Origin: a virus
Length of the DNA stretch: 50,338 bases
Direction: 5' to 3' (one strand)
IMG/VR virus record: IMGVR_UViG_2162886015_000003
Coordinates: 1-50,338 of that record
In this document: positions 1 through 50,338 of the stretch, in pieces
How the letters are laid out: every line of letters starts with the position of its first letter
How positions within the stretch are numbered: position 1 is the stretch's first letter
Made by a program: the position numbers and the translations under genes
The notes under the pieces: generated by a model
Databases searched by the model: none
Told to the model about the DNA's origin: nothing
The model's input: only the letters and a program-made list of their open reading frames with translations

Positions 1-860
1 GGGATGCGGAGACGTATGCCCTGCATACGGGCGTCACGAAGGCAGTCGTTACGATCGGCGATTGCGTTCTGGTGCACGTGACGGACAAGGGCGCAGGCTG
101 GAAAGATGGACGGAAGCGAGCATTGATTCTGGAGAAGTGGGCGCCGGAGTTCGCCGAGCAGGACGCGAACGATTTGCATGCCTGGTCGATCCGCTTCGTC
201 GGCTACATGCGGGCGAGTGTCGACCATCTCGGCAGGCCCAAGAGGCCGCTTTCCGACGCGGCGATCCGCAACGTGCTCGCATACATCCGGGCGGCAATCA
301 AATACGCACACAAGATCGGCCGGCTGGAGATTGACCAGACCGCACGAATGGTCATTCCGGCGGTCAACAATGAGCGGCACCACTATCCGCAGCGGAAAGA
401 GATGCTTGAGATCGCGCGGGCATGCAAGCATCGCGAGGCCCGCGCAGCGATCCGAATCGCGTTCTACTCGGGCATGCGCCGCGGCGAGATCCTGCGGGCG
501 AAGGTGACGCGCCAGGGATACTCGCTAGACGACACGAAGAATGGGCGGCCGCGCATCATCCCGATTCACCCGCGCGTCGCCGTGCTGGCTCGCCGCGTGC
601 GATTCACCCTGACGGTCAAGCAGTTCGAGGAGGCATGGAAGAAGGCGAGAATTGCGGCCGGACATCCGGGCACGAAGTTTCACGACTTGCGCCACGGCGC
701 CGCGTCGGAAATGATCAATGCCGGAATCGACCTGTTCACGGTTGGGGGCGTGCTCGGGCACAAGTCGGTCGTGTCGACAAAGAGGTATTCGCACCTGGTC
801 ACAGACCGGCTCGCGGCAGCCGTCGGAAAGATCGGGCAGAAGCGGGGAAATCCGGTTTAA
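1..860 (+). CDS. int: Tyrosine integrase, 3' part (gene spans window ends)
   Basis: This is the C-terminal 286 residues of a site-specific tyrosine recombinase. Bases 50338, 1 and 2 complete a Trp codon, so the frame joins the fragment at 50194 without a break; the whole protein is 334 residues. On that numbering the catalytic set is visible: Arg208 in GMRRGE, Lys228 in TKNG, His276 and Arg279 in HDLRH, His302 in LGHK and the nucleophile Tyr311 in KRYSH. The region before Arg208 is the core-binding domain. The gene points at attP, 69 bases beyond its stop, as is usual for phage integrases that use tRNA genes. Its stop codon lies inside the first copy of a 25-base direct repeat. Confidence 0.95.
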   Translation, partial: DAETYALHTGVTKAVVTIGDCVLVHVTDKGAGWKDGRKRALILEKWAPEFAEQDANDLHAWSIRFVGYMRASVDHLGRPKRPLSDAAIRNVLAYIRAAIKYAHKIGRLEIDQTARMVIPAVNNERHHYPQRKEMLEIARACKHREARAAIRIAFYSGMRRGEILRAKVTRQGYSLDDTKNGRPRIIPIHPRVAVLARRVRFTLTVKQFEEAWKKARIAAGHPGTKFHDLRHGAASEMINAGIDLFTVGGVLGHKSVVSTKRYSHLVTDRLAAAVGKIGQKRGNPV

Positions 861-878
861 GGCAGAAAAACCCACACC
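854..878 (+). repeat. attP-flanking direct repeat, copy 1
   Basis: A 25-base sequence beginning GGTTTAAGGCAGAAAAACCC is repeated exactly at 1084-1108. The two copies lie on either side of the attP core in the same orientation. This placement fits arm-type integrase or accessory-factor sites, but that role is inferred. This copy contains the int stop codon TAA (858-860). Confidence 0.75.
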
Positions 879-928
879 ATGAAGATTTGCCGGAAATAGA
901 CAAAACGGTGAATCGCTTGCTGGTCGGG

Positions 929-984
929 TGGTGCCGGGGACCGGACTCGAACCGGCAAGCCGTGAGGCGGCGGATTTTAAGTCC
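929..984 (-). other. attP: attP core: 3' half of a tRNA-Leu(UAA) gene
   Basis: Read on the minus strand, 984 to 929 is the 3' half of a leucine tRNA. It has the anticodon stem-loop GGA-CTTAAAA-TCC (anticodon UAA), a long variable arm, a T-arm with GCCGG-TTCGAGT-CCGGT, the acceptor strand CCCCGGC, discriminator A and an encoded CCA. No matching 5' half or D-arm precedes it, so it is not a gene in itself. Phages that integrate into tRNA genes carry such a segment to rebuild the gene after insertion, and it lies next to int. The host attB is therefore predicted to be tRNA-Leu(UAA). Confidence 0.88.
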
Positions 985-1180
985 TTAGTCACTGTGAGTA
1001 AACACAGGCTTTGGGCTTGGAGCCCACGGTGTTATGGGGGTTTCAGGGCGATGTGATGCTGTATATGTGAACAGTGGTTGGCGGGTTTAAGGCAGAAAAA
1101 CCCACACCTTAATTGGTGACGCGCCAGCTAGACTAAACGCTGGGCTAGATTGATGTGCGCCAGTAGGCGCGGGAGGCGGG
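985..1180. other. Non-coding attP flank
   Basis: No gene is seen from the int stop to the next start at 1181. Apart from the tRNA-like core, the flank holds a hairpin at 1012-1026 (TGGGCT-tgg-AGCCCA) with no T-run, and the second direct repeat. The stretch probably carries integrase, Xis and IHF binding sites; individual sites cannot be assigned from sequence alone. Confidence 0.5.
1084..1108 (+). repeat. attP-flanking direct repeat, copy 2
   Basis: An exact second copy of the 25-base repeat at 854-878, 230 bases downstream and on the far side of the attP core. Confidence 0.75.
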
Positions 1181-1477
1181 ATGGAAGATGTGGAATTGAT
1201 GGAGCGTGCGACGAAAGCAGCTGCCCTGACGCTTGAGGAATCGATCTACCCGGGATGGTTCATGTGTGATGGGCGTCAATGGAACGCGCTTGCCGACGAC
1301 GGAGATGCGCTGCGATTAGCCGTGAAACTTCATCTAGATGTCATGACGAGCTGTCGACTCGATGAAATTCAAGTTGGTGGGGCGGTAAAATCGACCACCT
1401 TCCAGCCCATCGAGGGCGACCGCTTCTCCGCTACTCGCCGCGCCATCGTCCGCGCTGCCGCAGCGATGGCTGATTGA
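1181..1477 (+). CDS. Hypothetical protein
   Basis: A 98-residue protein I do not recognise. The ATG is preceded by a GGGAGGCGGG ribosome-binding site at good spacing, which supports the start. It is soluble, with no signal peptide, membrane segment or cysteine motif. It is the first gene past attP and is followed 31 bases later by another short rightward gene, so the two are probably transcribed together. In an integrated prophage they would sit at the edge of the element, where accessory genes are common. Confidence 0.7.
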   Translation: MEDVELMERATKAAALTLEESIYPGWFMCDGRQWNALADDGDALRLAVKLHLDVMTSCRLDEIQVGGAVKSTTFQPIEGDRFSATRRAIVRAAAAMAD

Positions 1478-1508
1478 TCTGCCGCCATAGGCGCAATGGG
1501 AGATAGGA

Positions 1509-1685
1509 ATGACCCAAGAAGAGGCGCGCGAAGCGCTGTTGCTGATGGACGAGGTGGATGTGCTGATCCGCTGGGCGTCCGTAAGTCACCCGGAACCAGC
1601 GGTCTACACAAAAAGCGCCGAAGCATTCTGGAAGGTCTGCCACATGATCGCCGGCTCTAAGCCGGCACGCCAGACCCAACAATAG
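1509..1685 (+). CDS. Small hypothetical protein (58 aa)
   Basis: A 58-residue frame starting MTQEEAREALLLMDEVD, with a strong GGGAGATAGGA ribosome-binding site just before the ATG. It is mostly predicted helix and has no recognisable domain. Its last 29 bases overlap the 3' end of the convergent lipase-like gene. The strong ribosome site and its position right after the 1181-1477 gene suggest it is real. Confidence 0.6.
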   Translation: MTQEEAREALLLMDEVDVLIRWASVSHPEPAVYTKSAEAFWKVCHMIAGSKPARQTQQ

Positions 1686-2367
1686 CCTGAAGCCGACTCA
1701 CAACCAGATAGATCGAGTGATCGCCCAGCGAAAGGCCGCCAGGCCATTTGCTTGTATCGATCAACTGAAAGCCCGTCTGTTGCAGATGGGCCATCAGGCC
1801 GGGCCGGTGTATCCAGTCGCCCAACCTCGGGTAGCCAAACCAGATGTCGAGCCCGTTGCCGACGATCACCAGCCCCGCCAGCTCGCGCTCGTACTTCTGG
1901 TAGTAGGCCAGATTCGCGCCTTTGGGGGGCTCGAAGGCGTGAAGCGTGCCAATCTGCGCAGCAGGAATGAATAGCGGCGTGTATGCCGTTCTCCAACCCC
2001 CGAGGCTGTGGCCGCAGACATTGAAGACCGCGCCGGCCGGCGCCAGCTTCAGCGCCCAATCCCATATCTCTTTCGCGCTCTCGTACGCGCCGCGCGTGAC
2101 CTTTGCACCATTGCCGACGTCTACCGGCTCAAGCTGTACGTCATCGAACAGATCGCCGATCTTGCCAGCCGAGAAACGCGTCCCCGAAATGCTGAGACAC
2201 GTCGCGCCCGTCGAGTCGCGCGATAGCACAGCCTGGCTATCGTTGTCCTTGTACTGGCTGATGAACGTGTGGCCCATCGCCTCAAAGGCGGCTTTCGCCT
2301 GCGCCGGGTCGATGATATAGGCCGCTTGCGAGCACTTCGCCGCGGCGAGAACCTTGGCGAAGTCCAT
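1657..2367 (-). CDS. Lipase-like alpha/beta hydrolase
   Basis: A 236-residue protein with a GHSLGGW nucleophile elbow at about residue 115, the signature of lipase class 3-like alpha/beta hydrolases. The elbow serine would be the nucleophile; a late GDHSIYL segment could supply the histidine. There is no signal peptide. The chosen ATG lies one base after the upstream stop (TAA-C-ATG), so translation is probably coupled. It is the last gene of the leftward late region. The substrate is unknown; a role in membrane disruption at lysis or in lysogen fitness is a guess. Confidence 0.75.
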   Translation of the reverse strand: MDFAKVLAAAKCSQAAYIIDPAQAKAAFEAMGHTFISQYKDNDSQAVLSRDSTGATCLSISGTRFSAGKIGDLFDDVQLEPVDVGNGAKVTRGAYESAKEIWDWALKLAPAGAVFNVCGHSLGGWRTAYTPLFIPAAQIGTLHAFEPPKGANLAYYQKYERELAGLVIVGNGLDIWFGYPRLGDWIHRPGLMAHLQQTGFQLIDTSKWPGGLSLGDHSIYLVVSRLQAIVGSGVPA

Positions 2368-2368
2368 G

Positions 2369-2827
2369 TTACTGGCTCGCTGCGACAGGTGCTGATGCCG
2401 CTTGAGCATTCGTCACGATGGTCGCGACCGTGTCGACCGATAGTTCAGCCAGCGCGATTGCGCCGCCGATCTTCAGTTTGTCAGGCGAGGAGATCATCGT
2501 GGCCGGCGCAGCACTGACAACTGCGGCCGCTGCGGGCAGCACGGTATCGCCGAACTGCCTCACGTTCGCGATCGAGATCGTCGCGCCGGCCGCGCATGCG
2601 GCCTTCACCATCGGCGTTGCATCCGAGACCTGTTTCTCGACAGCCGGCGTCAGCGTGTCGGAGAACAGCGGCGCCAGCGCGAGTGCTTGCTGAACCGGTT
2701 CGCATGCCGCGGTGAAGAATTGCGCCGGCGTGATCGTGATTTTCGGAACGGCCACGGGGTTGGTGCCACATGCGGCGAGCATGGACGCGACGATACCTAC
2801 CGCCAAAGCGGCAAAGAGCTTTTTCAT
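2369..2827 (-). CDS. Predicted lipoprotein
   Basis: A 152-residue protein with a lipoprotein signal: positively charged start (MKKL), hydrophobic stretch and lipobox LAAC at about residue 20. It should be exported and anchored by its lipidated cysteine. The rest is Ala/Val-rich and four more cysteines are present. An AAGG ribosome site precedes the ATG. It sits in the lysis region between another lipoprotein and the lipase-like gene. It could be an outer-membrane lysis factor or a superinfection-exclusion protein, but no family is recognised. Confidence 0.75.
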   Translation of the reverse strand: MKKLFAALAVGIVASMLAACGTNPVAVPKITITPAQFFTAACEPVQQALALAPLFSDTLTPAVEKQVSDATPMVKAACAAGATISIANVRQFGDTVLPAAAAVVSAAPATMISSPDKLKIGGAIALAELSVDTVATIVTNAQAASAPVAASQ

Positions 2828-2836
2828 GATTTACCT

Positions 2837-3154
2837 TCAGGGTTTAAGAGAAAATTTCGCGGCCGTGACGGCGACGTTTGATACGGCGCCAGCTACGGCA
2901 GTGACAGCAGCAGTGTTGGCAGCGATCGGCGCAGTCGCGCCTACGCCGGTTTCGGCAAAGTCGAGGAGGTAGCCATCAGCAGTCTTCTGGACGTGAACGG
3001 TTACGCTCGAGATGTCTTTTCCGTTCGCGATAGTCGCGGCGCAGCAGATAACCTGCTTGGACGCAGCGTCGTAAAACGGACGGACATCGTAGGTAGCCTC
3101 CCCTGCGCACCCGGCCAGCGCTAACAGCGCGAGGCACAGAAGAGCGCGAATCAT
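2837..3154 (-). CDS. Small predicted lipoprotein
   Basis: A 105-residue protein with a signal sequence and lipobox LAGC at about residue 16. The mature part has a Cys-Cys pair (VICCAA) and a hydrophobic Ala/Val-rich C-terminus. Its start overlaps the stop of the gene at 3151 by four bases. A small outer-membrane lipoprotein next to lysis genes is reminiscent of an o-spanin, but it lacks the Pro-rich composition of Rz1 proteins and no clear i-spanin partner is seen, so it is left unassigned. Confidence 0.7.
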   Translation of the reverse strand: MIRALLCLALLALAGCAGEATYDVRPFYDAASKQVICCAATIANGKDISSVTVHVQKTADGYLLDFAETGVGATAPIAANTAAVTAVAGAVSNVAVTAAKFSLKP

Positions 3155-3441
3155 TGCGACGCGCCCGGAGGAATGCTCGGCGCGGTGGGAGCGGTGCCCT
3201 GATTCGACACGGTAACGGTGGTTACCGGGGTAGCCGGCGTAGGTTGAGAGCCACCCATCAGCGACGCGAGACCGCTGAAGCCTGCGGCTGCACCGCGGAA
3301 CCCGGTCAACGCGCCGAGCAGCGTCATGAGTGTGTACTTCAGCTCGACGTCGGTGATCTTCGCGAAGTCCATGCCGACGAGCAGCGCCAGCAGGAATGCG
3401 ATTTCGATCTGTTTCTGGTATGCGATAAGGAAGGCTTTCAT
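3151..3441 (-). CDS. Small membrane protein of the lysis region
   Basis: A 96-residue protein with two hydrophobic stretches (about residues 10-25 and 38-62) and a Pro/Thr-rich tail. A GGAG ribosome site precedes the ATG. Position and membrane character allow a second holin or antiholin, but the charged N-terminus and long soluble tail do not single out a holin class. It overlaps the following lipoprotein start by four bases, so the two are translationally coupled. Confidence 0.65.
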   Translation of the reverse strand: MKAFLIAYQKQIEIAFLLALLVGMDFAKITDVELKYTLMTLLGALTGFRGAAAGFSGLASLMGGSQPTPATPVTTVTVSNQGTAPTAPSIPPGASQ

Positions 3442-3443
3442 GC

Positions 3444-3803
3444 TTACTCCGTGTCAGTCAAAGGACGGTTTTTGAGCTTGCCCAGCCATAGCGCGGCATC
3501 GAGCAAGACATCGACGTTGAAACTGCGGAAATTGCCGAGATGGCCAAACCAGAGGTGGCAGTTGACGCCGCTCTTTTTCGATTCGCAGAGCGTCACCAGA
3601 TTGGTCGGGTTAAGTTCGAGATCGGGGTGAAGATGAAACGGCCTGCGGTGATGCACTTCCAGCTTTTCTGAACCACCGCACACCTCGCAAACTGGATGCA
3701 ATGCGAGGTGCTGTTTGCGCACCGTGGGCCAGTGACCCGAGCGCGCAGCGGTGATCGGATGCTTGCCTTTCGCAGCATCGATGAGATGTTTGATGATTGG
3801 CAT
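3444..3803 (-). CDS. HNH endonuclease family protein
   Basis: A 119-residue HNH nuclease-like protein. It has a CEVCGG zinc knuckle at about residues 39-44, the LEVHHRRP segment with the catalytic His pair, an Asn in NPTNLVTLC, and a later Cys-His pair in VNCHLWFGH. HNH proteins of this size occur near phage packaging genes or as free-standing homing nucleases. Here it lies between the endolysin and small lysis genes, so it may be a late packaging helper or a selfish insertion. No strong ribosome site is seen before the ATG. Confidence 0.8.
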   Translation of the reverse strand: MPIIKHLIDAAKGKHPITAARSGHWPTVRKQHLALHPVCEVCGGSEKLEVHHRRPFHLHPDLELNPTNLVTLCESKKSGVNCHLWFGHLGNFRSFNVDVLLDAALWLGKLKNRPLTDTE

Positions 3804-3820
3804 GGGCTGTAAACGAAGAA

Positions 3821-3838
3821 AGCCACCCGAAGGTGGCT
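3821..3838 (-). terminator. Leftward hairpin between endolysin and HNH gene
   Basis: An AGCCACC / GGTGGCT stem with a four-base loop. On the minus strand it is followed by TTCTTCG rather than a clean T-run. It lies downstream of the endolysin and matches the layout of the other leftward hairpins in the late region. Confidence 0.5.
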
Positions 3839-3860
3839 GTGTGGTCAGTGACGTGCGCGG

Positions 3861-4493
3861 CTAGATGCCGAGCGCCTTCTTTGCTGCGCCATATAGCGCG
3901 AGCCGCTGCGAATAGCTGCCCGGCGTACCGGCCGCAGTTGCGCTGCCAAGATTTATTGCCTTGCTGAGTCCGAGGAAATCCCCGGCGTCGGCGAGCGCAT
4001 TCAGATTACGGTTGAACCAGTACCAGGCTGATGCCATTGCTGCATTCGCAGGTTGCTCGAGCAGCTCCGGATGCGTGATCAGGTCAAGGTCGATACCGAT
4101 TCCGCAAAGCAGGTAATTCCGGCGCCCCGTGATACCCATACCGCGGCCACGGAACATCCACCCATCACCGCTCGCCTCGGCGCCGTTACCGTTGCGATTT
4201 GCATAGGCGCGATTGGCGATCATCGGTGGCTTGTTGGCGTATTGCTGGGCCTCGGCTTCGTCGAACTCATCCGGGAATGTCGACAGCAGGCCGGCAGCGC
4301 TGTAATTCATGTTTTCAACCAGCGCAGTCAGGCGAGCTGATTCGACGCCATACGTCGCGAGGAACGCAGCTGCACGCAGCGGCGTATTGATCGCGAACTT
4401 GTCGCAAGCAGCTTGCAGGGGTTGAAGCCATTGCGCTGCTCGTGCTGGCGATGCACCGCAGCCAGCAACGATGATGTCTGTCGTCAGATTCAC
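3861..4493 (-). CDS. Endolysin, glycoside hydrolase 19 family
   Basis: A 210-residue peptidoglycan-degrading enzyme of the GH19 (chitinase-like) endolysin type. Residues 44-66 hold the family core with Glu51 in YGVESARL and Glu60 in LVENMNYS, followed by the GWMFRGRGMGITG stretch and a Tyr-rich region. The start is the GTG at 4493, which overlaps the holin-like stop as GTGA; a longer upstream frame would lie inside that gene. There is no signal peptide, so release to the cell wall should depend on a holin, most likely the coupled upstream gene. Confidence 0.9.
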   Translation of the reverse strand: MNLTTDIIVAGCGASPARAAQWLQPLQAACDKFAINTPLRAAAFLATYGVESARLTALVENMNYSAAGLLSTFPDEFDEAEAQQYANKPPMIANRAYANRNGNGAEASGDGWMFRGRGMGITGRRNYLLCGIGIDLDLITHPELLEQPANAAMASAWYWFNRNLNALADAGDFLGLSKAINLGSATAAGTPGSYSQRLALYGAAKKALGI

Positions 4494-4867
4494 GCTATGT
4501 CCTTGTAGACCTTGTAAAGCGAGATCACCCAGTGCGTCCAGTCGGGCAGGCTTTTGAAAAACAGCCAATGCAGCGCGGCATAGACGAGCACCAGCGCGAT
4601 GAACCGCTTCGAAAAAATCTGCTTGACTACCCATTCCCACGCGCGCGCGAGCCGACAGAAAAACCGCGTGGCATTCACCCCGCCATCCCACATATCAACG
4701 ATGGCCGCCGTACTCTTGCCTTGTGCATCGATCTTTGCGCCCAGATCGGCATACATCGCGTCCTGGCGTTTCAGGTGTTCCGTGATCCCGGAAAGTGCAG
4801 TGGAGACTTCCGAGAATTTTTCTTCACCTCTTTTCAAACGCTCGTTGATGGCGTCGATCTCGCTCAT
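4490..4867 (-). CDS. Holin-like membrane protein
   Basis: A 125-residue protein with a charged, helical N-terminal half (likely coiled coil, about residues 1-50) and a C-terminal membrane region (about residues 85-115, FIALVLVYAALHWLFF). It directly precedes and overlaps the endolysin gene (GTGA), the classic holin-endolysin arrangement. The topology, with a long soluble N-terminus and one or two segments near the C-terminus, differs from textbook class I and II holins, so the call rests mainly on context. Confidence 0.65.
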   Translation of the reverse strand: MSEIDAINERLKRGEEKFSEVSTALSGITEHLKRQDAMYADLGAKIDAQGKSTAAIVDMWDGGVNATRFFCRLARAWEWVVKQIFSKRFIALVLVYAALHWLFFKSLPDWTHWVISLYKVYKDIA

Positions 4868-4882
4868 TCGGGCCCCGAAAGT

Positions 4883-4905
4883 AAAAAGCCGCCCAGAAGG
4901 CGGCT
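4883..4905 (-). terminator. Leftward intrinsic terminator-like hairpin
   Basis: Stem AGCCGCC / GGCGGCT with a five-base loop. Read leftward it is followed by a T-run, so it would stop leftward transcription arriving from the tail genes just before the holin gene. It belongs to the recurrent GCCGCC hairpin family of the late region. Confidence 0.7.
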
Positions 4906-4929
4906 GTTGGTCGAATCTTTATTTGGTGC

Positions 4930-4957
4930 TTGACAATCACCCTAGGGGTGATATTCT
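4930..4957 (+). promoter_or_regulatory. Promoter of the acyltransferase island, with operator palindrome
   Basis: A perfect -35 box TTGACA (4930-4935) and a -10 box TATTCT (4952-4957) are separated by 16 bases. The spacer contains the inverted repeat ATCACC-ctagg-GGTGAT. A palindrome in the spacer of a near-consensus promoter is a typical repressor site. The small HTH protein encoded just downstream is the obvious candidate for binding it. Confidence 0.75.
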
Positions 4958-5012
4958 TCAGTCACAGGGCTATGCATACCGCTGTGCCCGATACTCCGAA
5001 AGGAAACTCATC

Positions 5013-6152
5013 ATGAGCGTCACTTTTCGCGCGGGCACGCGCACGACTGGAACAGCCACCCATGTACTTTCGGGCCATCCCGCAAGCCGGCCTTCGGCAA
5101 CTCAAAGAGGAGTTGGGCTACACCAACTCGCAGATGGCCGACGTTTTTGGAATCACTACCGGCCGCCAGTTTCACAAGTACCTCTCGGGCGAGGACAAGC
5201 GGGAAATGGGCTTTCACGTGCTCATGTTCGGTATGCTCCAGCTCGAACTGATGCTCGGGCCAGTCAGGAACATCGAGCAGTTGTATGCCCGGGCTCGACA
5301 TTACGGCGCAGTCATCGAACCATCGGTGCCCGCTGGCGAGCAGGAGCAATAGCAGCCCTCACCGCTTGCGCTCTTTCTGCCTGTGGTGGCGGTTCCCAAA
5401 ATCCCGCGCCGGTAGTCAAAGCCATTCCTGCTATTGCCCCTGCCGCTTCGCAGCCAGATCAGGCTAGTGCGCCAGTTGCGGCTTCGGTGCCTGCTGTGCC
5501 GGCGTCAGCGCCGCCAGCTGTCACGCCTCCGGCGCCCAAGGCCGTGCTGGTCGATATTTACGGAGACGATTCGATGATGGGCATCACTGGATCAAGCTTC
5601 AGCTTCCCGCAAGTCACGCAGCAGACTGAGCCGGCAGACTCGCAGGCATTGCTGCGAGCACAATTCGGCGATGGGGTTGCGATTGCCAATCATGCGTCGG
5701 GCGGGACCGCAAGCAGTCTCGTGAATATGATGAATGGCATGGACGGTGGAGGCCTGCCATTTGCTCAGCGGATCGCACCATCGAAATCGGCGGTCGTCTT
5801 GACCAACCATGCGATCAACGATGATCTCGTGCAGTCGCTTGGGCCATACTCGGACGCACTGGTAGCATGGGTTCAAGCCGTTCGCGCAGCCGGCAAGATT
5901 CCAGTTTTGGAGGAACCAAACCCGGTCTGCGACAGCAATCATCCCTATCTGGCGAATTACGTTTCGGTGATGGATAACGTCGCGGCGCAGTACGGCGTGC
6001 CGCTCGTCACTCAGTATGCGTACCTGCAGGGCATACCGAATTACTGCAGCCATCTGAGCAACGGACTTTATCCGGATGACGCCATTCTTGCGATGAAGGC
6101 GCAGCGAGAGGCTGCGGTGCTTGCGGCGGTCGTTCAAGCCATCGAAAAATAG
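5013..6152 (+). CDS. SGNH/GDSL-like hydrolase lipoprotein, start uncertain
   Basis: The convincing part begins near 5330: a lipoprotein signal with basic residues, a hydrophobic core and lipobox LSAC (Cys codon at 5382), then a Pro/Ala-rich linker and a hydrolase-like domain. That domain has a GDDS motif in DIYGDDSMMG (nucleophile block), a Gly-rich NHASGGTASS block and LTNHAINDD (Asn block). SGNH enzymes are esterases or O-acetyltransferases. The only standard in-frame start is the ATG at 5013, which has an AAGGA ribosome site but runs through the whole HTH gene in another frame. No ATG, GTG or TTG lies closer, so the true start may be non-standard or the region may contain an indel. It probably acts with the acyltransferase downstream. 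Confidence 0.65.
   Translation: MSVTFRAGTRTTGTATHVLSGHPASRPSATQRGVGLHQLADGRRFWNHYRPPVSQVPLGRGQAGNGLSRAHVRYAPARTDARASQEHRAVVCPGSTLRRSHRTIGARWRAGAIAALTACALSACGGGSQNPAPVVKAIPAIAPAASQPDQASAPVAASVPAVPASAPPAVTPPAPKAVLVDIYGDDSMMGITGSSFSFPQVTQQTEPADSQALLRAQFGDGVAIANHASGGTASSLVNMMNGMDGGGLPFAQRIAPSKSAVVLTNHAINDDLVQSLGPYSDALVAWVQAVRAAGKIPVLEEPNPVCDSNHPYLANYVSVMDNVAAQYGVPLVTQYAYLQGIPNYCSHLSNGLYPDDAILAMKAQREAAVLAAVVQAIEK
5062..5352 (+). CDS. Small HTH regulator
   Basis: A 96-residue protein with a helix-turn-helix-like segment at about residues 10-45 (LRQLKEELGYTNSQMADVFG, then a TGRQFHKYLSG recognition-helix region). It is the first clear protein after a promoter whose spacer holds a palindrome, so autoregulation is likely. 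The ATG has only a weak ribosome site. The gene lies wholly inside the longer frame that leads into the SGNH lipoprotein, but its composition is much more protein-like than the overlapping frame. Confidence 0.72.
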   Translation: MYFRAIPQAGLRQLKEELGYTNSQMADVFGITTGRQFHKYLSGEDKREMGFHVLMFGMLQLELMLGPVRNIEQLYARARHYGAVIEPSVPAGEQEQ

Positions 6153-6160
6153 CGCCGTCG

Positions 6161-6176
6161 ATCCGGGTTCCCGGAT
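6161..6176. other. Palindromic hairpin between SGNH and acyltransferase genes
   Basis: A perfect inverted repeat, ATCCGGG-tt-CCCGGAT, nine bases after the SGNH stop. It is not followed by a T-run on the plus strand, so it may be a stabilising or attenuating mRNA hairpin rather than a terminator. Confidence 0.4.
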
Positions 6177-6217
6177 TGCGGTAATATTCGGGAACTTTTG
6201 TGAGGCTTGAGGCGGCG

Positions 6218-7264
6218 ATGAATAAAAACAGCGGAATCCAGGGACTACGCGCCATCGCCGCCTTTCTTGTGGTGCTCCAGCACGGAATTGCCTTCGGCTG
6301 TCTCGCCAAGGGCGTCGACTTCACGCCCTATTTGCCGATGGGCTTCGGTCAGGCTGGCGTCGGCATCTTCTTCGTGATTTCCGGCTATGTGATGACGCTT
6401 TGTCTACCGCAGGGCGCCATGTTTATGCCGCAGCGGATCGCGCGCATCTATCCGGTATTCTGGGTCGCAATCGCTTTCAGTGGATTGGTACTGCCCATGA
6501 TCGGGCGAGAATGGCATTTCGGCCTGTACTCAGCCAGCCTTCTGCCCGCCGCGTCTTTCAACAACAGCTACGAAATTCCCTACTGGTCGCTCATTTATGA
6601 GGTCGTGTTCTACACCGTCATTTACGCGCTCATAGTGGTGCGCCGCACCCGGCGTCAGATTGCGATTTTGATCAGCATATGGGCAATCGTGATAGCGCTG
6701 GTCTGCCAGCTCGGCCTGCATCCCTTCCCAACTGACCACGAAGCGATGTTCGCCGGAAAGTGGATCCTCGCATCGCCAGCCAATTTCGAGTTTATCGCTG
6801 GCGCACTGTACGGTCTCGTGGGGAAAGAGATACTGAAGACGGCCAACCCGCTGACGCTCGCGATTCAGGCAGTCATCGTGTTCATCATTGCCCAGGTTCT
6901 GGTTCCGCTGCCCTACTACATGCGTTATGCGCTGTGGGGCGTCTCGTTCGTGCTGGTGCTGCACCTGGTGCAAGGCATGCGCGTCCCGAAATTTCTGGAG
7001 CGGGCCGGCAATCAGTCTTACGGACTGTATCTGGTCCAGTCTATGTTCTGTCAGGTTGGCGCGTATTTTATGGCGCGTATTTTCCCGGGTGCGCCACTAT
7101 CTATCTTCGTTGCGGTGACTATCGGAACGGCGCTGGGTGCTGGCCTTTCATTCGGCGCACTCGAATTCACCTTCCACGAGAAGGTCATCAAGCCTGTCCT
7201 GCGCCGATTTTCGATCTCACGGAAGCTGGTAAATATTCATCCAGACGGACCCGCCTCCGCTTGA
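6218..7264 (+). CDS. Acyltransferase 3 family membrane protein
   Basis: A 348-residue multi-pass membrane protein of the OafA/YrhL-like acyltransferase 3 family. The N-terminus carries the hallmark GLRAIAAFLVVLQHG (conserved Arg and His), followed by the RIARIYPVFW loop after the second or third membrane segment. About ten hydrophobic segments can be traced. Such proteins move acyl groups across the inner membrane and modify LPS, O-antigen or other glycans; they often work with an SGNH domain, here the preceding gene. The ATG at 6218 follows GAGGCGG. The 3' end overlaps the convergent fibre gene by 48 bases. It is probably lysogenic-conversion cargo that alters the receptor. Confidence 0.88.
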   Translation: MNKNSGIQGLRAIAAFLVVLQHGIAFGCLAKGVDFTPYLPMGFGQAGVGIFFVISGYVMTLCLPQGAMFMPQRIARIYPVFWVAIAFSGLVLPMIGREWHFGLYSASLLPAASFNNSYEIPYWSLIYEVVFYTVIYALIVVRRTRRQIAILISIWAIVIALVCQLGLHPFPTDHEAMFAGKWILASPANFEFIAGALYGLVGKEILKTANPLTLAIQAVIVFIIAQVLVPLPYYMRYALWGVSFVLVLHLVQGMRVPKFLERAGNQSYGLYLVQSMFCQVGAYFMARIFPGAPLSIFVAVTIGTALGAGLSFGALEFTFHEKVIKPVLRRFSISRKLVNIHPDGPASA

Positions 7265-9181
7265 CAGAGCCACAGAACTCCCGCTGTTCTGAAACGCATC
7301 CAGGATGATTGTCTGACCGGCAGTCGCGCTGACGATGCCGCTCACCTGGACCGTGTTCGTTGTCTGTGTGGTGTTCGACATCGGCGCCTTTCCTTGCAGA
7401 TTGGTCGCTGATCCGTTCACATAGACGGTGGCCACAAGTTGCCCCGACGCGCCAGCACCGGACATCACCCCCCACGCAAGCTGCGCTGTGACAACGTAAT
7501 AGCCAGTTGCCGGTGCAGTGAACGTGCCGGTCGATGCTGTGAAATTGCTGTTCACATCGAAGCCGGTAGTCCACCCCGTCACCGCCGTATTGGTGCCGCT
7601 CGGGATGCTCTGCGCGCCGGTGTTAGTAGCAAACACTTTGGCGAGCGACGTGGCCTGAAGCGTCGTGAACTTGGCCGGAGCCAGGCCAGATGCCAGCAGG
7701 TTATAGCCGAACGACGTAGTGGCTATCTGGCTATTGTTGGTCGCCGTGGCCGGGACGGTCGCTGTTGGCGTGCCGCCTAGCGCCGTGTTGTTGAACAGCG
7801 CCGTGATGCCTGCACCACTTACCGTCCCACTCGCTGCGAGCGTGGTGAAGGAGCCAGCAGCGGGCGTTCCCGCTCCAATCGCGGGCGGGTTACCTAAAGT
7901 GTCCTGAATGAAAAACGTTGTGGCGATTTTTCCGCTCGAATCACCCCGCGCAGGCGAGGAAGCGACAGTGGAAGCCGTTCCCAATGCCGCGATACCGGAA
8001 CTGCTAATTGTCGTAAAGGACACGGGGCCCGTGAACGTCGCCCCCGTCGAACTCAACGCGCCTACAGTAGTCGTTCCAGATGCAACAGTTAGGCCACCCG
8101 CTATTGCAGCCCCACCCGACGTGACATTCAGCCCCCCCGCCGTACCAATGCCACCGGGGGCAGTGAGAGCACCAGCACCGGTCACATGAAAGCCGTTGGG
8201 GCCATTCAGAAAATTGCCGGTGATGTTGTAAGCGGAAAGATCAATGCCGGTCGCAATGGTGTTGTTGGTCGTGTCCGTGCAGATCACGCAGCCGGCGGTA
8301 TCAAGCGGTGCAAGACCATTCACGTTACTGAGATTGAGCGCCTGATGCCACGCGCCCCCGGCGCTGCTAAAACTTCCTACATGGAACGCCGCATCATTCG
8401 CGAGGATCGAGGCCTGATTTGTGCCATTCTGTACCGCACTCGCTCCGAAACGGATTGCCGTAGTGCACCCATTGCATTGTGCGTTGAACTCCTCGGCCAC
8501 CACGCCATACAGATTCTGCGCACCCGAGTTTGCGATGGCAACCGCATTTGCGCCAAAGAAACTTCCGCGACCGTTTGTTGTGTTGGGCGCTGTACCACCA
8601 TCGCCACTATTGGTAATCATTTCTGCGGCGAATGCACCGTAGCCCGGATTCGTGTTGCTCGGGCTGGAGGGCGCCGTGAAATTGCCAATGACATCCAGGA
8701 TCTGGCGTGCGCCGGTCAGATTGGAACCGCCGAAGTTCGCAGCGAATTGCCACTCGTCAAAAGCGTTGGTCGGGCTCGCGGCAGCTACGTTGTCCGACGC
8801 TACGTAAAAAAGATTCGCGCACGGGTACATGATCAGCGTCGTGGTCGTGCAATTCGCAGACGTCGTGCCTGTCACGGCCTGGCTGACGTTGATGTCCTTG
8901 GTCAGCGACGCGGTCGTAGGCCCGATTGACAGACCAGTGTTGACCTGCAGGTTTGTGGTTGTAGTTGTACCCGAAACAGTCGCCGAGCCGAGTGTCGCGG
9001 ACGTGAATGCCGCGCTCGCACCGGACAATGGCCCAGTAAGCGTACCGCCGCTTAGCGCCAGAACATTCGCAAAGGCATTGTTCAGCGCAGCGGCGGTTAG
9101 AACCTGGCCATCAGTGAACTGCGCCTGCGATGTCGACGCAAAAATCGACAGGAGCGCTGCGATAAATAAACGTTTTATCAT
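7217..9181 (-). CDS. Tail fibre/spike-like protein with secretion signal and C1q-like end
   Basis: A 654-residue Gly/Ala/Thr/Ser-rich protein. The first 20 residues (MIKRLFIAALLSIFASTSQA) look like a cleavable Sec signal, unusual for a virion protein. The N-terminal TDGQVLTAAALNNAFAN and LSGGTLTGPLSG segments resemble fibre repeats in phage tail proteins. The last 130 or so residues (AVTGWTTGFD onward, with ATGYYVVTAQLAWG) look like a C1q/TNF-type jelly roll, a common receptor-binding tip. It follows the other fibre gene at the end of the tail module. Confidence 0.65.
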   Translation of the reverse strand: MIKRLFIAALLSIFASTSQAQFTDGQVLTAAALNNAFANVLALSGGTLTGPLSGASAAFTSATLGSATVSGTTTTTNLQVNTGLSIGPTTASLTKDINVSQAVTGTTSANCTTTTLIMYPCANLFYVASDNVAAASPTNAFDEWQFAANFGGSNLTGARQILDVIGNFTAPSSPSNTNPGYGAFAAEMITNSGDGGTAPNTTNGRGSFFGANAVAIANSGAQNLYGVVAEEFNAQCNGCTTAIRFGASAVQNGTNQASILANDAAFHVGSFSSAGGAWHQALNLSNVNGLAPLDTAGCVICTDTTNNTIATGIDLSAYNITGNFLNGPNGFHVTGAGALTAPGGIGTAGGLNVTSGGAAIAGGLTVASGTTTVGALSSTGATFTGPVSFTTISSSGIAALGTASTVASSPARGDSSGKIATTFFIQDTLGNPPAIGAGTPAAGSFTTLAASGTVSGAGITALFNNTALGGTPTATVPATATNNSQIATTSFGYNLLASGLAPAKFTTLQATSLAKVFATNTGAQSIPSGTNTAVTGWTTGFDVNSNFTASTGTFTAPATGYYVVTAQLAWGVMSGAGASGQLVATVYVNGSATNLQGKAPMSNTTQTTNTVQVSGIVSATAGQTIILDAFQNSGSSVALSSGGGSVWMNIYQLP

Positions 9182-9190
9182 GATTTTGAT

Positions 9191-10075
9191 TTATCGAAGT
9201 TCATACCAATTGGACAATGTCGCGGAGCCAGCTGTCGAAGCGACGCTATAGGTCGCTCCCGCAGGAATAAGCGCATTCATGCTTAATGCCTGACTGGAGG
9301 CTGTCGCAATCACGTTTGCAGCCTCGATAGAGCCGTTTATAAACAAACCGACAGAATTACCGGAACTCGCGCTACTACATTGCACATAAACAACGATTGC
9401 CTTGCCTGTGGTATTGGTATATGTGGTGCCAATCGCCCGGCTTGATGTCTCATTTACAAGGGATTGGCCAACCCCAACGACCTGGCTCTGATTGACAGCG
9501 TGGCCACTCTGCGTAGATGGAGGGATCTGCAACGCTCCGCCGGCGCACTCCGTAAGAACACATATCGGATTTCCACCATTCACCCCCGTGATCGTCTCTC
9601 GTTTCAGCGAGGCGATACTGCCCGCCAGCAATTCACCTCCCTGAAGAGGCTGCAGTTCCAGGCCATAAATCGGGATTACCGAAAGTCCATCGGGCGCATA
9701 TGTCGATGCCCCCGTATTCGCATGCGCGATCCTTATCTGTTGTGTAACACCGTCGACCCATGTAGTAACCGTCAGCGGTACAGCGTTGACAGCGGTGTAT
9801 GCATTCGCAGCGCCGGTATCCGCTAAAACTACTTTGCTCAGGGAAAGTGCCCTGATGGCCGTAAGAACCTGGTTGTATGTCGTCTTGCTCGGCACCAAGC
9901 CAGCCGCTTCTACGATGTTGATCAATTCCATCATCAACATGTTCATGAAGTCAGCATCGAGAATCGTCGCCGGCACCCCGCCAGCAGGATTCCCGTTCGT
10001 AAACCAGCCCTGAGTAAGGGGCGCCCCGGGCGTCGGCAATGAGGTTGCGGCGGTAACTTGGTCTGTCTGGAACAT
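9191..10075 (-). CDS. Tail fibre protein
   Basis: A 294-residue protein. Its N-terminal 80 residues (PTPGAPLTQGWFTNGN, ADFMNMLMMELINIVEAAG) match the fibre N-terminal type I know from Burkholderia and Pseudomonas myophages. The C-terminal 90 or so residues are Ser/Thr/Gly-rich and probably form a receptor-binding beta domain. It sits right after the Mu gp48-like gene, the expected place for gp49-type fibres, with a leftward terminator hairpin just upstream. Confidence 0.75.
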   Translation of the reverse strand: MFQTDQVTAATSLPTPGAPLTQGWFTNGNPAGGVPATILDADFMNMLMMELINIVEAAGLVPSKTTYNQVLTAIRALSLSKVVLADTGAANAYTAVNAVPLTVTTWVDGVTQQIRIAHANTGASTYAPDGLSVIPIYGLELQPLQGGELLAGSIASLKRETITGVNGGNPICVLTECAGGALQIPPSTQSGHAVNQSQVVGVGQSLVNETSSRAIGTTYTNTTGKAIVVYVQCSSASSGNSVGLFINGSIEAANVIATASSQALSMNALIPAGATYSVASTAGSATLSNWYELR

Positions 10076-10097
10076 TTAAACTCCCGAACCACTGCAC

Positions 10098-10121
10098 AAA
10101 AAAAGCCGCCCGAAGGCGGCT
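10098..10121 (-). terminator. Leftward intrinsic terminator
   Basis: Stem AGCCGCC-ttcg-GGCGGCT on the minus strand followed by a run of seven T. It lies between the gp48-like gene and the tail fibre gene and is the cleanest of the recurrent hairpins. Confidence 0.8.
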
Positions 10122-10140
10122 TATCGTTCTACGTGTTTTG

Positions 10141-10788
10141 TTAATAAAGCGACGATTCCCCAAGGATGAACGTCGATCCCAATACCCCGGTTTGGCCGTA
10201 AGCAATATTCAAAATAGTGTGGGCCGGTGCAATCTCTCTCAATTCGCACTCGAGCACCGCATTACCCCATGACGCCAGAGGCTGCCCCATGTACGACTGG
10301 CCCATGCTGAAATATGTAACCGTTTGCGCTGCGGAGTTTATGCGCCATGTAAATGCCCAGTCCTGCGTTCCTAGCTGGCAGCCCATTGACTGCTGCCCCA
10401 CGCGGAATGGCGTGAACGGCGTGATGGTTACTGCATAGCCAAGCTTCGCCGCGTACGCGATGAAATACGCAGCCGATTGGCCGCCCGACCCCGCAAATCG
10501 CGCGATCACCTGGGCTTGGCGCCCCTGAAGTGTCGGTGCCTCGCCTGCGCATGGATCGGGCAATCCAAGGGTCTGCTCCCACTCCGGAAGCAGTTCGACG
10601 GACGTCGCCGGGAACGCATCAACTAGCAGGTTGTTTGCTCGCGCGGTATTCCGCGCATAGACCTGAACAAGCCCGCTGAGCACCTGCGTTTGCGTTGCGT
10701 CGGCATCCTTCGGCCACACGCGCCCTCTTGGCATGAGCGCCTGCATAGCCGATAGATAATCGGCGGCTGAGTAGTTCGGAGCGCTCAT
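10141..10788 (-). CDS. Mu gp48-like tail protein (DUF2313)
   Basis: A 215-residue protein of the YmfQ/gp48 family (DUF2313). The N-terminal part shows the family features: LMPRGRVWP near residue 18, and LLPEWEQTLGLPDPC at about residue 68 with the conserved Glu-Trp-Glu and Pro-Asp-Pro-Cys. In Mu this protein lies at the baseplate edge between gp47 and the fibre. The start overlaps the gp47-like stop as TAATG, so the two are translationally coupled. Confidence 0.9.
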   Translation of the reverse strand: MSAPNYSAADYLSAMQALMPRGRVWPKDADATQTQVLSGLVQVYARNTARANNLLVDAFPATSVELLPEWEQTLGLPDPCAGEAPTLQGRQAQVIARFAGSGGQSAAYFIAYAAKLGYAVTITPFTPFRVGQQSMGCQLGTQDWAFTWRINSAAQTVTYFSMGQSYMGQPLASWGNAVLECELREIAPAHTILNIAYGQTGVLGSTFILGESSLY

Positions 10789-11927
10789 TACGGATATGTA
10801 ATCGTACCGACGGTCGGCAAACTCCCGAGCGCCGTGGTGATGTTGCTGGCCGGCACCGTGATGACGAAGCCAGTCGTGCCGGCGATCGCGGCGATCGCCG
10901 ATTCAATCAGCGACAGCGCAATCGTTCCGCCCAGTGGCGTCCCGTACTGCACGAAAACGCCAGCGATAGCTGCGGCAATCGCATTCCGTGTCGCAGTCGA
11001 TGAGGACGTGAGCCCGGTGATCGTAAAATTCTGCGGCGCCGCCGTTGGCGCATAGACATAGACCAACGCCGTTACAGGCTGCAGCGGATAAATGTAATTC
11101 GCCACCGCAAGCTGGTCACCGGCGGCTGTAGGCGTCCCGCGCGTCTCGGCTGTCGCTACGCCACTCACACCCTGCGGAAACCCGTTGTGAGTCGATTCTG
11201 TCGAATCCAGCATCACATACACAACCACCGTGCCCGCGCCGAACCCATTCCCATTGCACCACGCGCGCGTGACGCCATTGACGGCCAGCGCCCATTCGAC
11301 GTAATCGTTTGATGCCCCGCCCTGCGGCGTGTTCTGGTAGGCCAGAAGCATCCGCGACATGAGGCTGTCTTCTGTCTCAACGTCGGCGCCGCCGGTGAAT
11401 GCGGCAGTGACGACCCCGTTCGACTGGACATACGGAATAGCCGTGCCGAGCGTCATGACCGTGCCGACGGGGCAATTCCCGAATGCGCCAGTCATGCCCG
11501 TCGGATCTGCGTTCGCGATCGCCGACACAACAACCGTCGTGCCAACCACAACCGCATCTGCCGTCGTGGTATAGCCAACCCCATCGCCGCGCGTGATTGG
11601 CGAGCCGGCCGGGATGTCGCCAGGAACAACACCAGTGAAGGCAATCTGGCCGGGAGTCACAAATCCGGCTTGCACCGCAGGCAACTGAAATACGTTTTTC
11701 AGGGCAGCCCAGCCGCGGAGGAACTCGCCCGAGGAGGTGAACGGAACAGCTTGCAGCGAGATCCAGTCGAGGTAACCGAAGTGAAGATTCGCGAGGTTCG
11801 CCTGTGCGTTTCCGGTGATGTTGAGATTCGAAAATCGAAGCAACGGATCGGAGCCCGGGAGGCCGGCGGCAATATCCTGTGCGACCTGTGTTTTTAGATC
11901 CGATAATTTTGGGCGGCTGTACGGCAT
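10788..11927 (-). CDS. Baseplate J-like protein (Mu gp47)
   Basis: A 379-residue baseplate wedge protein of the gpJ/gp47 family. Visible features are the N-terminal YSRPKLSDLKTQVAQDI stretch, the central AFTGGADVETEDSLMSRM segment typical of baseplate J proteins, and NDYVEWALAV before the C-terminal half. It helps form the ring that holds the sheath and fibres. The ATG at 11927 overlaps the previous stop as TAATG and follows AAAGGAC, which decides against a slightly longer upstream start. Confidence 0.93.
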   Translation of the reverse strand: MPYSRPKLSDLKTQVAQDIAAGLPGSDPLLRFSNLNITGNAQANLANLHFGYLDWISLQAVPFTSSGEFLRGWAALKNVFQLPAVQAGFVTPGQIAFTGVVPGDIPAGSPITRGDGVGYTTTADAVVVGTTVVVSAIANADPTGMTGAFGNCPVGTVMTLGTAIPYVQSNGVVTAAFTGGADVETEDSLMSRMLLAYQNTPQGGASNDYVEWALAVNGVTRAWCNGNGFGAGTVVVYVMLDSTESTHNGFPQGVSGVATAETRGTPTAAGDQLAVANYIYPLQPVTALVYVYAPTAAPQNFTITGLTSSSTATRNAIAAAIAGVFVQYGTPLGGTIALSLIESAIAAIAGTTGFVITVPASNITTALGSLPTVGTITYP

Positions 11928-12373
11928 TACTGTTGTCCTTTCCAGGCCCATGCAAATTGAAACGGAGGCACCGTAGTGCCATTCGGTTTATGCGCAATGA
12001 TCTGGATGCCCAGCATCCCGGGCTTCGTCCATTCGACGGTGATGTCGAACTTCGCCACCACGCCGTCAGAGATGAGCCATTGCAGCGCCTCGTCCGCGTA
12101 GGCCTGCGCATCCTTCAAAACCTGATTCGTTTGCTTCGAGCGGTCTAGCAGCCAGAATCGCGAGCCAATCGGGTACGTCTCGCCAAGGTCACCAACCCAC
12201 CCGCGCGGGTCCGTCGTGCCGTCAGGAATCACGTCTCCGGACGTGGCAATGCGATCGGTAAAAAGCGAGATCATCACCGCCGTTTGCAGATCGCTTCCGC
12301 TCTGCAGTTGGACGCCAGCCAATACCCAGTCGCCGCGGGAGTTCTGAACGTCCCAAACCGTCGTCGTGTCCAT
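11927..12373 (-). CDS. Mu gp46-like baseplate protein (phage GP46 family)
   Basis: A 148-residue protein of the GP46 family, equivalent to gp25/gpW-type wedge proteins. The GWVGDLGETYPIGSRFWLLDRSK stretch near residues 58-80 (key residues Gly-Asp and Gly-Ser-Arg-Trp-Leu) is diagnostic. It is followed by an acidic helical part and a beta-rich C-terminus. Gene order gp45-gp46-gp47 matches Mu. A terminator-like hairpin lies just upstream. Confidence 0.9.
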   Translation of the reverse strand: MDTTTVWDVQNSRGDWVLAGVQLQSGSDLQTAVMISLFTDRIATSGDVIPDGTTDPRGWVGDLGETYPIGSRFWLLDRSKQTNQVLKDAQAYADEALQWLISDGVVAKFDITVEWTKPGMLGIQIIAHKPNGTTVPPFQFAWAWKGQQ

Positions 12374-12384
12374 TCGTGCAGGCG

Positions 12385-12408
12385 CAAAAAAGCCCGCCGA
12401 AGCGGGCT
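12385..12408 (-). terminator. Leftward intrinsic terminator
   Basis: Minus-strand stem AGCCCGC-ttcg-GCGGGCT followed by a T-run. It lies between the gp45-like and gp46-like genes, inside the tail operon. Confidence 0.75.
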
Positions 12409-12427
12409 GAAGTTGAGTGGCGATGCG

Positions 12428-13027
12428 TTACATCGACGTGTCCGGCGTGCCTGTATTTCCGCCTTGCGGATCGCTGTGATAGTGCGGATTGAAGGCTTGC
12501 CGCATGGTCTTCATCGTCGCCGAGTTGGATCCCATGTTGTCTTGGAAGTCCCCCGTTGAAGCCACCGTTGGCGCATCAAACTCGACGCCACCCGGCGCCA
12601 CTACCTTGAACTTCCCGGAGCAATTCACCGTGAAGTTGGTCGCGTTATTGCATACGACAGGCAGGCCGCCGGCATTGATGACTAGCCCGGCATTGCTGAG
12701 ATAGACCTGAATCCCGTTGAGCTGGTAAAGCATCACTTCGCCGGTCGCGAGCGACGTCGGTCGGCTCGGCTGGTGATTCGTACCAATACAGATCGCGTTC
12801 GATCGGTCGCCCGTCACGTGCACCGCGACGGCATCCGTTTTCGCCGGCGGGTTCGATGTGTAGCCGTACTCCATCACGCGCGGGATGTTGTCTTTCGTCT
12901 CGATCTTGCTGTACGAAAGCTGGACGTACTGGATCGACTTCGAATCGTCCACCGTGTTGATCCGGCCGCGCCCAATAGCCATCTGAATCCGCCGCGTGAT
13001 GCGGTCGAACATGGATGCGTCGCTCAT
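12428..13027 (-). CDS. Mu gp45-like baseplate spike protein
   Basis: A 199-residue protein of the Mu gp45 family (baseplate assembly V-like membrane-piercing spike). The N-terminal MFDRITRRIQMAIGRGRI is family-typical. The middle is an OB-fold-like beta region, and the repetitive beta C-terminus ends in FNPHYHSDPQGG, whose His-x-His could bind the apical iron as in P2 and phi92 spikes. It is expected to be a trimer at the tail tip. Confidence 0.9.
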   Translation of the reverse strand: MSDASMFDRITRRIQMAIGRGRINTVDDSKSIQYVQLSYSKIETKDNIPRVMEYGYTSNPPAKTDAVAVHVTGDRSNAICIGTNHQPSRPTSLATGEVMLYQLNGIQVYLSNAGLVINAGGLPVVCNNATNFTVNCSGKFKVVAPGGVEFDAPTVASTGDFQDNMGSNSATMKTMRQAFNPHYHSDPQGGNTGTPDTSM

Positions 13028-13033
13028 GGGTGC

Positions 13034-14089
13034 CTACTGGGTTACGTCAGGTGCGATCGGATTCAGGATCACAGGTTGCTGGTCGAAGGCTTGCGGCGGC
13101 ATGATGGTCATCGTCGCGTGTGTGCCCTGCATATTCTTCGTATAGGTGATGTCGGAGATCACCCACGTTTTGCCGTTCAGTTTCAGGCTCGGAATGTCCA
13201 GCGTGACGAGCGTGTTCGGCTCATAGAGCGCCCCGGCGGAATCCCGCCATCCGTCCGTCGTTAGGCGCACAGCGAACGCGCGGCCATAACGACGCGCCTT
13301 TTCCCACTTCGCGCGCTGCGCTGCCACATCCTGACCGCCATAGACGCCCTCGGCGATGATCACCTTAGGGCGATTGCGAGGCACACCGGGATCGGTCTCG
13401 ATCGCGATCAGGTTGCCGCCGTCGCCGACGTCGCGCCACACATCGAGGCCTTGCTGAACTGCAACGTATGTCGAGAATCGGCCATCCATCGCATAGATGC
13501 CCTCGGCCTCTTCGACGTTGATGCCTTCCTGAAACCCGCTTGCGGCAGACTGAATACCGATGCCCGATAGCAGCAAAGAGCCGTCGGTGTCTTCGTACAG
13601 CAACATGGCCCGGAAACGGCACAACCGCTCGAGCACGTCATACGGGGTCTCGCCCATGATGACGTTCAATTGCGGGATCACGTCGCCTTGGTCGGTGCCG
13701 CCCGCAAGGAACACGCTCACGCCCATCTCTGCCGCCATCTGTTTGGCGATGTCCAGCACGTGCATATTCAGGTACTGAAAGCCCGATTTGTAGACCGAGC
13801 AGTCGACCAGATCCTGACACTTGCCGCGGCCCGATACGACGACGGCATGGTCGTTTTTCTTGATGCGTGGCCGGATGCGGTCCACGTACCCGGAAATCAC
13901 AATGTCATAGCCGAGAAAGACCGTGCATTCATCGCCAGGCGAGATCTGCACTTCATTCGCGCCCGGGAAGCGCTCGGTCGCTTCGATTTCGAAGTCACTC
14001 GGACAACGCTCGATTCCACGTGAAACCCGTATGGACTTCCACCCCGAAATCTGCTGACTGCCGATCACAAGCGTCAGATCGTCGCTCAT
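13034..14089 (-). CDS. Mu gp44-like baseplate hub protein (gpP family)
   Basis: A 351-residue tail hub protein of the Mu gpP/gp44 type. The chosen ATG (MSDDLTLVIG) overlaps the previous stop; the frame extends 16 codons further without support. Features are VIGSQQISGWKSIRVSRGIE at the start, then VVVSGRGKCQDLVDC, and a C-terminal VTLDIPSLKLNGKTWVISD segment, all typical of phage late-control D/hub folds. It would connect the tail tube to the gp45 spike. Confidence 0.9.
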   Translation of the reverse strand: MSDDLTLVIGSQQISGWKSIRVSRGIERCPSDFEIEATERFPGANEVQISPGDECTVFLGYDIVISGYVDRIRPRIKKNDHAVVVSGRGKCQDLVDCSVYKSGFQYLNMHVLDIAKQMAAEMGVSVFLAGGTDQGDVIPQLNVIMGETPYDVLERLCRFRAMLLYEDTDGSLLLSGIGIQSAASGFQEGINVEEAEGIYAMDGRFSTYVAVQQGLDVWRDVGDGGNLIAIETDPGVPRNRPKVIIAEGVYGGQDVAAQRAKWEKARRYGRAFAVRLTTDGWRDSAGALYEPNTLVTLDIPSLKLNGKTWVISDITYTKNMQGTHATMTIMPPQAFDQQPVILNPIAPDVTQ

Positions 14090-14649
14090 GAGGAAAGCAC
14101 CTTGAACGACGGAGGCAAAAATGCCGGATGCGGGCAATTCGCCTCGCTCACGATCTCATCGGAACGGCTCGGGTCGCGATAAAGCTGCTGCGCCAGCACG
14201 GGCGCCGGAATTGCAGCCTTGAGCGCGACCGTCATCGTCGACGGCAGTCCCGCGCCGCGGGTCGCCAGATCCTGAATCACCGCCGCGCGCAGCGCACGCA
14301 ATGCATTAAACGTCGCGTCCTCGCCCTGATCGCCGGCAATTAGAATCTCATTGTCGAGCGCGCCTACCACAAGCATCCGTGCATTGGCCGCGTCATCAGC
14401 CGATGCCGGCTGATATGTCGACGACGCGCGCGCGAGCGCAACCACCGCAGCCCGCCGGAACAGATCCCCGCTTGCTGATTGAATATCCGCCATGGCCGAG
14501 CCCACCGAATACGTCGGAGTCGGCGCACTCGGCGTGAAGTTCGCCAGGTTGATAAGCATCCTCACCGCATCGGCCGGATTCGCGGCGAACGCGAAGACCG
14601 ACGCAGCGAGTGCTTGCGCAGCCGCAGCGAATGCAGTGATTGAGTCCAT
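14086..14649 (-). CDS. Mu gp43-like (DNA circularization) protein, C-terminal part
   Basis: A 187-residue, helical, Ala-rich protein that corresponds to the C-terminal half of the DNA circularization (gp43-like) family, which is normally one longer chain. It includes RALRAAVIQDLATRG and LAQQLYRDPSRSDEIV. The ATG overlaps the stop of the N-terminal part as TGATG. The longer frame that extends upstream only shadows the first part and was not used. The split may be native with coupled translation or a recent frameshift. Confidence 0.75.
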   Translation of the reverse strand: MDSITAFAAAAQALAASVFAFAANPADAVRMLINLANFTPSAPTPTYSVGSAMADIQSASGDLFRRAAVVALARASSTYQPASADDAANARMLVVGALDNEILIAGDQGEDATFNALRALRAAVIQDLATRGAGLPSTMTVALKAAIPAPVLAQQLYRDPSRSDEIVSEANCPHPAFLPPSFKVLSS

Positions 14650-15464
14650 CAGAGTCCAAGGAAACTTGCTGCTGAGATAAGAGACGAACCGGCCTGAATA
14701 ACGGTGTTGCGGGCACGTGTTCCGTATGCGGTCAGCGTCTGGACCGTTGCATTGGCCTGCTGCGCCGTGCCGAGCGTCTGCTGCAGGCTCGACAGGGCGG
14801 AAAAGCCAGAGAACCCAACCGTGCGGCCGCCGGCGAACCGCCCATACGAACCAGTCAGGCCCGTGACCATGTGAAAGATACTCGTCGCACCATTCACCAG
14901 TCCGATCGCCTTTCCTGCCCATAGCGTGGCCGTCGACACCGCCTGCTTCACCACCGACGCGCCGAACTGAAGATCCGAAAGCGCACGTGCCGAAAAGTCG
15001 GTTGTGGCCGCGACGTCCGCTGCGTCGGCTGCCGCGCTGACTGCGTCGACCGTCGATGAGACGTTGCTCGGGAAGATCCGCAAGCCGCTTTCGATGAACG
15101 AGAGGCGAATCTCGAACATCAAGCCGTCTTCCTTCCGTTCCGATACCTCGAACGAAAGAAGGCTGACATTCAGGCGCCCGAGCGTCGGATGTACGAGCTC
15201 GCCCTGGTCTTCCGTCTCGCACGCCTCGATCATGCCCTCGCGTTGCGAGATGACGTCGCCGCCACCATAGACAAGATCGTTTTCGAGCAGGAAGCCGCGC
15301 ACGTTTATCCGCCGCGCGGCCCGCCCCAGATCCTCAACCCATACCTCATCGCGATTCGGGTACTCGTGAATCGCCTGCTTGCGACCGAATCGCGCATCTG
15401 CCGCATTCACCCCGAACGGGATTCCCCGCCACGACGCCTGCTGCAAATCGTCCCAGAAGCTCAT
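14649..15464 (-). CDS. Mu gp43-like (DNA circularization) protein, N-terminal part
   Basis: A 271-residue protein whose first 100 residues are the DNA circulation N-terminal domain: WDDLQQASWRGIPFGV, then HEYPNRDEVWVEDLGR and INVRGFLLENDLVYGG. This family sits between tape measure and hub in Mu-like tails and is a structural tail or baseplate protein despite its historical name. It ends at SFLGL and the rest continues in the overlapping downstream gene. Confidence 0.85.
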   Translation of the reverse strand: MSFWDDLQQASWRGIPFGVNAADARFGRKQAIHEYPNRDEVWVEDLGRAARRINVRGFLLENDLVYGGGDVISQREGMIEACETEDQGELVHPTLGRLNVSLLSFEVSERKEDGLMFEIRLSFIESGLRIFPSNVSSTVDAVSAAADAADVAATTDFSARALSDLQFGASVVKQAVSTATLWAGKAIGLVNGATSIFHMVTGLTGSYGRFAGGRTVGFSGFSALSSLQQTLGTAQQANATVQTLTAYGTRARNTVIQAGSSLISAASFLGL

Positions 15465-17389
15465 GGAAGTGCGCCGTAAGAGGGGTTGCCCATCGAATAG
15501 TTGATCTTGGTCGGCATATACGAGCCGTCCGCGCCGCGGGCGTCCACCTTCGTGCCCGGCAATGCGTTGTGCACCGTCACGCTGACTTGCGGAGCGGCAC
15601 CCTGAAGGGCTGCAACCTGCGCATCGTGATCGCCGCCAGCAACCGGTGCGGCCACCGGTGCAGCGCGCGTCAGACCCATTCCGGCTTCGACCTTGGAGAT
15701 GTAGTCTTGCGTCTCGGCCGGCGCACCCGCGAGGCCCGACTTGTTCAGATTCCCCTGGCCCCAGTTGTATGCAGCCAGAGCCTTGTCGAGATCGCCGCCA
15801 TTGGCCTTCAGCAGATCGCTATACATCCGGGCTGCGGCCGTGGCCGATGCATCCAGATCATTCGGATTGGTCAGCCCATACTGAGCAGCCGTCGGGTCCA
15901 TGAATCCGAAATGGCCCTTCGCGCCCTTCGGCGACAGCATGTTGACGCCGCGACCTGACTCGGCCGACCAGACACTGTCGAGCAGGCCGCTCGGGAGCTT
16001 GTATTGCGATTCGAGACGGGAAAAAAGCGCCGTCGACTGCGCATTGCGCTGGCCGGCGCCACCGGTATAGCCGTGCGCATTGCTGTCGAAGCGCGAAACG
16101 AAGTGGCCGCCGGGCGTGATCGACTTCATGAAATTCATGAAGCCGTACAAGCCGAGGCCGAGGCCGGCTAGGCCCAGCGTTCCAGCGACGACACCGCCAA
16201 TACCAGCCGCGCCAGCCGCGCCGGCGCCACCGCCGGCAGCCGCCGCACCTTCAGCACCAGCCGCTGCTGCCGCGCGCGCCGCGCCCAACTGGGCAAGCGC
16301 CTTGATTGCGGCCGGGATCGTGATCGCCGTCAGCGAGACTAGGCTCGACGTCAGGCTCAGCAGGCCGCCAATCGGACCGGCGAACGTGATGGCTGCAATG
16401 GCGATTGCGATGCCCTTCACGCCACCTATCGCCGTCACCATGTTGCCGATGTCGGTCGCGACACCCTTCCAGTCGACGCTCTTGATCCACTCGGCGATCT
16501 GCTTGAAAGCACCGCCGATGGTGTTGACGATCTGGGTCTTGTTGTCGTTGAAAAACGACGTCATCGATACGATGAAATCTTGCAGCGGCGGTGTCACCGC
16601 ATTGCCGATCGAATAGCCGAGGTTCGTCAGCGACTGCTTGAGCGAAATGATCCGGTCTTCGAACTGCTCGGCGCTCTTGATCTGCGCCGGCGACATGATC
16701 TGCCCGCTCGAGCGAGCGTTCGCGAGATCCTGCCCATACGTGCCGCGCTGGATCATCGGCAACAGACCTTCCATGCCGAGCGCGCCGGCGACATTGCGCT
16801 GCGTGACCGGGCTCCGCTGCCGCCCAATCGCCGCCATCAAACGCTGCTGCGTCGTCAGGTAGTCGATCGTGCCATCGCGATTCGCCGCGATCTGGACGCC
16901 CATGCGCTGCATAAGCATCAGTGCTTCCGGGTTTTTCCCGTATCGCGCGTCGCGGATCGTGTTTTGTGAACTCGAGATGCTCGAATCGAACTCGGATGCC
17001 GCGACTCCAGCTTTTTGCGCCGCGATGTGCCACGCCTGGAGATCGCTCGTCGACATACCGAGCGAGCGCGAGGTCTTCGAGAGCGCGAAGCCGAACGCAC
17101 CCCAATCTGTCGCCAGCCTGCCGATGCCGACCAGCGACAAAGCGCCGGTGATGGCCGTCAAGCCAGGAACGATAGACGCGATCCGGTCGGCAACGTTGCG
17201 AGCCGTGTCGGCGACCTTACCCAGTCCCTCATTCAGCTTGCCGACGCCGCTCGAGTCACCCAACGTCTTCAGCGACTTGCGCAGATTCGTGTAGGGCGCC
17301 GTGATGCCCTCGATCGAGCGGCTGATCCGGTTTGCAACCTTCGTGACGCCGTCGACCGCGCCGATGCGGATCTCGAATTTATTTGCCAT
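15461..17389 (-). CDS. Tail tape measure protein with lytic transglycosylase domain
   Basis: A 642-residue tape measure. The N-terminal 300 residues are helical and tail-scaffold-like, a hydrophobic Gly/Ala-rich stretch follows (about 330-420), and the C-terminal part carries an SLT-type lytic transglycosylase domain (LESQYKLPSGLLDSVWSAES with catalytic Glu, GHFGFMDPTAAQYG, AYNWGQGN). Such domains cut peptidoglycan during DNA entry. The ATG lies just inside the end of the chaperone frameshift frame, and the stop overlaps the next start. Confidence 0.93.
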   Translation of the reverse strand: MANKFEIRIGAVDGVTKVANRISRSIEGITAPYTNLRKSLKTLGDSSGVGKLNEGLGKVADTARNVADRIASIVPGLTAITGALSLVGIGRLATDWGAFGFALSKTSRSLGMSTSDLQAWHIAAQKAGVAASEFDSSISSSQNTIRDARYGKNPEALMLMQRMGVQIAANRDGTIDYLTTQQRLMAAIGRQRSPVTQRNVAGALGMEGLLPMIQRGTYGQDLANARSSGQIMSPAQIKSAEQFEDRIISLKQSLTNLGYSIGNAVTPPLQDFIVSMTSFFNDNKTQIVNTIGGAFKQIAEWIKSVDWKGVATDIGNMVTAIGGVKGIAIAIAAITFAGPIGGLLSLTSSLVSLTAITIPAAIKALAQLGAARAAAAAGAEGAAAAGGGAGAAGAAGIGGVVAGTLGLAGLGLGLYGFMNFMKSITPGGHFVSRFDSNAHGYTGGAGQRNAQSTALFSRLESQYKLPSGLLDSVWSAESGRGVNMLSPKGAKGHFGFMDPTAAQYGLTNPNDLDASATAAARMYSDLLKANGGDLDKALAAYNWGQGNLNKSGLAGAPAETQDYISKVEAGMGLTRAAPVAAPVAGGDHDAQVAALQGAAPQVSVTVHNALPGTKVDARGADGSYMPTKINYSMGNPSYGALP

Positions 17390-17842
17390 TTTCTTGGATC
17401 ATCTGGTCGGCATGTCGCGCCCAGCGCTCGACATCGCTCCACGTCAATTTCGCGACTTCCTGCGGAGACCACCCGTAAAACTTGGCGGTCGTCGCGACTA
17501 CGAATTCCCAGTTGCTAGGGAGCCGCTGCTCGGAAAAAAAGCCTGAATGAACTCCTGTGCCTCATTCCAGTCGCGAGCACCCATCTGGCCGATCACCGTC
17601 GGCAACATGCCCGAGACGAGCGCCACGAAATAACGCATCGCGTCGATTTCGTTGGTGCCTTTCAGCTTCTTGATGAACTTCTCGATTTCGTCGACCGTCG
17701 GCTCGCGCAGGGTGATCTCGTCATACTTGATCTGATCAGCGCCGCCGCCGATCGTGATCGTCTTGCGCAGGGCAATCGTCTTTTCAGCCGGTAATTCGAC
17801 CGGCTGAGTTTTTTCGTTTTCGTCGATGTCGTTCATGATCAA
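17379..17842 (-). CDS. Tail assembly chaperone, -1 frameshift product
   Basis: This is the predicted longer form of the gp41-like chaperone. After 103 codons, ribosomes can slip back one base on T-TTT-TTT (17540-17534) and read a further 51 codons to a stop at 17381-17379. The extension (FVVATTAKFYGWSPQEV, LTWSDVERWARHADQM) closely resembles the P2 E' type of segment, which recruits tape measure and tube subunits. No separate start is seen for the extension. The fused product is about 154 residues. Confidence 0.8.
17498..17842 (-). CDS. Tail assembly chaperone (Mu gp41-like), short form
   Basis: A 114-residue protein of the gp41/GpE tail chaperone class: a central TITLREPTVDEIEKFIKK-like region and a helical C-terminal half (DWNEAQEFIQAFF). 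It lies between tube and tape measure genes, as in all contractile and long non-contractile tails. The short form ends just after the slippery T-run. Confidence 0.85.
   Translation of the reverse strand: MIMNDIDENEKTQPVELPAEKTIALRKTITIGGGADQIKYDEITLREPTVDEIEKFIKKLKGTNEIDAMRYFVALVSGMLPTVIGQMGARDWNEAQEFIQAFFPSSGSLATGNS
17534..17540 (-). other. Slippery heptamer T-TTT-TTT
   Basis: Seven consecutive T on the coding (minus) strand in the phase needed for tandem -1 slippage: the frame reads GCT TTT TTT CCG, so both tRNAs can re-pair on TTT one base back. Confidence 0.8.
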
Positions 17843-18207
17843 TTTTCAGTCACACTTTGCGATTCCCATTTGACTTCGAAGGTGCCGTCTTCCGTCTTCA
17901 CCTCCTGCGTCTCCACCGTCCACATGTTTCGGCCGATGATGATTTTGCCGTTCGCCAACTGACAGACCACAGTCACGTTGGTCATGGCATTGAAAGTGGC
18001 CACCGACATGTTGCTGGCATCGCGGAAAGTCCCGGAAATCATTCCGGATTCCGGCATCTCCTTGTAACCATGCACCGTGTCCTGACCCTTCAGCGTCTCG
18101 CGCGTGACGGTCGATGGGCGATAGGTGAAATCGCCCGACAGCAGGTAATTGACGCCGTCGACAGTGACCGTCGCAATCCCCGCCAACCTGTTTGTGTTGT
18201 CTGCCAA
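17839..18207 (-). CDS. Tail tube protein (Mu gp40-like)
   Basis: A 122-residue tail tube protein. The RLAGIATVTVDGVNYLLSG start, the TYRPSTVTRETLKGQD turn and GYKEMPESGMISGTFRDA are typical of the Mu-like tube family. It forms the inner tail tube inside the sheath encoded just upstream. The stop overlaps the chaperone start by four bases. Confidence 0.93.
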   Translation of the reverse strand: MADNTNRLAGIATVTVDGVNYLLSGDFTYRPSTVTRETLKGQDTVHGYKEMPESGMISGTFRDASNMSVATFNAMTNVTVVCQLANGKIIIGRNMWTVETQEVKTEDGTFEVKWESQSVTEN

Positions 18208-18225
18208 GATGGCTCTCCAGAATGC

Positions 18226-18247
18226 AAAAAAGCCGCCCGAAGGCGGC
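18226..18247 (-). terminator. Leftward intrinsic terminator
   Basis: Minus-strand stem GCCGCC-ttcg-GGCGGC followed by a T-run, located between the sheath and tube genes. Confidence 0.75.
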
Positions 18248-18266
18248 CTCTCAAGGTTGAATTGCG

Positions 18267-19745
18267 TTAGCTGTTCCGGAACAGAGCCAGCAAGGCGAAT
18301 ACGTTCAGCTGATCGATCAGGATCGCGTCATACAGCACGTCGACACGGTTCGGATTGTTCGCGTTGATCTGGACGATCAGGCCGGCCGCGAATGCTGCGG
18401 CTTGCTGCACGAAACCATTGAACTGCATCGTGTTGTACTGGGCGATCAGGTCAGCCCGGATGATCACTGGCGTGACGATGTTCGAACCCGGCGCAAACAC
18501 AGTGCCGTTGGCTGCCAACTTCGAGCGGGCATACTTGCTCGTCACCAGCGATTGCAACTGCCGCAGCACGTACATCAGCAGGAACATCGTGTTCAACTGC
18601 AGGTAGCTGTTGTCGGCCACCCCGAACGAGTTCAACTGGTACGTGGTGATCGTGCCTTCCAGATGCACCTGGTTGGACGCGTCGACCGTGAACGTCGAGA
18701 TACCGTCATACAGCAACGTGTTGCGTGCCGACAGCAGGAAGCGCGATTGCAGCGGGGGCGCCAGAACGTCCTGCAGAACCAGCGTCTGGAGCGGCTGACC
18801 CGGGTCAGCACGAACGCTGATCGCCGCCTGGGCCGCGTAAGCTGCTGCAACCTTCCAGTTCGGCGTCGGCGAATCGTAGAACCCGAGGATCGACGCGTGC
18901 TGATCGTTGCGGGTCACGCCGAACGTGCCGAGCGCAGCCGACGTGCCGCGGTACGCGCAGAACATATGGCCGTAGATCTGAACCGACCAGCTCCACCGAC
19001 CAGATACGTCATTCAGGAACGCTTGCATCGCGTTGAGCGACGTTGCATCCGTGTAGGGCATGGCGATGAAGTCGAACGACAGATCGACCAGGTTCGCGAG
19101 GCCGCTCGTCAGCACCGGGTTGACCGCACCGTTCGCCATCGCCGTGATGGTGTACGCCAGGCCAGCCGGCGTCACTTCGCCAGACGCAACGCCGAGGTAG
19201 TTGACGCGAATGTCGATGTCGTTCGCCGCGGCGCACTTGTTCTTGCCGGTGATCGTCACCGTGGTAGTGGCGGATGTTGCCGTGACAGCAAGATCCGTGT
19301 TCGCGTTGATCGACGCAGCGACCGCCGCAGCGATCTGCGTGGTCGTCATCGAGGCCGTGATCGTCGTCAGGACGCGAATACCACCGATGTACAGATAGAG
19401 CACACCGGTTGCTGTCGCGGCCGACGTGAAGGCGATCGTGCCAGTGGCGGCGACGGCCGCGCCGTCATCGGCCAGCGGCAGACACCACACCTCGCCGAAC
19501 GTATCGTTCTGGCGGTAGGTATAGAGCATTTGCGCCAGCATCGAGCCTTGACCGTACTTGGTCTTGGCATCGCTGACACCCTGCGAGATCGTCGGGATGC
19601 CGGCGGTTCCGGTCCCGGCGCTCATCATGTTGCCGATCAGCAGCGCACGCTGGTTTTGCGTCGCCGTATTCGCGTTCGAGTTATTGACCTCGGCGAAGAA
19701 CAGCGGCGTGCGAAGTGTCGAGGGAATCTGTTGAAAAGGAATCAC
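18267..19745 (-). CDS. Tail sheath protein (Mu gpL/gp39-like)
   Basis: A 492-residue contractile tail sheath protein. The N-terminus IPFQQIPSTLRTPLFFAEVNNS and the LLIGNMMSAGTG stretch are typical of Mu-like sheaths. The C-terminal part contains LVTSKYARSKLAANG and ILIDQLNVFALL. It surrounds the tail tube and drives contraction. The long open frame on the opposite strand over the same stretch has no protein-like features. Confidence 0.94.
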   Translation of the reverse strand: MIPFQQIPSTLRTPLFFAEVNNSNANTATQNQRALLIGNMMSAGTGTAGIPTISQGVSDAKTKYGQGSMLAQMLYTYRQNDTFGEVWCLPLADDGAAVAATGTIAFTSAATATGVLYLYIGGIRVLTTITASMTTTQIAAAVAASINANTDLAVTATSATTTVTITGKNKCAAANDIDIRVNYLGVASGEVTPAGLAYTITAMANGAVNPVLTSGLANLVDLSFDFIAMPYTDATSLNAMQAFLNDVSGRWSWSVQIYGHMFCAYRGTSAALGTFGVTRNDQHASILGFYDSPTPNWKVAAAYAAQAAISVRADPGQPLQTLVLQDVLAPPLQSRFLLSARNTLLYDGISTFTVDASNQVHLEGTITTYQLNSFGVADNSYLQLNTMFLLMYVLRQLQSLVTSKYARSKLAANGTVFAPGSNIVTPVIIRADLIAQYNTMQFNGFVQQAAAFAAGLIVQINANNPNRVDVLYDAILIDQLNVFALLALFRNS

Positions 19746-19936
19746 TCGACACCCCCATCATTCTTTTTGCTCGAAGCCAATGCCGGCGACTTCGGCGGGG
19801 TCGTTGTGACGTCCCCATGGTTGATCATCATGGCCCAGTGCATGTCGTTTTCCGACACCTCGTGACCATCGTTCGGGATGTGCTGCATCGTTACCGGGTC
19901 TCGCACAAGGAGACCAGGTTTCGGATAAACCTTCAT
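19742..19936 (-). CDS. Mu gp38-like protein (DUF2635)
   Basis: A 64-residue protein of the DUF2635 family: VYPKPGLLVRDPVTMQHIP is the conserved core. It always lies just before the sheath gene in Mu-like tails and overlaps it here by four bases. Its molecular role is not known to me. Confidence 0.88.
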   Translation of the reverse strand: MKVYPKPGLLVRDPVTMQHIPNDGHEVSENDMHWAMMINHGDVTTTPPKSPALASSKKNDGGVE

Positions 19937-19948
19937 GGGTGGAACTCC

Positions 19949-20497
19949 TTACTGCGGCAGGGAGAAAGTCTGTGACGGCTGCGTAGTGCCGGCCGGTTCG
20001 GTGATGGTTGTGGTGACGGTCTGGAACGGAACTGCGGCGCTCGGGCTTACCGGCGAGTCCTCAATCGGATCGATGTCGACCGAGTACTCAAGGCCAAAAT
20101 CAAGCTGCACTTCGCCGATGTGCTGACGCCCTTCGCTCGACACGCCCATGTCGGTCTCGACGTAGGCGATGCGGGACACGTTCTGCAAAATCGCCTGGCA
20201 CGTGAGAATTGCCAGTTCGATCTCTTCGCAGAAATCGTCGAGCTGGGATTCGACAGACTCGGCTGTTGCGCCCTGTATGCGGCCGACTATCGACAGCCGC
20301 GCAGTCGCTATGAACTGCGGCACCTGCGAATGCCCGCGCGCGTCTTTTCGCTCCCGATAGGCCTGCACGAGAATTGCCGGATACGTCCCGGTATTCGTCG
20401 GCCAGTCCCGCGGCACAAACACGTTTGCACCTGCGAGCGTGTTTGCAGCGACGAGTTGAGCCGCCGCGGTATCGCGGAGCTGCGCACGGTAGAGCAT
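19949..20497 (-). CDS. Tail terminator / gp37-like protein
   Basis: A 182-residue protein in the place of Mu gp37 or the tail terminator: after head-tail joining and before gp38. Features are an N-terminal helix (LRDTAAAQLVAANTLAG), YPAILVQAYRERK, a central helical part with acidic residues (QLDDFCEEIELAIL) and a Thr/Pro-rich tail. This resembles gpU-like terminators that cap the tail tube. Assignment rests on position and fold-like pattern rather than a signature motif. Confidence 0.65.
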   Translation of the reverse strand: MLYRAQLRDTAAAQLVAANTLAGANVFVPRDWPTNTGTYPAILVQAYRERKDARGHSQVPQFIATARLSIVGRIQGATAESVESQLDDFCEEIELAILTCQAILQNVSRIAYVETDMGVSSEGRQHIGEVQLDFGLEYSVDIDPIEDSPVSPSAAVPFQTVTTTITEPAGTTQPSQTFSLPQ

Positions 20498-20501
20498 GGA
20501 A

Positions 20502-20843
20502 TTACCCGATGAAATTCAGCTTGAGATAGGCGGTGCCCTGCCCGTCGGGCCGAACATCCTTGACGATGAACGTCTCGAAGACTTTGCTTACGGGGTTGAT
20601 GAAGCCGAGCCGATCACCCTGTTGGGGCTGAAGCCCGCCAGGGAATGCGGAGTACTGCACCCCTAGCGTCGGATCGGTGACCGTCGACGGCACAGCCTCG
20701 CCGAGCGAATCCTCGGTAACCGCACCTTCGGTGTAGTTGCCTGTCAGCGAAAATGACTGGCCACCGACCGTCGTGTAAGTGACGGACTCGCCAAACACAT
20801 TCGTGACCGGCGAGCCCACCACTGCATCCCAGTCGATGGCCAT
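20502..20843 (-). CDS. Head-tail joining protein (lambda FII-like position)
   Basis: A 113-residue mainly beta protein directly after the major capsid gene, matching the lambda FII/head-tail joining place. The segment YSAFPGGLQPQQGDRLGF with a central Gly-Asp and a C-terminal GQGTAYLKLNF fits the small joining proteins annotated at this position in related phages. No catalytic motif is present. Confidence 0.65.
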   Translation of the reverse strand: MAIDWDAVVGSPVTNVFGESVTYTTVGGQSFSLTGNYTEGAVTEDSLGEAVPSTVTDPTLGVQYSAFPGGLQPQQGDRLGFINPVSKVFETFIVKDVRPDGQGTAYLKLNFIG

Positions 20844-20846
20844 GTC

Positions 20847-21884
20847 TTACGCTTCCGATCGACCCGACTGCAGCACTTCCGGACGAACACAGATGTGAAG
20901 CGGGTACGAGGAAACCTCGAGTTTTACCCACTCGTTGCGGTCACGATCGTAGATGGGGATCACATACACCGGCTTGCCCGGTGTGTTGACCCACTGGAAC
21001 GACTCGCCCGGGGCCAGCGCGCGGCGGAAGATGCCGGGGGCGTTGATCGGGAAGAACTTGACCTTATCATCCGGGATTTTGATGGTCGTGTTGTCGTCCG
21101 AACCGCGGTAGTTCAGCCACAGGATGCCGCCGAACTCGAACGCGGTGAACGCGCCACCGGAGTTGCCGCCGCGAATTTCCTTCGCGTCGCTCCAGTTGAT
21201 AAACGTCCGGATCACGTCCGGGTGGTTCACGAACTGGTCGTAGAAGACGTCGCCGCACAGAGCGACAATCTTCGTGCTCGGCGTGAATGCGCCCTGCGCC
21301 TTACGCGCCATCGTGCGTGTGATCTGGTTGCAGATCGGACGCAGGGTGTTCTGCGTGCCTGCCGCTAGATTGAAGCCGACCTCAGTCGGGCGCGTGATAC
21401 CGAACTCCTGGAACCAGTCATACCGGACGGTGCCGTCGCTGTCGGTGAACAGGCCCTGCACGGCTGCGAGACGCTGGTATTCCCAGGTGTACTCGATGTT
21501 TTTGAGCAAACCCGTCGGGCCGGCGAGACGACGTGCAACTTCATCCTGAACCTGCATCAGCTCCGACTCCGTACCGAACGCGCGGATGTTCTGCAGTTCG
21601 TTCGCGTAGATCGTGTCGGCATGGCGAAGACGCGGCACATCGAAGTAACGCGCCTGACGCTTTTCGGTCTGACGCTGCGTGCCCGCCTCGCCGCGCTCGC
21701 TCAGCGGAAGCACGATGAGTTGCCCCTGGCGCTGTTCAACCACGAGCGCCGTCGTGCGGATGGGGTCGTCGTCGAAAATCTTCATCTCGCCGAGCGCTTG
21801 CGGCTCGTACGGGTACTTGTCGACGGCCGCAGTCAGCGTAACGGTCGAGAACGCGTCCTGGTTGAAAATGTCAAGTGATGCCAT
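20847..21884 (-). CDS. Major capsid protein (lambda gpE family)
   Basis: A 345-residue capsid protein of the lambda E type. Family features are LDIFNQDAFSTVTLTAAVDK at the start, LVVEQRQGQLIVLPLSERGE, RYFDVPRLRHADTIYANELQ, and LNYRGSDD in the P-domain region. An AAGGAG ribosome site precedes the ATG. It lies between the decoration and joining genes, as in lambda (D-E-FII). Confidence 0.94.
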   Translation of the reverse strand: MASLDIFNQDAFSTVTLTAAVDKYPYEPQALGEMKIFDDDPIRTTALVVEQRQGQLIVLPLSERGEAGTQRQTEKRQARYFDVPRLRHADTIYANELQNIRAFGTESELMQVQDEVARRLAGPTGLLKNIEYTWEYQRLAAVQGLFTDSDGTVRYDWFQEFGITRPTEVGFNLAAGTQNTLRPICNQITRTMARKAQGAFTPSTKIVALCGDVFYDQFVNHPDVIRTFINWSDAKEIRGGNSGGAFTAFEFGGILWLNYRGSDDNTTIKIPDDKVKFFPINAPGIFRRALAPGESFQWVNTPGKPVYVIPIYDRDRNEWVKLEVSSYPLHICVRPEVLQSGRSEA

Positions 21885-21906
21885 GTGAACGGCTCCTTCA
21901 GAAATG

Positions 21907-21927
21907 AAAAAGCCGCCCGGAGGCGGC
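21907..21927 (-). terminator. Leftward intrinsic terminator
   Basis: Minus-strand stem GCCGCC-tccg-GGCGGC with a short T-run, located between the decoration and capsid genes. Confidence 0.7.
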
Positions 21928-21950
21928 CTTGAATTCGGTGGGTAGGGGGA

Positions 21951-22880
21951 TTAACGCGGGATGATTCCGGCTGCCGTGAGCAGTACGAGAGCCGCAGCTT
22001 GAGAGGCCGCGTTCATCGACGAATCCCACACGAGTTCGGACTTGTTCACTTCGCACGAGCGCACAACCATCGCGCCCATGACGTCGTTCAGCGATGCATC
22101 CGACAGGCCGAAGCAGATGCCGGCGGCATTCTGCGAGCCATCGACTGCCGTTGCCGTGCAGGGCACCCACTTACCGGCGCCGCCCGCAACCGTGACCGTG
22201 AACGAGTCGCCCGGCACGAATGCGGTACCGCCGGCCGTGATCGTGAAATTCAGGCCGCCGGCCGAGAACGCAACGCCGGTCGTTCCATGGCCGACTTCCT
22301 GACCGTTCGGCGCCGACACGATGAAGTGAGTCGCATCGTCGAACTCGACCGCATAGACGCCGAGCGTCGGCGCATAGCCGGTCGTCGTAACCGCGCTCGA
22401 CGTGCCGTTACCGACGTTCGAGCCGCCAGCCACTGCGGCCGCAGTCGGCTTGCCGACAACTGCCGTAGTCGTGATGGCGAACGTGTCGCCCGCAGCAAAC
22501 GCGGTGCCGCCAGCGGTGATCGTGAAGCCGATACCGAGAGCGGAGAACGCGACGCCGGTCGAGCCCGTCGCGGTCGCGCCGCTCGGCGCCGTGACCGTGA
22601 ATGCCGTGGCGGCCGTGAACAGAACCGAGTACACGCCGATTTGCGTCGGGACGGTGACCGGGGTGATCGCGCCGAACGTGCCGTTACCGGTGTTCGTGCC
22701 GAGGGCTGCGGCGACAGCGGCCGCGCCAGTCGTTTGCTGGCCCATCACAGTGCCCGGATAAACCTTGGTTGCGCCCGAGATCAGAACGCGATCGATGTGG
22801 CGGTGGCCCCGCGGCTGCGAGACCAGAAAGCCACCTGGGTGCCATTGCTCGAAGAGCGGAGCGCGAGAAACGTATGTCAT
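21951..22880 (-). CDS. Head decoration protein (lambda D-like) with inserted repeats
   Basis: A 309-residue capsid decoration protein. The first 50 residues (RAPLFEQWHPGGFLVSQPRG, RVLISGATKVYPGTVMGQ) and the last 75 (VPCTATAVDGSQNAAGICFG to AAGIIPR) match lambda D-type proteins of about 120 residues. Between them lie two tandem repeats of about 85 residues, each with GVYxVxFxxAT and GVAFSAxGxxFTITAGGTAF segments. They look like Ig- or beta-sandwich modules on the capsid surface. An AAGGA ribosome site precedes the ATG. Confidence 0.88.
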   Translation of the reverse strand: MTYVSRAPLFEQWHPGGFLVSQPRGHRHIDRVLISGATKVYPGTVMGQQTTGAAAVAAALGTNTGNGTFGAITPVTVPTQIGVYSVLFTAATAFTVTAPSGATATGSTGVAFSALGIGFTITAGGTAFAAGDTFAITTTAVVGKPTAAAVAGGSNVGNGTSSAVTTTGYAPTLGVYAVEFDDATHFIVSAPNGQEVGHGTTGVAFSAGGLNFTITAGGTAFVPGDSFTVTVAGGAGKWVPCTATAVDGSQNAAGICFGLSDASLNDVMGAMVVRSCEVNKSELVWDSSMNAASQAAALVLLTAAGIIPR

Positions 22881-22910
22881 GATCAGAGATCCTTGGAGAT
22901 GGTGAGAGGA

Positions 22911-23597
22911 TTACCGCTTGCCGGTGACCTTCGCGAACGAACGATCCCAGCCGGCACTAGCAGCGGCAGCCGGATTGCGATGCATCTCGCCACCAGCCCC
23001 GAGGCTCGGATTACGCGCCTGACGCCCTTGGCCGGGTTGAACTGCAGCGGGAGCTGAGCGCAGTACGGCGATTGCTTCCTGACGCGGCATGCGCGTATTG
23101 AACGCAAGGTTTGCGGCCATCTCAGGATTGCGAGCAGCAGCCTTGCACGCGAAGATCGCGGCGCAACGCGCCTGCTCACGACGACGGGCCTTGGCGACTG
23201 CGCTTTTGCCGCGCATCTCTTCGTCCTCGTCGTCTTCGTCTTCTTCAGCCTTGGCGCGCTTGCCTGACTTTTGACCGTCGTCGCCCTGATCGTCGTCATC
23301 GTCCTCGGACGCATAGTCCTTAGTTTCGTCGCCGTCCTCGGACTTGGCCTTCTTGCCAGATTTCTGGCCGTCGTCGCCCTGATCGTCCTCGTCGTCTTCA
23401 GCGGCCTTGGCCTTCTTCGACTTTTTGGCGTCGCCGTCGTCGCGATTGCGATCGGTGTTTTCTTCCTCGTCGTCGCTATCGCCCTCGGCGCGCGCGTCTT
23501 TCTTTTCTTCGTCGTCTTCGGCTTTGGCTGCTTTAGCGGACAGGCCGCCAAGATGGGCGAAATTCAGCCCGCGCGCCGCAAGGGAACGGATGCTCAT
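22911..23597 (-). CDS. Scaffold-like acidic/basic capsid assembly protein
   Basis: A 228-residue protein between protease and decoration genes, where lambda encodes the Nu3 scaffold. Residues 20-130 are almost wholly charged (Asp/Glu/Lys), with two copies of a DDQGDDGQKSGK-type repeat. The C-terminal half is helical and Ala/Arg-rich, with MPRQEAIAVL. A scaffold or protease-tail role is inferred from position and composition; in related phages this region can be fused to the protease. The ribosome site is AGAGG. Confidence 0.65.
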   Translation of the reverse strand: MSIRSLAARGLNFAHLGGLSAKAAKAEDDEEKKDARAEGDSDDEEENTDRNRDDGDAKKSKKAKAAEDDEDDQGDDGQKSGKKAKSEDGDETKDYASEDDDDDQGDDGQKSGKRAKAEEDEDDEDEEMRGKSAVAKARRREQARCAAIFACKAAARNPEMAANLAFNTRMPRQEAIAVLRSAPAAVQPGQGRQARNPSLGAGGEMHRNPAAAASAGWDRSFAKVTGKR

Positions 23598-23623
23598 TGA
23601 TACCTCTAGGGGTTTGGGAAATG

Positions 23624-24502
23624 TCAGCCCAGCTCAGCGAGCAGGGATTCGAATGCTTCGTCCGGCGACATCACTGCGTCAGCGAAGCCGATCTCGACGC
23701 CGGCGGCGCCGAGAAAGGTGGTTGCCTGCGTCTTTCGAACGACGTCAGCAGACAGATTGCGGTTGCGTGCGACCGTGGTCACGAAGAGCTCGCCCATCTC
23801 GTCCACATCATCCTGAAATCGCTTCAGGGCTTCTTTGGAAAGCGGGTTGAAATTGTTGCCGTCGGCCTTGCGGTCGCCATACTTGATGATCGTCACGGCC
23901 ATGCCGGCGTTGGCGATCGCCTTACTCTGGTCGATGTGCATGCAGATCACGCCCACCGACCCGGTTCCGCCGGTGCGCGGAACGGTGATTTGCTCGCATG
24001 CGCTAGCCAGCGCATAGGCCGCGCTGTACGCGCACTCACTCAGGATCGCGAGCGTTGGCTTGACGCTTCGAGCGTTGTAGATCATGTCGACAAGGTCGAA
24101 ACACCCGGCCACCTCACCGCCCGGCGAGTCGATCGACAGGGCGATTGCCTTGACGGCCTTATCGTTGAGAGCCGCGAGGAAGTTGTGGCGGATTGCGTTG
24201 TATCCCAACATCCCCGAGTACGGCCGCAAGTTGCTGCTCTTCTGTACGAGAGTGCCCGACACATCGATTACCGCGACGCCCTGGCTGAGATCGTATGGCG
24301 TCTCCTCGTATGAACTCGAAGAGCCTTCATCCCACTCGTCATAGGCCATTGGCTTGATAACGACTGGCGCGTCGCCGGCAAACGAGATGTCGCCGATTCC
24401 GAACCGGCTAGCGAGCGCCTTCGCAATCACCTGCCCCTTCGACGGATGGATCGCCAGCGGCACATCGAAGATCCGCGCCGCTGCAAATGGATAGCTTTTC
24501 AT
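23624..24502 (-). CDS. Head maturation protease, S49 family (lambda C-like)
   Basis: A 292-residue serine peptidase of the S49/SppA phage type. The domain starts at VAVIDVSGTL (about 76) and includes SIDSPGGEVAG, the nucleophile Ser160 in ECAYSAAYALAS, and Lys212 in GDRKADGN as the general base. It would process capsid and portal precursors and remove scaffold during head maturation. Its start overlaps the portal stop. Confidence 0.92.
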   Translation of the reverse strand: MKSYPFAAARIFDVPLAIHPSKGQVIAKALASRFGIGDISFAGDAPVVIKPMAYDEWDEGSSSSYEETPYDLSQGVAVIDVSGTLVQKSSNLRPYSGMLGYNAIRHNFLAALNDKAVKAIALSIDSPGGEVAGCFDLVDMIYNARSVKPTLAILSECAYSAAYALASACEQITVPRTGGTGSVGVICMHIDQSKAIANAGMAVTIIKYGDRKADGNNFNPLSKEALKRFQDDVDEMGELFVTTVARNRNLSADVVRKTQATTFLGAAGVEIGFADAVMSPDEAFESLLAELG

Positions 24503-26166
24503 GCCGGCTCCGGAGCCTCATCAGGTTTTGAGGAATCGGTGGCGCCATCACCGAACCACTTTGGCGGCGGCAGGCCGGCGGCCTTGAACGCACGAACCTC
24601 GATCGCACGCTGGGCGATGACCTCCTCCCAGTCGAGCCCCTGCTCGGCGCATTCACGCTTGAGCGTGCTGAGCCCGCCGTCCAATCCGAGGATTGCCCCT
24701 TGCTTTTCCTTGACCGGATCAACCCAACCGCGGGCCACACCAAGCCAATCGCAACGCGAATAAGCCGTGGCCGCTTCGATGAAATCCGGTGCGCCATTAG
24801 GCAGCACGTCATCGAGATCGCCGCGCTCGATCACTTCCTGAAGCCAGGAGGCGTAGATCGGAGTGGCAGTACCGGTCTTGAATTCGGTATTGCGACGGCT
24901 GAGGGTCTTCCAACTCTCGAGCAACGCGGCACGAGCACTCGAATAATTGGTCTTGCTCCAGTCCTGCGTGATTTGTTCGGCCGACACGCCGAGAGCCGAC
25001 GCGATCGAGCGGAGCATTTCATGGGCGAAATCCTCGAACCCGGTGTGCGGATGGGCTGCGGCAACCTGCTTGATTTCTTCGCCGGGCGCCAGAGTCGGCA
25101 CACGAACCTGATTCAGCATTGCCGGCCGTTCTTTAGCCCAGTCCGCGCGAAGATCCTGATAGAAGCCGAGTTCACTACCCTCGCTCTCCATCGCGTCTTC
25201 GATCATTGCCGGGTCGTACGGGCTCGTCACGTACGTGCCGAAGATCGTCGCAACCGTCGCCGCCTGCAACTCGACGCCGTAGTAGCGCGCCAACATCTTC
25301 GCGTGCGATAGCACCGGTGTGAACACGCCAATGCCGCGGTTCTGCCCCGCGCGATCACGCTCGAAATCGTGAATCACGCGGCGCCAGCCGTCTTCGTCTT
25401 CGCGCTCGACGCGCTCCCACTCCATCGACTCGACGGCGTTGTACCAGTCGTTTTGATGGGCCCTGCGGATGTGGTATGCGACCGGCACGCCGTTGTCGTC
25501 GATCTCGACGCCGCCGCGCAAATATTTCGTGTCGACCATCTGGTACGGGTTCGACAGGCGGTCCGGGTCGACGAGCAGGAACGATGTCGCGTACTGCGCC
25601 GCGCCGCGGCCGATACGATCGGGCATCCAGTGCGCGACGAACAGATCCTCGCCGTCGATCAGCTTGTGCCGCAGACCGAGCCGCATTTGCTGCGACATTG
25701 TCAACTGGCGGGTGACGTCGTTGTAATGGCCGAGGTCTTCGGAATAGACGCGCCACAGTGCCTCGACCGCCTTGCGGAATTCATCCGCCCATACGGCATC
25801 GAATTCTTTGCTGAAGCGCAGCAGGTATTGCCAGTCCGGATTGGCCGACAGGCGCATGTGTGCGCCGACGGTGTTATCCAGAATCCGGGTGATGCCGCCC
25901 GACGCCCAGCCATCATTCCGCGTGAGGTCGCGCGACCGCGACACCATGCGATCGCGGGAGAAGTTGATTTCCGAATCCGGCGAGCGGATCCATGGAAACC
26001 AGTTGCCCATTTCGGGCGTCTGGACACTCGCGGCCTCGTACGGAAACAGGCTCGAGTAAGGCGGCTGCGTGATGCCCGGCCCACCCCATCCACTATCCGC
26101 GCGCGCACGACCGCCGGCCGGCAGATCCCCGAAGGGCTTGCCGGAAGAATCGACGATGAGTGACAT
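24499..26166 (-). CDS. Portal protein (lambda gpB family)
   Basis: A 555-residue portal of the lambda B family. Features are SPDSEINFSRDRMVSRSRDL with DLTRNDGWASGGI, then DGEDLFVAHW, HIRRAHQND, and a wing region with FEDFAHEMLRSIASALGVSA, followed by NYSSARAALLESWK. It forms the dodecameric DNA channel at the head vertex. The ATG lies right after the gpW-like stop. Confidence 0.94.
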   Translation of the reverse strand: MSLIVDSSGKPFGDLPAGGRARADSGWGGPGITQPPYSSLFPYEAASVQTPEMGNWFPWIRSPDSEINFSRDRMVSRSRDLTRNDGWASGGITRILDNTVGAHMRLSANPDWQYLLRFSKEFDAVWADEFRKAVEALWRVYSEDLGHYNDVTRQLTMSQQMRLGLRHKLIDGEDLFVAHWMPDRIGRGAAQYATSFLLVDPDRLSNPYQMVDTKYLRGGVEIDDNGVPVAYHIRRAHQNDWYNAVESMEWERVEREDEDGWRRVIHDFERDRAGQNRGIGVFTPVLSHAKMLARYYGVELQAATVATIFGTYVTSPYDPAMIEDAMESEGSELGFYQDLRADWAKERPAMLNQVRVPTLAPGEEIKQVAAAHPHTGFEDFAHEMLRSIASALGVSAEQITQDWSKTNYSSARAALLESWKTLSRRNTEFKTGTATPIYASWLQEVIERGDLDDVLPNGAPDFIEAATAYSRCDWLGVARGWVDPVKEKQGAILGLDGGLSTLKRECAEQGLDWEEVIAQRAIEVRAFKAAGLPPPKWFGDGATDSSKPDEAPEPA

Positions 26167-26412
26167 TTAGAAGAGAACCCTTCGAGCGCGTGGATAGCAG
26201 GAGATGATGTTCAATGCTTTTTGCAGCATCAAAATGCCTTTGTAGACGGCCGCAATGTCCGTCTGCTTGTACGTCACCGATTTACTGCCATCGGCCTGCG
26301 AATAATTCGCGGTGACGATCTTCGCGCCCGCCATCAAGTCGAAATAGGCGCCTTGGAGCGCGGCCAGTCTCGACTGCATGTCGGCGGTGCTCATCCCGTC
26401 AGTGATAGCCAT
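26167..26412 (-). CDS. Head completion protein (lambda gpW family)
   Basis: An 81-residue protein of the gpW family: helix (MQSRLAALQGAYFDLMAG), a beta hairpin with KSVTYKQTD, and a second helix (IAAVYKGILMLQKAL). It joins the portal to the head-tail connector. The gene order terminase A, W, B is as in lambda. Confidence 0.88.
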   Translation of the reverse strand: MAITDGMSTADMQSRLAALQGAYFDLMAGAKIVTANYSQADGSKSVTYKQTDIAAVYKGILMLQKALNIISCYPRARRVLF

Positions 26413-26420
26413 TTCTCTTC

Positions 26421-28442
26421 CTATGCAAGACGGCTTGCGAATGATTTTCGACCGGGCTTTGCGGCGGGCGCCGCGACCGCTTGACTCGCCATCGGTGCGG
26501 CCACTGCCGCCATATCAGCCGGCGGCTCGACAATCACAGGTTCGACGTCGACGCCATCCGAGACGTACGGTTGCGATGTGATCTCAGCCCGCTTATTCAG
26601 CTTCAACCCGTAATGAATCAGCCCGCACAGCGCGGCATATGAGTACACCGCCAAGTCGAGCGCCTCATTCGCGCGGCCCGGCGGCAATTCCCACACACGA
26701 TATTTCTGACCGTTCGCCTGCTTGACGATCGATCGCTCGGAGACGAGCTGTGCAAAAAAGTTGATGTCGCGATCTGTCGGGTAGTGCATATACCCCGGCG
26801 GATAGACGAGCGAGCCCTCCCGCTCCTCGGCCTCGAGGTGCAGCCGGTATCGGATCACGTCTTTCGCGGCGTTCACGCCGATGATGATCGGGCGGTACTT
26901 CGATTTATTGCGCAGGCTTGGCTTGCTGGTCGGCCAGACCGGGTTGCGCTTGCCGGCGATCGCCGACTCACCTTTGATCGCCCACACGCGCCGGCGGATC
27001 CGCGCCTTACAGAACTCATAGACCTTCTGTGTGTGGTGGCCGCCAGAGTCGATACATGCGGCCTCGACCTTGAACGGGCGGCCATCAGCACGACGCCATT
27101 GGCGCATCAGGTATGCGTCAACCTCATTCCATACGTCATCGCTCTCAGGGTCGCCATCGATCACGGTGTGGTCGATCGACCACCGCTCCTCGTTGCGCCC
27201 CCAACCAACCGTTTCGAGCTCGACACGATCGTCCTGGACGTCGCCCGATACCGTAATGACCGCGACGCCGTCAGGCACTTCTCCGGCCCACACCTCGGTG
27301 CGCGCCGCGAGCGCAGCCTCTTTCAGAGCCCGCTCGCCGCGGTCTTCGTATGTCTCACCGAGTACCAGGTTGATGAAGGTCTGACGGGCAAGCGGATCGT
27401 CCTTAACCTCAAGCCACTCGGCTACGAGGTTTTCCCAGCAAGCATTCGGGAACAGGCTGTAGCCGGCCCAGATATGAAAGCCCGCGTGCCCATTGAATGG
27501 CCTCTCCGCGCGCCACTCGCCGCGCTCAACCATTTCCGGCTTGTCGACATCCTTGATGATGCAGCCGGTAACCTTGCAAACGTAGTAGACGGTCTCGGGC
27601 AAGCCGTTGCCGTTCTCGTCTTTTTCCCACTTCATACCGTGAGGTGTATCCGGGCCGCCCCACTCGAGCACCTGAAACTCACCGCAATGCGGGCACGGCA
27701 CGTAATAGCGCCGCTGGTCGCTCTTTTCAAAGCTCTTCTCGATCCGGCTGAAGCCTTTCACGGTCGGAGTCGAGCCCATGATGATCTTGCGGTTCCAGAA
27801 TGATTCGGTCCGCTTGATACCCAGCTTGATCTGGTCGCCCTCTTTGCCGGCGCCCTGAATTGGATACCCGTCAATTTCGTCAAACTCAACGATACGGGCC
27901 GTGATCCGGCGGAAGCCGCCCGGGCTATTCGCGCCCACGAACGACATCGACGCGCCATTGCGGAAGACGCGCTTCAGCATCTTCTGCTTCGAATCCTTCG
28001 CCTTCAGATCGCCAACGATCTCAGCGAGCACAGGCGTGTCGCGCAGCATCGGCTCGATTTCAGTCGTGCTGTAATCCTCGGCATCTTCGACGCGGGGCTG
28101 CACGACCAGGATTGGCGACGGATCCTGATGGATGAAATACCCGGCGATGTGGTCGAGTATCTTGGTATATCCGACGCGCGCCGACTTCTGCACCGTGATC
28201 GTCTCGACTGACGGGTCCGTCACGGCGTCCATGATCCCGTTCTGATACGGGAATGCGTGGAAGCGCCCGGTCTGGGCACTCGTCTCGCGCGACATCTGGG
28301 CATACTTCTTCGCCCACTCACTTAGCGAAAGCTTCGGCGGCGGCTGAATGTTTCGCCGGCGTGCGTCGAGCAACCGGCGCAGGAGTTCCGAATACCCGTT
28401 GGCATAGCGCCGCGCGTCAGGCGGTGCCTCCAACTCCATCAC
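26421..28442 (-). CDS. Terminase large subunit (lambda GpA family)
   Basis: A 673-residue packaging motor of the lambda GpA type. The ATPase has a Walker A-like TVQKSARVGYTK at residues 83-94 and Walker B IVEFDEID at 184-191, followed by an IMGSTPT coupling motif. A CPHCGEFQ zinc knuckle and the nuclease domain with VSGDVQDDRVELE and IDSGGHHTQKVYEF follow. GpA-type enzymes cut at cos sites, so a cos phage with cohesive ends is expected. It overlaps the small subunit gene by 26 bases. Confidence 0.95.
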   Translation of the reverse strand: MMELEAPPDARRYANGYSELLRRLLDARRRNIQPPPKLSLSEWAKKYAQMSRETSAQTGRFHAFPYQNGIMDAVTDPSVETITVQKSARVGYTKILDHIAGYFIHQDPSPILVVQPRVEDAEDYSTTEIEPMLRDTPVLAEIVGDLKAKDSKQKMLKRVFRNGASMSFVGANSPGGFRRITARIVEFDEIDGYPIQGAGKEGDQIKLGIKRTESFWNRKIIMGSTPTVKGFSRIEKSFEKSDQRRYYVPCPHCGEFQVLEWGGPDTPHGMKWEKDENGNGLPETVYYVCKVTGCIIKDVDKPEMVERGEWRAERPFNGHAGFHIWAGYSLFPNACWENLVAEWLEVKDDPLARQTFINLVLGETYEDRGERALKEAALAARTEVWAGEVPDGVAVITVSGDVQDDRVELETVGWGRNEERWSIDHTVIDGDPESDDVWNEVDAYLMRQWRRADGRPFKVEAACIDSGGHHTQKVYEFCKARIRRRVWAIKGESAIAGKRNPVWPTSKPSLRNKSKYRPIIIGVNAAKDVIRYRLHLEAEEREGSLVYPPGYMHYPTDRDINFFAQLVSERSIVKQANGQKYRVWELPPGRANEALDLAVYSYAALCGLIHYGLKLNKRAEITSQPYVSDGVDVEPVIVEPPADMAAVAAPMASQAVAAPAAKPGRKSFASRLA

Positions 28443-29007
28443 GGGTTAGCTCCTCAAGCGCATGGACGATCATCTCCTGCAGCGCATCCTGCACCTCGAG
28501 GACGGTCCTTAGTCGATGGATCAAGGGCGCCTGCTCGGCCGGGATGGCCAGGAGCTTCGTGCGCACCTTTGCATATTCTTCGCCGACAGCCTTTGCGACG
28601 TCGGCCACAGCCACGACGAGTCCTGACTTCTGGTCGTACTCAAGCTGGTTCAGCAGCGCGAGGTAGTTCTCCTTCATGCACCGCGCTTCGTCGTAGTCGA
28701 GCTCGGTCCCGGTCGCCGCAAGTATTCGCCCCGCGGCATCGGCCGGCGTCTCGTCCGGGCGCACTGTTACCTCGGCATCCGACGGGGTAACAGTTTTTTT
28801 TGCCGGTCTCGGCGTTGTTACCTTGCCGTCCTGGGTAACACTTTGGGTAACAGATGCAATGCCATCGCGACGGTATCTTTTCAGGTTAGCGTTCGATGCA
28901 TCGACATCGACCTCATCGCCCGCAAACACAAGCCAGCCGCGCTCCTTCCACTTTGTCACCGTCTTGCGGCTGACGCCGTGAAGCTCCGCGAATGCACTTT
29001 GCTTCAT
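28417..29007 (-). CDS. Terminase small subunit-like protein (Nu1-like)
   Basis: A 196-residue protein with an N-terminal winged helix-turn-helix (FAELHGVSRKTVTKWKERGW), a low-complexity Thr/Val/Pro middle (residues 50-85) and a helical C-terminal part that should bind the large subunit. This is the Nu1-like layout. The ATG lacks a clear ribosome site; instead two GGGTAACA repeats lie directly before it, and more copies lie within the coding region. An eight-A run in the middle of the coding strand could cause slippage. Confidence 0.82.
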   Translation of the reverse strand: MKQSAFAELHGVSRKTVTKWKERGWLVFAGDEVDVDASNANLKRYRRDGIASVTQSVTQDGKVTTPRPAKKTVTPSDAEVTVRPDETPADAAGRILAATGTELDYDEARCMKENYLALLNQLEYDQKSGLVVAVADVAKAVGEEYAKVRTKLLAIPAEQAPLIHRLRTVLEVQDALQEMIVHALEELTRDGVGGTA

Positions 29008-29031
29008 GTCTGGTTTGTTACCCTGTTACCC
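28764..29031. repeat. Array of seven GGTAACA motifs across terS
   Basis: Seven copies of GGTAACA occur in about 270 bases. Plus-strand copies begin near 28786, 28834 and 28846. Copies on the other strand (TGTTACC) begin at 28765, 28817, 29017 and 29025. The last two form a nine-base-spaced tandem just before the terS start. A near copy (TGTCACC) lies at 28954. Motifs inside the gene encode repeated Val-Thr pairs. Position suggests binding sites for the small terminase subunit (a cosB-like region) or another DNA-binding protein. Confidence 0.65.
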
Positions 29032-29153
29032 AAATTTCAAAACTGTGTAGCCAGCCGAAGATCGGGGCGCGCAATGCCCGTGGCTTAAAAAACCCTCCGG
29101 GAAGGACCCGCTCGTTTTCAATATGCTTTCATGCACCATCATGGTGAGGAATC
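29032..29153. other. Non-coding stretch upstream of terS, possible cos region
   Basis: No gene is seen here. It contains a weak leftward terminator-like element at 29087-29106 and the 13-base palindrome CACCAT-c-ATGGTG at 29134-29146. In lambda-type phages cos lies just before the small terminase gene, so this is one candidate place for the cut site; the exact nick sites cannot be read from a circular sequence. Confidence 0.35.
29087..29106 (-). terminator. Weak leftward terminator candidate
   Basis: On the minus strand CCTTCCCGGAGGG is followed by six T. The stem is only four to five pairs, so termination may be weak. Confidence 0.35.
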
Positions 29154-29831
29154 CTACCGGGTCGCCGTCGCCATAGCCGCAGCCAGTTCGCGCGCGAAGG
29201 CTGCGCCGAAACCTGCGTTGACCGTCCGCGTGGCTGAGTCGAAGTAGTTGAGTTTCTGCTTGACCGGCAGCGCATCGCCGAATCGAATCAGCAACTTCAA
29301 TGCGCCAAGATGCTCGTCGTACACACCACCACGTTCTTTACGTTTGCGCTTTGCTTTGCCCTTGCGCGTCACGTCCAACCGCTGCCACACACCGTTGATC
29401 GGACCGTGCTTCGTCTCGACCGCACCAATGAAGATGTCGGCTCGGCCTTTGAGCCGGCCGAGCGTCATGCGCGGGATCTGCAGGTACTGGTTTAGGTTGA
29501 TGTCTTTCGGGTTCAGCAATGCCTGGCTGTTCAGCTTGTGCACACCGCCGAACTCGTATGGCTGCAGGTATTCAGAGGCCTTGTCCATCACGAAGACTTT
29601 CGCTTCGAGGTCGGCTTTCGTTGCTGGCTTGGTCCGAACAGACTTCAGCGTGAATGGCGAAGGATTGCGGAAAGTCGCCTTCATGCGATCAACTTCGCCC
29701 TGCTGAACCTCTTTCGCCAGCGCGGTCAACGCACGCGCGGTAGCGAATGGCACTTGCTTGGCAGCAAAATCATCCAGATCGCGCGTCAGCCTCTTGAGGT
29801 TCGAACTGATGTTGATCTCGAAGCCAGCCAT
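29154..29831 (-). CDS. Minor tail Z-like protein
   Basis: A 225-residue basic protein. The first 60 residues (LTRDLDDFAAKQVPFATARALTALAKEVQQ) and NPSPFTLKSVRTKPATK resemble lambda gpZ-type minor tail proteins, which complete the tail end that joins the head. A Lys/Arg-rich segment (KGKAKRKRKERGG) lies in the middle. It is unusual to find it upstream of the terminase rather than among tail genes. The ATG overlaps the upstream stop as TAATG. Confidence 0.5.
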   Translation of the reverse strand: MAGFEINISSNLKRLTRDLDDFAAKQVPFATARALTALAKEVQQGEVDRMKATFRNPSPFTLKSVRTKPATKADLEAKVFVMDKASEYLQPYEFGGVHKLNSQALLNPKDINLNQYLQIPRMTLGRLKGRADIFIGAVETKHGPINGVWQRLDVTRKGKAKRKRKERGGVYDEHLGALKLLIRFGDALPVKQKLNYFDSATRTVNAGFGAAFARELAAAMATATR

Positions 29832-30115
29832 TACCGCTTGATCCATGCGGCTGGCAGCGCACTTTCATCGCATGCGGCCGGATACAGCGGAACGTCGCGC
29901 ATCATTCGCGATGCCGCACCGGGCGGGAATGCGGTCAGCGATACGAGAGCAATTGCGCCTTCGGGCAGCAATGCTGCATCGGTCGTTGCATCGGTGACGA
30001 TTGCCGCCACCTGGCGCTGTCCGTTTTGCCAGATCGCCGCACGCACGAGTGCAGTCGACCCAAGAAGGGTATCTGCATCGATTGCGTCGACGGTCTTTTT
30101 TGCTGTCCGGGACAT
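29831..30115 (-). CDS. Hypothetical protein of the late region
   Basis: A 94-residue protein I do not recognise. It is Ala-rich with a short N-terminal helix and no membrane segment or cysteine motif beyond one Cys. It is translationally coupled to the gpZ-like gene, so a structural or assembly role is plausible. A leftward terminator hairpin lies upstream. Confidence 0.65.
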   Translation of the reverse strand: MSRTAKKTVDAIDADTLLGSTALVRAAIWQNGQRQVAAIVTDATTDAALLPEGAIALVSLTAFPPGAASRMMRDVPLYPAACDESALPAAWIKR

Positions 30116-30453
30116 GAGCGCCTCAGGAAGATTTCACTTTTGCCAGAGCGGCGCGTCGCAATTTCTCACTCGAGCGCCGCCGAACAACAAATAAAAAAGC
30201 CCGCTCAAGGCGGGCGAATCCATAGACTCTCGTCGTGGAGGAGACAGGTTGAGGGCTAACGCGACCAGCACGCATGGCGCAGTGGCCTCCTATCGGAGCG
30301 CGCTACTGGTGATGCTTCACCCTCATGTTTGGCGGCTGACTGCAGGACTCAAACTCTGCAGTACGCTAGTCCTTCGGTCTCCCGACCGCCTAGCTTTGCC
30401 TTTCGACTTTCAGCGTCTATCAATTCCGCCAAGCCAGTCGCCAAACATGAGGG
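30116..30453. other. Structured non-coding stretch
   Basis: About 340 bases hold no convincing gene. They contain a leftward terminator (30193-30215), a perfect hairpin GGTGA-tgct-TCACC (30308-30321) and a long inverted repeat whose loop has tRNA-like segments. Confidence 0.6.
30193..30215 (-). terminator. Leftward intrinsic terminator
   Basis: Minus-strand stem GCCCGC-cttga-GCGGGC followed by six T, placed before the 94-residue gene. Confidence 0.75.
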
Positions 30454-30454
30454 T
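30319..30454 (-). ncRNA. tRNA-like structured element within a long inverted repeat
   Basis: Arms at 30319-30341 and 30432-30454 pair over about 22 of 23 positions (core ACCCTCATGTTTGGCG). Between them, read on the minus strand, are a class II tRNA-like D-arm (TTGGCGGAATTGATAGACGC), an internal GCTAG/CTAGC stem enclosing CGGTC-ggga-GACCG, a bulged T-arm (TGCAG-a-G-TTTGAGT-C-CTGCA) and a 3' end GTCAGCC-G-CCA. No proper anticodon arm is seen, the spacing is too long and the acceptor needs a bulge. It is therefore a degenerate or remodelled tRNA-like RNA or DNA element, not a confident tRNA gene. Confidence 0.45.
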
Positions 30455-30651
30455 CAATGGTGGACACCGAAAGCCGCTTGGGCCGCCTCGGCAGGCGTGA
30501 GGCCCGAGGCATAATAGCCGGCGAGCATGTCGTAAAACCCAGCCGTCGGCCGAAAAGGCATCGACACCAGATTGACAGCGAGCGCTTCGTCGATCGCGGT
30601 GCGAGACCATTCGTAGAGCATTGCCTGCTCGGCTTCGGTCATGTCGTCCAT
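30454..30651 (-). CDS. Small hypothetical protein (65 aa)
   Basis: A 65-residue acidic, helical protein beginning MDDMTEAEQAMLYEWS. The start is set by a GGAG ribosome site seven bases before the ATG at 30651; a slightly longer frame would begin inside the terminator stem. It is the first gene after the Q-like gene and terminator, so it is probably the first late gene. Function unknown. Confidence 0.62.
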   Translation of the reverse strand: MDDMTEAEQAMLYEWSRTAIDEALAVNLVSMPFRPTAGFYDMLAGYYASGLTPAEAAQAAFGVHH

Positions 30652-30673
30652 GTCGATCTCCGGGCAGAAATGC

Positions 30674-30705
30674 AAAAACCCCGCAGTCGTTAAACTAGCG
30701 GGGTT
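30674..30705 (-). terminator. Leftward terminator after the Q-like gene
   Basis: Stem AACCCCGC / GCGGGGTT with a 13-base loop, followed leftward by TTTTT (overlapping the stem end). It lies between the Q-like gene and the first late gene, where a Q-dependent terminator is expected. Confidence 0.72.
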
Positions 30706-30761
30706 CGCTGAGAGGCAATGATTCAGCCTATCTAATAGAGGCGTATTTTAGGGGCAAGTGT

Positions 30762-31217
30762 TCAATCGACGCACGAACTATTTTGTTCAACTGAAATTGA
30801 ACACTTTTCCGACGTGAATGATTCGTGCACCTTCTTGATTGATCGGCTGAGCGACTTGGCTCTCTCCGAGAAGCGGCGCGCGCGATTGTAGACGGTGCCG
30901 CGGGCACATTCCTGCTCGCGAGCAACGGCTTTGATGTTCGCGTGATACCAGTACACGCCGAGGAAGCATGCGGCCTCGCCATTGAATTCGACGTTCTCGC
31001 AAAGAGCATGGACTGCCATGTTATAGAACGGCATATCGGGATCGAGAAAGGCATCGGGCTCGCCCAATGACGCGCGTGACGGCTGAAGGCGAGCCAGCAC
31101 GCTTGATCGCACCGGCGGCGCAAACAGACGTCGCGTCCAGCACCACGATGCCCATGTATTGGCATTGTCGTCTGCCGCATTGCGTTCTTTCGGCTGCAAC
31201 TCCTGGTCTTGGCTCAT
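30762..31217 (-). CDS. Q-like late antiterminator candidate
   Basis: A 151-residue basic protein. The C-terminal half contains a helix-turn-helix-like segment (IKAVAREQECARGTVYNRAR) typical of phage Q-type or sigma-like late regulators. It is the last gene of the leftward early operon and is followed at once by a terminator and the late genes, exactly where Q sits in lambda-like phages. The N-terminal 50 residues are disordered-looking with Trp/Cys. The start overlaps the previous stop. The role is inferred from position and the HTH. Confidence 0.62.
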   Translation of the reverse strand: MSQDQELQPKERNAADDNANTWASWCWTRRLFAPPVRSSVLARLQPSRASLGEPDAFLDPDMPFYNMAVHALCENVEFNGEAACFLGVYWYHANIKAVAREQECARGTVYNRARRFSERAKSLSRSIKKVHESFTSEKCSISVEQNSSCVD

Positions 31218-31423
31218 TTGTCACCCGCGTGGTATTTGCTGCACTTATTCATATTGCCCAAGGCGATTGCGGCTTTGCACTTGCCGAGTTTGCAGAAATA
31301 CTTTCTGAACCCCGGGGTTTGATCGTGTCCAAGCGCGTGGCAGCCGGCACAGGTAGCGGCTTGGCGCCTTTCCGCTACGTCGGCCGGATCGCCGAATTCC
31401 CATCTCTCAAGGTTTTCGGGCAT
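31214..31423 (-). CDS. Small cysteine-rich zinc-binding-like protein
   Basis: A 69-residue protein with five Cys and several His residues in a zinc-binding arrangement (ATCAGCHALGH, then KYFCKLGKCKAAI and NKCSKYH). It is basic and could bind nucleic acid. It overlaps the Q-like start, so they are translated together. No family name can be given. Confidence 0.65.
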   Translation of the reverse strand: MPENLERWEFGDPADVAERRQAATCAGCHALGHDQTPGFRKYFCKLGKCKAAIALGNMNKCSKYHAGDK

Positions 31424-31427
31424 TCTT

Positions 31428-32246
31428 CTACTGACCCGGCTGGCGGGTTATCGCGTCTATCTCGCCCCATCCATTGCGAAGACGGCCATATATGAGATGT
31501 CGACTCCAGCCACGCAATTCCGCCCATTGCGCGACAGTGAGGTCCTGTCCGTCGTGCGCGATGCGTCGATTGTTCCTGCGGTTGTTTTGCTGGGTCTTCA
31601 TCGTCGCCCAAATGCAATTATCGGGCTCATAATTGCCATTCACGTTTTCGCGCTCAAGCGTCATTCCAGTCGGCCGCTCGCCCATGTCGGCTAGAAAGTT
31701 TTCGTATTTGCTCCATCTCTCACAAACCGAGATGCCCCGTTCGCGATAGTTCCGGCCAATCGCACCGCGCGCCGTGTTGCATCTATGCAGCATTGACCGA
31801 TATGCAACCCATGTGGGGTTTCTCCGGCCGTTGCCTGCGTGTCCGTGGGTTGTTTTTCGCTCACGGAGAATCTCTATGGCGAGACATCCACATGACCTGG
31901 TATCGCCGGATTTAAGCTTATCGGCGCGAACGGTTGTTTCTTTGCCGCACTCGCAGGCGCATCGGCACAAGATCGAGCCGCGCTTTCCAGATGAAATCCT
32001 CTCCAACACCATCAGCCGACCAAAGCGATCGCCAACCCTAACGCTTCCGGGCGCATCCTCACCACGCTTGCGCAGAGTCTCGGCCCGTAAGCAGCCGCAT
32101 GAGCGCGACTGTGCTCGACGAAGTGCTGACGCCGGGATCTCCTTTTGATTTCCGCAGTCGCACGCGCATCGCATCTTTCGCCGGTCAGTTTCCGAGATAC
32201 CCAAAACGACCAAACGACCAACCCGATCGCCAATGTTTAGCGTCAT
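31428..32246 (-). CDS. HNH-like homing nuclease with duplicated zinc ribbon
   Basis: A 272-residue protein. Two related zinc-ribbon-like units lie at about residues 3-56 and 70-127, each with a VGDRFGRLMVLE-like start, two CxC pairs and SCGCL. The nuclease-like part follows (YRSMLHRCN, RGISVCERW, NYEPDNCIWAT), as in phage HNH/AP2-associated homing nucleases, and the C-terminal 40 residues form a helix-turn-helix (LTVAQWAELRGWSRHLIYGR). It could be a selfish mobile gene in the operon. The ATG overlaps the previous stop (TGATG). Confidence 0.72.
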   Translation of the reverse strand: MTLNIGDRVGRLVVLGISETDRRKMRCACDCGNQKEIPASALRRAQSRSCGCLRAETLRKRGEDAPGSVRVGDRFGRLMVLERISSGKRGSILCRCACECGKETTVRADKLKSGDTRSCGCLAIEILRERKTTHGHAGNGRRNPTWVAYRSMLHRCNTARGAIGRNYRERGISVCERWSKYENFLADMGERPTGMTLERENVNGNYEPDNCIWATMKTQQNNRRNNRRIAHDGQDLTVAQWAELRGWSRHLIYGRLRNGWGEIDAITRQPGQ

Positions 32247-32509
32247 CACATCACCACCGTGAAGTTAATTCCCTTATCCACAAACCATGAAACGAGGTCG
32301 TTACGGATTTGTGTGTTGCGGGGAAATGGGTATTCGACTTGCAGCATCCCCTCATCTGGCACGGTCGTTGTGCGGCGCACCTCGCCAACAAGCGGGCATC
32401 CGTCAAATGCAAGGATGAGAGCGCCGCTGATGTCGTCGATGTGCGATGCACTGCTTTCGCGAAGATCGGCAGGAACGTCTTCAATGTTGATGTATGCAAA
32501 TGCGCTCAT
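32246..32509 (-). CDS. Hypothetical protein
   Basis: An 87-residue soluble protein of mixed helix and strand with no recognised domain. It overlaps both neighbours by a few bases and so belongs to the early operon. Confidence 0.65.
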   Translation of the reverse strand: MSAFAYINIEDVPADLRESSASHIDDISGALILAFDGCPLVGEVRRTTTVPDEGMLQVEYPFPRNTQIRNDLVSWFVDKGINFTVVM

Positions 32510-32784
32510 GCCATGGCCTCGTCTTTCACTTCATCGTTGATAGGAACGCCGCTGATCGGGCGCAGCCAAGAATCGAGCACGCCCGATTCGAGGAACATGA
32601 CGCCGTGGTCGTTGAACCATGCCGTGCTGAACTTGCACCACCACGTCGGGCGCTGATCCCACTCAGGACCAGGCCCGCGCGGCGGCACGAAGTGAACCAC
32701 CTCGACGATCTTGTCGGAGAGCGTCTTTCGCGGCCAGTCAGCCGGAACAACAATGATCGCCATATCACCGGGTTTGACGTTCAC
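32506..32784 (-). CDS. Hypothetical protein
   Basis: A 92-residue protein with an N-terminal beta barrel-like part (VKPGDMAIIV, KIVEVVHFV) and a C-terminal DSWLRPISGVPINDEV. This pattern recurs in Burkholderia-group phages as small unknown early proteins. It overlaps its neighbours by four bases on each side. Confidence 0.68.
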   Translation of the reverse strand: MNVKPGDMAIIVVPADWPRKTLSDKIVEVVHFVPPRGPGPEWDQRPTWWCKFSTAWFNDHGVMFLESGVLDSWLRPISGVPINDEVKDEAMA

Positions 32785-33098
32785 GCTTCAGTCTCCCTCA
32801 CATCCCATTCAAGATCTCCGCTCGCGAGGAACGGTGCCAGTGTCTTTCTGTTGTGATTCACTACTACTTCTACCGGGTATGTTCCGTCCGGGTTCCATAG
32901 GTCCATCAGCTTCTGGTTGCGATATTTTTCCGGCAACTCCACGTCTGCGCGGATGTAGGTCGCACCCTTTATGCCGTGTGCAACATTTGATTCAGGGCCT
33001 TTTATCCGCACGACAAGGCATTCGAAGATTTCGTATTTCTCTTTCCAGCGGTTGCCGATCAGGATGGATGGCAGCCGCAGCCTTACAAGCAGTCTCAA
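32781..33098 (-). CDS. Hypothetical protein, TTG start
   Basis: A 105-residue protein of unknown function with a basic N-terminus. The preferred start is TTG at 33098: it overlaps the phosphatase stop (TTGA) and follows GGGAGGGCGC. A GTG four codons upstream is possible but would put the ribosome site inside the gene. Confidence 0.6.
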   Translation of the reverse strand: MRLLVRLRLPSILIGNRWKEKYEIFECLVVRIKGPESNVAHGIKGATYIRADVELPEKYRNQKLMDLWNPDGTYPVEVVVNHNRKTLAPFLASGDLEWDVRETEA

Positions 33099-33829
33099 GC
33101 GCCCTCCCACTCGATCTTCTGCGGCATCGGCGGAATGGTTTGGAGCGTCGCCAGATCGATAAATGTGAAGTGCCCATCGCGCAACCAGCCGCCGGTATCG
33201 ATGTGATAGACGTTGCCAAGGACAGCCGGGCGCTTGAGCGGGGTATGGCCGACTATCACGGCGCGCACGTCGTCGACACCTGATTTGTCTTCTGACTGGA
33301 TTCGCTCACGAGACCACATGGCCGCATCGATCGCCGTGCACAGCCCGTTTCGCGTCACAGCGGGATCGGTAAGCGCAAAGATGAAATCCGACCAGCTTGC
33401 GAACGGGCAATCGGCATGCACGATGCCAACTGGACCTGCCTCGGTCTCAACCTCGATCGCGACGGGGAGCACACCGAATGCGTCGCTAAACTGGCGCTGC
33501 ACGTCCGGCGTGTTGGCGACATTCCAGCCGCCACCGTTTGCCGCGTAGTTGCCTGCATCCATGTTGCCATTGGGCCAGCGGATGCACATGTCTTCGTGGT
33601 TACCCTGCACGGCGCGAAACCACGGCTCAGCAAGCCACTTGAGCGCCTGCTCCGACTCGGGACCGCGGTCTACCAGGTCGCCCACTGAAAACAGGCGATC
33701 CTTGCCGCTTTCGAATCCAATATGATTGAGCGCGGTATAGAGTCTCGTGAAATGGCCGTGAATGTCGCCCACCGCGAAGTCGCGGCCGATGGTATTGCGG
33801 GCAAACCGATGAACGTATTGGGTATTCAA
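33095..33829 (-). CDS. PP2A-like serine/threonine phosphatase (lambda NinI-like)
   Basis: A 244-residue metallophosphatase. The metal-binding motifs are all present: GDIHGH (residues 21-26), GDLVDRG, GNHED, a His in VHADCPF and the late VIVGHTP. It resembles lambda protein phosphatase (NinI). Its target in infection is not known; it may change host phosphorylation or second-messenger signalling. The TTG start at 33829 follows GGAGGCCGC; the longer upstream frame overlaps the Acb2-like gene and is not protein-like. Confidence 0.88.
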   Translation of the reverse strand: MNTQYVHRFARNTIGRDFAVGDIHGHFTRLYTALNHIGFESGKDRLFSVGDLVDRGPESEQALKWLAEPWFRAVQGNHEDMCIRWPNGNMDAGNYAANGGGWNVANTPDVQRQFSDAFGVLPVAIEVETEAGPVGIVHADCPFASWSDFIFALTDPAVTRNGLCTAIDAAMWSRERIQSEDKSGVDDVRAVIVGHTPLKRPAVLGNVYHIDTGGWLRDGHFTFIDLATLQTIPPMPQKIEWEGA

Positions 33830-33845
33830 GCGGCCTCCGGGCTCG

Positions 33846-34154
33846 TCAGTAGGTCGTCGGCTGCGCAACGGCACGCGTGAGCGCCATATAGCCCTGCTGC
33901 AGATGGTCATCGGCGAGGCAAATCCAACGCCACGGCCCTGCATCGTGCCCCGCATAGATAGCGGAACCCTCGACCAGTTCACCGGGTTCACCGACCGGAC
34001 ATTCGATCAGCGGAAGCACTGGCGTGACGACTTCACGCACCGCCTCGACGAGCGCGCGCGTTTCTTCGGCATGCGCCTTGATGCGGTTCATGAGGTCAAT
34101 CTCAGCTTGCGACAGATCGCGATAGACCTTGATTTGCTTGTGTTGGTTGTCCAT
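33846..34154 (-). CDS. acb2: Acb2-like anti-CBASS cyclic-nucleotide sponge
   Basis: A 102-residue protein. The N-terminal YRDLSQAEIDLMNRIKAHAE hairpin and the C-terminal LQQGYMALTRAVAQPTTY are hallmarks, as I remember them, of the Acb2/Tad1 hairpin family. Acb2 proteins assemble into hexamers that bind cGAMP and related cyclic nucleotides and so block CBASS immunity. Residues Tyr11 and Lys26, reported as important for binding in Acb2, fall at the same numbers here. The central part is longer than usual and carries ECPVGEPGELV. A GGAG ribosome site precedes the ATG. Confidence 0.78.
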   Translation of the reverse strand: MDNQHKQIKVYRDLSQAEIDLMNRIKAHAEETRALVEAVREVVTPVLPLIECPVGEPGELVEGSAIYAGHDAGPWRWICLADDHLQQGYMALTRAVAQPTTY

Positions 34155-34160
34155 GCTTCA

Positions 34161-34604
34161 TTACTCCGGTTGGTTGAGTTGAATTCCCATCTTTCTCGCG
34201 CGCCGCGGCAACCAGCGCTCAAACCCTGCATCGAACCGCGCGAACTTCTCCTCGCGCGGTGCCGACCCCTGATCCAGCCATTGGTGGCACAACATGCAGC
34301 CGGGCAGTGTGCGGGCGTGATTCGCTTTCAGGCCCATACCCTTCCCTGCGCTAAGCCGGTTGTCGTGACACGGCACAACCGTTGGATCCGCCCAATCTGA
34401 CCGGGCACACTTCACATTCAGGTAGCACGGCTCGCCACGGCAAGCCGCCAGATACTTCGCCCCTTCTGCAACCGTTACGCGCTTCTTTCGCGTCTTGAGT
34501 GCCTTCGCGCGCAGCACTGTTTTGGTAGCAAAAGAGGTTTTGAAAGCTTTGGATGGTTCGGGCTTTTTGAAGCTGGTTCTTTTTAAGGGTGTGGAGCGCT
34601 TCAT
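34161..34604 (-). CDS. YbcO-like nuclease (DUF1364)
   Basis: A 147-residue protein. The first 45 residues are Lys-rich and probably disordered; the rest is a DUF1364/YbcO-like His-Me nuclease fold: LAACRGEPCYLNV, NHARTLPGCMLCHQWLDQG with paired Cys and His. YbcO proteins are lambda NinG-region nucleases of recombination type. It overlaps the methyltransferase stop (ATGA). Confidence 0.82.
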   Translation of the reverse strand: MKRSTPLKRTSFKKPEPSKAFKTSFATKTVLRAKALKTRKKRVTVAEGAKYLAACRGEPCYLNVKCARSDWADPTVVPCHDNRLSAGKGMGLKANHARTLPGCMLCHQWLDQGSAPREEKFARFDAGFERWLPRRARKMGIQLNQPE

Positions 34605-35860
34605 GTTGCGAGCTCCGCTATGGCTTCTTCGGTTGCACAGATGAATTCGGCCGCTTGATGCGGGTTTATTGCATTTCCGTATCCGCGCAGGGCTCCAACT
34701 CGATAGGCCTTTGCTCGCTTGAGGCTTGCGGCATCAAGGCCTGCCATTTCAGCCAGTCGGCGCTGTTCGGCGCTGAGCTTGCCCATTCCGGCGGGTAACC
34801 CATCAACCAGCGGGAATGCTCCGGGTTCAACTGGCCGCCACTTTTCATCCCGGCAGAAGAGCCAATCAGCAACTCGCCAGAAGCCGTTCGTCGGGCCGGC
34901 TGCATCGGGTGCGGCTGCGCTTGCTCGATCGCAGACAGACCCATTCCGTTGCCCGTCTTGCCCGCATATTTCTCCTTCAGAGCTGCCCGCCGCGCTTCCT
35001 TGGCCTCGACGTTCCCTTCGTTCGTGTGCGCTGTCGGCGTCGCCCAGCTCGCCAGAGCCGCTATTTGATTCAAGGGCTTGCCCGTATCCCACGGTCGGGC
35101 ATCCATCGCCCCGCGGCGCATGTCCGATACCGTCGGCGTCGGCCAATGCGCAAACTGCGCCACATGGTTCAGACTCACTGCCACCTTCCGACCATCTGGC
35201 GTCTTGCCGGTCGGACTCAGCCCCTCGAATGACTGCGAGCCCATCGCGTTGCCGACCGTAGGTGTTGGCCAACCGGCCAGCCAAACTGCTCGACCGAGAA
35301 GCGCGTTCACCTCGACGTTGCGACACTCCGCGCCGTCCTTGTGATCGCGCGTAGTCGGCGTCGGCCACGAAGTAAGCGCGGTCTCTGATGTGCGGCGCAC
35401 CGACGCTCGCAGACGGAAAAGGATCCGCCCCGCAGGCGTAACCAGCGGCTTCCAGGTCAGTGAAAACAAGGTCGAGCCAAGGTTCGACGTCCTTGCTCGC
35501 AACCTGCTCTCCAAAGATTTTTGAAGGTCGGCGCTGCGTGATGAGCCAGTCCCACAGGGGCCAAAGGTGCCGCTCGTCAGCAAACCCAAGTCCCGCGCCT
35601 GCCGAGGAGAAAGGTTGGCAAGGACAGGAACCGCTCCAAACAGGTCGGTCATCAGGCCATCCGGCGAGTCGAAACGCGAGCGGCCATCCACCGATGCCAG
35701 CGAAGAAATGGCACTGGGTGTATCCGCGAAGGTCGTCTGGTCGAACATCCTCTATGCTCCGTTCATCTACGTCGCCGGCGGCGATATGGCCCGCTGCTAT
35801 CAGGTTGCGCAGCCACTGGGCGGCGTATGGGTCGATCTCGTTGTAATAAGCGCCACTCAT
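34601..35860 (-). CDS. C5-cytosine DNA methyltransferase
   Basis: A 419-residue DNA (cytosine-5) methyltransferase. Motif I is HFFAGIGGW (51-59), the catalytic PCQPFS is at 80-85 (Cys81), GEQV at 117-120 replaces ENV, RDRAYF at 159-164 is motif VIII, and motif X ([13 protein letters not shown]) is near the C-terminus. The variable region between is long, Gly/Arg/Ala-rich and holds repeated LADADG-like units. No restriction enzyme is next to it, so it probably protects phage DNA or alters host methylation. The ATG at 35860 overlaps the upstream stop. A second long frame runs inside it. Confidence 0.9.
34666..35748 (-). CDS. Overlapping-frame protein within the methyltransferase gene
   Basis: A 360-residue frame on the same strand, wholly inside the C5-methyltransferase gene. 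It looks protein-like: [20 protein letters not shown] at the start, [23 protein letters not shown], four units of W-P/A-T-P-T, and [20 protein letters not shown] near the end. I recall such proteins from many phages, often labelled as methyltransferases. The WPTPT units are the same DNA as LADADG units of the main frame. Whether it is translated cannot be settled here. Confidence 0.55.
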
Positions 35861-36216
35861 CGCGCCACCTTCCGCGCAATCTTCTGGCATCGCGGGCACT
35901 GCCACACCAGGTGCGATCCAGCCCAGAATGATGTTGATGTAGCGTCAGGAGCGGTATGGCCGAATAAGCGGCAAATTAGGCGCTTTATCAATCCCACTTT
36001 GATCCAGTGGGTATAAAAGCCGCGCACCCATGAAAGCGCGTAGAGGAAGCACAGCGCAAAGATTCCGTACTGACCGGCCTTCCACGTCGCCCAGAACCAG
36101 AACGGCTGTGATGCGATGCCAAACAGGCACGCGTAGCGCCGAACCGATTCGCGTTTGTCCTGCGACAGAAACACGGCAGTGACGCCACAAAGGCCGATTG
36201 CGATTTGGTCGATCAT
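35857..36216 (-). CDS. Small membrane protein with C-terminal zinc-ribbon-like tail
   Basis: A 119-residue protein with two or three hydrophobic segments (about residues 1-20, 26-45 and 48-65; QPFWFWATWKAGQYGIFALC) and a soluble tail RLFGHTAPD...WQCPRC with a Cys pair. The membrane half alone is a common small phage protein; the tail may be a separate domain fused on. An AGGAG site lies before the ATG. Function unknown. Confidence 0.68.
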   Translation of the reverse strand: MIDQIAIGLCGVTAVFLSQDKRESVRRYACLFGIASQPFWFWATWKAGQYGIFALCFLYALSWVRGFYTHWIKVGLIKRLICRLFGHTAPDATSTSFWAGSHLVWQCPRCQKIARKVAR

Positions 36217-36219
36217 GTC

Positions 36220-36378
36220 TCAATAGCTCCTATGCGGATTCTGTTTCGCGTCACGCTCGGCTTTCTCGCGTTCGACACGCCAGCGCGCCTCCCTTGCGGT
36301 TTCATTACGTGGCGCCGGGCGCTGGTCGTGCTGCTCGCGGATCGCTTTGGCCTGATCGCGTATGAGTTCGTCGCTCAT
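36220..36378 (-). CDS. Small charged protein (52 aa)
   Basis: A 52-residue, strongly charged helical protein (MSDELIRDQAKAIREQHDQR onward, rich in Arg/Glu). The ATG overlaps the previous stop (ATGA) and its TGA ends three bases before the next ATG, so it fits the operon exactly. Function unknown. Confidence 0.6.
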   Translation of the reverse strand: MSDELIRDQAKAIREQHDQRPAPRNETAREARWRVEREKAERDAKQNPHRSY

Positions 36379-36998
36379 ACCGATTGCCTCGCGACACGAA
36401 CCATGGATGTGATGACGTGGAATGCAGTGAGGTCGTACTGGGGCCAGCGCGTTGCCGGCAGACGGTATTGCTCGTCTTTCGTCCGATCATCAACCACGAC
36501 GCGCTTTGGCTTTGGATCCACTTTCGGGCGAACGGGCCTCTTCACGGCCACTTTTACCGGCGCATCGTCGCGGCGGCGTTCCCGTCTGCGCCGTTGATAG
36601 ACCTTCATCGGCGTATGCATCGGTTCCGGGCGAACAGCGTTGACACCAGGGCCGGCCTTGAACACGAAGTTGCGACCCACACCCACATACGAATCGATGT
36701 GATAGTCGACGCCGTTCGTCGCGAGGCGCATCTGGTCAAGGATGTATTTTCGGCGGCCGCCGAGTGCTTTCTCGATTTCGGCGGCGGTACGCGGCTTCCC
36801 GTCGGCCATCAACTCGTGAACGCGATCCATCAGCGTTTTCCTGGATAGCCCGAGGTAAAGGGCGCGCTGCACCGCCGCGTCGTATGAGCGGCCCGGTAGT
36901 CGGTGCATCTGTGACTTCAACGTCACCAAAGAGCCATATGCCTCGCGGATAACCGCGTCCTCGGCTGCCGTGTATCCATTCAGATTGCTGCCCATCAT
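36375..36998 (-). CDS. DNA-binding-like early protein
   Basis: A 207-residue basic protein. The N-terminus (YTAAEDAVIREAYGSL, then LPGRSYDAAVQRALYLGLSRK) resembles SANT/Myb-like or phage HTH domains; the middle (AEIEKALGGRRKYILDQM) looks like a winged helix, and the C-terminus is Arg/Lys-rich. A GGAG ribosome site precedes the ATG. It may act in replication or regulation. Confidence 0.65.
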   Translation of the reverse strand: MMGSNLNGYTAAEDAVIREAYGSLVTLKSQMHRLPGRSYDAAVQRALYLGLSRKTLMDRVHELMADGKPRTAAEIEKALGGRRKYILDQMRLATNGVDYHIDSYVGVGRNFVFKAGPGVNAVRPEPMHTPMKVYQRRRRERRRDDAPVKVAVKRPVRPKVDPKPKRVVVDDRTKDEQYRLPATRWPQYDLTAFHVITSMVRVARQSV

Positions 36999-37627
36999 TT
37001 GATCTCCTTGATGGTTATCCCGCGTGCGGCCATCAGGTGGCGCTTTATGCGGTACCCCTCGGTTACGCGGCCCTTCACGTCTTCCACCGTCTGACTGTCT
37101 TCGCCAGCCTTCACGTAGACGAAGTCAGCGACATAACGGAGCGCGGGTCGCTTGCGTCCGTCGATCACAACCGCTGGCGCAAGCACGAACGGGACTTGCA
37201 GCTCGAGTTCGCTGATCTCGCCGCGCGTCTGCATGATCACAAGGTCATGCCAGCGCATCATTTCCCGCTTGCTGTCGAACTTGACGCCGCCGCTCTCGCA
37301 CTTCTGGTTGCCGTATTTAGGCTTCTTCGCCGGGCCTGCGGGCTTCGTCAGGCGCTTGATAGCCTTCCCGAGCGGCGCCGGCTGGCCGATCTGCGCAGCG
37401 GTCTTTGCGGAAGTCTCGACGCTCTTCGCAATCGAAACGGGGCCGGCCGTCGCGCCGTCGAATCCGTCTGCAACCTCATCGAATGTGCTATGCGGCGCAT
37501 TGCCGGTGCGGCGCATCAGTTCTCGTTCAGCAAAGCTGCGGCCAACCGTCTTGTCTTCGCGCACGCGCGCCGTGCCGACGGTCTTTGTCCCTTCTGGGTA
37601 TCGAAGTGAGGTTGAGCGGCTGGTCAT
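36995..37627 (-). CDS. DUF1064 PD-(D/E)XK nuclease-like protein
   Basis: A 210-residue protein. The first 100 residues are poorly ordered; the C-terminal half is a DUF1064-type domain: KYGNQKCESGGVKFDSKREM, YVADFVYV and VEDVKGRV, with the Asp and Glu-x-Lys expected of PD-(D/E)XK nucleases. Such proteins may resolve recombination or replication intermediates. It overlaps the neighbouring genes. Confidence 0.82.
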   Translation of the reverse strand: MTSRSTSLRYPEGTKTVGTARVREDKTVGRSFAERELMRRTGNAPHSTFDEVADGFDGATAGPVSIAKSVETSAKTAAQIGQPAPLGKAIKRLTKPAGPAKKPKYGNQKCESGGVKFDSKREMMRWHDLVIMQTRGEISELELQVPFVLAPAVVIDGRKRPALRYVADFVYVKAGEDSQTVEDVKGRVTEGYRIKRHLMAARGITIKEIK

Positions 37628-38271
37628 GCACTCTCCAGCATCGGAACCGGCCGCGCGGCCGCATCAGCTTGCGTCATACGCGTGAAGCCGAGCGCCGGCT
37701 TGTCATGACCCGCGAGCATCACGCGTTTCGCCAGGTCGGCATTTCCGATCAGCACCGGCGGTTGGCTTTGCAGCCCTGCGCGATTGTTCTGCGCCTCGGC
37801 GATACCGACGAGAACCGGCAGGTATTCGGGCGTCTCGCTACGCGACCGGTAGCCTCGATAGCGATTCACAAACTCCTTGCCGACGAACGGCCATTCATCT
37901 TCATTCTTGCCGCCCACCAGCACCCAGCCGCCCATGTCGATGATCACCCGGTGAATCACGGCGTCGTCGAACACGACGCTGTTGTACGTGCCACAGGAAC
38001 GCACCGCGCGGTCAACCTTCGCCCATGCAACCAGCGCGGCATCCTGCGTTGAACCCTGCAGCATCTTTACGATGTCGGCGGGGAACGGCATGAACTGGCC
38101 TGAATCCGGGTTGACGCTATGGCGCCCGAGCGCATCCGATACAGCAGCGAGGTCGTATTGCTGAAGCGCCTGCCACCAGACGCCGCCAGAGAAATCCGAG
38201 AAGTCGCGACGGTAGAACGCGTGCACGTCGGCGACCAGCGCGATGAAGGCGCCGTGATCATTCGGGGTCAT
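37624..38271 (-). CDS. DUF6475 replication-associated protein
   Basis: A 215-residue protein of a type I recognise from Burkholderia-group phages (DUF6475): FYRRDFSDFSGGVWWQAL, NPDSGQFMPFPADIVKMLQG, AWAKVDRAVRSCGTYNSVVF and DEWPFVGKEFVNRYRGY. It follows the replication-initiator-like genes, so a role as helicase loader or replication adapter is likely, without direct motif proof. Confidence 0.75.
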   Translation of the reverse strand: MTPNDHGAFIALVADVHAFYRRDFSDFSGGVWWQALQQYDLAAVSDALGRHSVNPDSGQFMPFPADIVKMLQGSTQDAALVAWAKVDRAVRSCGTYNSVVFDDAVIHRVIIDMGGWVLVGGKNEDEWPFVGKEFVNRYRGYRSRSETPEYLPVLVGIAEAQNNRAGLQSQPPVLIGNADLAKRVMLAGHDKPALGFTRMTQADAAARPVPMLESA

Positions 38272-39119
38272 TGCGCTGCTCCCTGTTGGGCTTGAAACTT
38301 TGCCGCGACGCGCGCCGCGACCTCACGATTGCGGGCCTCAAGCGCCTCCTGCTTGTTCGGCGCAGCAGAAGCGTGGGCGCCAGCGCTCCCCGCCGCGATC
38401 CACTTGGCTTTAAATCCCGCCCAGTTCGACTCGACTGCATGCTTGACGGCCTGTGCAGGCGTCATTCCGCATGCGGCAGCCTCTTCCTTTACGGAATCCC
38501 AGGCGGTGGGGGTGAGTGGCAGACGTTTCGCCTTGCGCAGCGTCAGCCAGTCGCGCGCATGCTTGCGGTCTACGCCTTCAGCCACCAGAGCGGTTGCGTT
38601 CAAGGGCTTGGCGTCGTCTGATTCACCAGCGGTTGACGAAGAATCAGCAGCGCGCTTGCGCGTCCGCGTCGTTTTTTCGCCTTTGTTTTTATCTTCTTCT
38701 TTATCTGTATCTGTATCTGTATCTTGGGCCGTCACATCACCGTCACCGGAACGTTCTTGTGACGTCACAGTGACGTTTGGCTCTTGTTTCATTCGCTCGC
38801 GATACGCGCGAGTGCGCCCGGCGCTTGAGTCCGATTGCATCTGACGGTCTTCCCACCCGATCGGCTGGAGCGTCTTGGCGTCGACGAGACCGACCTCGGC
38901 CAAACGTCGAGCGACCTCCTCAAGCGTGCGCACGTCGATGCCGAGCTTCACGGCAACCTTGCGCATTAGCAGCGGGCCATCTTCCTCAAGGATGCCCTGC
39001 CCTTTGCAGCACAGGAGCGCGACAAAGTGCCAGCGATCCTCGAAGGCGAGCAGGCGCAGCTTTTCATCATCCACGGCTTCGATGTACATGCGAAACCACG
39101 GCATATTCTTGATGCTCAT
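38268..39119 (-). CDS. Phage replication initiator-like protein
   Basis: A 283-residue protein. The N-terminal 95 residues (MPWFRMYIEAVDDEKLRLL, LAFEDRWHFVALLCCKGQG, LEEVARRLAEVGLVD) resemble the N-terminal domain of phage replisome organiser proteins. A low-complexity linker with a DTDTDTDKEEDKNK run (encoded by a six-base tandem repeat) follows, then a C-terminal helical part. The next gene encodes a winged helix, which fits an O/P-like replication module. Confidence 0.72.
   Translation of the reverse strand: MSIKNMPWFRMYIEAVDDEKLRLLAFEDRWHFVALLCCKGQGILEEDGPLLMRKVAVKLGIDVRTLEEVARRLAEVGLVDAKTLQPIGWEDRQMQSDSSAGRTRAYRERMKQEPNVTVTSQERSGDGDVTAQDTDTDTDKEEDKNKGEKTTRTRKRAADSSSTAGESDDAKPLNATALVAEGVDRKHARDWLTLRKAKRLPLTPTAWDSVKEEAAACGMTPAQAVKHAVESNWAGFKAKWIAAGSAGAHASAAPNKQEALEARNREVAARVAAKFQAQQGAAQ
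38702..38725. repeat. Six-base tandem repeat TATCTG
   Basis: Four units of TATCTG (last one TATCTT) inside the replication initiator-like gene; it encodes the alternating Asp-Thr run of the linker. A unit length of six keeps the frame when copy number changes. Confidence 0.8.
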
Positions 39120-39376
39120 GCGGCAGCTCCCAGCTTGACGCGATAGAAGCCGATACCATGTTGAATCGAGTACTCAACGAGGCCGGCCTTGATCAGCGAA
39201 TGGATCTGGGAGCGCACGGCGGACGCTGACAGGCCGCATTTCGCCGACAGCACGCGATTCGACGGACTGCATTCGCCGGTTGACTGCACAGCGAAGTCAG
39301 CGAGCGCGAGCAGGACGATCTTCGACGTATGGCCGAGATCCTTCTGCCAGGCGAGATTAACGAGGTGATGGCTCAT
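39116..39376 (-). CDS. Winged-helix replication/regulatory protein
   Basis: An 86-residue winged helix-turn-helix: SKIVLLALADFAVQSTGECSP, then LSAKCGLSASAVRSQIHSLI as the recognition helix and a wing GLVEYSIQHGIGFYRV. It resembles the DNA-binding domain of lambda O-like replication proteins and may bind the origin with the coupled downstream gene. A GAGG site precedes the ATG. Confidence 0.75.
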   Translation of the reverse strand: MSHHLVNLAWQKDLGHTSKIVLLALADFAVQSTGECSPSNRVLSAKCGLSASAVRSQIHSLIKAGLVEYSIQHGIGFYRVKLGAAA

Positions 39377-39383
39377 GAATGCC

Positions 39384-39566
39384 TCAGTGGTCGCACGGCA
39401 GAGTGCCGTCGATGGATTGATATGCGCCGCAGGAGAGGCAGGTTTTGGCGCTGATCAGCCGGGCCTGTTCGGCGGGCGTCAGGTTGCAACCCTTCGTGAC
39501 GCCGCGGAACATCTCAACGAGGCGGTTCGTTTCCTCATAGCGGGCGAGCAGTTCGAGATTGGTCAT
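39384..39566 (-). CDS. Small zinc-binding-like protein (60 aa)
   Basis: A 60-residue protein beginning MTNLELLARYEETNRLVEMF, ending in KTCLSCGAYQSIDGTLPCDH with a possible Cys3-His zinc site. The ATG overlaps the KilA-N stop as TGATG. Longer upstream starts lie inside the KilA-N gene and were rejected. Confidence 0.7.
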   Translation of the reverse strand: MTNLELLARYEETNRLVEMFRGVTKGCNLTPAEQARLISAKTCLSCGAYQSIDGTLPCDH

Positions 39567-40297
39567 CAAGCCTCCAGACGCTGGACTTCGCACGCCAGAG
39601 CGCCGGCGTATTGGCAGCAATAAAGCTTGTGAAGTTCGGTTTTGCGCTTTTCGAACGGGAGGCCGAAGTCGATAAGCGATGCGTTGTAGCGTTGAAGATG
39701 GGTGATGCACTTGATTTCAAGGGCGGTCAGCGTGTCGCGGATCGAATCGTCAGGCCCGAGCCCATGCGCAGCGCGGTATTGCTTGGCAGACATGCCGAGC
39801 GCGACGCGGTTGATCAGGTCGAACTCGTTGACGAAGTGGTAATGCTCCACTTCCTTACCTGCGACCTTGCGCGAGTGGATCACGGCATCGGTCAGCGCCG
39901 GCGCCTCGAGGCGGGCAGCCTGCCGATCGGCTTGCCGGCGAGCAATGCGAACAGCCGCATCAAGGGCGCCAGTCGCGAGCGCATCGTAGGCGCGAATGAC
40001 TCGCACCTGGAAGGCCGGGCTGATCCACATCGCGTAGGCGTAGACCAGTTCCTTGCATGCATATGTACCGCCGTACCGACCGGCGCGCGATACGAGGGGA
40101 TCAAATTCTAATTCCCCATTTTTCCGGAGTTCCTCGACCAGCCCTTGAGTGGAGTCGTTGCGGGTGAAATGCTCGACCTGGGTGGTTTTGTAATCGTGAC
40201 CTGCCGCAACTGCAGCCTTATGAAAGTCGTTCAGGCTGAATCGCCCAGCGTTGTCAGCGTGAATGCTCACGCCCGCGATCTCGATCTGGTTGTCCAT
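39566..40297 (-). CDS. KilA-N domain antirepressor-like protein
   Basis: A 243-residue protein with an N-terminal KilA-N DNA-binding domain (GRFSLNDFHKAAVAAGHDYK, YACKELVYAYAMWISPAFQV) and a C-terminal part with LINRVALGMSAKQYRAAHG and ALEIKCITHLQRYN, as in phage antirepressors. It may counteract the lysogenic repressor or control early genes. The ATG overlaps the upstream stop (TGATG). Confidence 0.87.
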   Translation of the reverse strand: MDNQIEIAGVSIHADNAGRFSLNDFHKAAVAAGHDYKTTQVEHFTRNDSTQGLVEELRKNGELEFDPLVSRAGRYGGTYACKELVYAYAMWISPAFQVRVIRAYDALATGALDAAVRIARRQADRQAARLEAPALTDAVIHSRKVAGKEVEHYHFVNEFDLINRVALGMSAKQYRAAHGLGPDDSIRDTLTALEIKCITHLQRYNASLIDFGLPFEKRKTELHKLYCCQYAGALACEVQRLEA

Positions 40298-40587
40298 CAG
40301 AATTTCTCCGATAGGCAAGCGCAATTGCGCACTGCGGTCTCGAGGCGGCGTTGCGCGTTACGCTGGGCGCCGAGCGCGTCTTGCAAGGCCAAATACGTCT
40401 TGCGGGTCGACCGGCGGAACTTCGGATCACCCTTGGCGGCGTAGTTGCCACGGCAATTGCGTTCGCGGAATAGCGCACACGAACCACGGTATTCCGAGCG
40501 CGCACGCCGAACAGCCAGCGCGAGCTGGACATACTCTGCGGCACGCTGGGCGACGACATCTTTCGTCCAGAGCGAATTACTAGGCAT
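40297..40587 (-). CDS. Hypothetical basic protein
   Basis: A 96-residue Arg-rich helical protein with three cysteines; no family recognised. A GGAG ribosome site precedes the ATG. A gap of about 100 bases lies upstream, which could hold a secondary promoter, but only a TTGACA box (40649-40654, minus strand) without a well-spaced -10 is seen. Confidence 0.6.
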   Translation of the reverse strand: MPSNSLWTKDVVAQRAAEYVQLALAVRRARSEYRGSCALFRERNCRGNYAAKGDPKFRRSTRKTYLALQDALGAQRNAQRRLETAVRNCACLSEKF

Positions 40588-40689
40588 GGGATCTCCTGAC
40601 GCCTGCCGGCGTTAAGGACAACTAATCGCGAACATAAGAGGCCTGACCTGTCAAGCTGCTTGTGTTTGAGATTGAACCCCCGGTACTAC

Positions 40690-40884
40690 TCAGTCCCTAC
40701 TTGTCCCAGCCAGGGCAAATTCAAATGCTGCGACTTCCGGGTGCATAGGCCCGTAAGCGCTTCTCAGGACGTGATACCCGAGATATTTCTGAGTCGACAT
40801 ACCCAGCTTTGCCGCGATGCTCGCCAGTTCTCCTGCTTCGGGTACAGGGAGCGACGCAACCATGCTGGTAAAGCTTTCTGTCAT
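40690..40884 (-). CDS. Small hypothetical protein
   Basis: A 64-residue protein with a helical core (ELASIAAKLGMSTQKYLGY) that looks like a short HTH. It overlaps the upstream gene by four bases (ATGA). It may be a CII-like or accessory regulator next to cro. Confidence 0.55.
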   Translation of the reverse strand: MTESFTSMVASLPVPEAGELASIAAKLGMSTQKYLGYHVLRSAYGPMHPEVAAFEFALAGTSRD

Positions 40885-41102
40885 GCAGCCACCGCGCGCC
40901 CGGTCCGGGACGGTACTGCACTGACCCCAACAAGATTTGAGGGCAAAGTTCCAACCGTGCCAAACAGAAACAGTTTCGTGATGCGTGCAAGTGCGGCGGA
41001 ATCAGTGTCGATGCCGTTGAGTGCCTTGAAGGCCTGCATACCCTCATACACAGGGTCTTCGAGGCGCGTTTTCACTTCATTTCGATATACAGCGCGAGAC
41101 AT
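40881..41102 (-). CDS. Small hypothetical protein, possible regulator
   Basis: A 73-residue protein with an N-terminal VYRNEVKTRLEDPVYEGMQA segment and a helix pair. Size and position, second gene after cro, recall CII or ribbon-helix-helix regulators, but no motif proves this. A strong GGAGG site lies five bases before the ATG. Confidence 0.6.
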   Translation of the reverse strand: MSRAVYRNEVKTRLEDPVYEGMQAFKALNGIDTDSAALARITKLFLFGTVGTLPSNLVGVSAVPSRTGRAVAA

Positions 41103-41142
41103 GGAAACCTCCTTTCAGATGATGATTTGTGAAATTAACCCC

Positions 41143-41454
41143 CTACTCCAAGGAAGCCCTCGCGAGCTTTCTGTCTTTATTCGTTCCGCCAACGGGCGGC
41201 TGGGTATCGTCGCTTGCCTTCGCGCGCTCGACGACGTCGCCAGCAACCCAGCCAACCAGCTCATCCCGGCTCTCCCCGGTCAATTCCGCCAGCAATGTGC
41301 AATGCTGCGGCGGCACGCGGCCGGATGCTCGCCATTGCTGTACAACCTGATAGCCCGACAGTCCGAGCGCGCGTGCCGTAGCGGACAACGAACCAAAGTG
41401 CGCAATAGCGCGCTCCAAGGCCTCGTTTTTGGGGGTATGTTTGGTCGTATTCAT
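41143..41454 (-). CDS. cro: Cro-like repressor (YdaS/HTH type)
   Basis: A 103-residue protein with an HTH like YdaS/Cro proteins: ALERAIAHFGSLSATARALG and SGYQVVQQWRASGRVPPQHC. It is divergent from cI and is the first gene of the leftward early operon. The ATG at 41454 has no ribosome site and lies only eight bases after a good -10 box, so the message may be leaderless. The C-terminal third is polar and probably disordered. Confidence 0.82.
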   Translation of the reverse strand: MNTTKHTPKNEALERAIAHFGSLSATARALGLSGYQVVQQWRASGRVPPQHCTLLAELTGESRDELVGWVAGDVVERAKASDDTQPPVGGTNKDRKLARASLE

Positions 41455-41462
41455 GAGCACTG

Positions 41463-41491
41463 ATTCTATGCTAGAAAATCCAGTAGCACAA
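41463..41491 (-). promoter_or_regulatory. Early leftward promoter (cro promoter)
   Basis: On the minus strand, TTGTGC is followed after 17 bases by TAGAAT (41468-41463). Transcription would start at or next to the cro ATG. The region overlaps AGAAAA repeats. Confidence 0.6.
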
Positions 41492-41520
41492 GAAAATCCT
41501 GCAATGACGCAAGAAAACCT
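41473..41520 (+). promoter_or_regulatory. Three AGAAAA(T/C)C repeats, probable CI/Cro operators
   Basis: Direct repeats AGAAAATCC, AGAAAATCC and AGAAAACCT start at 41473, 41491 and 41512, spaced 18 and 21 bases apart, between the divergent cro and cI genes. Three sites in the switch region recall the three-operator layout of lambda. Confidence 0.6.
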
Positions 41521-41539
41521 TGCGGATACGATCCCGCGC

Positions 41540-42256
41540 ATGAACATCCATAAACGAATAAAGGAACGCCGGGAGCTTCTCGGTCTTTCCATGGAGGCGC
41601 TCGCCGCTCTCGTGGGGGTCAAGGCGTGGCAGACGGTCCAACAATGGGAAAAAGAAGAAGGGGGGACAGCCCCTAAGCGCGAGCGTTTAAAAGCGGTCGC
41701 CGATGCTTTGAAGACAACCCCGGAATACCTCTTATTCGGCCGATTGCATGCGCCCGCTGGAGAGGACACTTCAGGGACGGGGAGCGCCGCCGGCGCGACA
41801 CCCCTTCCCAATCAGCCGATTCCCCTCCAATATTCGGTACGCGCTACAAGGTTCAGGCGCATATACGTAGTGGGTCGAGCACAAGGCGGATTGCCTGAGA
41901 GAATCTGGACCGACGGGGACTACCCAGTGGGCGCAACTGATGAATATGCAGAGATCGCATCAAGCGATCCGCATGCGTTTCTTATTCCTGTAGTCGGCAC
42001 TTCAATGGTGCCGCGCTATAACCCCGGCGAATTTGCATTCGTCGAACCCGGGACCGAGCCCGAACTTGAGGATGATGTGCTGGTGCGACTTGCGACCGGC
42101 GAAACGATGATAAAGAAGCTCATTTCGCGCCGCGGAGGCATCCAGCTCGCTTCGTACAATGAGCCGGGTTCCCTGCTATACAAGCCAGAAGAAATCACCT
42201 GGATGTATTACGTCGCCCATCCTGTGCCGGCTCGAAAGATCAAGACGAGAATGTAG
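41540..42256 (+). CDS. cI: CI-like repressor (XRE HTH plus S24 domain)
   Basis: A 238-residue lysogeny repressor. Residues 1-65 form an XRE helix-turn-helix (RIKERRELLGLSMEALAALVG, WQTVQQWEK). The C-terminal S24/LexA-like domain has Ser155 in VVGTSMVP and Lys192/193 in TMIKKL. The usual Ala-Gly cleavage site may be replaced by GRAQGG, so self-cleavage is uncertain. The start at 41540 lies beyond the operator repeats; earlier in-frame starts (41504 and upstream) are possible. It is divergent from cro. Confidence 0.88.
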   Translation: MNIHKRIKERRELLGLSMEALAALVGVKAWQTVQQWEKEEGGTAPKRERLKAVADALKTTPEYLLFGRLHAPAGEDTSGTGSAAGATPLPNQPIPLQYSVRATRFRRIYVVGRAQGGLPERIWTDGDYPVGATDEYAEIASSDPHAFLIPVVGTSMVPRYNPGEFAFVEPGTEPELEDDVLVRLATGETMIKKLISRRGGIQLASYNEPGSLLYKPEEITWMYYVAHPVPARKIKTRM

Positions 42257-42757
42257 ATGGCGATCGTCCATTTCTGCGGCGCCGCCGCCTCGCTGTGCCT
42301 GATCCTATTTGGTGCCGGTCAAGCGGCAGCAGAGTGCCATTTGAAGGCCCGGACCGTCGTTATGTGTCAGGACCCAAAAAACGCAGCCGCTGCATATCAG
42401 GAGTTCGGGTTCAACGAAACGAGGATGAAAACCTCATACAACCTGCAGCTATTGCAGGAGTCGTGGTGCGCGACTGTCAGCGAATCGACGGCGCAACCCC
42501 GGAAGTTGGAGTTGTTTTCGTCCGGGAGGATTGCCACTTCCTCGGGCTGGGTCGACGTGATGCAAATCGGCTTTAAGCATGACGGCATAAACGACGTCCG
42601 GTATGTCGCGGCCGGCTATGTGAGCGGACAATGCCGACGGTATAAATACGACCCAACGCAGCAGCTCATCGACCCCGCAGCGCGGCGCTCCCCAAATCTG
42701 CCAAGCATCCCTCCCGACGGATACAAGATCCCTGAAAACGCTGGAGCGATGCCATAG
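42257..42757 (+). CDS. Secreted protein coupled to cI
   Basis: A 166-residue protein with a Sec signal (hydrophobic residues 5-24, likely cleavage after AAA in GQAAAECH) and several cysteines in the mature part (Cys27, Cys37, Cys71 and one near the C-terminal third). Its ATG begins at the base after the cI stop, so it should be made in the lysogen together with repressor. A periplasmic superinfection-exclusion or host-modifying role is likely from context but unproven; no family is recognised. Confidence 0.7.
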   Translation: MAIVHFCGAAASLCLILFGAGQAAAECHLKARTVVMCQDPKNAAAAYQEFGFNETRMKTSYNLQLLQESWCATVSESTAQPRKLELFSSGRIATSSGWVDVMQIGFKHDGINDVRYVAAGYVSGQCRRYKYDPTQQLIDPAARRSPNLPSIPPDGYKIPENAGAMP

Positions 42758-42807
42758 GCATCGATGTTCGGTTTCGAACATTTGAGCCAAACTTTCGATT
42801 CAAAGAC

Positions 42808-42832
42808 GATCGGTCCGCGCCGATCTTTTTTT
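42808..42832 (+). terminator. Terminator of the cI operon
   Basis: A perfect stem GATCGG-tccgcg-CCGATC followed by seven T on the plus strand, 50 bases after the secreted-protein gene. Confidence 0.88.
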
Positions 42833-42853
42833 GATCTCGCCCACTAGTTTTTC

Positions 42854-42882
42854 TTGCATTACCAGTTTTACTGGCATATGAT
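42854..42882 (+). promoter_or_regulatory. Rightward early promoter with operator-like palindrome
   Basis: TTGCAT (-35) and TATGAT (-10) are 17 bases apart. The spacer contains ACCAG-tttt-ACTGG-like symmetry, suggesting a repressor site. It lies just after the cI terminator and upstream of all the rightward genes that lead to xis and int. Confidence 0.72.
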
Positions 42883-42916
42883 CCATCTCATGCACTAACC
42901 CATCAAGGGGACCGAG

Positions 42917-43063
42917 ATGAAGAGCTTCGAAATTTTTTACCGCGTTCCGGCGACGGCCGCACACGGAACCTACCTCAGCAGCACTCGAGAGGAAGGCGCA
43001 ACGCGCGACGAAGCGGCCGCCAGAGTGGCAAAACGCCACCCGGAATATACGGAAGTCCACTGA
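42917..43063 (+). CDS. Small protein (48 aa)
   Basis: A 48-residue protein (MKSFEIFYRVPATAAHGTYL onward) with a short beta-helix pattern. AGGGGACCGAG precedes the ATG and the promoter lies 35 bases upstream. It is the first gene of the rightward operon, a position often used for host takeover or anti-defence proteins. Confidence 0.62.
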   Translation: MKSFEIFYRVPATAAHGTYLSSTREEGATRDEAAARVAKRHPEYTEVH

Positions 43064-43070
43064 TCGCCAA

Positions 43071-43088
43071 GGGCCGCTCCGGCGGCCC
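43071..43088. other. GC-rich hairpin GGGCCGC-tccg-GCGGCCC
   Basis: A seven-pair perfect stem with a four-base loop, eight bases after the first small gene. No T-run follows, so it is more likely an mRNA stabiliser or attenuator than an intrinsic terminator. Confidence 0.55.
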
Positions 43089-43101
43089 AATGGAGACTCA
43101 A

Positions 43102-43242
43102 ATGTTCTACAGCGACTACGGTTTCCGGACATACCGCACGCGGACCTCGAATCACTTCGTGCGGTTTGCAATGCACTTCGATCAGTACCTGAATTCGATC
43201 TTCGTGCGAAGCGTCGATTACAGCCAGATTCCGTGGTGCTGA
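43102..43242 (+). CDS. Small protein (46 aa)
   Basis: A 46-residue aromatic-rich basic protein (MFYSDYGFRTYRTRTSNHFV onward) with a GGAG site before the ATG. No known domain. Confidence 0.6.
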   Translation: MFYSDYGFRTYRTRTSNHFVRFAMHFDQYLNSIFVRSVDYSQIPWC

Positions 43243-43354
43243 TTTAACGCTTTACCGAGAAGTGCCCTGAGTGGAGCGGATTCTAAAGAGTCCTCTGTTC
43301 TGAGGGTGGTTCCAAGCCGGTGGGAGGCCGGCCCACATTTTCGGAGATGCTGAG

Positions 43355-43747
43355 ATGAGTTTTCACAATGGTCTTTCGTTCGACACGCTCGCGGCAGCAA
43401 ATATGGCGCGTCTCCCGCAGTTCCGGAATGCCAAGGGTGAGTTGTCCCACAGCGAGCCGGATGGCTCTGACTGGACGCCGAATGATTGGATGACGGCCGT
43501 CACCGGCGAAGTTGGCGAAGCTGCGAACGTCCTGAAGAAGGTTCGTCGCGGCGATCTTTCGATGGATGAAGCGCGCGAGTCGCTCGGCAAGGAATTCGCA
43601 GACATCGTGACCTACCTCAGCATCCTCGCTATGCAATGCGGCGTAGATCTCGGTGACGCGGTTACGAATAAGTTCAACGAAGTCAGTGCTCGCGTCGGCA
43701 GCACCGTTTATATCGACGGCGACGATTGGCACTACAACTACCGCTGA
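43355..43747 (+). CDS. MazG-like nucleotide pyrophosphohydrolase
   Basis: A 130-residue MazG/all-alpha NTP-pyrophosphatase. The metal-binding motifs are WMTAVTGEVGEAANVLKKV and LGKEFADIVTYLSILA, with Glu-x-x-Glu and Glu-x-x-Asp. Phage MazG proteins act on dNTPs or (p)ppGpp-related nucleotides, adjusting the pool or stringent response during infection. A GGAGATGCTGAG site precedes the ATG. The 110-base gap before it has a GTGGG/CCCAC hairpin (43320-43336). Confidence 0.85.
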   Translation: MSFHNGLSFDTLAAANMARLPQFRNAKGELSHSEPDGSDWTPNDWMTAVTGEVGEAANVLKKVRRGDLSMDEARESLGKEFADIVTYLSILAMQCGVDLGDAVTNKFNEVSARVGSTVYIDGDDWHYNYR

Positions 43748-43757
43748 GGTGGCCGAC

Positions 43758-43838
43758 ATGCAAGCAAATCAACCGCAACACACCGAGCAAACGCGTACGC
43801 GCGACGAGCTCGAGCATTTCACGCGAGGCATGAAGTGA
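43758..43838 (+). CDS. Very small protein (26 aa)
   Basis: A 26-residue polar peptide (MQANQPQHTEQTRTRDELEH onward) with a GAGGTGG ribosome site. Its TGA overlaps the following GTG start as GTGA, so at the least it couples translation to the next gene. Confidence 0.5.
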   Translation: MQANQPQHTEQTRTRDELEHFTRGMK

Positions 43839-43981
43839 TCCGCGCTCACGCTGATAACGACCTCTTGGCAGCGGTTCCGAAGGTCCTGGGCGCTGCCGCA
43901 ACGTTCTTTGCTTGCGTGGGTGCTGCGGCTGCGATTGGTGCCCTTCTGTATGCCAGTCTCGCCGTTGGTGCGGGTGCGTGA
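43835..43981 (+). CDS. Small membrane protein (48 aa)
   Basis: A 48-residue protein starting with GTG; the second half is a single long hydrophobic stretch (ATFFACVGAAAAIGALLYAS). A GAGG site precedes the start. It overlaps both neighbours by a few bases. Confidence 0.58.
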   Translation: MIRAHADNDLLAAVPKVLGAAATFFACVGAAAAIGALLYASLAVGAGA

Positions 43982-44157
43982 TGCTGACAATCCACTATGG
44001 CGCTCCCATCGAAGCATTCGTTACGGCGTTCGCGCTTACGGATGACTTCGGCAATCTGGTCGAGTGGGATCGAGACCTTCTCGGAATCACCTGGCCGCAT
44101 GCTGAAGCGTGGAACTCGGCGAATGAGTTTCGAGAATCTGGCCTGGAGGTGCTGTGA
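43981..44157 (+). CDS. Small hypothetical protein (58 aa)
   Basis: A 58-residue soluble protein (MLTIHYGAPIEAFVTAFALT onward) with acidic and Trp residues. Start overlaps the preceding stop (TGATG), stop overlaps the next start. Function unknown. Confidence 0.6.
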   Translation: MLTIHYGAPIEAFVTAFALTDDFGNLVEWDRDLLGITWPHAEAWNSANEFRESGLEVL

Positions 44158-44285
44158 TGCGCGACCTGAAATTCTGCCTGCGCATGGTTGCTGCTTTCAT
44201 CGCAATCGTCGTGATTTTGGGTATTGCCCAGAAATGGGACGACGCTGATACCGAGCAAGTCCGCGCCTCGATGCGCAATACCTGA
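44157..44285 (+). CDS. Small membrane protein (42 aa)
   Basis: A 42-residue protein with one membrane segment (MVAAFIAIVVILGIAQ) and an acidic polar C-terminus. Coupled by TGATG to the preceding gene, which has GGAGG near its end as ribosome site. Confidence 0.58.
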   Translation: MRDLKFCLRMVAAFIAIVVILGIAQKWDDADTEQVRASMRNT

Positions 44286-44316
44286 TCCCGTAAAAGCTCA
44301 CCTGAAGGATGCAAAC

Positions 44317-44463
44317 ATGAAACTCTATTTAGCACTCCTTGCTGCGTTCTATGTGGGCGCGGCCGTCGGCGTAATTGCCGGAGGGCTGAATCGTGCAGCG
44401 AAGGCGCACGACCAGGCTTTTGAACACGAATCGGATGCGCCCTATCCGCGCGTCGGTGATTAA
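44317..44463 (+). CDS. Small membrane protein (48 aa)
   Basis: A 48-residue protein with an N-terminal membrane segment (LYLALLAAFYVGAAVGVIAG) and a polar tail. GAAGGATG precedes the ATG. It closes the cluster of tiny proteins. Confidence 0.58.
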   Translation: MKLYLALLAAFYVGAAVGVIAGGLNRAAKAHDQAFEHESDAPYPRVGD

Positions 44464-44489
44464 TCAAACTTTTGACAATTGAGAGCGTA

Positions 44490-45176
44490 ATGGAAAAGAA
44501 AAATACGTCGCTTGTTCTGCGCACTTGCGCGGCTGACATGTCGTCCAAGAATGGTTTTGTCTGGCCGGCGGTTGGTGAAATCGCCGAAGCGACCGACTGG
44601 GCCGCAACGAGTGAATGCGGTGCTGGCCTGCACGGCTGGCTGTTTGGTCAAGGCGACCATAGCAGCAGCAACTATCTCGGCGAGACGGCCAAATGGCTCG
44701 TCGTCGAGGTCGACTCCGACGACATCATCATGCTCGGCGGGAAATGCAAATTTCCGCGCGGCAAGGTAGTTTGCATCGGCACCAGACTCGAAGCGACGAC
44801 CTATTTGCTCGAACACGAACCCCGGGCGCGGAATGTGGCTGTTATCGGATCAGCCCTGACGGTCGGCGATAACCAATCTGTCACTGTCGGGGCGTTGGGC
44901 ACGGCCACGGCGGGCTACAGAGGCACGGCCACGGCGGGCTACAGAGGCACGGCCACGGCGGGCGACAGAGGCACGGCCACGGCGGGCGACAGCGGCACGG
45001 CCACGGCGGGCGACAGCGGCACGGCCACGGCGGGCGACAGAGGCGAAATTCGCATCCGCTACTGGGACGAACCGGCCGATCGTTACCGCACGGCCATTGG
45101 TTATGTCGGCGAAGACGGGGTCGAACCAAACGTCGCATATCGCCTCGACGACAACCGAAAGTTCATCCGCGCATAA
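44490..45176 (+). CDS. DUF7666-like protein with GTATAG repeats
   Basis: A 228-residue protein. The N-terminal 135 residues are a globular domain (ECGAGLHGWLFGQGDHSSSN, WLVVEVDSDDIIMLGGKCKF) that I associate with DUF7666. Six tandem eight-residue repeats GTATAG(Y/D)(R/S) follow, probably a beta-helix-like stalk, then a C-terminal RIRYWDEPADRYRTAIGYVG segment. The ATG at 44490 follows GAGAG; a TTG six codons upstream is possible. Function unknown. Confidence 0.72.
   Translation: MEKKNTSLVLRTCAADMSSKNGFVWPAVGEIAEATDWAATSECGAGLHGWLFGQGDHSSSNYLGETAKWLVVEVDSDDIIMLGGKCKFPRGKVVCIGTRLEATTYLLEHEPRARNVAVIGSALTVGDNQSVTVGALGTATAGYRGTATAGYRGTATAGDRGTATAGDSGTATAGDSGTATAGDRGEIRIRYWDEPADRYRTAIGYVGEDGVEPNVAYRLDDNRKFIRA
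44896..45043 (+). repeat. 24-base tandem repeats in the GTATAG protein
   Basis: Six near-identical 24-base units, each starting GGCACGGCCACGGCGGGC, encode the eight-residue repeats. The differences fall at the codons for the last two residues (Tyr/Asp and Arg/Ser). Copy number can change without losing the frame. Confidence 0.9.
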
Positions 45177-45185
45177 AACGCTCCT

Positions 45186-45203
45186 GCGACTTCCCCAAGT
45201 CGC
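45186..45203. other. Hairpin GCGACTT-cccc-AAGTCGC
   Basis: A perfect seven-pair stem with a CCCC loop, ten bases after the repeat protein. GGCTTTG follows, which is not a clear T-run. It may attenuate transcription into the sliding clamp gene. Confidence 0.5.
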
Positions 45204-45248
45204 GGCTTTGTGGGTGCAGTACTGGCCCACTCTTTTTCGACAAATATC

Positions 45249-46313
45249 ATGATCTCCGTTAAATCGTCATCGCTGAAAGAGGGATTGAAGCGCGTCGGCC
45301 CTTCAGTCGACCGCCGCTCCGTGCTGGCCGTGCGCCAGTGCGTGCGGATTCGCGTTGATGGCGAATCCTTCGAAATGATCGCTGCGTGCGAGTATGGGCA
45401 GGCCACATACCGCGAGGAACGGCTCGGCGACGCCAACAAGACGCTGGACGTCTGCGTTCCTGCCGACCGCCTGGCGCCCGCGCTCGGCGTCGCCAGTGAG
45501 TACGTTGATATTGATGTGCAGAAGAACGGCCGCATCAAACTCTCGACGGGGACGTACAAGGTCACGGTGCCTGTATTCCAGGGAGAAGACTTCCCGCTCG
45601 TGACGACCGAAGGCAGTCCGATTGCCGACATCGACGTGGTCGGCCTTTCCGGCCTCGTGTCGAGCGTCGCGTTCGCCGCAGACACCAAAGACATCCGCGA
45701 ATTCTGCCGCGGCGTCATGCTCGAGTCGGATGGCAAACAACTCACGGCGACGGCCACCAACGGAAACATTCTGGCAACTGCCCAGATCACCACGTCGGCA
45801 CCGGCCTTTGGGGTTCTCCTGCACGCCCATGCGGCCGAGTTGCTGATCGAGATGGACCCGAAGCGGCTTGTCGTCGCCAGTTCGCATGTCACGGCGTTTA
45901 ACGATGGTGCGGAACTGATCCTGAAGCCAATGGCGGCGAAGGTAGTCGACTGGCGCCGCACGCTCCCCGCACTGAAAAACGCGGTTTCGTTCGACGCCGC
46001 GCCGCTCCGCGAGGCCGTGTCGATGCACCGGTTCTATGGCGATAAGGTCGGCGCAGTCCGGTTCACCACCGAGGGCACGGAGTGCGCCCTTGAGGTCATG
46101 AATTCGGAAGACGGCGCAAACATCGATCTCGACGTGTTCGACGTCGTCGGCGACGCGGATTTCAGCTTCACCTTTCGCGGCGACCAGCTCGCCCAGATCC
46201 TGACGCGCGCGCCGGCGGAAAAGGTCACCTTCTACTGGGATGCCGCGAAGCCCCGTGCGTTCCTCGTCCAAAACGGAAACTGGCGGGGCGTCGTCTCGCC
46301 GCTCATCGTGTAA
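45249..46313 (+). CDS. DNA polymerase III beta-like sliding clamp
   Basis: A 354-residue protein resembling bacterial DnaN sliding clamps, with three repeated clamp domains (about 1-115, 125-235, 240-354). Traces are MISVKSSSLKEGLKRVGPSV at the start, VPVFQGEDFPLV with the clamp-typical Pro-x-x-Asp-(F/Y)-Pro loop, AFAADTKDIREFCRGVMLES, and a C-terminal VTFYWDAAKPRAFLV. It would ring phage DNA and tether a polymerase or other enzyme. No ribosome site is seen at the ATG; a GTG 13 codons upstream is less likely. No phage polymerase is encoded here, so it may compete with the host clamp. Confidence 0.8.
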   Translation: MISVKSSSLKEGLKRVGPSVDRRSVLAVRQCVRIRVDGESFEMIAACEYGQATYREERLGDANKTLDVCVPADRLAPALGVASEYVDIDVQKNGRIKLSTGTYKVTVPVFQGEDFPLVTTEGSPIADIDVVGLSGLVSSVAFAADTKDIREFCRGVMLESDGKQLTATATNGNILATAQITTSAPAFGVLLHAHAAELLIEMDPKRLVVASSHVTAFNDGAELILKPMAAKVVDWRRTLPALKNAVSFDAAPLREAVSMHRFYGDKVGAVRFTTEGTECALEVMNSEDGANIDLDVFDVVGDADFSFTFRGDQLAQILTRAPAEKVTFYWDAAKPRAFLVQNGNWRGVVSPLIV

Positions 46314-46325
46314 CGGAGATTCACC

Positions 46326-46658
46326 ATGAACCTGATTCTTCAGATTGCAAGCAAGCGCGCGAGCCGCGCAGCCAAACGCGGTGATATGCGTGCCGCCGAC
46401 AAGATCGAGCTCGACTATGTCAAGGCGAACGTGCCGCTGTACTCGCGTCGCGCTGATGACGTGATCCCGGGCGAATGCACGCGTCTGTGTCGCGGCGCCG
46501 GGCCGAACGGCGAATCCCGCCTCGAATGGCTGCTGCCGAACGGAAAGACCGTCTATTCGGACATGGATGCGACCGTGCTGCCGGAATACGAGGACGACGC
46601 CTGCGGGATGCTGGTCGGCCTGCATCCGGGCCGTCTGTTCGAACTGATCGAGGCCTAA
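46326..46658 (+). CDS. Hypothetical protein
   Basis: A 110-residue protein with a basic N-terminal helix (ASKRASRAAKRGDMRAADK) and an acidic C-terminal half. GGAG precedes the ATG. It directly follows the clamp gene, so it may be a clamp-associated or DNA-binding protein; this is only context. Confidence 0.65.
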   Translation: MNLILQIASKRASRAAKRGDMRAADKIELDYVKANVPLYSRRADDVIPGECTRLCRGAGPNGESRLEWLLPNGKTVYSDMDATVLPEYEDDACGMLVGLHPGRLFELIEA

Positions 46659-46664
46659 GCGGCG

Positions 46665-46835
46665 GTGGACCCCATCCAATCCCTATTCGAAGAGTGGGCA
46701 ACCCGCGAAGGGCTGCTACTTACCCACTCCAATGCTCCCGGCCGTATATATCTATGGGATCAAACTGAATGGAGATTTCATGGGTTCAAGGGATACCACG
46801 AAATGACCGCCGAATCACCACGCAACCCGGCATAG
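46665..46835 (+). CDS. Small hypothetical protein (56 aa), GTG start
   Basis: A 56-residue protein starting with GTG (VDPIQSLFEEWATREG, later RIYLWDQTEWRFHGFKGYHE). It begins seven bases after the previous stop, with GAGG upstream, and is followed by the adenine methyltransferase. Its sequence looks folded and aromatic-rich, but no family can be named. Confidence 0.55.
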   Translation: MDPIQSLFEEWATREGLLLTHSNAPGRIYLWDQTEWRFHGFKGYHEMTAESPRNPA

Positions 46836-46847
46836 AGAGAACAAGAG

Positions 46848-47396
46848 ATGAGCGACGCCTCGCACCGATTCGACAGCAGCAAACGTCGTCGACCTGACCA
46901 TCATGCACGGCAAGCGATGCTGACACCGGGCTACGTGCTCGAGCCGATCCGCGGTCTATTGGGTGGAATCGGCCTTGACCCGTGCACAGAACCCGACAAC
47001 CCGACGCGCGCAGATCAGTTCTATTGCTTGCCGCACGACGGCTGCACCCTTCCTTGGGATGCACATTCAGTGTTCTGCAATCCGCCCTATGGCGAAGCTC
47101 GGGATCGTTGGGTTGATCGTTGCATCAGGGTCGGCGCTCACATTCCTGTCGTGCTGCTGATTCCGGCGCACCCCGACACGCGGACGTTTCAGCGAGCCAT
47201 GGCGACATGCACGACAGTCCTTTTCGTCAAGGGGCGCCTCAAGTTCGGCGTGCTTCGCGAAAACCGCCGACAGGAGGCCGCAAGTCACGGGTCCGCGATC
47301 TTCGGATTTGGTGTGGATCTCAGTCCGCTGGATGCTCTGGGAAGCGTCCTGAGACGGGCAAAACTCGAACAGGCTGGCTTGGCTGACGTCGCCTAA
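46848..47396 (+). CDS. N6-adenine DNA methyltransferase (phage Dam family)
   Basis: A 182-residue protein of the phage N-6-adenine methyltransferase family. The catalytic (D/N)PPY motif is FCNPPYGEARDRWVDR, and the cofactor region includes IGLDPCTEP. GRLKFG and SHGSAIFGF lie near the C-terminus. It has no companion nuclease and probably protects phage DNA from restriction or tunes regulation. Confidence 0.92.
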   Translation: MSDASHRFDSSKRRRPDHHARQAMLTPGYVLEPIRGLLGGIGLDPCTEPDNPTRADQFYCLPHDGCTLPWDAHSVFCNPPYGEARDRWVDRCIRVGAHIPVVLLIPAHPDTRTFQRAMATCTTVLFVKGRLKFGVLRENRRQEAASHGSAIFGFGVDLSPLDALGSVLRRAKLEQAGLADVA

Positions 47397-47422
47397 GCCA
47401 CCAATCATCCAAAGGATAGACC

Positions 47423-48079
47423 ATGACCACTAGTACAGATGTAGTGCCGAGCAACCGTGAATTGCGGGCGACCCGGCTTCTTGAGATTGCCGAGCCGATC
47501 TTAGAGGCTGCTGCGCTCAACAAGCGCGTGACGATCGCAGCGGGCGATTTGCTGCGACAGGTGCGCGTGTTCTTACCGAATCCAGCCCATACATCCGAAG
47601 TGCAGGCAGACCATATTGCGGATGAACGCAAAATGGTTGCGGCCGATCTGTATCTCTGGCTTGCAGGCAGCAATGACAATCGGTTCATTCGTGCGTGGAC
47701 TGATGACCCTGCCAGGGTCGATAGTCTGCGTGAAGCCATCGGTCTGGAGCCTGCGCGGTATTACGCCGCTCCCGCGCAACCCTGCGGTGGCGCCGAGCAA
47801 GCAGACGAGGCGGTGACGCTGCCACAACCCGTTTTAGACGCTTTGCGCTTCTATGCGAATGGCCATCACTACAACATCGATGATGACCATCAGCAGTTCG
47901 ATACCGTCAGCGGCGAACCACAAAACTGGCTGTTCAGCGAACGCGACGACGACTGCACGATGATCGAGGACGGCCGAATCGCTAAGGCTGTTTTGCAGGG
48001 CATCGCTACTGCATTCGAGGAACCGTCGCCACCCATCGAAGGCGAAGTGTTCGCCACCCGTGCAAAGAACGGCAAATGA
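47423..48079 (+). CDS. Hypothetical protein
   Basis: A 218-residue acidic soluble protein; no motif recognised. An AAAGGATAG site precedes the ATG. The stop overlaps the next start (ATGA). The central part (residues 110-135) is Ala/Gln/Gly-rich and the C-terminal part has VLDALRFYANGHHYNIDDDH. Confidence 0.68.
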   Translation: MTTSTDVVPSNRELRATRLLEIAEPILEAAALNKRVTIAAGDLLRQVRVFLPNPAHTSEVQADHIADERKMVAADLYLWLAGSNDNRFIRAWTDDPARVDSLREAIGLEPARYYAAPAQPCGGAEQADEAVTLPQPVLDALRFYANGHHYNIDDDHQQFDTVSGEPQNWLFSERDDDCTMIEDGRIAKAVLQGIATAFEEPSPPIEGEVFATRAKNGK

Positions 48080-48837
48080 CCACGACAAATCACACTTCGC
48101 CTATCGGTGAGGACGCCGCCAATGGGGCGGTAGGGGAGCGGGAAGCGTTTGAGTTGTGGCACGCCGATCCGCAGCGCAAGGTTTATGTTGGCGACAAGGC
48201 GTCCGCTTACAAGGGCTGGCAAGCCCACGCCGCGCGCACTGCCGAGCCGGTGGCTACCACGGTCAATCTGATAATTCGCGACGTATGCGAATCAGAGCCC
48301 GGCGACATCAATCATGTGGACACGCTCTGTATAGGTGTCGAGTACCTGCGCGACATTTTAGAGCGACGCCTTGAACGCGCAGCACTCACTGCCGGAAAGG
48401 CGGCGCAAGCGGAGCCGGTACTAGATAAGCCCGCGAAAGTCGGAGGCGGCCGCTTTGGTGTCGGCGTGAAGTGGTCCACGGTCATCGGCGCAGCGCAACG
48501 GCATTACGAATACGAAGTGACGCCCGAGAAAGAAGCGGCGCGGATCGCAAGAGCCGGTGAAGTGATTGAAAGCATCCGTCGCGGCGAATATTTATCGGAG
48601 CCAGCACAACCGGATCGCTGCTATGCGCCGAGCTGCGGAATGTGGGATGGCAATGATTCGTGCACGTGTCAACGTGTCGCCCCGCCAGCACAGACACAGA
48701 TGGCGCTGACGGATGAGCAGCGCGAGGCATTCAAATCAGCAATCGCTGGTCTGCATGTTTTGGGCTGGACGCATCGCGTTCCAATCTTGCAAGCATTTCT
48801 GACCGCCGCGCAGCCAGCAAGCGGAGACGGCGAATGA
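48076..48837 (+). CDS. Hypothetical modular protein
   Basis: A 253-residue protein. The N-terminal FELWHADPQRKVYVGDKASAY then YKGWQAHAAR resembles segments shared by many phage early proteins of unknown role. A CYAPSCGMWDGNDSCTC stretch (about residue 189) could bind metal, and an LTDEQREAFKSAI helical tail is also a recurrent phage module. It is coupled to both neighbours. Confidence 0.66.
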   Translation: MTTTNHTSPIGEDAANGAVGEREAFELWHADPQRKVYVGDKASAYKGWQAHAARTAEPVATTVNLIIRDVCESEPGDINHVDTLCIGVEYLRDILERRLERAALTAGKAAQAEPVLDKPAKVGGGRFGVGVKWSTVIGAAQRHYEYEVTPEKEAARIARAGEVIESIRRGEYLSEPAQPDRCYAPSCGMWDGNDSCTCQRVAPPAQTQMALTDEQREAFKSAIAGLHVLGWTHRVPILQAFLTAAQPASGDGE

Positions 48838-49079
48838 CGCTCGACCAACTCTATCTCTGGCACCGCGAGCAGCAGGAGCGCTGGGGCAACCTCGCGGAAA
48901 ACAACAAAGCCAATCTGCCTGCAGTCTATAAGGCATCGCTCAAGCGCACCTATGAGACGAAGGCTGACTTTCATTCTCGCGCCGTTGTGCTGCTGAAGTC
49001 GATTCGCATCGCAGCCGGCGCCCTACCCAAAACTGATTCTGGTCGCGCTGCTATTGCGCAAGCTGAGGTGAAGACGTGA
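48834..49079 (+). CDS. Hypothetical protein
   Basis: An 81-residue helical protein (LYLWHREQQERWGNLAENNK). It overlaps the preceding stop (ATGA) and its TGA overlaps the following GTG start. No known domain. Confidence 0.65.
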   Translation: MTLDQLYLWHREQQERWGNLAENNKANLPAVYKASLKRTYETKADFHSRAVVLLKSIRIAAGALPKTDSGRAAIAQAEVKT

Positions 49080-49426
49080 GCGTTCACGCTAAACAAATCC
49101 TGTGGTTCGGTAACCACGTCACTCTGGCCTGCGACGGCAAGTGCAACAAAGCATGGGGCATAAACAACCGGCCGAAGATCGAGTTTGATCCGAATGAGCC
49201 TGACGACTATGCGTTTCTCGCCGATTCAGAACTCGAGGAGGCGCCCGCTAACCCCGGTACACAGGAAGGCGGGTGGGGTAAGCCGTCAGGACCGCGCGAG
49301 ATGAACAAGTGGTGTTCGCGCGAATGCGAGCGAAGCGGGATTTTCGAAGCTGGCGACGCAATTACGTTGCCCGACTATTCGGTGCGTCGATATAACCAGC
49401 CATGGAAGCACGAAGGAGCGCAGTGA
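49076..49426 (+). CDS. Cysteine-containing hypothetical protein
   Basis: A 116-residue protein starting with GTG (GTGA overlap). Two Cys pairs (LACDGKCNKAWG near residue 19 and KWCSRECERSG near residue 80) suggest a zinc-binding fold. Function unknown. Confidence 0.68.
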   Translation: MSVHAKQILWFGNHVTLACDGKCNKAWGINNRPKIEFDPNEPDDYAFLADSELEEAPANPGTQEGGWGKPSGPREMNKWCSRECERSGIFEAGDAITLPDYSVRRYNQPWKHEGAQ

Positions 49427-49665
49427 TGAGCACCCGAACCTTGATCGAGATCAATCACGACCTCCTGCACGAGCTGAAGCGAAACCCGGAGTTCGTCGCG
49501 GAGTTTATTGCGAACCTCGGCTCATCGTTTTATTGCGGGCGCCTGAACGAGGCCAACGGGAAGGGTCAGCCGATGCATGTCGGCCACGGCATCCAGATCA
49601 TCCTGCAGCGCCACCACTCCACCGACGTCACAGTGACGACGGAATACCAGACGGTGAAACTATGA
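49426..49665 (+). CDS. Hypothetical protein
   Basis: A 79-residue protein beginning MSTRTLIEINHDLLHELKRN; the ATG at 49426 overlaps the previous stop (TGATG), which rules out a longer upstream start. No motif recognised. Confidence 0.65.
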   Translation: MSTRTLIEINHDLLHELKRNPEFVAEFIANLGSSFYCGRLNEANGKGQPMHVGHGIQIILQRHHSTDVTVTTEYQTVKL

Positions 49666-49964
49666 CCGAAAACGAAAAATTCTATGACGACGAGATCGCA
49701 CCGGCGTTGCTCGCTCTATCCGAGAAGGCAAAAGCGCGCGGCATGTCGATAGTGGCTACCGTCGAATATGACCCGGGCGAGCGCGGCACAACCCGAATGC
49801 TTCAGCCCACGTGCGGCTTGGCCATGACCATGATTTCGCATTGCGCAAAGATGGGTGAAAACATTGACGGTTACGTGATGGGCCTGATGCGCTATTGCGG
49901 CGAGAAGGGAATCGACACCAGCGCCAGCATGGTCATCAACCAACTGACCGGGCGGCGATCGTAG
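49662..49964 (+). CDS. Hypothetical protein
   Basis: A 100-residue protein beginning MTENEKFYDDEIAPALLALS. The ATG overlaps the preceding stop. Helical, with three cysteines; no domain recognised. Confidence 0.66.
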   Translation: MTENEKFYDDEIAPALLALSEKAKARGMSIVATVEYDPGERGTTRMLQPTCGLAMTMISHCAKMGENIDGYVMGLMRYCGEKGIDTSASMVINQLTGRRS

Positions 49965-50020
49965 ATGGAAGCTGCTGCGCAACGGGTAATAGCACTTACG
50001 CGACTTGACTGGGGAATTAA

Positions 50021-50329
50021 GTGGACATCGCCAAAGGAAAGCGCGTAAGCGCGCAGGAGGCGGCCGAGATCCTTGGCGTGCCGCGGCATGCGATCAGTCG
50101 GCTTGACCGTGCCGGCGAGGTCATCAAGCGCTACAAGCTCGGTCACAAAACCCACGTGTATGACCTCGACTCGCTCTATGAATTTCTAGCATCATGCCAA
50201 TCGAAACCATTACGAAAGCCGGCCGCCGACGCTACCGCTGGACGTTCGAACGCGTCATCGAAGGTGGCCGCGTTCGAAAAGCCAAGCTTCTCCCTGCGGG
50301 CCTTTCTGCAAAGCAGGCCGACGAACTAG
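50021..50329 (+). CDS. xis: Excisionase-like DNA-binding protein
   Basis: A 102-residue protein starting with GTG. Residues 5-55 form a MerR/excisionase-type winged helix (KRVSAQEAAEILGVPRHAIS, then KRYKLGHKTHVYDLDSLYEF). Phage excisionases of this kind bind attP arms and turn the integrase toward excision. It lies directly before int and overlaps its first 136 bases in another frame; the C-terminal 45 residues inside int are low-complexity and may be non-essential. Confidence 0.78.
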   Translation: MDIAKGKRVSAQEAAEILGVPRHAISRLDRAGEVIKRYKLGHKTHVYDLDSLYEFLASCQSKPLRKPAADATAGRSNASSKVAAFEKPSFSLRAFLQSRPTN

Positions 50330-50338
50330 GCCGCAAAT
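50194..50338 (+). CDS. int: Tyrosine integrase, 5' part (continues at base 1)
   Basis: The first 48 codons of the integrase, starting at the ATG at 50194 (MPIETITKAGRRRYRWTFER). The AMTP-type N-terminal arm-binding pattern with KAKLLPAGLSAKQADELGRK is typical of phage integrases. The last base T joins GG at bases 1-2 to make Trp49, and the frame continues to 860. Confidence 0.9.
   Translation, partial: MPIETITKAGRRRYRWTFERVIEGGRVRKAKLLPAGLSAKQADELGRK

Follow-up and report, generated by a model that had tools for sequence, protein, structure and literature searches.

We suggest that the repeated word GGTAACA in and before the small terminase gene of this virus is a multi-box cosB of a lambda-type cos site, bound by the wHTH domain of TerS and half embedded in terS itself, an assignment we hold to be very probable. 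The window, that is the whole stretch of 50,338 bases that was analysed, contains seven exact copies of GGTAACA, all at 28765-29030 and on both strands, and none elsewhere. Shuffled sequences contain 1.83 copies on average and none of 100 shuffles reaches seven; for seven copies within 267 bases, a rough scan bound that corrects for every 7-mer and every position comes to ~2e-12. The sequence-only reading of this DNA had held that seven exact copies in both orientations are beyond chance, with two in tandem before the gene start and the others within the coding region. The count, the shuffles and the scan bound bear this out: a tandem pair lies ahead of the terS ATG (29007, minus strand) and five copies lie within the gene.

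That reading had also proposed a cosB-like function, which now gains support from the fixed position of the boxes relative to a cos end determined experimentally in the relative BZS1, from their conservation at the level of DNA rather than protein in more than 100 phages, from the joint switching of the box word and the TerS recognition helix, and from a DNA-binding fold that matches lambda-type TerS.

Counted from the predicted left cohesive end, the predicted cosB boxes 1 (29024-29030) and 2 (29016-29022), both GGTAACA on the minus strand, cover bp 48-54 and bp 56-62 and form the R3-equivalent pair. Predicted boxes 3 to 7 lie in the part of terS that encodes the linker. Box 3 (28846-28852, plus strand, codons V53-T54), box 4 (28834-28840, plus strand, V57-T58) and box 6 (28786-28792, plus strand, V73-T74) are inverted with respect to boxes 1 and 2. 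Box 5 (28816-28822, minus strand, V63-T64) and box 7 (28765-28771, minus strand, V80-T81) are direct.

The anchor for these positions is Serratia phage vB_SspM_BZS1 (MT843275). PhageTerm predicted, and PCR and sequencing bore out, that its virion DNA carries the 12-base 5′ cohesive ends GCATTGCGCGCC (PMC7556043); the BZS1 record opens at GCATTGCGCGCC, 74 bases upstream of terS. The window carries the same 12 bases at 29066-29077 on the minus strand; by this sequence identity we predict them to be cosN and the 12-base 5′ cohesive end, with bp 1 of the left end at 29077. The first box begins at bp 48 from the end in the window, in BZS1 and in 59 of the 78 scored relatives. The distance from the tandem pair to the cohesive end is fixed at 46-50 bp, while the distance from the pair to the ATG varies. 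A cosQ-like GGGTCCT (29103-29109, minus strand) starts 32 bp ahead of the left cohesive end, and almost all scored relatives have GGGTCC 27-31 bp ahead of their cosN motif. In lambda this heptamer, which we take to be its cosQ, starts 30 bp before the left end. The window thus has GGGTCCT at the distance of about 30 bp before the left end that is expected of a lambda-type cos site. Just before cos lies a gene of PHROG 1924, ‘minor tail protein’ (29154-29846, minus strand); the BZS1 paper notes for circular genomes that a comparable gene, p72, stays ahead of terS (PMC7556043).

In a second class of relatives the surroundings are the same, but the place of cosN is taken by a different, GGAGACGAAGACC-like sequence. 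In L007, L010, L051, L082, L111 and L191 this second cosN class is GGAGACGAAGACCCGCG-like and lies upstream of terS, with cosQ and the boxes unchanged, which suggests two cohesive-end types within one phage family.

The proteins encoded next to cos are also of the lambda type. terS (28417-29007, minus strand) encodes a terminase small subunit of 196 aa that belongs to PHROG 57 (E 1.6e-27), as does lambda Nu1. terL (26421-28442, minus strand) encodes a gpA-type large subunit (Pfam GpA_ATPase 8.3e-78, GpA_nuclease 2.8e-84). In the AlphaFold model of TerS (A3, 56 sequences) a wHTH at residues 3-46, with the recognition helix at 14-23, is followed by a linker at 48-77 with pLDDT below 50 and by a helical C-terminal domain at 88-188. 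The five in-gene boxes encode residues 53-54, 57-58, 63-64, 73-74 and 80-81; their codons thus fall in, or just past, the inter-domain linker. The closest PDB matches of the wHTH, found with VIA-align, are the lambda-type TerS domains 7lw0, 7lxs and 7lwr (Z 6.2-6.6, rmsd 1.1-1.5 over 45-47 residues; Z of 6 is modest for a 47-residue domain), and lambda gpNu1 (1j9i) matches with Z 5.0. Foldseek by itself gave weak hits only for TerS, and a profile search of solved structures with the TerS sequence returned nothing useful. Modelling of residues 1-55 from the single sequence gave a poor result (pLDDT 70), and the structural matches of that model were left out. The window terminase hence combines what marks the gpNu1 family, a wHTH of the gpNu1 fold in the same protein family and a gpA-type TerL partner.

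The C-terminal part of TerS varies among relatives. Two different ends (EYAKVRT... and ...RDAWLNWP...) follow the same DNA-binding domain and boxes in L082, L105, L109 and L107 compared with the window; the reader domain of TerS thus looks modular at the sequence level. Some terS frames appear to be broken by a frameshift or an early stop and still contain six or seven boxes (L111:2001-2191, L110:2001-2243). Elsewhere in the window, an ORF at 31428-32249 (minus strand) with repeated Cys-x-Cys-G patterns resembles an HNH/AP2-type endonuclease.

A protein search with TerS found BZS1, Citrobacter phage phiNP and Acetobacter phage phiAP1, together with 80 viral contigs and 27 bacterial-genome loci, the latter mostly from Burkholderiales and Pseudomonas. 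In the three named phages TerS, the cos region and the boxes are homologous to those of the window, the box being GGTAACA in BZS1 and phiNP and GTTGCA in phiAP1. A text search of the BZS1 paper found no mention of cosB, though the cos end is reported there (PMC7556043). Most relatives have the tandem pair 14-24 bases before the ATG and in-gene copies near +155, +167 or +174, +186, +203 or +215, and +224 or +236. Over 117 non-redundant loci there are 577 boxes in 62 kb around terS and 7 in 403 kb of flanks, a difference of about 500-fold. Of the 80 fetched loci with a tandem pair, 79 have it before a TerS and the exception ends at a contig edge. Three host genomes were searched, and two of them contain one tandem pair each, with coordinates inside the known terS locus. 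No comparable repeat occurs at the more distant TerS of Paracoccus Pyei1, Roseobacter CRP phages, ZRG1 and Bordetella PY223. In Pseudomonas phage Turba, terS is preceded by three to four copies of GGTTAAC/GTTAAC (L506:719-762), and the gene contains none.

The box word itself is not constant. We distinguish eight words, GGTAACA, GGTAACG, GGTAAA, GGTAAG, GGTTAAC, GGTTTAC, CTGACGA and GTTGCA, and in each type the upstream word is the same as the in-gene word; when each type is represented by one locus, just 2 of the 40,320 partner permutations score as well. At residues 14-18, the TerS recognition helix switches along with the box word. A helix that starts with RKT accompanies GGTAACA, KKT accompanies GGTAACG, PKT GGTAAA, EKT GGTAAG, KPA both GGTTAAC and GGTTTAC, KQS CTGACGA, and RPA GTTGCA. 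A tree of the C-terminal part of TerS alone requires the box type to change 14 times and the helix type 13 times. Nearly all pairings on the starred, well-supported branches are joint changes of box and helix; these give 4 independent pairs, all in the expected direction, too few for significance in a sign test (p 0.125). Some members of a type have mixed boxes (L051, L079). A ninth word, GTTTCCA, occurs in seven copies, three upstream and four in the linker, in Acidithiobacillus phage AcaML1 (L505:687-1020), whose TerS is merely 28% identical to that of L194. The AcaML1 boxes have the same two-cluster layout, and their core is similar to the GTTTCC that recurs in the cosB region of lambda.

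The repeats might be only a by-product of selection for a Val-Thr or Gly-Asn linker peptide, given that the boxes lie in a low-complexity linker and yield repeated dipeptides. According to the sequence-only reading the boxes force Val-Thr repeats in the protein. This holds in the window, where 5 of the 6 VT dipeptides are boxes and the Val-Thr codons are skewed to the box form (P ~6e-6 under the codon use of the genome); it does not hold as a general rule, since relatives read the same box as Gly-Asn. The in-gene boxes of relatives are inverted Val-Thr in 183 cases, direct Gly-Asn in 142 and direct Val-Thr in 57, so that one DNA word gives different peptides in different frames and orientations. 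The word is also present outside the gene, and upstream and in-gene copies switch jointly. In about nine phages (e.g. L107, L108, L351, L357, L383, L385, L415) the array sits in its entirety between cosN and the ATG, and the terS linker is free of boxes; the spacing from pair to array is there about 76-88 bp versus the usual ~178 bp, with a longer spacer in L375. Conservation acts on the DNA word and not on the peptide, independently of the coding frame. We reject selection at the peptide level on the grounds of the varied frames and orientations and the intergenic arrays, and consider it extremely improbable that the peptide explains the repeats.

Control of terS transcription or translation, by TerS or another regulator and with packaging uninvolved, had been named as the other possible role of the boxes. 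Several phages with intergenic arrays have the last box ending 2-3 bases ahead of the ATG, so a bound protein could block terS expression, and covariation with the TerS helix would fit autoregulation as well. However, the pair keeps 46-50 bp from the cohesive end whatever its distance to the ATG, a search of 28700-29300 turned up no sigma-70-like promoter, and five boxes deep inside a gene would be unusual for an operator. Positive evidence for such control did not emerge; we regard it as unlikely to be the role of the boxes, and autoregulation may be a side effect of them. Short repeated words beside an origin or an end can also be sites for host proteins, and the P1 pac repeats are Dam sites (PMC10028697). 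Recognition by a host protein or a modification enzyme in place of TerS is nevertheless very unlikely: the box word tracks the TerS recognition helix, one word form is uniform across Burkholderiales, Pseudomonas and Enterobacterales hosts, and GGTAACA contains no Dam site. At 28763-28794 on the plus strand, a consensus scan gives a terminator-like 12-pair stem made by two inverted boxes and followed by T8, the complement of the terS A8 run. This stem lies antisense inside terS, involves only 2 of the 7 boxes, has an expectation of 1.0 such sites per region in shuffles, and involves features, the orientation of the boxes and the A tract, that are not constant among relatives; it is probably incidental, and we give hardly any credence to the region being a transcription terminator or hairpin.

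With the boxes taken as a multi-box cosB, we propose the following mechanism. The TerS wHTH, with its recognition helix from residue 14, would read the 7-bp word, and TerS is thus inferred to bind the boxes. The first tandem pair would be met 48 bp inside the cohesive end, at the place of lambda R3, and the second array, with boxes in both orientations, some 178 bp deeper, within the stretch of terS that encodes the linker. This linker, presumably flexible, would join the DNA-binding and oligomerisation domains of TerS; sequence change is tolerated best in this part of the gene, which would explain why the array can live there. TerS multimers on both clusters would bridge the upstream pair and the distal array and loop or wrap the intervening DNA. 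The looped complex would place the gpA-type TerL at cosN for cutting of the 12-base cohesive end, which would be the role of the boxes in cleavage, and cosQ would act in termination. The IHF consensus is not enriched over shuffles in the spacer between the box clusters, and the bending step known from lambda is thus unsupported here.

We also consider, at slightly less than even likelihood, that the helix end (TerS 14-18) makes up a single movable cassette of specificity together with the spacer and the box array, in which reader and sites are co-transferred by recombination. Recombination would move them together because the sites lie inside the gene of their own reader. If so, phages could switch packaging specificity in one step, and there would be a readable helix-to-box code, with R, K, P or E at position 14 followed by K-T for GGTAACA, GGTAACG, GGTAAA and GGTAAG, respectively, and K-P-A for GGTTAAC. 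The cassette would then occur across proteobacterial phages and use nine or more box words, the AcaML1 word GTTTCCA among them.

TerS-DNA recognition is hard to study since TerS often binds weakly in vitro and its binding is not easily measured (PMC9611059). More than 100 natural cos sites are now at hand whose boxes are short and can be counted, along with several cases in which box and helix have changed to match. With this material, swap experiments can test the specificity code of a packaging terminase. It also allows predictions of which phages may package each other's DNA or serve satellites, and provides a simple sequence mark by which cos ends can be located in phages that lack annotation. 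We found no report of the motif or of this multi-box cosB in the literature searched, which includes few subscription journals.

Among known systems, the lambda cos site (cosQ-cosN-cosB with R3-I1-R2-R1, served by gpNu1/gpA) has a 12-base 5′ overhang and a TerS site near bp 50-60, as predicted for the window, and shares with it a PHROG 57 TerS, a gpA-type TerL and an arrangement of sites in either orientation (PMC4669245, PMC9026076); R3 of lambda covers bp 50-65 (PMC9026076). Unlike lambda, with its three 16-bp R sites, the window has seven 7-bp boxes, a tandem pair at the place of R3 and five boxes in terS, its IHF consensus is not enriched, and its box and overhang sequences differ. N15 has no IHF site (PMC9026076). 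It has a single R3 and, about 200 bp away, an inverted, non-essential rR2 inside terS, and so shares the layout of a site cluster before terS and an inverted site within it at a similar distance, 178 bp in the window (PMC4669245). Where N15 has one critical and one non-essential inverted site, the window has a pair and a five-box array. P1, in turn, is a headful packager. Its pac consists of seven TGATCA/G hexamers in two groups inside pacA, and is like the window in having seven short boxes in two groups that overlap a small-subunit gene whose product is thought to bind them (PMC10028697). The P1 boxes are Dam sites, every one of them within the gene, whereas the GGTAACA boxes contain no GATC, lie partly upstream, adjoin a predicted cos with defined ends, and change their word with the TerS helix. 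The defined 12-base ends of the relative BZS1 would speak against a headful pac without defined ends in the window phage. In P22, pac likewise lies inside the TerS gene (PMC9611059). The site described here has precedents in N15, with one accessory site in terS, and in P1, with seven pac hexamers in pacA; it joins a lambda-type cos to short boxes at a density like that of P1, together with natural switching of specificity.

Follow-up and report, generated by a model that had tools for sequence, protein, structure and literature searches.

Can one stretch of phage DNA encode two conserved proteins on the same strand over more than a thousand bases? The question is raised by a C5-cytosine methyltransferase gene (MT) in the window analyzed here, a phage record of 50,338 bases that also carries terminase, portal, tape-measure and replication genes. 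The initial annotation had pointed to a second open frame of 360 codons inside this gene, which looked like a real conserved protein, and had allowed that one of the two frames might instead be a widespread annotation artefact. For DNA phages, there are few documented cases of long overlaps in which selection on both frames can be demonstrated. We report herein that about 1.1 kb of this gene is dual coding, with both frames protein-coding and conserved, a conclusion that we hold to be practically certain, and that the nested frame probably supplies a part of the enzyme that the first frame lacks.

The locus and its two reading frames

The features of the locus are collected in Table 1. The full MT ORF spans 34601-35905 on the minus strand, with an upstream GTG at 35905, and its start is probably the ATG at 35860. 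The nested ORF is contained entirely within it, its codons beginning at MT codon position 2. As the initial annotation had it, the DNA of the repeated LADADG-like units of the methyltransferase encodes WPTPT units in the other frame; LADAD (CTGGCCGACGCCGAC) becomes WPTPT when read one base on. At the other end of MT, the ATG of the HNH endonuclease gene overlaps the MT stop (ATGA). A NinI-like phosphatase gene is found at window 33095-33991 (minus strand), near the HNH endonuclease and the methyltransferase.

Table 1. Positions of the features of the methyltransferase locus in the window
Feature	Position	Strand	Remarks
C5-cytosine methyltransferase catalytic chain (MT)	34601..35860	-	419 aa from ATG; PF00145, phrog_363
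Nested ORF (WPTPT protein)	34666..35748	-	360 aa, ATG start, frame +1 of MT; phrog_1008, phrog_31772
GGAG Shine-Dalgarno of nested ORF	35757..35760	-	from MT Arg-Ser codons, 8 nt ahead of ATG 35746-35748
MT catalytic cysteine codon (motif IV, PCQ)	35618..35620	-	PCQ context conserved in homologue alignment
LADADG/WPTPT middle	34886..35365	-	MT: disordered linker, neutral; nested frame: cassette array under constraint
WPTP cassette 1	35272..35367	-	cassette type with 22 members in sample
WPTP cassette 2	35146..35271	-	cassette type with 7 members, seen at array positions 1 and 2
WPTP cassette 3	35047..35145	-	WATPT unit comes next
Motif-IX-like segment of nested ORF	34777..34839	-	hhalign; invariant residues
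HNH endonuclease, next gene	34161..34604	-	phrog_131 E 5e-26

The MT chain matches PF00145 (E 1.6e-10) and phrog_363 (E 3e-81), and motifs I, IV (PCQ), VI, VIII and X, together with the fold, identify it as a C5-methyltransferase. Judged by conserved residues in the homologue alignment, motifs I-VIII and X are present and motif IX is absent. The AF2 model is confident for residues 1-170 and for the C-terminal helix, with Foldseek matches to M.HhaI and M.HaeIII, while pLDDT is below 50 across most of residues 175-355. By alignment and AF2, the MT chain has neither motif IX nor a folded recognition domain, and residues 175-355 are disordered and, by the substitution test given below, neutral.

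Two queries supplied the homologous loci: the MT protein by itself (L002-L081 and L156-L281, plus L282-L361 from prophages of bacterial genomes) and the nested protein (L082-L149). A homologous and long +1 frame was present in 80/80 loci retrieved with the MT protein alone, and a homologous +1 ORF in 358 of the 360 loci with an MT ORF, the two exceptions being truncated. The expectation by chance was estimated by permuting synonymous MT codons and counting +1 stops over the core in 287 distinct homologues, whose G+C content ranged from 51 to 72%. The +1 frame was free of stops in 97% of these, versus 6.5% expected, with a mean of 0.03 stops per sequence observed against 2.8 under permutation; the +2 frame was never open. 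For the window gene itself, the +1 frame stays open in only 2.5% of permutation trials; this gene scores one +1 stop in the openness test because the first few codons of the tested core precede the nested ORF. A frame left open by chance or by high G+C is ruled out by these figures, and close homologues have essentially none of the second-frame stops that would have spoken against a real protein.

The translation start of the nested ORF is likewise conserved. An ATG occupies the aligned start in 228/287 homologues, and 178 of these 228 carry a Shine-Dalgarno-like tetramer. Upstream of the start, MT reads E-R-S-I-x-D-V, and three of these residues use codons that are biased at this site across the homologues: Arg is AGG in 43% (7% elsewhere), Ser is AGC or AGT in 80% (45% elsewhere), and Asp is GAT, which supplies the ATG, in 90% (38% elsewhere). 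The biased Arg, Ser and Asp codons jointly spell (A/C)GGAG, 8 nt ahead of the ATG. Codon choice in MT thus creates the Shine-Dalgarno sequence and the ATG of the nested ORF.

Selection along the overlap

Substitutions were scored per MT codon position in 122 independent close homologue pairs of 70-96% nucleotide identity. The ends that belong to MT only evolve as do ordinary single-frame genes, with rates at positions 1/2/3 of 0.055/0.042/0.258 in the 5' part and 0.091/0.067/0.238 in the 3' tail. The overlap over motifs I-VIII gave 0.073/0.039/0.161 and the C-terminal overlap 0.075/0.029/0.097; where motifs I-VIII and X are overlapped, both frames are constrained. In the LADADG/WPTPT middle, the rates were 0.238/0.068/0.049, so that constraint there is confined to the +1 frame, and the MT frame is neutral yet without stops. 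Permutation of the nested frame predicted 2.16 MT-frame stops in the middle against 0 observed, although this openness is partly ascertained because the MT ORFs had been chosen as open, and the MT frame is in fact broken at one locus (L132).

A four-class substitution test similar to OLGenie, in which distant and close pairs agreed, gave nested-frame dNN/dNS ratios of 0.57 in the N-terminal part, 0.15 in the middle and 0.34 in the C-terminal part; the flanking controls gave 1.03 and 0.83. For MT, dNN/dSN was 0.19 in the N overlap, 1.20 (CI 1.05-1.37) in the middle and 0.23 in the C overlap; dSN/dSS in the 3' control, with 14 SS sites only, was left unused. The same pattern is visible between the window and a single relative of 93% identity (L082), where 160 middle codons differ at positions 1/2/3 in 27/2/2 cases, amounting to 27 amino-acid changes in MT and 3 in the nested frame.

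The codon-position rates, the four-class test and this pairwise comparison together establish that both frames are real, and that LADADG is a by-product of WPTPT and not the reverse. For the middle, the real protein is that of the WPTPT frame, and LADADG is there a neutral linker of MT. Hence, the proposed same-strand dual coding over 1.1 kb is strongly supported by openness and by selection in both frames, whereas the suspicion that one frame is an artefact holds for neither, only the annotation of the pair being inconsistent and misleading. Purifying selection in a single frame, which the initial annotation had named as a possible refutation, is found in the middle, for WPTPT, but the N- and C-terminal parts are constrained in both frames; the LADADG-like units are indeed present in MT, albeit as a neutral by-product.

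A candidate recognition subunit

The nested chain consists of an N-terminal region, WPTP cassettes and a LNPxHSRWLMGxPxEW segment, in that order. Searches of Pfam, NCBIfam and the PDB sequences gave no match to it. AF2 modeled it poorly (pLDDT 63), with confidence only at a helix (70-88) and a hairpin (95-117), and Foldseek found no significant fold match for it. In the motif-IX-like segment, residues L307, W314, L315, P319 and W322 are invariant in the alignment of homologues. The TRD region holds serial exchangeable modules: of the 35 cassette types with at least 5 members, 29 are found at two or more places in the array, and one is present in the MT frame as well as in +1.

A bridge to conventional enzymes is provided by the actinophage relatives (L365, L368-L425). 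There, LPTP cassettes begin in the +1 frame, the +1 stop adjoins the first in-frame LPTP, and the later cassettes, LNPxFxEWMM and motif X all lie in the MT frame. The codon-position rates change with the frame, from 0.174/0.080/0.087 to 0.077/0.058/0.219. In part of this set (L365, L368-L392) the +1 stop at the frame switch is gTAG, also TAA or TGA, and the Val there is nearly always GTA; this may reflect no more than clean termination, or some programmed event. By hhalign, the nested family matches the in-frame actinophage part at Prob 95 and E 4.3e-8, and its motif-IX-like segment matches the in-frame segment of actinophages at Prob 95.6 and E 1.1e-8. The in-frame actinophage part in turn aligns with canonical motifs IX-X at E 1.4e-4. 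Compared directly, the nested C-terminus and canonical motif IX give a weak match, with an E of 1.6e-3 and a Prob of 16. The nested chain is therefore a homologue of the part of actinophage methyltransferases that carries cassettes and motif IX in frame, and there is moderate support, leaning on this bridge, for a motif IX on the second chain. Moreover, the +1 frame is closed in four C5-methyltransferases with an in-frame motif IX, and phage-type methyltransferases of Firmicutes without one have a long +1 ORF with LTWK..LPTP..MMGFPKGWTD.

The reading that we favor, with a probability of roughly 0.78, is a split C5-methyltransferase in which the gene of the catalytic subunit also encodes, in overprint, a recognition/motif-IX subunit; judging from the sequence comparisons, that role for the nested chain is itself quite probable. 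Frame 0 would yield a catalytic chain with motifs I-VIII and X, and frame +1, from its own Shine-Dalgarno sequence and ATG within the first gene, a second chain in which the N-terminal part is followed by an array of some 3-4 WPTP cassettes and then by the motif-IX-like end. The two chains would associate, the cassettes would recognize DNA targets, possibly several each, methylation would need both chains, and the purpose may be protection of phage DNA. Since the cassettes overlie a stretch that the catalytic chain appears to need only as an open disordered linker, they would be free to change or be exchanged.

Split enzymes of this kind have precedents. M.EcoHK31I is a C5-methyltransferase with motifs I-VIII and X on its large chain and motif IX on a separate small chain, its TRD being predicted on the large chain (PMC3404938). 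The MT chain here resembles that large chain in having motifs I-VIII and X and lacking IX, and differs in that no TRD is found on it. The second chain here is longer (about 250-400 aa), with a cassette array over a neutral linker, and occurs in hundreds of phages, and no restriction enzyme partner was seen. The second gene here is nested in an alternative frame, and so, reportedly, was the one for the small chain of M.EcoHK31I within the large gene in the work of Lee et al. from 1995. M.EaeI is another two-polypeptide C5-methyltransferase of the same type. The likeness to M.EcoHK31I is drawn at the level of motifs and gene arrangement. The multispecific C5-methyltransferases of the Bacillus phages SPR, SPbeta, phi3T and H2 carry exchangeable modules of about 30-40 aa in their target-recognition region. 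Such an array in the target-recognition region of a phage C5-methyltransferase is what we find here, except that the Bacillus-phage modules are in frame in a single chain and the WPTP cassettes are in a second frame and chain. M.AquI is also split, into a catalytic chain (alpha) and a motif-IX chain (beta) (PMC3404938). The beta chain of M.AquI, however, has motifs IX and X and a distal variable region, whereas here the large chain retains motif X and the overlap of the genes is nearly complete. Relaxed specificity is on record for m5C methyltransferases of Paracoccus prophages (PMC3925955), which would lend functional support should those enzymes belong to this family.

The nested protein might instead be a separate phage protein, for example DNA-binding, anti-restriction or regulatory, that merely shares the DNA and is not a methyltransferase subunit. 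Its lack of a solved or curated homologue and its weak fold model are compatible with this, and so are the actinophage +1 cassettes, which stop without a motif IX, a fact that the simple subunit model leaves unexplained. Nonetheless, we consider a separate protein unlikely: the cassette and motif-IX homology to the actinophage in-frame part falls exactly at the TRD-IX position, MT is without the cassette and motif-IX parts, and the nested homologue was never seen apart from MT, either among the 68 loci retrieved by means of the nested protein or among 80 loci of a second lineage.

Programmed frameshifts could in principle join the MT N-part, the WPTPT middle and the MT C-part into one polypeptide, and the order of the constrained frames along the gene (MT, nested, MT) and the change of frame inside the actinophage gene both resemble such a hybrid. 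It is nevertheless improbable, as the nested frame is constrained beyond the middle too and has its own Shine-Dalgarno sequence and ATG, the MT frame is held stop-free across the middle, and inspection of the actinophage switch by eye revealed no slippery sequence. Less credible again is that MT alone is real and that the +1 ORF merely reflects high G+C and the conserved motifs of MT. LTWK, RTS..WPTP and LNP..WLMG do lie opposite conserved MT motifs, so that nested conservation is partly forced, and the PHROG and GenBank names of the nested ORF resemble annotation spill-over; but the +1 frame is open far beyond expectation, its ratios lie far under those of the non-overlapping controls, its start codon and Shine-Dalgarno sequence show bias, and its constraint exceeds what MT imposes, tightly held as it is in a middle where MT is unconstrained. 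The converse, with WPTPT alone real and the MT frame its shadow, has the restriction of constraint to WPTPT in the middle third in its favor and is the least tenable of all, since MT has all catalytic C5-methyltransferase motifs and an M.HhaI-like fold, its exclusive flanks are normally constrained, its dNN/dSN is low in the N and C overlaps, and its frame lacks stops throughout the middle, where some would be expected.

Distribution and annotation of the overlapping pair

The split-enzyme reading would extend to many phages. The nested ORF matches 217 phage records, and in the second methyltransferase lineage (L366, L426-L504) the same +1 relation was found in 79/80 loci, with an overlap of at least 600 nt in 78; in the middle of that lineage, too, constraint is mainly in the nested frame. 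E. coli prophages with a relationship to epsilon15 are present in 68 of 5,426 complete genomes, where the annotation under the match is 'DNA cytosine methyltransferase'. On balance we lean slightly toward a very widespread and so far unrecognized class of phage C5-methyltransferases, in which the DNA of a neutral linker in the catalytic subunit also encodes, in a second frame, the recognition cassettes. Phages could thus exchange specificity modules and leave the catalytic chain untouched, and in actinophages the same cassettes would have moved between frames. A literature search for the overlap, for 'WPTPT' and for 'Mte8', with most subscription papers outside its coverage, found no description.

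The annotation of the locus is inconsistent and widely misleading, usually showing one frame of the two, and neither frame is an artefact. MT is annotated in epsilon15 and BcepC6B, and both frames are in K1ind2 and PhiXhv-5; the nested frame is annotated in JY39 and, as a CDS called 'methyltransferase' or 'hypothetical', in R6L, Cy-LDV1 and phiKX1. PHROGs 1008 and 31772 include the nested protein under the name 'DNA methyltransferase', though the nested chain has no catalytic motif, and 'DNA methyltransferase' or 'hypothetical' are also the names of nested proteins in L153, L154, L155 and L366. In some public records, the true MT ORF is fragmented or without annotation.

An overlap of this length, in hundreds of genomes and with internal controls that reveal which frame counts where, accounts for the low-complexity LADADG middle, without a recognition domain, of a common phage methyltransferase, and for an uncharacterized WPTPT family that the databases name 'DNA methyltransferase'. 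Cloning, codon-optimizing or annotating the MT frame alone may therefore lose half of the enzyme, and overprinted specificity modules become directly testable in ordinary E. coli.

Several loci depart from the usual arrangement. One (L132:563-1730) has an in-frame stop in MT directly after HLWPT, with the nested frame open for 303 codons. In four others, the nested ORF is without its usual stop and continues in frame into the next gene, which is nuclease-like in L137:1979-4310, L140:1784-4112 and L143:1967-4334 and like a phage DNA-modification gene in L141:1961-3443; this run-on could be a fusion or chance, since an internal ATG comes after it. Finally, L078 and L073 have two MT ORFs in tandem; in L078 there is a nested ORF in each of the two, pointing to a duplicated module.
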